DNA of 7,730 nt from JBHIBR01 sp046759145 [NCBI: Nitrospinota bacterium]. Its GTDB lineage: Bacteria; UBA8248. The stretch lies in NCBI GenBank assembly GCA_046759145.1, contig JBHIBR010000073.1, positions 1-7,730 of the forward strand, read 5' to 3'. Below, in pieces: positions 1 through 7,730 of the stretch. The notes below the pieces were generated by a model. That model had not been told where the DNA came from. It was given only the letters and a program-made list of their open reading frames with translations, and made no database searches. A program made the position numbers and the translations under genes. Within the stretch, counting starts at the first letter, position 1. Each line of letters starts with the position of its first letter.

Positions 1-111
1 CAGTGCCTCCGCCCCGCGGCAAAGAGGGGGGGGAGCGCCCCTTTCGTCGCCGGGAGGCTCGTGAGGGTAGTCCCGCTCGCCCTCGGCCTTGACCCGCCGC
101 GGAGGGCTCTG

Positions 112-150
112 CTAGAAGGGGACCCCAATGCGCCTGCGCGCTGGGGACCC
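112..150. repeat. Diverged copy of the 39-base hairpin repeat
   Basis: This unit has the same length and layout as the three tandem units at 231-347 (C..GAAGGG.ACC.CA..., then GCCTGC, then CGCTGGGGACCC) but differs at about nine positions. The inner stem changes on both sides: GGGC/GCCC in the tandem units becomes GCGC/GCGC here, so pairing is kept. It is followed by another CTAGAAG (151-157), the start of a unit that then loses similarity. Read in the frame of base 112 it encodes a PARWGP peptide like the tandem copies. Confidence 0.7.
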
Positions 151-203
151 CTAGAAGCGCTCCCGGGCCCGATCGACCTGCCCGGGGTGGGGCACGACCC
201 GCG

Positions 204-210
204 AGGGGGG
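204..210 (+). promoter_or_regulatory. Ribosome binding site for the long pyrE start
   Basis: AGGGGGG ends 8 bases before the GTG at 219. This is the only well-spaced Shine-Dalgarno-like sequence in front of a start codon in the pyrE frame. The alternative TTG at 369 has GGAGG only 3 bases upstream, which is too close. This spacing is the main reason to place the start before the repeats. Confidence 0.55.
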
Positions 211-218
211 AAATTTCG

Positions 219-917
219 GTGGAAGGAGCCCGGGAAGGGAACCTCAGCGGGCCTGCCCGCTGGGGACCCCGGGAAGGGAACCTCAGCGGGCCTGCCCGCT
301 GGGGACCCCGGGAAGGGAACCCCAGCGGGCCTGCCCGCTGGGGACCCCGGGAAGAGCTCCGGAGGCTCTTGCTCGAGAGGTCTTACGAGCGCCGCCGCGT
401 CATCCTGACCTCGGGCCGCGAGAGCGACTTCTACATCGATGCGCGCCAGACCACCCTCCACCCGCGCGGCGCTTACCTCGCGGGACGGCTCCTGTGGGAG
501 ATGCTCCGAGGGGTTAGCGTCGAGGCGGTGGGCGGCCCCGAGACGGGCGCCTACCCGATTGTGACCGCAATGGCCGTGGTCTCGGAGCTCGAAGGTCAGC
601 CGCTGGGCGCCTTCATCGTGCGCAAGGAGCCCAAGGGGCACGGCCCGTCGGTGCACCGAACGGGGCGCTGGGTGGAGGGGGCCTCCAACCTGCGGCCGGG
701 CATGGAGGTGGCCATGGTGGAGGATGTGGTGACCACGGGCGCTTCCCTCCTGCGGGCGGTCGAGAAGGCGGAGGAGTTTGGCTGCCGGGTGGCCCGGGTG
801 CTCGCCCTGGTGGACCGAGAGGAAGGGGGGAGGGAGAACCTGGCTGCGGCGGGCTTCGACCTCCACCCTCTCTTCACCCGGAACTCCCTGCTGGGCGAGC
901 CCCCCGCTCGTCCTTGA
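219..917 (+). CDS. pyrE: Orotate phosphoribosyltransferase with repeat-derived N-terminus
   Basis: PyrE transfers orotate onto PRPP to give orotidine monophosphate, the fifth step of de novo UMP synthesis, in the cytoplasm. Family features seen: SGRESDFYID followed by TTLHPRGAYL near the domain start, the mobile catalytic loop RKEPKGHG, and the PRPP-binding motif EDVVTTGAS (about residues 168-176). The core from residue 45 (REELRRLLLERSYE) to the stop is about 188 residues, a normal OPRT length. The start is odd. The place where a native ATG would be expected (about 345-350) is occupied by the end of three in-frame 39-base repeats, each reading REGN(L/P)SGPARWGP. The best start is therefore GTG 219, giving 232 residues with a 44-residue extension; TTG 369 would give 182 residues but has poor spacing. 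MFS gene follows after 76 bases. Function is secure; the start is not. Confidence 0.88.
   Translation: MEGAREGNLSGPARWGPREGNLSGPARWGPREGNPSGPARWGPREELRRLLLERSYERRRVILTSGRESDFYIDARQTTLHPRGAYLAGRLLWEMLRGVSVEAVGGPETGAYPIVTAMAVVSELEGQPLGAFIVRKEPKGHGPSVHRTGRWVEGASNLRPGMEVAMVEDVVTTGASLLRAVEKAEEFGCRVARVLALVDREEGGRENLAAAGFDLHPLFTRNSLLGEPPARP
231..354 (+). repeat. Three tandem 39-base hairpin repeats plus a 7-base partial
   Basis: Copies lie at 231-269, 270-308 and 309-347, then CGGGAAG (348-354) begins a fourth. Copies 1 and 2 are identical; copy 3 differs by one T-to-C change. Each unit holds a palindrome CAGCGGGC-CT-GCCCGCTG. In copy 3 the perfect stem extends to 11 pairs, and a further GGG/CCC pairing lies beyond a 2x2 internal loop. 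At 39 bases (13 codons) the unit keeps any reading frame, and the tandem array lies inside the pyrE frame. It resembles in concept the palindromic elements that insert in frame into Rickettsia genes, though the sequence is different. Confidence 0.92.
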
Positions 918-993
918 ACCCTCCCCGACCGACCCGCAGGTCAGACTCCCCCCGCCTTCCACTTCTCCCCCAGAAGCGAACCCCCCGAAGCCG

Positions 994-2169
994 ATGAGCA
1001 GGCACGCCACCCTGGCCGCCGCCTGGTATCTCTGGTTCCTCACCTTCGGGACCCGGACGGCCGTCTCTCCTGTCCTCCCGCTGGTGGAGGACGAATTCGG
1101 CATGAGCCACGGCGAGGCGGGCAGCCTCTTCACCTTCATCGGCGCGGGCTACTCGATCCTCATGGTGACGGCCGGGTTCCTGGTGCAGCGCTTCGGAAAC
1201 CGCAGGGTGGTCCTAGGCGCTTTCGGGCTTGTGACCCTCCTCTTCTGGGCGATCCCGGGTGCGGGGGACGCTTTCTCCTTGAAGCTCCTGTTCCTCCTCC
1301 TGGGGCTCGCGAGCGGAGCCATCCTCCCCTCCCTCATGCCCCTCCTCACCCGGGTCTACCCGCGCGCCCTCTGGGGGAGGGTGCTGGGCATCTTCGACTC
1401 GGCGGTGGGCTTCTCCCTCATCGCAATGCCCCTCATCGCCCGCGCGGTTGTCCGGGGCGGGGAGTGGAGGCGGATGTACTGGACTCTGGGCGCGCTCGCG
1501 GCGGTGGGGTGGTTGCTCTTCGCCTTCGCGGCGCGAGGGGATGAACCCGCGAAGGGGCCTCTCCCCCGACGGCCGTGGTCGGCTTACGGGGTCGTCCTCC
1601 GCAACCGGCACCTCCTCCTCCTCACCCTGCTCGGCTTCTGCGCGGCGAGCACAAGCCTCGGGGTGTACTCCCTGGGCCCCACCTACCTGGTGAAGGGGAA
1701 GGGGATGCCCCTCGATGAGGCCAACTTCTGGTTCGCCCTGACCCGGCTGCCGGGCCTCGTCGTGGCGGTGGTGGGGGGGATGATCGCCGACCGTTGGGGG
1801 GCGCGGCGCACCATGGGCGCCATCCTGGCGGTGGCGGGTCTCTTCACCATCGGCGTCGCCCTCGCCCCCACAGCGGGAGGGGTCCTCCTCTTCCTCTTCC
1901 TCCAGAACATGGTCCTCCCGGGCTTCTTCCCGGCCTGCTTCAGCTACCTGGCCCACGTCACCACGGAGCAGGAGCGATCCGCGGCGCTGGGCCTGGTGCT
2001 GGCTCTGGGGGGGTCGGCGGCCTCGGGACTCGCCCCCTGGTTCCTGGGCGCGGTGGCCGACGCCCACAGCTTCGAGCTCGGGATCCTGCTGGTAGGACTC
2101 GCTGCCCCGCTCTCCTCTCTCCTCCTGCTCGCCATGGCCGACGAGCGGCGGGGCAGGAACCCGCCCTGA
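994..2169 (+). CDS. Major facilitator superfamily transporter
   Basis: This 391-residue inner-membrane protein has the length and hydrophobic pattern of a 12-helix MFS secondary transporter. The start at ATG 994 puts MSRHATLAAAWYLWFLTFG, the first helix, at the N-terminus. The loop after helix 2 carries the MFS motif A as GFLVQRFGNRR (residues 61-71, Gln in place of the usual Asp). The second half repeats it as GGMIADRWGARR (residues 261-272), which fits the known two-fold internal duplication. A charged, Pro-rich central loop (about 185-200) separates the halves. The substrate cannot be read from sequence. The ribosome binding site is weak (GAAG). It follows pyrE by 76 bases with no clear terminator, so co-transcription is possible. 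The oxidoreductase downstream has its own promoter-like sequence. Confidence 0.88.
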   Translation: MSRHATLAAAWYLWFLTFGTRTAVSPVLPLVEDEFGMSHGEAGSLFTFIGAGYSILMVTAGFLVQRFGNRRVVLGAFGLVTLLFWAIPGAGDAFSLKLLFLLLGLASGAILPSLMPLLTRVYPRALWGRVLGIFDSAVGFSLIAMPLIARAVVRGGEWRRMYWTLGALAAVGWLLFAFAARGDEPAKGPLPRRPWSAYGVVLRNRHLLLLTLLGFCAASTSLGVYSLGPTYLVKGKGMPLDEANFWFALTRLPGLVVAVVGGMIADRWGARRTMGAILAVAGLFTIGVALAPTAGGVLLFLFLQNMVLPGFFPACFSYLAHVTTEQERSAALGLVLALGGSAASGLAPWFLGAVADAHSFELGILLVGLAAPLSSLLLLAMADERRGRNPP

Positions 2170-2187
2170 GGGAGGGGGCTGACTGCC

Positions 2188-2216
2188 TTGACACCTCCAA
2201 CTCCGCTGGCTATGGG
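2188..2216 (+). promoter_or_regulatory. Sigma-70-like promoter for the oxidoreductase gene
   Basis: A perfect -35 TTGACA (2188-2193) is followed after 17 bases by a weak -10 TATGGG (2211-2216). It lies in the 103-base gap between the transporter and the oxidoreductase and would give a leader of about 50 bases. The perfect -35 with ideal spacing is the support; the -10 matches only three of six. Confidence 0.4.
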
Positions 2217-2272
2217 TTGGTGAGCGGAATCCCCACATTGCTCCGAGCGGAGCTCCTGTTCGGGAAGAGACC

Positions 2273-3358
2273 ATGGCTCCCGCGTCAGAACCCCTCGGGA
2301 TGGGCATCGTCGGCCTCGGCATCTGGGCCGAGATGGTGACGGCGGGCATCGAGGTCTGCCCGCAGACCAGGCTCCTCGCCTGCACCACCCGGAGCGCCGA
2401 GAAGCGGCGCGCCTTCGCCCAGAGGCATCGCTGCGAGGAGTGCGAGAGCTTCGAATCCCTCCTGGCGCACCCCGGGGTGGAGGCGGTCGCCATCGTCTCG
2501 GCGAGCCAGGCCCACTACGGGCACGCCATGGCGGCGCTCACAGCGGGCAAACACGTCTTCCTCGAGAAGCCCATGGCGAACACCCTCCCCGAGGCGCGGG
2601 CCATCGTGGAGCGCGCCCGGGAGAAGAGGAAGGTCCTCCAGATCGGCTTCGAGACCCGGCTCATCGCCCCCATCGCCCGGATGCGGGAGATGCTGCGGGC
2701 GGGGGAGCTCGGAAAGCCCGTCCAGGCTGAGGCCAATTTCTCCCACAACCTCGGCCTCGCCCTCACGCCCGAGCGTTGGCATTACTATGAGGCCAACTGC
2801 CCGGGCGGACCCCTCATGCAACTCGGCATCCACCAGGTCCACAACCTCAACCTCCTGCTCGGCCCTCCCCTCCGGGTGCGGGCGATGGGAAAGCGCCTCC
2901 TCATCGGCGCCGAGGTGCCCGACCTCACGGGCTGCCTCATCGAGCACGAGAGCGGGGCGGTGAGCTACGTGGGTTGCTACTATGTCTGCCCGCGCATCCT
3001 CTACCTGAACCTCTACGCCACCGGGGGGAACCTCTTCGCGGACGTGCGCCTCTCCCAGGGTCCCCTCCCCGACTACCTGCGCGCCTTCAGCGAGGCGGAC
3101 CGCCACGCCACGCTCCACTTCCAGCCGAAGGATAGCCTCGAGAGGAAAGCCGTCCCCCTCACCCCGGGCGACCCCATGGCCGCCCAGATGGCGGAATTCG
3201 CCCGCTCGGTGCGGGAGGGCGCTCCCTCGGAGGCGGACGGGGAGAGAGGCTTCGAAGCCCTGGCCGTGGTCCTGGCGGCGGTCGAATCCATGAAGACGGG
3301 AAGGGCCGTGGAGCTTTCCGAGTTCATCGAGCGGAAGGGGGGGCTTCCCCCCTCCTAG
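2273..3358 (+). CDS. Gfo/Idh/MocA family NAD(P)-dependent oxidoreductase
   Basis: This 361-residue protein has the two-domain plan of the Gfo/Idh/MocA family: an N-terminal Rossmann domain and a C-terminal alpha/beta domain. Members oxidise or reduce sugars, inositols and related polyols with NAD(P). Seen: dinucleotide motif GIVGLG (residues 11-16), the family EKP motif with the conserved lysine at 99 (FLEKPMAN), and GGPLMQLGIHQVH with the conserved histidine at 187. At 190, where many members have Asp three residues after this His, there is His, so the exact reaction may differ or the enzyme may be non-typical. GGGAAGAGA lies just before ATG 2273. The last codons form a G7/C6 hairpin (3336-3353). 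The substrate is unknown; the nearby transporter could supply it, but that is inference only. Confidence 0.87.
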   Translation: MAPASEPLGMGIVGLGIWAEMVTAGIEVCPQTRLLACTTRSAEKRRAFAQRHRCEECESFESLLAHPGVEAVAIVSASQAHYGHAMAALTAGKHVFLEKPMANTLPEARAIVERAREKRKVLQIGFETRLIAPIARMREMLRAGELGKPVQAEANFSHNLGLALTPERWHYYEANCPGGPLMQLGIHQVHNLNLLLGPPLRVRAMGKRLLIGAEVPDLTGCLIEHESGAVSYVGCYYVCPRILYLNLYATGGNLFADVRLSQGPLPDYLRAFSEADRHATLHFQPKDSLERKAVPLTPGDPMAAQMAEFARSVREGAPSEADGERGFEALAVVLAAVESMKTGRAVELSEFIERKGGLPPS

Positions 3359-3362
3359 CTCG

Positions 3363-3390
3363 GGGTCGGGCGAATAGAAAGTGCCCGCCC
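3363..3390. terminator. Hairpin between convergent genes
   Basis: Within the 42 bases separating the oxidoreductase and EF-G stops, GGG-T-CGGGC (3363-3371) pairs with GCCCG-CCC (3383-3390), eight pairs with one bulged T and an 11-base loop. A second hairpin, AGGGGGG/CCCCCCT, overlaps the oxidoreductase 3' end (3336-3353). Neither has a T-run on either strand, so a bidirectional terminator role is likely from position but not from canonical form. Confidence 0.4.
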
Positions 3391-3400
3391 TCAGCTCAAC

Positions 3401-5446
3401 TCACGCCACCTCCACCTCGGCGGGGGCATAGCGGGCGAACTGCATGCTGAAGGTGGCCCGGCCCTGGGAGAGGCTCCTCAGCTCGGTGGAGTAGCCGAAC
3501 ATCCGGGAGAGGGGAACGCGGGCTTGGACCACCTTGCCCCCTCCCCGCTCCCCCATCCATTCCACCTTCCCCCGGCGGGCGTTCAGATCCCCCAGCACAG
3601 AGCCCAGGAACTCCTCCGGGCTCACCACTTCGACCGCCATGATGGGCTCAAGGAGTATGGCCTGGCTCTCCCGGCAGGCGGCGTCGAAGGCCCCCCCCGC
3701 GGCGATGGAGAAGGCGGCTTCGCTGGCCCGCGCCTCGTCCCAGTCCGCCTCGAGGAGGGTGACGGCGATGTCGGTCATCTCGTAACCCGCGAGCGGACCC
3801 CCCTGGGCGGAGGAACGCACCGAGCGCTCCACCGCAGCGACGAGCGCAGGGGGAAGAGCCCCCTCCGGGAGGGCGCTCTCGAACTTAACTCCCCCGCGTG
3901 GCCCCGTGGGCGCCACCCGGAGAGATAGGCGGGCGCACTGGGGCTTTCCGCCCAGCTCGCGGTCGAAGACGCCCTCCCCCCCGGCCGCCCGGATGAGGGT
4001 TTCCCTGAAAATCACCCGGGGCCTCCCCACCCGCGCCTCGACGCGGAACTCCTCGGTGAGGCGGCGGGCAAGAACGTCCAGGTGGAGCTCGCCCATGCCC
4101 GAGATGAGGGTCTGGCCCGTCTCGGGGTCTTTCCTCACCCGAAAGGTGGGGTCCTCGTCGGCGAGCTTCGTCAGACTCTCCTCCAGGCGTTTTTGGCCCG
4201 CGCTGGTGCGGGGCTCGATGGCCACCGAGATGACGGGGTGGGGAGACTGGATGGGCTCGTAGCGGATGGGATGGGCGGGGTGGCAGAGGGTGTCTCCGGT
4301 GGCAGCGCCCTTGATGCCCGTCGCGGCCACGATGGCGCCCGGGCCCACCACCTCCATCCGCTGGCGCTTGTGGGAGAACATCCGGAAGAGGCGGGCGATG
4401 CGCTCCTCCCCGCCGCGGGTTGCGTTGAGGAGGACATCTCCCGGGCGGAGCCGACCGGAGTACACGCGGAGGTAAGTGAAGCGCCGCCCCTCGTCCATCT
4501 GCACCTTGAAGACGAAGGCGGAAGTGGGCTCATCCGCCCGCACCCCGCGGGAGAGGACCTCTCCCGTATCGGGGTGGTGGCCCTCGGCGGGTGGCAGGTC
4601 CAGGGGGGAGGGGAGGAGGTCCACCACGGCATCCAGGAGCGGCTGGATCCCCTTGTTGCGCACGGCAGCCCCGCAGAGGACGGGTGCCACCCGAACCTGG
4701 AGGACCGCTCGCCTGAGCGCTTCCCGCAGCGCCGCGGCCTCGAGAGGCTTTCCCTCCAGGTAGCTCTCCATGAGGGCTTCGTCCCCCTCCGCCAGGGTTT
4801 CCACCAGCGCCTCGCGCGCTCTGCGCACGCGGGGGAGGATCTCCTCCGGAGGGTCCACCTCCACTACTGTCCCTCCCAGGTCTTCCTCCCGCCAGGTGAG
4901 AGCCCGCCCGCTGAGCACGTCCACCACGCCCAGGAACTCCTCCCCAGAACCCATGGGGAGCTGGAGGAGGAGGGGCTTCGCGGCCAGCTTCTTGCGCATC
5001 TGCTCCACTGTGCCGAAGAAGTCCGCCCCCACCCGGTCCATCTTGTTGATGAAAGCGAGGCGCGGGATATGGAACTTGTCGGCCTGCCGCCACACAGCCT
5101 CGCTCTGGGGCTCAACGCCATCCACGGCGGAGAAGATGGCGATGGCCCCGTCCAGCACCCGGAGGCTTCGCTCCACCTCGATGGTGAAGTCCACATGGCC
5201 CGGGGTGTCGATGATGCTCACTTCGTGGTCGCGCCACTGGCAGGTGATGGCGGCGGCGGTGATGCTGATGCCCCGCTCCCGCTCCTGGCTCATCCAGTCC
5301 GTGGTGGCCTGGCCCTCGTGTACCTCGCCCATGCGGTGGATGGCGCCCGTGTAGAAGAGGAACCGCTCGGTGACGGTGGTCTTGCCGGCGTCAATGTGGG
5401 AGATGATGCCGATGTTGCGGAGGCGCTGCAGCGGCGTGGCACACAT
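3401..5446 (-). CDS. fusA: Elongation factor G-like translational GTPase (divergent paralogue type)
   Basis: EF-G drives translocation of tRNA and mRNA on the ribosome and, with RRF, subunit recycling, using GTP. At 681 residues it is close to the usual ~690-700. GTPase motifs: G1 SHIDAGKTT (16-24), G2 RGISIT (58-63), G3 DTPGH (80-84), G4 NKMD (134-137). Domain II and III follow, then domain IV (from about FRET) and domain V ending in MFGYSTELRSLSQGRATFSM. Several places are unlike housekeeping EF-G. The residue before the G1 His is Ser rather than Ala/Gly. The conserved GGRGQYGHV-like stretch of domain IV reads ELGGKPQCARL. The domain IV tip reads ADWDEARASE, with Asp570 at the place of E. 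coli His583. This suggests a second EF-G (spdEFG or mtEFG2-like) rather than the rpsL-rpsG-linked fusA, and none of those partners is nearby. ATG 5446 fits the family N-terminus; no good Shine-Dalgarno precedes it. Confidence 0.9.
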   Translation of the reverse strand: MCATPLQRLRNIGIISHIDAGKTTVTERFLFYTGAIHRMGEVHEGQATTDWMSQERERGISITAAAITCQWRDHEVSIIDTPGHVDFTIEVERSLRVLDGAIAIFSAVDGVEPQSEAVWRQADKFHIPRLAFINKMDRVGADFFGTVEQMRKKLAAKPLLLQLPMGSGEEFLGVVDVLSGRALTWREEDLGGTVVEVDPPEEILPRVRRAREALVETLAEGDEALMESYLEGKPLEAAALREALRRAVLQVRVAPVLCGAAVRNKGIQPLLDAVVDLLPSPLDLPPAEGHHPDTGEVLSRGVRADEPTSAFVFKVQMDEGRRFTYLRVYSGRLRPGDVLLNATRGGEERIARLFRMFSHKRQRMEVVGPGAIVAATGIKGAATGDTLCHPAHPIRYEPIQSPHPVISVAIEPRTSAGQKRLEESLTKLADEDPTFRVRKDPETGQTLISGMGELHLDVLARRLTEEFRVEARVGRPRVIFRETLIRAAGGEGVFDRELGGKPQCARLSLRVAPTGPRGGVKFESALPEGALPPALVAAVERSVRSSAQGGPLAGYEMTDIAVTLLEADWDEARASEAAFSIAAGGAFDAACRESQAILLEPIMAVEVVSPEEFLGSVLGDLNARRGKVEWMGERGGGKVVQARVPLSRMFGYSTELRSLSQGRATFSMQFARYAPAEVEVA

Positions 5447-5448
5447 AG

Positions 5449-5476
5449 AAAAAAGCCCCCGAGGCGACGCTCCGGC
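5449..5476 (-). promoter_or_regulatory. Hairpin and T6 in the EF-G leader
   Basis: Reading leftward, CCGGAG (5470-5475) can pair with CTCGGG (5458-5463) with one mismatch across a 6-base loop. GGC and then six T (5449-5454) follow, only two bases before the ATG. The arrangement resembles a weak intrinsic terminator sitting where a Shine-Dalgarno should be. It could be an attenuator, a translation-blocking hairpin or chance in GC-rich DNA. Confidence 0.3.
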
Positions 5477-5488
5477 AGCAAATTCAAT

Positions 5489-5517
5489 CTCTTACCACGT
5501 CCGCCCCCCGCTGTCAA
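5489..5517 (-). promoter_or_regulatory. Sigma-70-like promoter for the EF-G gene
   Basis: On the - strand a perfect -35 TTGACA (5512-5517) is followed after 17 bases by TAAGAG (5489-5494) as a weak -10 (3 of 6). Transcription would begin near 5482, giving a leader of about 35 bases that consists mostly of the hairpin and T-tract described for 5449-5476. Confidence 0.4.
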
Positions 5518-5595
5518 CGCGAGGGAACCCCGCTGAGAACCACTTTAAACGCAGATTCAATGGGTTAGCAATGGGCTCGCGGGATGGTGAGGGGA

Positions 5596-5635
5596 CAAAA
5601 AAATGGGAGAAAGCGGGGGCCTCGACAGGGGCGTT
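5596..5635. repeat. Left copy of an exact 40-base direct repeat
   Basis: The 40 bases beginning CAAAAAAATGGG and ending GACAGGGGCGTT are identical, in the same orientation, to 6776-6815. The two copies bracket the nuclease and HTH genes with 1180 bases from start to start. This copy lies directly downstream of the nuclease stop codon and supplies the 3' arm and T-tract of its terminator. The repeat end is joined to GCAACG, making a 10-base palindrome CGTTGCAACG (5632-5641) at the boundary. Sequence beyond the 40 bases is unrelated to that around the right copy. Confidence 0.95.
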
Positions 5636-5654
5636 GCAACGGACCCACTCTCCC
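5597..5654 (-). terminator. Intrinsic terminator of the nuclease gene
   Basis: Reading leftward from the nuclease stop, GGGAGA (5649-5654) pairs with TCTCCC (5605-5610), then one A and seven T (5597-5603). The loop is 38 bases and GC-rich, with further pairing possible. A competing 10-base perfect inverted repeat, GGTGAGGGGA (- strand, 5651-5660) with TCCCCTCACC (5586-5595), encloses the whole structure and shares bases with the 5' arm. Confidence 0.55.
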
Positions 5655-5655
5655 C

Positions 5656-6027
5656 TCACCGATGGCGTCTTTTCCGCCATTTGCCGAATCCGGCCTTCAC
5701 AAGCTCCTCGCAGGCGTCCAACCCGTCAGTCCTCAAGATGTCGCGGAGCAGCCGCCCGAATGGCCCTCTGTTTCGGCCATCCGAGCGGATGAGGATCACT
5801 TCCGTCCCCCGGGGGAAAAGCCGCTCCATGAATTCCTTGGCGCGTTTCCCATCAAGCTCTCGCAATTCGGGCGCATCGCACGAGGCGAGCCTCACCCGCT
5901 CGGCCTGCCAACTGAAGGGGTCCACTTTCCCGGCCACGATGAGCGTATCTCCGTCAACGACGCGCAGGACCACGGCAAAGAGAACGAGGGCCAAGACGCC
6001 CCTTCGCTTGGATAGGGGGAAGAACAT
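5656..6027 (-). CDS. Staphylococcal-nuclease-like (thermonuclease family) protein, probably membrane-targeted or secreted
   Basis: This 123-residue protein is a compact SNase-domain phosphodiesterase, a family that cleaves DNA and RNA with calcium. The catalytic residues of staphylococcal nuclease can be placed by eye: VVDGDT (23-28; Asp27 = Asp21), VRLASCDAPE (45-54; Arg46 = Arg35, Asp51 = Asp40, Glu54 = Glu43) and FGR (90-92; Arg92 = Arg87). All are intact, so it should be active. The N-terminus has KRR (7-9) followed by GVLALVLFAVVL, which looks like a signal peptide or anchor, though it runs directly into the first beta strand with no clear cleavage site. ATG 6027 is the only usable start: a TAA lies three codons upstream in frame. 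No well-placed Shine-Dalgarno is seen; AAGGA lies 19 bases away. It is divergent from the HTH gene and shares its control region. Confidence 0.8.
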   Translation of the reverse strand: MFFPLSKRRGVLALVLFAVVLRVVDGDTLIVAGKVDPFSWQAERVRLASCDAPELRELDGKRAKEFMERLFPRGTEVILIRSDGRNRGPFGRLLRDILRTDGLDACEELVKAGFGKWRKRRHR

Positions 6028-6038
6028 ATTTTCTTAGC

Positions 6039-6137
6039 AGTGAATTTCCTTTTAGACAAAGTATTTCTCCTGGGCGGATACATTATCATGAAAGAGATTG
6101 CTCTTGGCGAAAAATTTTCCAAAAAGGAAAATTCACT
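6039..6137. promoter_or_regulatory. Paired inverted boxes in the nuclease/HTH divergent control region
   Basis: AGTGAATTTCCTTTT (6039-6053) and AAAAGGAAAATTCACT (6122-6137) are inverted copies differing by one inserted A. Each therefore reads AAAAGGAAA(A)TTCACT toward its own gene, ending 11 bases before the nuclease ATG and 2 bases before the HTH ATG. The right box also lies in a tighter palindrome: AATTTTCC (6113-6120), five A, GGAAAATT (6126-6133). This overlaps the HTH Shine-Dalgarno AAGGA (6124-6128). The region is far more AT-rich than its surroundings. An operator pair for the HTH protein, giving joint control and self-repression, is the natural reading but is inferred. Confidence 0.6.
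6082..6110 (-). promoter_or_regulatory. Promoter for the nuclease gene
   Basis: On the - strand TCGCCA (6105-6110, 4 of 6 to TTGACA), a 17-base spacer and GATAAT (6082-6087, 5 of 6 to TATAAT) form a plausible sigma-70 promoter. It would start near 6075 and give a leader of nearly 50 bases that includes the left inverted box. For the HTH gene the best rightward match is TTGGCG (6104-6109), 17 bases, GAAAAT (6127-6132), which would give an almost leaderless message and overlaps the palindrome. Confidence 0.45.
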
Positions 6138-6139
6138 AT

Positions 6140-6517
6140 ATGGAAATCGGCGAGCGACTGCGAATGCGTAGGCTGACGCTGGGTCTCCAGCAGAAGGTCG
6201 TGGCCGCCGACGCGGGCATTGCCATCACCCACCTGTCGGAATTTGAGCGCGGGAAAAGGGGGGTCTCCCTCGAGGTCTTGGGGCGTATCGCGGCCGTCTT
6301 GGGCTTACGCCTTGAATTCGCCGAAGCGTCAGCCGAAGGCGTCCGCGAGAGCCCTGCACCCTATGGCTTGCCCCCGAAACCGTCGAGCGCCGCCCAGCGC
6401 CGAATCCTCGATGCCACTGAGGACCCAAAGCTCCTTCGGGAGATCGAAAATCACATAAAGCGGTATCGCCTCGCCCAAGAGGCCCTGGAGCGCCGGGCCC
6501 GAAGGCGCAGGCGCTAG
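6140..6517 (+). CDS. Cro/CI (XRE) family helix-turn-helix transcriptional regulator
   Basis: This 125-residue protein begins with a five-helix HTH domain of the Cro/CI type. IGERLRMRRLTLGLQQKVVAADAGIAITHLSEFERGKRGVSLEVLGRIAAVLGLRLEF (residues 3-60) is split here for description: helix 1 at 3-14, the HTH pair at about 17-36 with the family ERGKR turn, and closing helices ending in LGLRLEF. A Pro/Ser-rich linker (about 67-84) follows, then a helical tail (EDPKLLREIENHIKRYRLAQEALERR) ending in six consecutive arginines, likely for oligomerisation or nucleic-acid contact. ATG 6140 is preceded by AAGGA at 11 bases. Upstream in-frame TTG 6098 would add residues not typical of the family. It is divergent from the nuclease and likely controls both through the inverted boxes, as controller proteins do in restriction systems; no methylase is present. 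Confidence 0.85.
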   Translation: MEIGERLRMRRLTLGLQQKVVAADAGIAITHLSEFERGKRGVSLEVLGRIAAVLGLRLEFAEASAEGVRESPAPYGLPPKPSSAAQRRILDATEDPKLLREIENHIKRYRLAQEALERRARRRRR

Positions 6518-6523
6518 TCCCCC

Positions 6524-6817
6524 ATGCCCGCTATCTTCCGCCGCAAGGGCGGGCAGGGGGAGGCCTGGCGTGGTGGCGGATCGGCGCGAGGCTTGCTCGC
6601 CGGGCCCGTCCACCTGCGCCCCGAATCCCTGCGGGCCGAGGTAGACCGCCTTTCGGCCTGGCAAACGGATATTAAACGGCAAGCGCCGGGAATCGGGGGG
6701 CAAAAGGGGGAAAGAGAAGGGAAATGGCCCCGCCCCCCACGGGCAGGGGCAGGTCCCTCAAAACCTTACGAGAAGCAAAAAAATGGGAGAAAGCGGGGGC
6801 CTCGACAGGGGCGTTAG
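6524..6817 (+). CDS. Possible small basic protein downstream of the HTH gene (uncertain)
   Basis: An open frame of 97 codons starts 6 bases after the HTH stop, so translation could be coupled. No Shine-Dalgarno is visible and no family is recognised. The middle (GPVHLRPESLRAEVDRLSAWQTDIKRQ, residues about 27-53) looks like a real amphipathic helix region; the rest is Gly/Arg/Pro-rich, as out-of-frame GC-rich DNA often is. The last 13 residues, KNGRKRGPRQGR and neighbours, are encoded by the right 40-base repeat, and the TAG lies at the repeat end. This frame runs antisense through the leftward terminator. It may equally be untranslated 3' sequence; bases 6518-6775 hold nothing else I can support. 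Confidence 0.22.
   Translation: MPAIFRRKGGQGEAWRGGGSARGLLAGPVHLRPESLRAEVDRLSAWQTDIKRQAPGIGGQKGEREGKWPRPPRAGAGPSKPYEKQKNGRKRGPRQGR
6776..6815. repeat. Right copy of the exact 40-base direct repeat
   Basis: Identical to 5596-5635 in all 40 bases and in the same orientation. Unlike the left copy, this one belongs to a complete long hairpin (6784-6850) whose other arm lies outside the repeat. That suggests the right site is the original locus and the left copy is the transferred or duplicated end. Confidence 0.95.
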
Positions 6818-6850
6818 GGGAGGAAAGCCGAGGAATCCCCGTTTCTCCCA
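6777..6850 (-). terminator. Strong intrinsic terminator for leftward transcription
   Basis: Reading leftward, TGGGAGAAA (6842-6850) and CGGGG (6837-6841) pair with CCCCG (6794-6798) and TTTCTCCCA (6784-6792): 14 pairs with one bulged base. An inner CCTCG/CGAGG stem (6829-6833 with 6800-6804) is separated by a small internal loop. Seven T (6777-6783) follow the stem directly. It is downstream of the zinc-ribbon gene, about 150 bases after its stop, and would also shield the HTH region from that transcript. Confidence 0.8.
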
Positions 6851-6873
6851 ATCTCTAGACTTCCGAGATTTTT
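6850..6873 (+). terminator. Weak intrinsic terminator downstream of the HTH gene
   Basis: AATCTC (6850-6855) pairs with GAGATT (6865-6870) across a 9-base loop, and the T-run spans 6869-6873. The stem is short and AT-rich, so efficiency may be low. It abuts the leftward terminator, so the two transcripts would end at nearly the same place. Bases 6874-6997 beyond it hold only purine-rich sequence, a TTATTCCG direct repeat and a small hairpin CTAGAA/TTCTAG (6964-6978). Confidence 0.4.
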
Positions 6874-6997
6874 AACGCCGGTGGGTGGGATTTATTCCGG
6901 GGGCTTATTCCGAAGGAGGCGAGTAGGAGGAGGCCCGGGGGGGAGGCCTTCCCTCACCGGGTTCTAGAAGGTTTCTAGCTGAGAGCCTGGGTCTCAC

Positions 6998-7207
6998 TCA
7001 CTGCGCCCGCGGGGCCGCCTCGCGGAACACCTTCACCTGGCATCGAACCACCCAAGAGGAGAGAAACTGCTCCACCTCTTCCACATAGCACCGGTCGCAC
7101 ATCCTGCCGGCCGCCGCCGTCGGCTGGCCGGGCACCGGAAGGCGCTGGTCCGAAATGGATGCCCAGACCAGCTCGCCGCAGCGAGTGCACCGGAAGAGGC
7201 TCTTCAT
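6998..7207 (-). CDS. Small zinc-ribbon-like protein
   Basis: A 69-residue protein with two cysteine pairs, CTRC (7-10) and CDRC (37-40), separated by 26 residues, the layout of a zinc ribbon that binds one zinc. Such small proteins often act as regulators or protein-protein adaptors; the specific family is not recognised. The C-terminal part after the second pair (YVEEVEQFLSSWVVRCQVKVF) looks helical then beta, with an extra Cys at 56. The start is well supported: GGGAGG lies 8 bases before ATG 7207. It sits behind a consensus sigma-54 promoter and in front of a strong terminator about 150 bases past its stop, so it is probably a single-gene transcript under activator control. It is divergent from the PLP enzyme gene, 276 bases away. 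Confidence 0.7.
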   Translation of the reverse strand: MKSLFRCTRCGELVWASISDQRLPVPGQPTAAAGRMCDRCYVEEVEQFLSSWVVRCQVKVFREAAPRAQ

Positions 7208-7254
7208 GGGGTAGACCTCCCTGCCAGAATCCAGCCCGTACGAACTTCTTCCAG

Positions 7255-7270
7255 AGCAACCTGCGTGCCA
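7255..7270 (-). promoter_or_regulatory. Sigma-54 (RpoN) promoter for the zinc-ribbon gene
   Basis: On the - strand the sequence is TGGCAC-GCAGG-TTGCT, a full match to the sigma-54 core TGGCAC-N5-TTGCW with correct GG/GC spacing. Transcription would start about 12 bases downstream of the -12 element, near 7244, leaving a leader of about 37 bases that contains the Shine-Dalgarno. Sigma-54 promoters need an enhancer-binding activator, usually bound 80-150 bases upstream. Confidence 0.7.
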
Positions 7271-7335
7271 TGGGCGAGATTCCCCGAATTCAGCCGATTC
7301 TGGCTAACCCACTGATAGTTGGCCGGAGTTCCCAT

Positions 7336-7378
7336 GACAATTTGTCTCAGAGCCCGGGGGGCCACCCGGGGCCGGGTG
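7336..7378. promoter_or_regulatory. Two palindromes, candidate activator or operator sites
   Basis: GACAA-T-TTGTC (7336-7346) is a perfect 5+1+5 palindrome. CACCCGG-GG-CCGGGTG (7363-7378) is a perfect 7+2+7 palindrome. They are centred about 97 and 127 bases upstream of the predicted sigma-54 start, the usual distance for enhancer-binding activators. They are equally 105-140 bases upstream of the PLP enzyme start, so they could serve either gene. No known binding consensus was recognised. Confidence 0.45.
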
Positions 7379-7404
7379 ACAAAAAGCCCCTAGCCGGATG
7401 CTCC

Positions 7405-7431
7405 CAAGGACAGTTGCCCTTGTGGTAAAGT
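7405..7431 (+). promoter_or_regulatory. Extended -10 promoter with overlapping inverted repeat
   Basis: TG-G-TAAAGT (7423-7431) matches the extended -10 form TGnTATAAT with 4 of 6 in the hexamer. No -35 is evident. In its place sits CAAGG (7405-7409) inverted against CCTTG (7418-7422), which could hold a regulator. The leader to GTG 7484 would be about 45 bases. Confidence 0.35.
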
Positions 7432-7483
7432 GGCCCGCGGGTATCCCGTTTTCCATCGGCAAACCTCGGGAGGAACCGACCCA

Positions 7484-7730
7484 GTGGCCCCCTCCATCCC
7501 CATCGCCGACCTGGAGCTCCCACTGCCTGCACGGGCTCTCTCCAAGGAGGACATCGAGACCCCCGCGCTCCTCGTGGACATTGCGACGATGGAGAGGAAC
7601 CTCGCGCGGATGGCCGAGTTCTTCCGGGGCACCAGGGTCCGCCTCCGCCCCCACACCAAGACCCACAAGTGCCCCCTCCTCGCCCACAAGCAGCTTGCCC
7701 TCGGCGCGACCGGAGTGTGCTGCCAGAAGG
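7484..7730 (+). CDS. PLP-dependent D-threonine aldolase / D-serine dehydratase-like enzyme, N-terminal part
   Basis: The first 82 codons are present; the window ends within the gene. The sequence matches the alanine-racemase-like N-terminal barrel of the DSD1/D-threonine aldolase family, which acts on D-amino acids such as D-threonine or D-serine using pyridoxal phosphate. Seen: the family opening DIETPALLVDIATMERNLARM (residues 23-43, shortened here to its key run TPALLVD) and RPHTKTHK (55-62), in which Lys59 is the expected PLP-binding lysine. The start is GTG 7484, with GGGAGG (7468-7473) 10 bases upstream. About 20 residues precede the family core. The exact substrate cannot be told without the C-terminal domain, which carries the metal-site residues in D-threonine aldolase and D-serine dehydratase. 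Confidence 0.83.
   Translation, partial: MAPSIPIADLELPLPARALSKEDIETPALLVDIATMERNLARMAEFFRGTRVRLRPHTKTHKCPLLAHKQLALGATGVCCQK

Follow-up and report, generated by a model that had tools for sequence, protein, structure and literature searches.

The window analysed here, that is, the whole stretch of 7,730 nucleotides, carries pyrE-like, MFS, Gfo/Idh and EF-G genes in its left part, and a small zinc-ribbon-like gene followed by the start of an aldolase-like gene in its right part. Between the EF-G and zinc-ribbon genes sits a pair of another kind, an SNase-like gene on the minus strand and an HTH gene on the plus strand, which are divergent and lie within a segment of 1.14 kb. The same 40-base sequence stands in the same orientation at both ends of this segment, so that the locus is a gene cluster bounded by direct repeats (Table 1). 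Between the HTH gene and the right repeat copy no gene could be recognised; the one ORF listed there (6524-6817, 97 aa) matched no family, and its GC content does not peak at the third codon positions. A second type of repeat lies at the far left of the window, upstream of the pyrE-like gene. It is a 39-base tandem array at about 229-354 with three near-identical copies and a diverged copy at 106-157; each tandem copy contains a hairpin-forming palindrome (CAGCGGGC..GCCCGCTG), and none of 18 phylum genomes contains the core of the 39-base unit at up to 2 mismatches.

Table 1. Features at and around the repeat-bounded gene pair (positions are those of the window; hairpins are predictions).
Feature	Position	Strand	Remarks
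EF-G gene	3401-5446		
Left arm of perfect 10-bp inverted repeat	5586-5595		Abuts outer side of left repeat copy; partner is 5651-5660
Left copy of 40-base direct repeat	5596-5635	+	Lies downstream of SNase gene; would give a minus-strand terminator hairpin its 3′ arm and U-tract (prediction)
Main 5′ arm of predicted left hairpin	5644-5655	-	Inside enclosed segment, directly after SNase stop codon
Right arm of perfect 10-bp inverted repeat	5651-5660		Inside enclosed segment; overlaps SNase stop codon
SNase-like nuclease gene	5656-6027	-	123 aa; hydrophobic N-terminal stretch before the domain, as read from sequence
Divergent intergenic region	6028-6139		112 bp; AT-rich
Imperfect inverted repeat	6039-6070 / 6106-6137		72% complementary
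Cro/CI (HTH_3) DNA-binding protein gene	6140-6517	+	125 aa; profile match
Stretch without recognisable gene	6518-6775		
Right copy of 40-base direct repeat	6776-6815	+	Supplies 3′ arm with U-tract; the predicted minus-strand terminator is strong
Loop and 5′ arm (6837-6850) of predicted right hairpin	6816-6850	-	Predicted fold
Zinc-ribbon-like gene	6998-7207	-	69 aa; family matches below threshold only

The two 40-base copies are identical, as an earlier note on this DNA had reported, and their starts are 1180 bases apart. The second-best ungapped match to the 40-mer within the window reaches 21 of 40 positions; against this background chance can be excluded as the source of the exact match. 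The identity ends abruptly on both sides. When the 100-base flanks of the two copies were compared, the left flanks scored no higher than 79 of 287 random window pairs and the right flanks no higher than 265 of 286, while the outer-left and outer-right flanks were equalled by 158 of 287 random pairs. The flanks of the copies are therefore no more similar than random pairs, and the edges of the identity are sharp.

The identities that the earlier note had given to the two enclosed genes, an SNase-like nuclease and a Cro/CI regulator, were upheld. For the nuclease the Pfam SNase profile (PF00565) gave 19.1 bits, just under its curated cut-off of 21, and the assignment is supported by other matches: PHROG 452, an endonuclease family, was matched at 1.6e-16, residues 18-116 align to solved thermonuclease chains (best E 1.1e-4), and an R, a D, an E and an R of the protein align with thermonuclease residues that we take to be the active site. 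This SNase-type nuclease is probably membrane-anchored or exported. The regulator exceeds the cut-off for HTH_3 (PF01381; 42.4 bits against 23, 7.3e-11), and its residues 1-60 match solved XRE and DdrO regulators; residues from about 90 to 125, beyond the domain, lie outside every listed family match. Both proteins have matches in phage families of a general kind (endonucleases and regulators), which falls short of proving a phage origin. Among phages, the SNase-like protein matched the endonuclease of one Bacillus phage (two records; 35% identity over 73% of the query). In viral contigs one relative of the HTH protein was found (48% over 52 residues) and no SNase relative was confirmed, and 247 plasmid records had HTH matches, all below 60% identity and 4 of them covering at least 80% of the query.

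Three functional classes were considered for the pair and set aside. With respect to a defence system, PADLOC gave general HTH models, HTH_VI being the best at 3.2e-11, and a single SNc+LTD match at 9.4e-6, which concerns the nuclease domain. A toxin-antitoxin pair was rejected as a matter of judgement, since the best NCBIfam match of the HTH protein, the Y4mF antitoxin, reaches 38.7 bits against a cut-off of 71.65 and the N-terminus of the nuclease is hydrophobic. An integron cassette was rejected as no attC core was recognisable by eye.

The divergent intergenic region has a GC content of 33%, against 67.7% for the window, in agreement with the AT-rich centre in GC-rich DNA described before. 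A near-identical inverted motif, of the AAAAGGAAA-TTCACT type and differing in length by one base, precedes both start codons (6039-6053 and 6122-6137), and at up to 3 mismatches these are its only two sites in the window. The arrangement suggests that 6028-6139 is likely a shared operator, presumably of the HTH protein. The genes of the SNase-type nuclease and of the Cro/CI-type regulator would then be read in opposite directions from a single AT-rich operator region, and both are probably under the control of the regulator. A promoter scan of 5400-7500 listed two sites, 6164-6135 and 6110-6082, where 0.2 were expected; both are on the minus strand and point toward the SNase gene, so none is listed for the HTH gene.

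The codon usage of the two genes is unlike that of their surroundings. Codon adaptation is 0.46 for the SNase gene and 0.44 for the HTH gene, versus 0.61-0.75 in the six neighbours, each of which was scored against the other five. None of 114 neighbour windows, which overlap and include one window apiece from the zinc-ribbon and aldolase-like genes, comes down to the codon adaptation of the SNase or HTH gene. The GC content at third positions behaves in the same way (0.76 and 0.75, versus 0.84-0.92). Taken with the inverted motifs shared across the intergenic region, these values support a separate ancestry of the two genes, as had been claimed when they were called unrelated to their neighbours. 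Small native genes with weak expression would likewise be expected to show low codon adaptation, and the two genes here are short and may be expressed weakly; the zinc-ribbon gene, the smallest neighbour, also has the lowest codon adaptation of the six (0.61).

Both repeat copies are predicted to close into a hairpin before the U-tract, each with a 5′ arm of its own. The right copy pairs with 6837-6850 at -35.0 kcal/mol when folded up to the U-tract; the 96-nt minus-strand stretch has a z of -5.15, with 0 of 200 shuffles as good, and a transcript of the zinc-ribbon-like gene would read into this hairpin. The prediction agrees with the earlier note, which had placed the right repeat within a complete terminator hairpin. 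The left copy had been described there as having only half of a hairpin, and this did not hold. It pairs with a different 5′ arm at -24.0 to -26.3 kcal/mol, again folded up to the U-tract, which gives a predicted hairpin that is complete but weaker. Taken with its downstream flank, the left 86-nt stretch has a z of -3.14 (2 of 200 shuffles as good), and its best fold then differs, with a 10-bp stem closing over the U-tract. Folds of the plus strand are weaker (z -2.02 and -1.77; 6 of 200 shuffles each). A simple terminator scan, which allows loops of 3-8 only, flagged neither copy; both hairpins have longer loops, and the scan found 3 sites versus 3.2 expected by chance.

How unusual the left 5′ arm is was assessed by comparison with other segments of the window. 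Among 3718 segments of 25 nt, 4.0% match its energy, 1.5% its number of pairs and 0.9% both; among 3712 segments of 35 nt the corresponding values are 16.5%, 32% and 11%. The left arm is therefore moderately unusual, to a degree that depends on the segment length permitted. For the right arm, 1.1% of segments match its energy and 9.9% its pairs at 35 nt, while at 25 nt, a length that truncates this arm, it appears ordinary (34% and 66%).

The two hairpins bear on the possibility that the window is an assembly artefact, a false join made at a 40-base sequence that two sites share, whether within a single genome or between two. Assemblers can misjoin at short exact repeats, and the window may be a metagenome record. 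However, the shared arm has a pairing partner on the inner side of the left copy and another on the outer side of the right copy, and assemblers usually end with k-mers longer than 40 bases. We consider such a misjoin improbable.

A further feature, a perfect 10-bp inverted repeat, crosses the left edge of the cluster: its first arm lies in the left flank and abuts the repeat copy, its second within the enclosed segment. In the entire window there are seven inverted pairs of 10-mers within 80 nt, and the other six all fall inside the tandem array at 229-354. A plain insertion gives no reason for host DNA and inserted DNA to match, so this inverted repeat is not predicted by insertion of that kind; it favours a common history of the left copy and the left flank.

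It is also the strongest point for a serious rival, namely that a piece of terminator was copied. Here the 40-base 3′ arm would have been duplicated or gene-converted between terminators, or would belong to an intergenic repeat family dispersed in this genome, and the two enclosed genes would be ordinary residents. Besides the inverted repeat, which links the surroundings of the left copy to the left flank, it would account for the ability of both copies to act alike, as 3′ arm and U-tract of hairpins on the same strand, and the tandem array at 229-354 provides another hairpin-forming repeat in the same window. It does not account for a codon usage that is off in exactly the two enclosed genes. 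In addition, no copy of the 40-base repeat turned up beyond the window in the collections searched: an exact 31-nt core had no match in genome_contigs and an exact 25-nt core none in viral_contigs, and a 27-nt core at up to 3 mismatches occurred in 0 of the 18 phylum genomes, which are distant relatives. In 71 fetched loci the best ungapped match to the 40-mer was 26 of 40. We regard the copying of a terminator piece as possible but doubtful.

The gene content was searched for means of movement. No recombinase was recognised among the 12 ORFs or genes scanned (8 proteins and 4 further ORFs, from a list of 46 ORFs), and to that extent the absence of a recombinase stated in the earlier note stands; within the enclosed segment, the SNase and HTH proteins, the 97-aa ORF and two overlapping ORFs gave no recombinase match. 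The families of integration and transfer genes had no match in the scanned ORFs either, the sole exception being a weak, generic resemblance of the HTH type to regulator models. Neither tRNA nor tmRNA was found in the window, and no Rfam family reached its gathering score there, so no tRNA-type attachment site is seen in it. Group IIC introns insert beside terminator hairpins, and the present locus resembles them in being tied to an intrinsic terminator. It differs from them in that no Rfam family was found at gathering score and no reverse transcriptase among the scanned proteins; moreover, a 40-base direct repeat is not an expected trace of group IIC insertion.

A cluster bounded by direct repeats and lacking a recognised recombinase may also be what is left of a larger integrative element, a cis-mobilizable remnant from which the integrase and other genes were deleted while the two attachment sites were kept. 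Remnants of this kind have been described: CIMEs, as the part of the account available to us defines them, are elements without integration and transfer genes that retain attL and attR (PMC5704250). Like them, the present locus has two direct-repeat ends and no recognised integration genes, and would rely on a recombinase in trans; the non-coding 6518-6775 could be decayed sequence. Unlike them, its candidate site is a terminator rather than a gene end, and the collections searched yielded no related ICE or IME that shares its ends. Against such an ancestor, no trace of an integrase, a relaxase or a phage structural gene was recognised in the scanned ORFs, and we hold a decayed larger element to be quite unlikely.

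A closer precedent is the H47 island of E. coli (microcin H47). According to the portions of the reports available to us, this island of 13 kb lies between direct repeats and lacks a recombinase; it was observed to excise and to integrate, also without homologous recombination, with exchange within stretches of identity (PMC3191183, PMC5426353). As in the H47 island, the genes here lie between direct repeats and no recombinase of their own is recognised. In contrast to its 13 kb, extensive imperfect repeats, microcin genes and observed excision, the present segment measures 1.14 kb, has exact 40-base repeats borne by terminators, encodes a nuclease and a regulator, and is known from sequence. 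In view of this precedent, the earlier statement that no element of this form had been described was too strong. A few keyword searches of the literature listed no paper on a small cassette whose shared end is the 3′ arm of a terminator, and the portion of PMC4729917 available to us holds nothing bearing on terminators as attachment sites.

Related genomes were searched for a filled or an empty site. The EF-G protein gave 36 loci from 58 pattern hits in genome_contigs; nine of these, from Nitrospinota-type MAGs, were taken on, and the set of 18 phylum genomes was centred on one of them. EF-G was found at E <=1e-250, with 61-63% identity, in 10 of the 18; the nine genomes selected by EF-G contain additional EF-G-like matches of lower identity. 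The zinc-ribbon protein and the 2-kb region as DNA were each found in 0 of 18. SNase-like proteins occurred in 12 and HTH-like proteins in 9 of the 18 genomes (E <=0.01; 29-43% identity), and the SNase and HTH_3 domain families each in all 18, so the gene types are not exotic. Their pairing was seen by eye at 0 of 36 SNase places in these genomes, within 5 kb and among the HTH_3 matches listed, of which the nearest lay at about 5.8 kb.

In about 70 fetched loci, queries with the MFS, Gfo/Idh, 97-aa ORF and zinc-ribbon sequences and with a piece of pyrE (in frame from 378, its start not being proven) had no match at E 1e-3, and the zinc-ribbon and aldolase-like proteins had none at E 0.01 in 71 loci; the SNase and HTH proteins matched solely loci fetched with those same queries. 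No syntenic neighbourhood was found in the EF-G loci of genome_contigs or in the 18 phylum genomes, using EF-G, SNase, HTH, zinc-ribbon, the repeat core and the 2-kb DNA. By megablast the region had no DNA match in plasmids, and no sequence with these 40-base ends was found in genome_contigs, viral_contigs or plasmids. These relatives are too remote for either an occupied or an empty site to show, and the lack of matches therefore proves little.

Taken together, the reading that we prefer, with a probability of about 0.48, is a small acquired two-gene island that is bounded by terminator pieces and has no recombinase of its own. The exact, sharp-edged repeat, the odd codon usage, the inverted motifs, the hairpins at both copies and the precedent of an island without a recombinase speak for it; the inverted repeat at the left edge, the low codon adaptation to be expected of weakly expressed native genes as well, the non-exotic gene types, the only moderately unusual left arm, the absence of both copies from the terminator scan, and the failure to find an empty site, a second island or a further copy in the collections searched speak against it. 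The gene pair would have entered a non-coding site downstream of the zinc-ribbon-like gene by recombination at the terminator 3′ arm, after which the same 40-base arm would be present at both edges. Such an insertion account is plausible. The more specific claim of the earlier note, site-specific insertion into a terminator with duplication of part of the target, is not shown: the left copy is not a half-terminator, the 10-bp inverted repeat is unpredicted by it, and no empty site, further copy or recombinase was found in the data searched.

Movement of such an island is hypothetical. In both hairpins the 5′ arm stands to the same side of the repeat; wherever within the 40 bases a crossover took place, complete terminators would therefore remain both on the chromosome and on an excised circle. 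As no recombinase is recognised in the island, its loss or movement would need an enzyme acting in trans or RecA-independent recombination between the repeats. One may go further and imagine a minimal two-gene mobile cassette, which would use a terminator 3′ arm as attachment site, bring its own matching 5′ arm, preserve a working terminator in all three states (integrated, empty, circular) and be served by a recombinase in trans; this we think unlikely.

At present the locus stands as one example of a small gene island without a recombinase, in a lineage for which no close relative was found. Many integrases use the 3′ ends of tRNA genes as comparable docking sites. If the island moves, the 3′ arm of a terminator would be a neutral docking site of this sort, at which neither the neighbouring gene nor the element would lose its stop signal.
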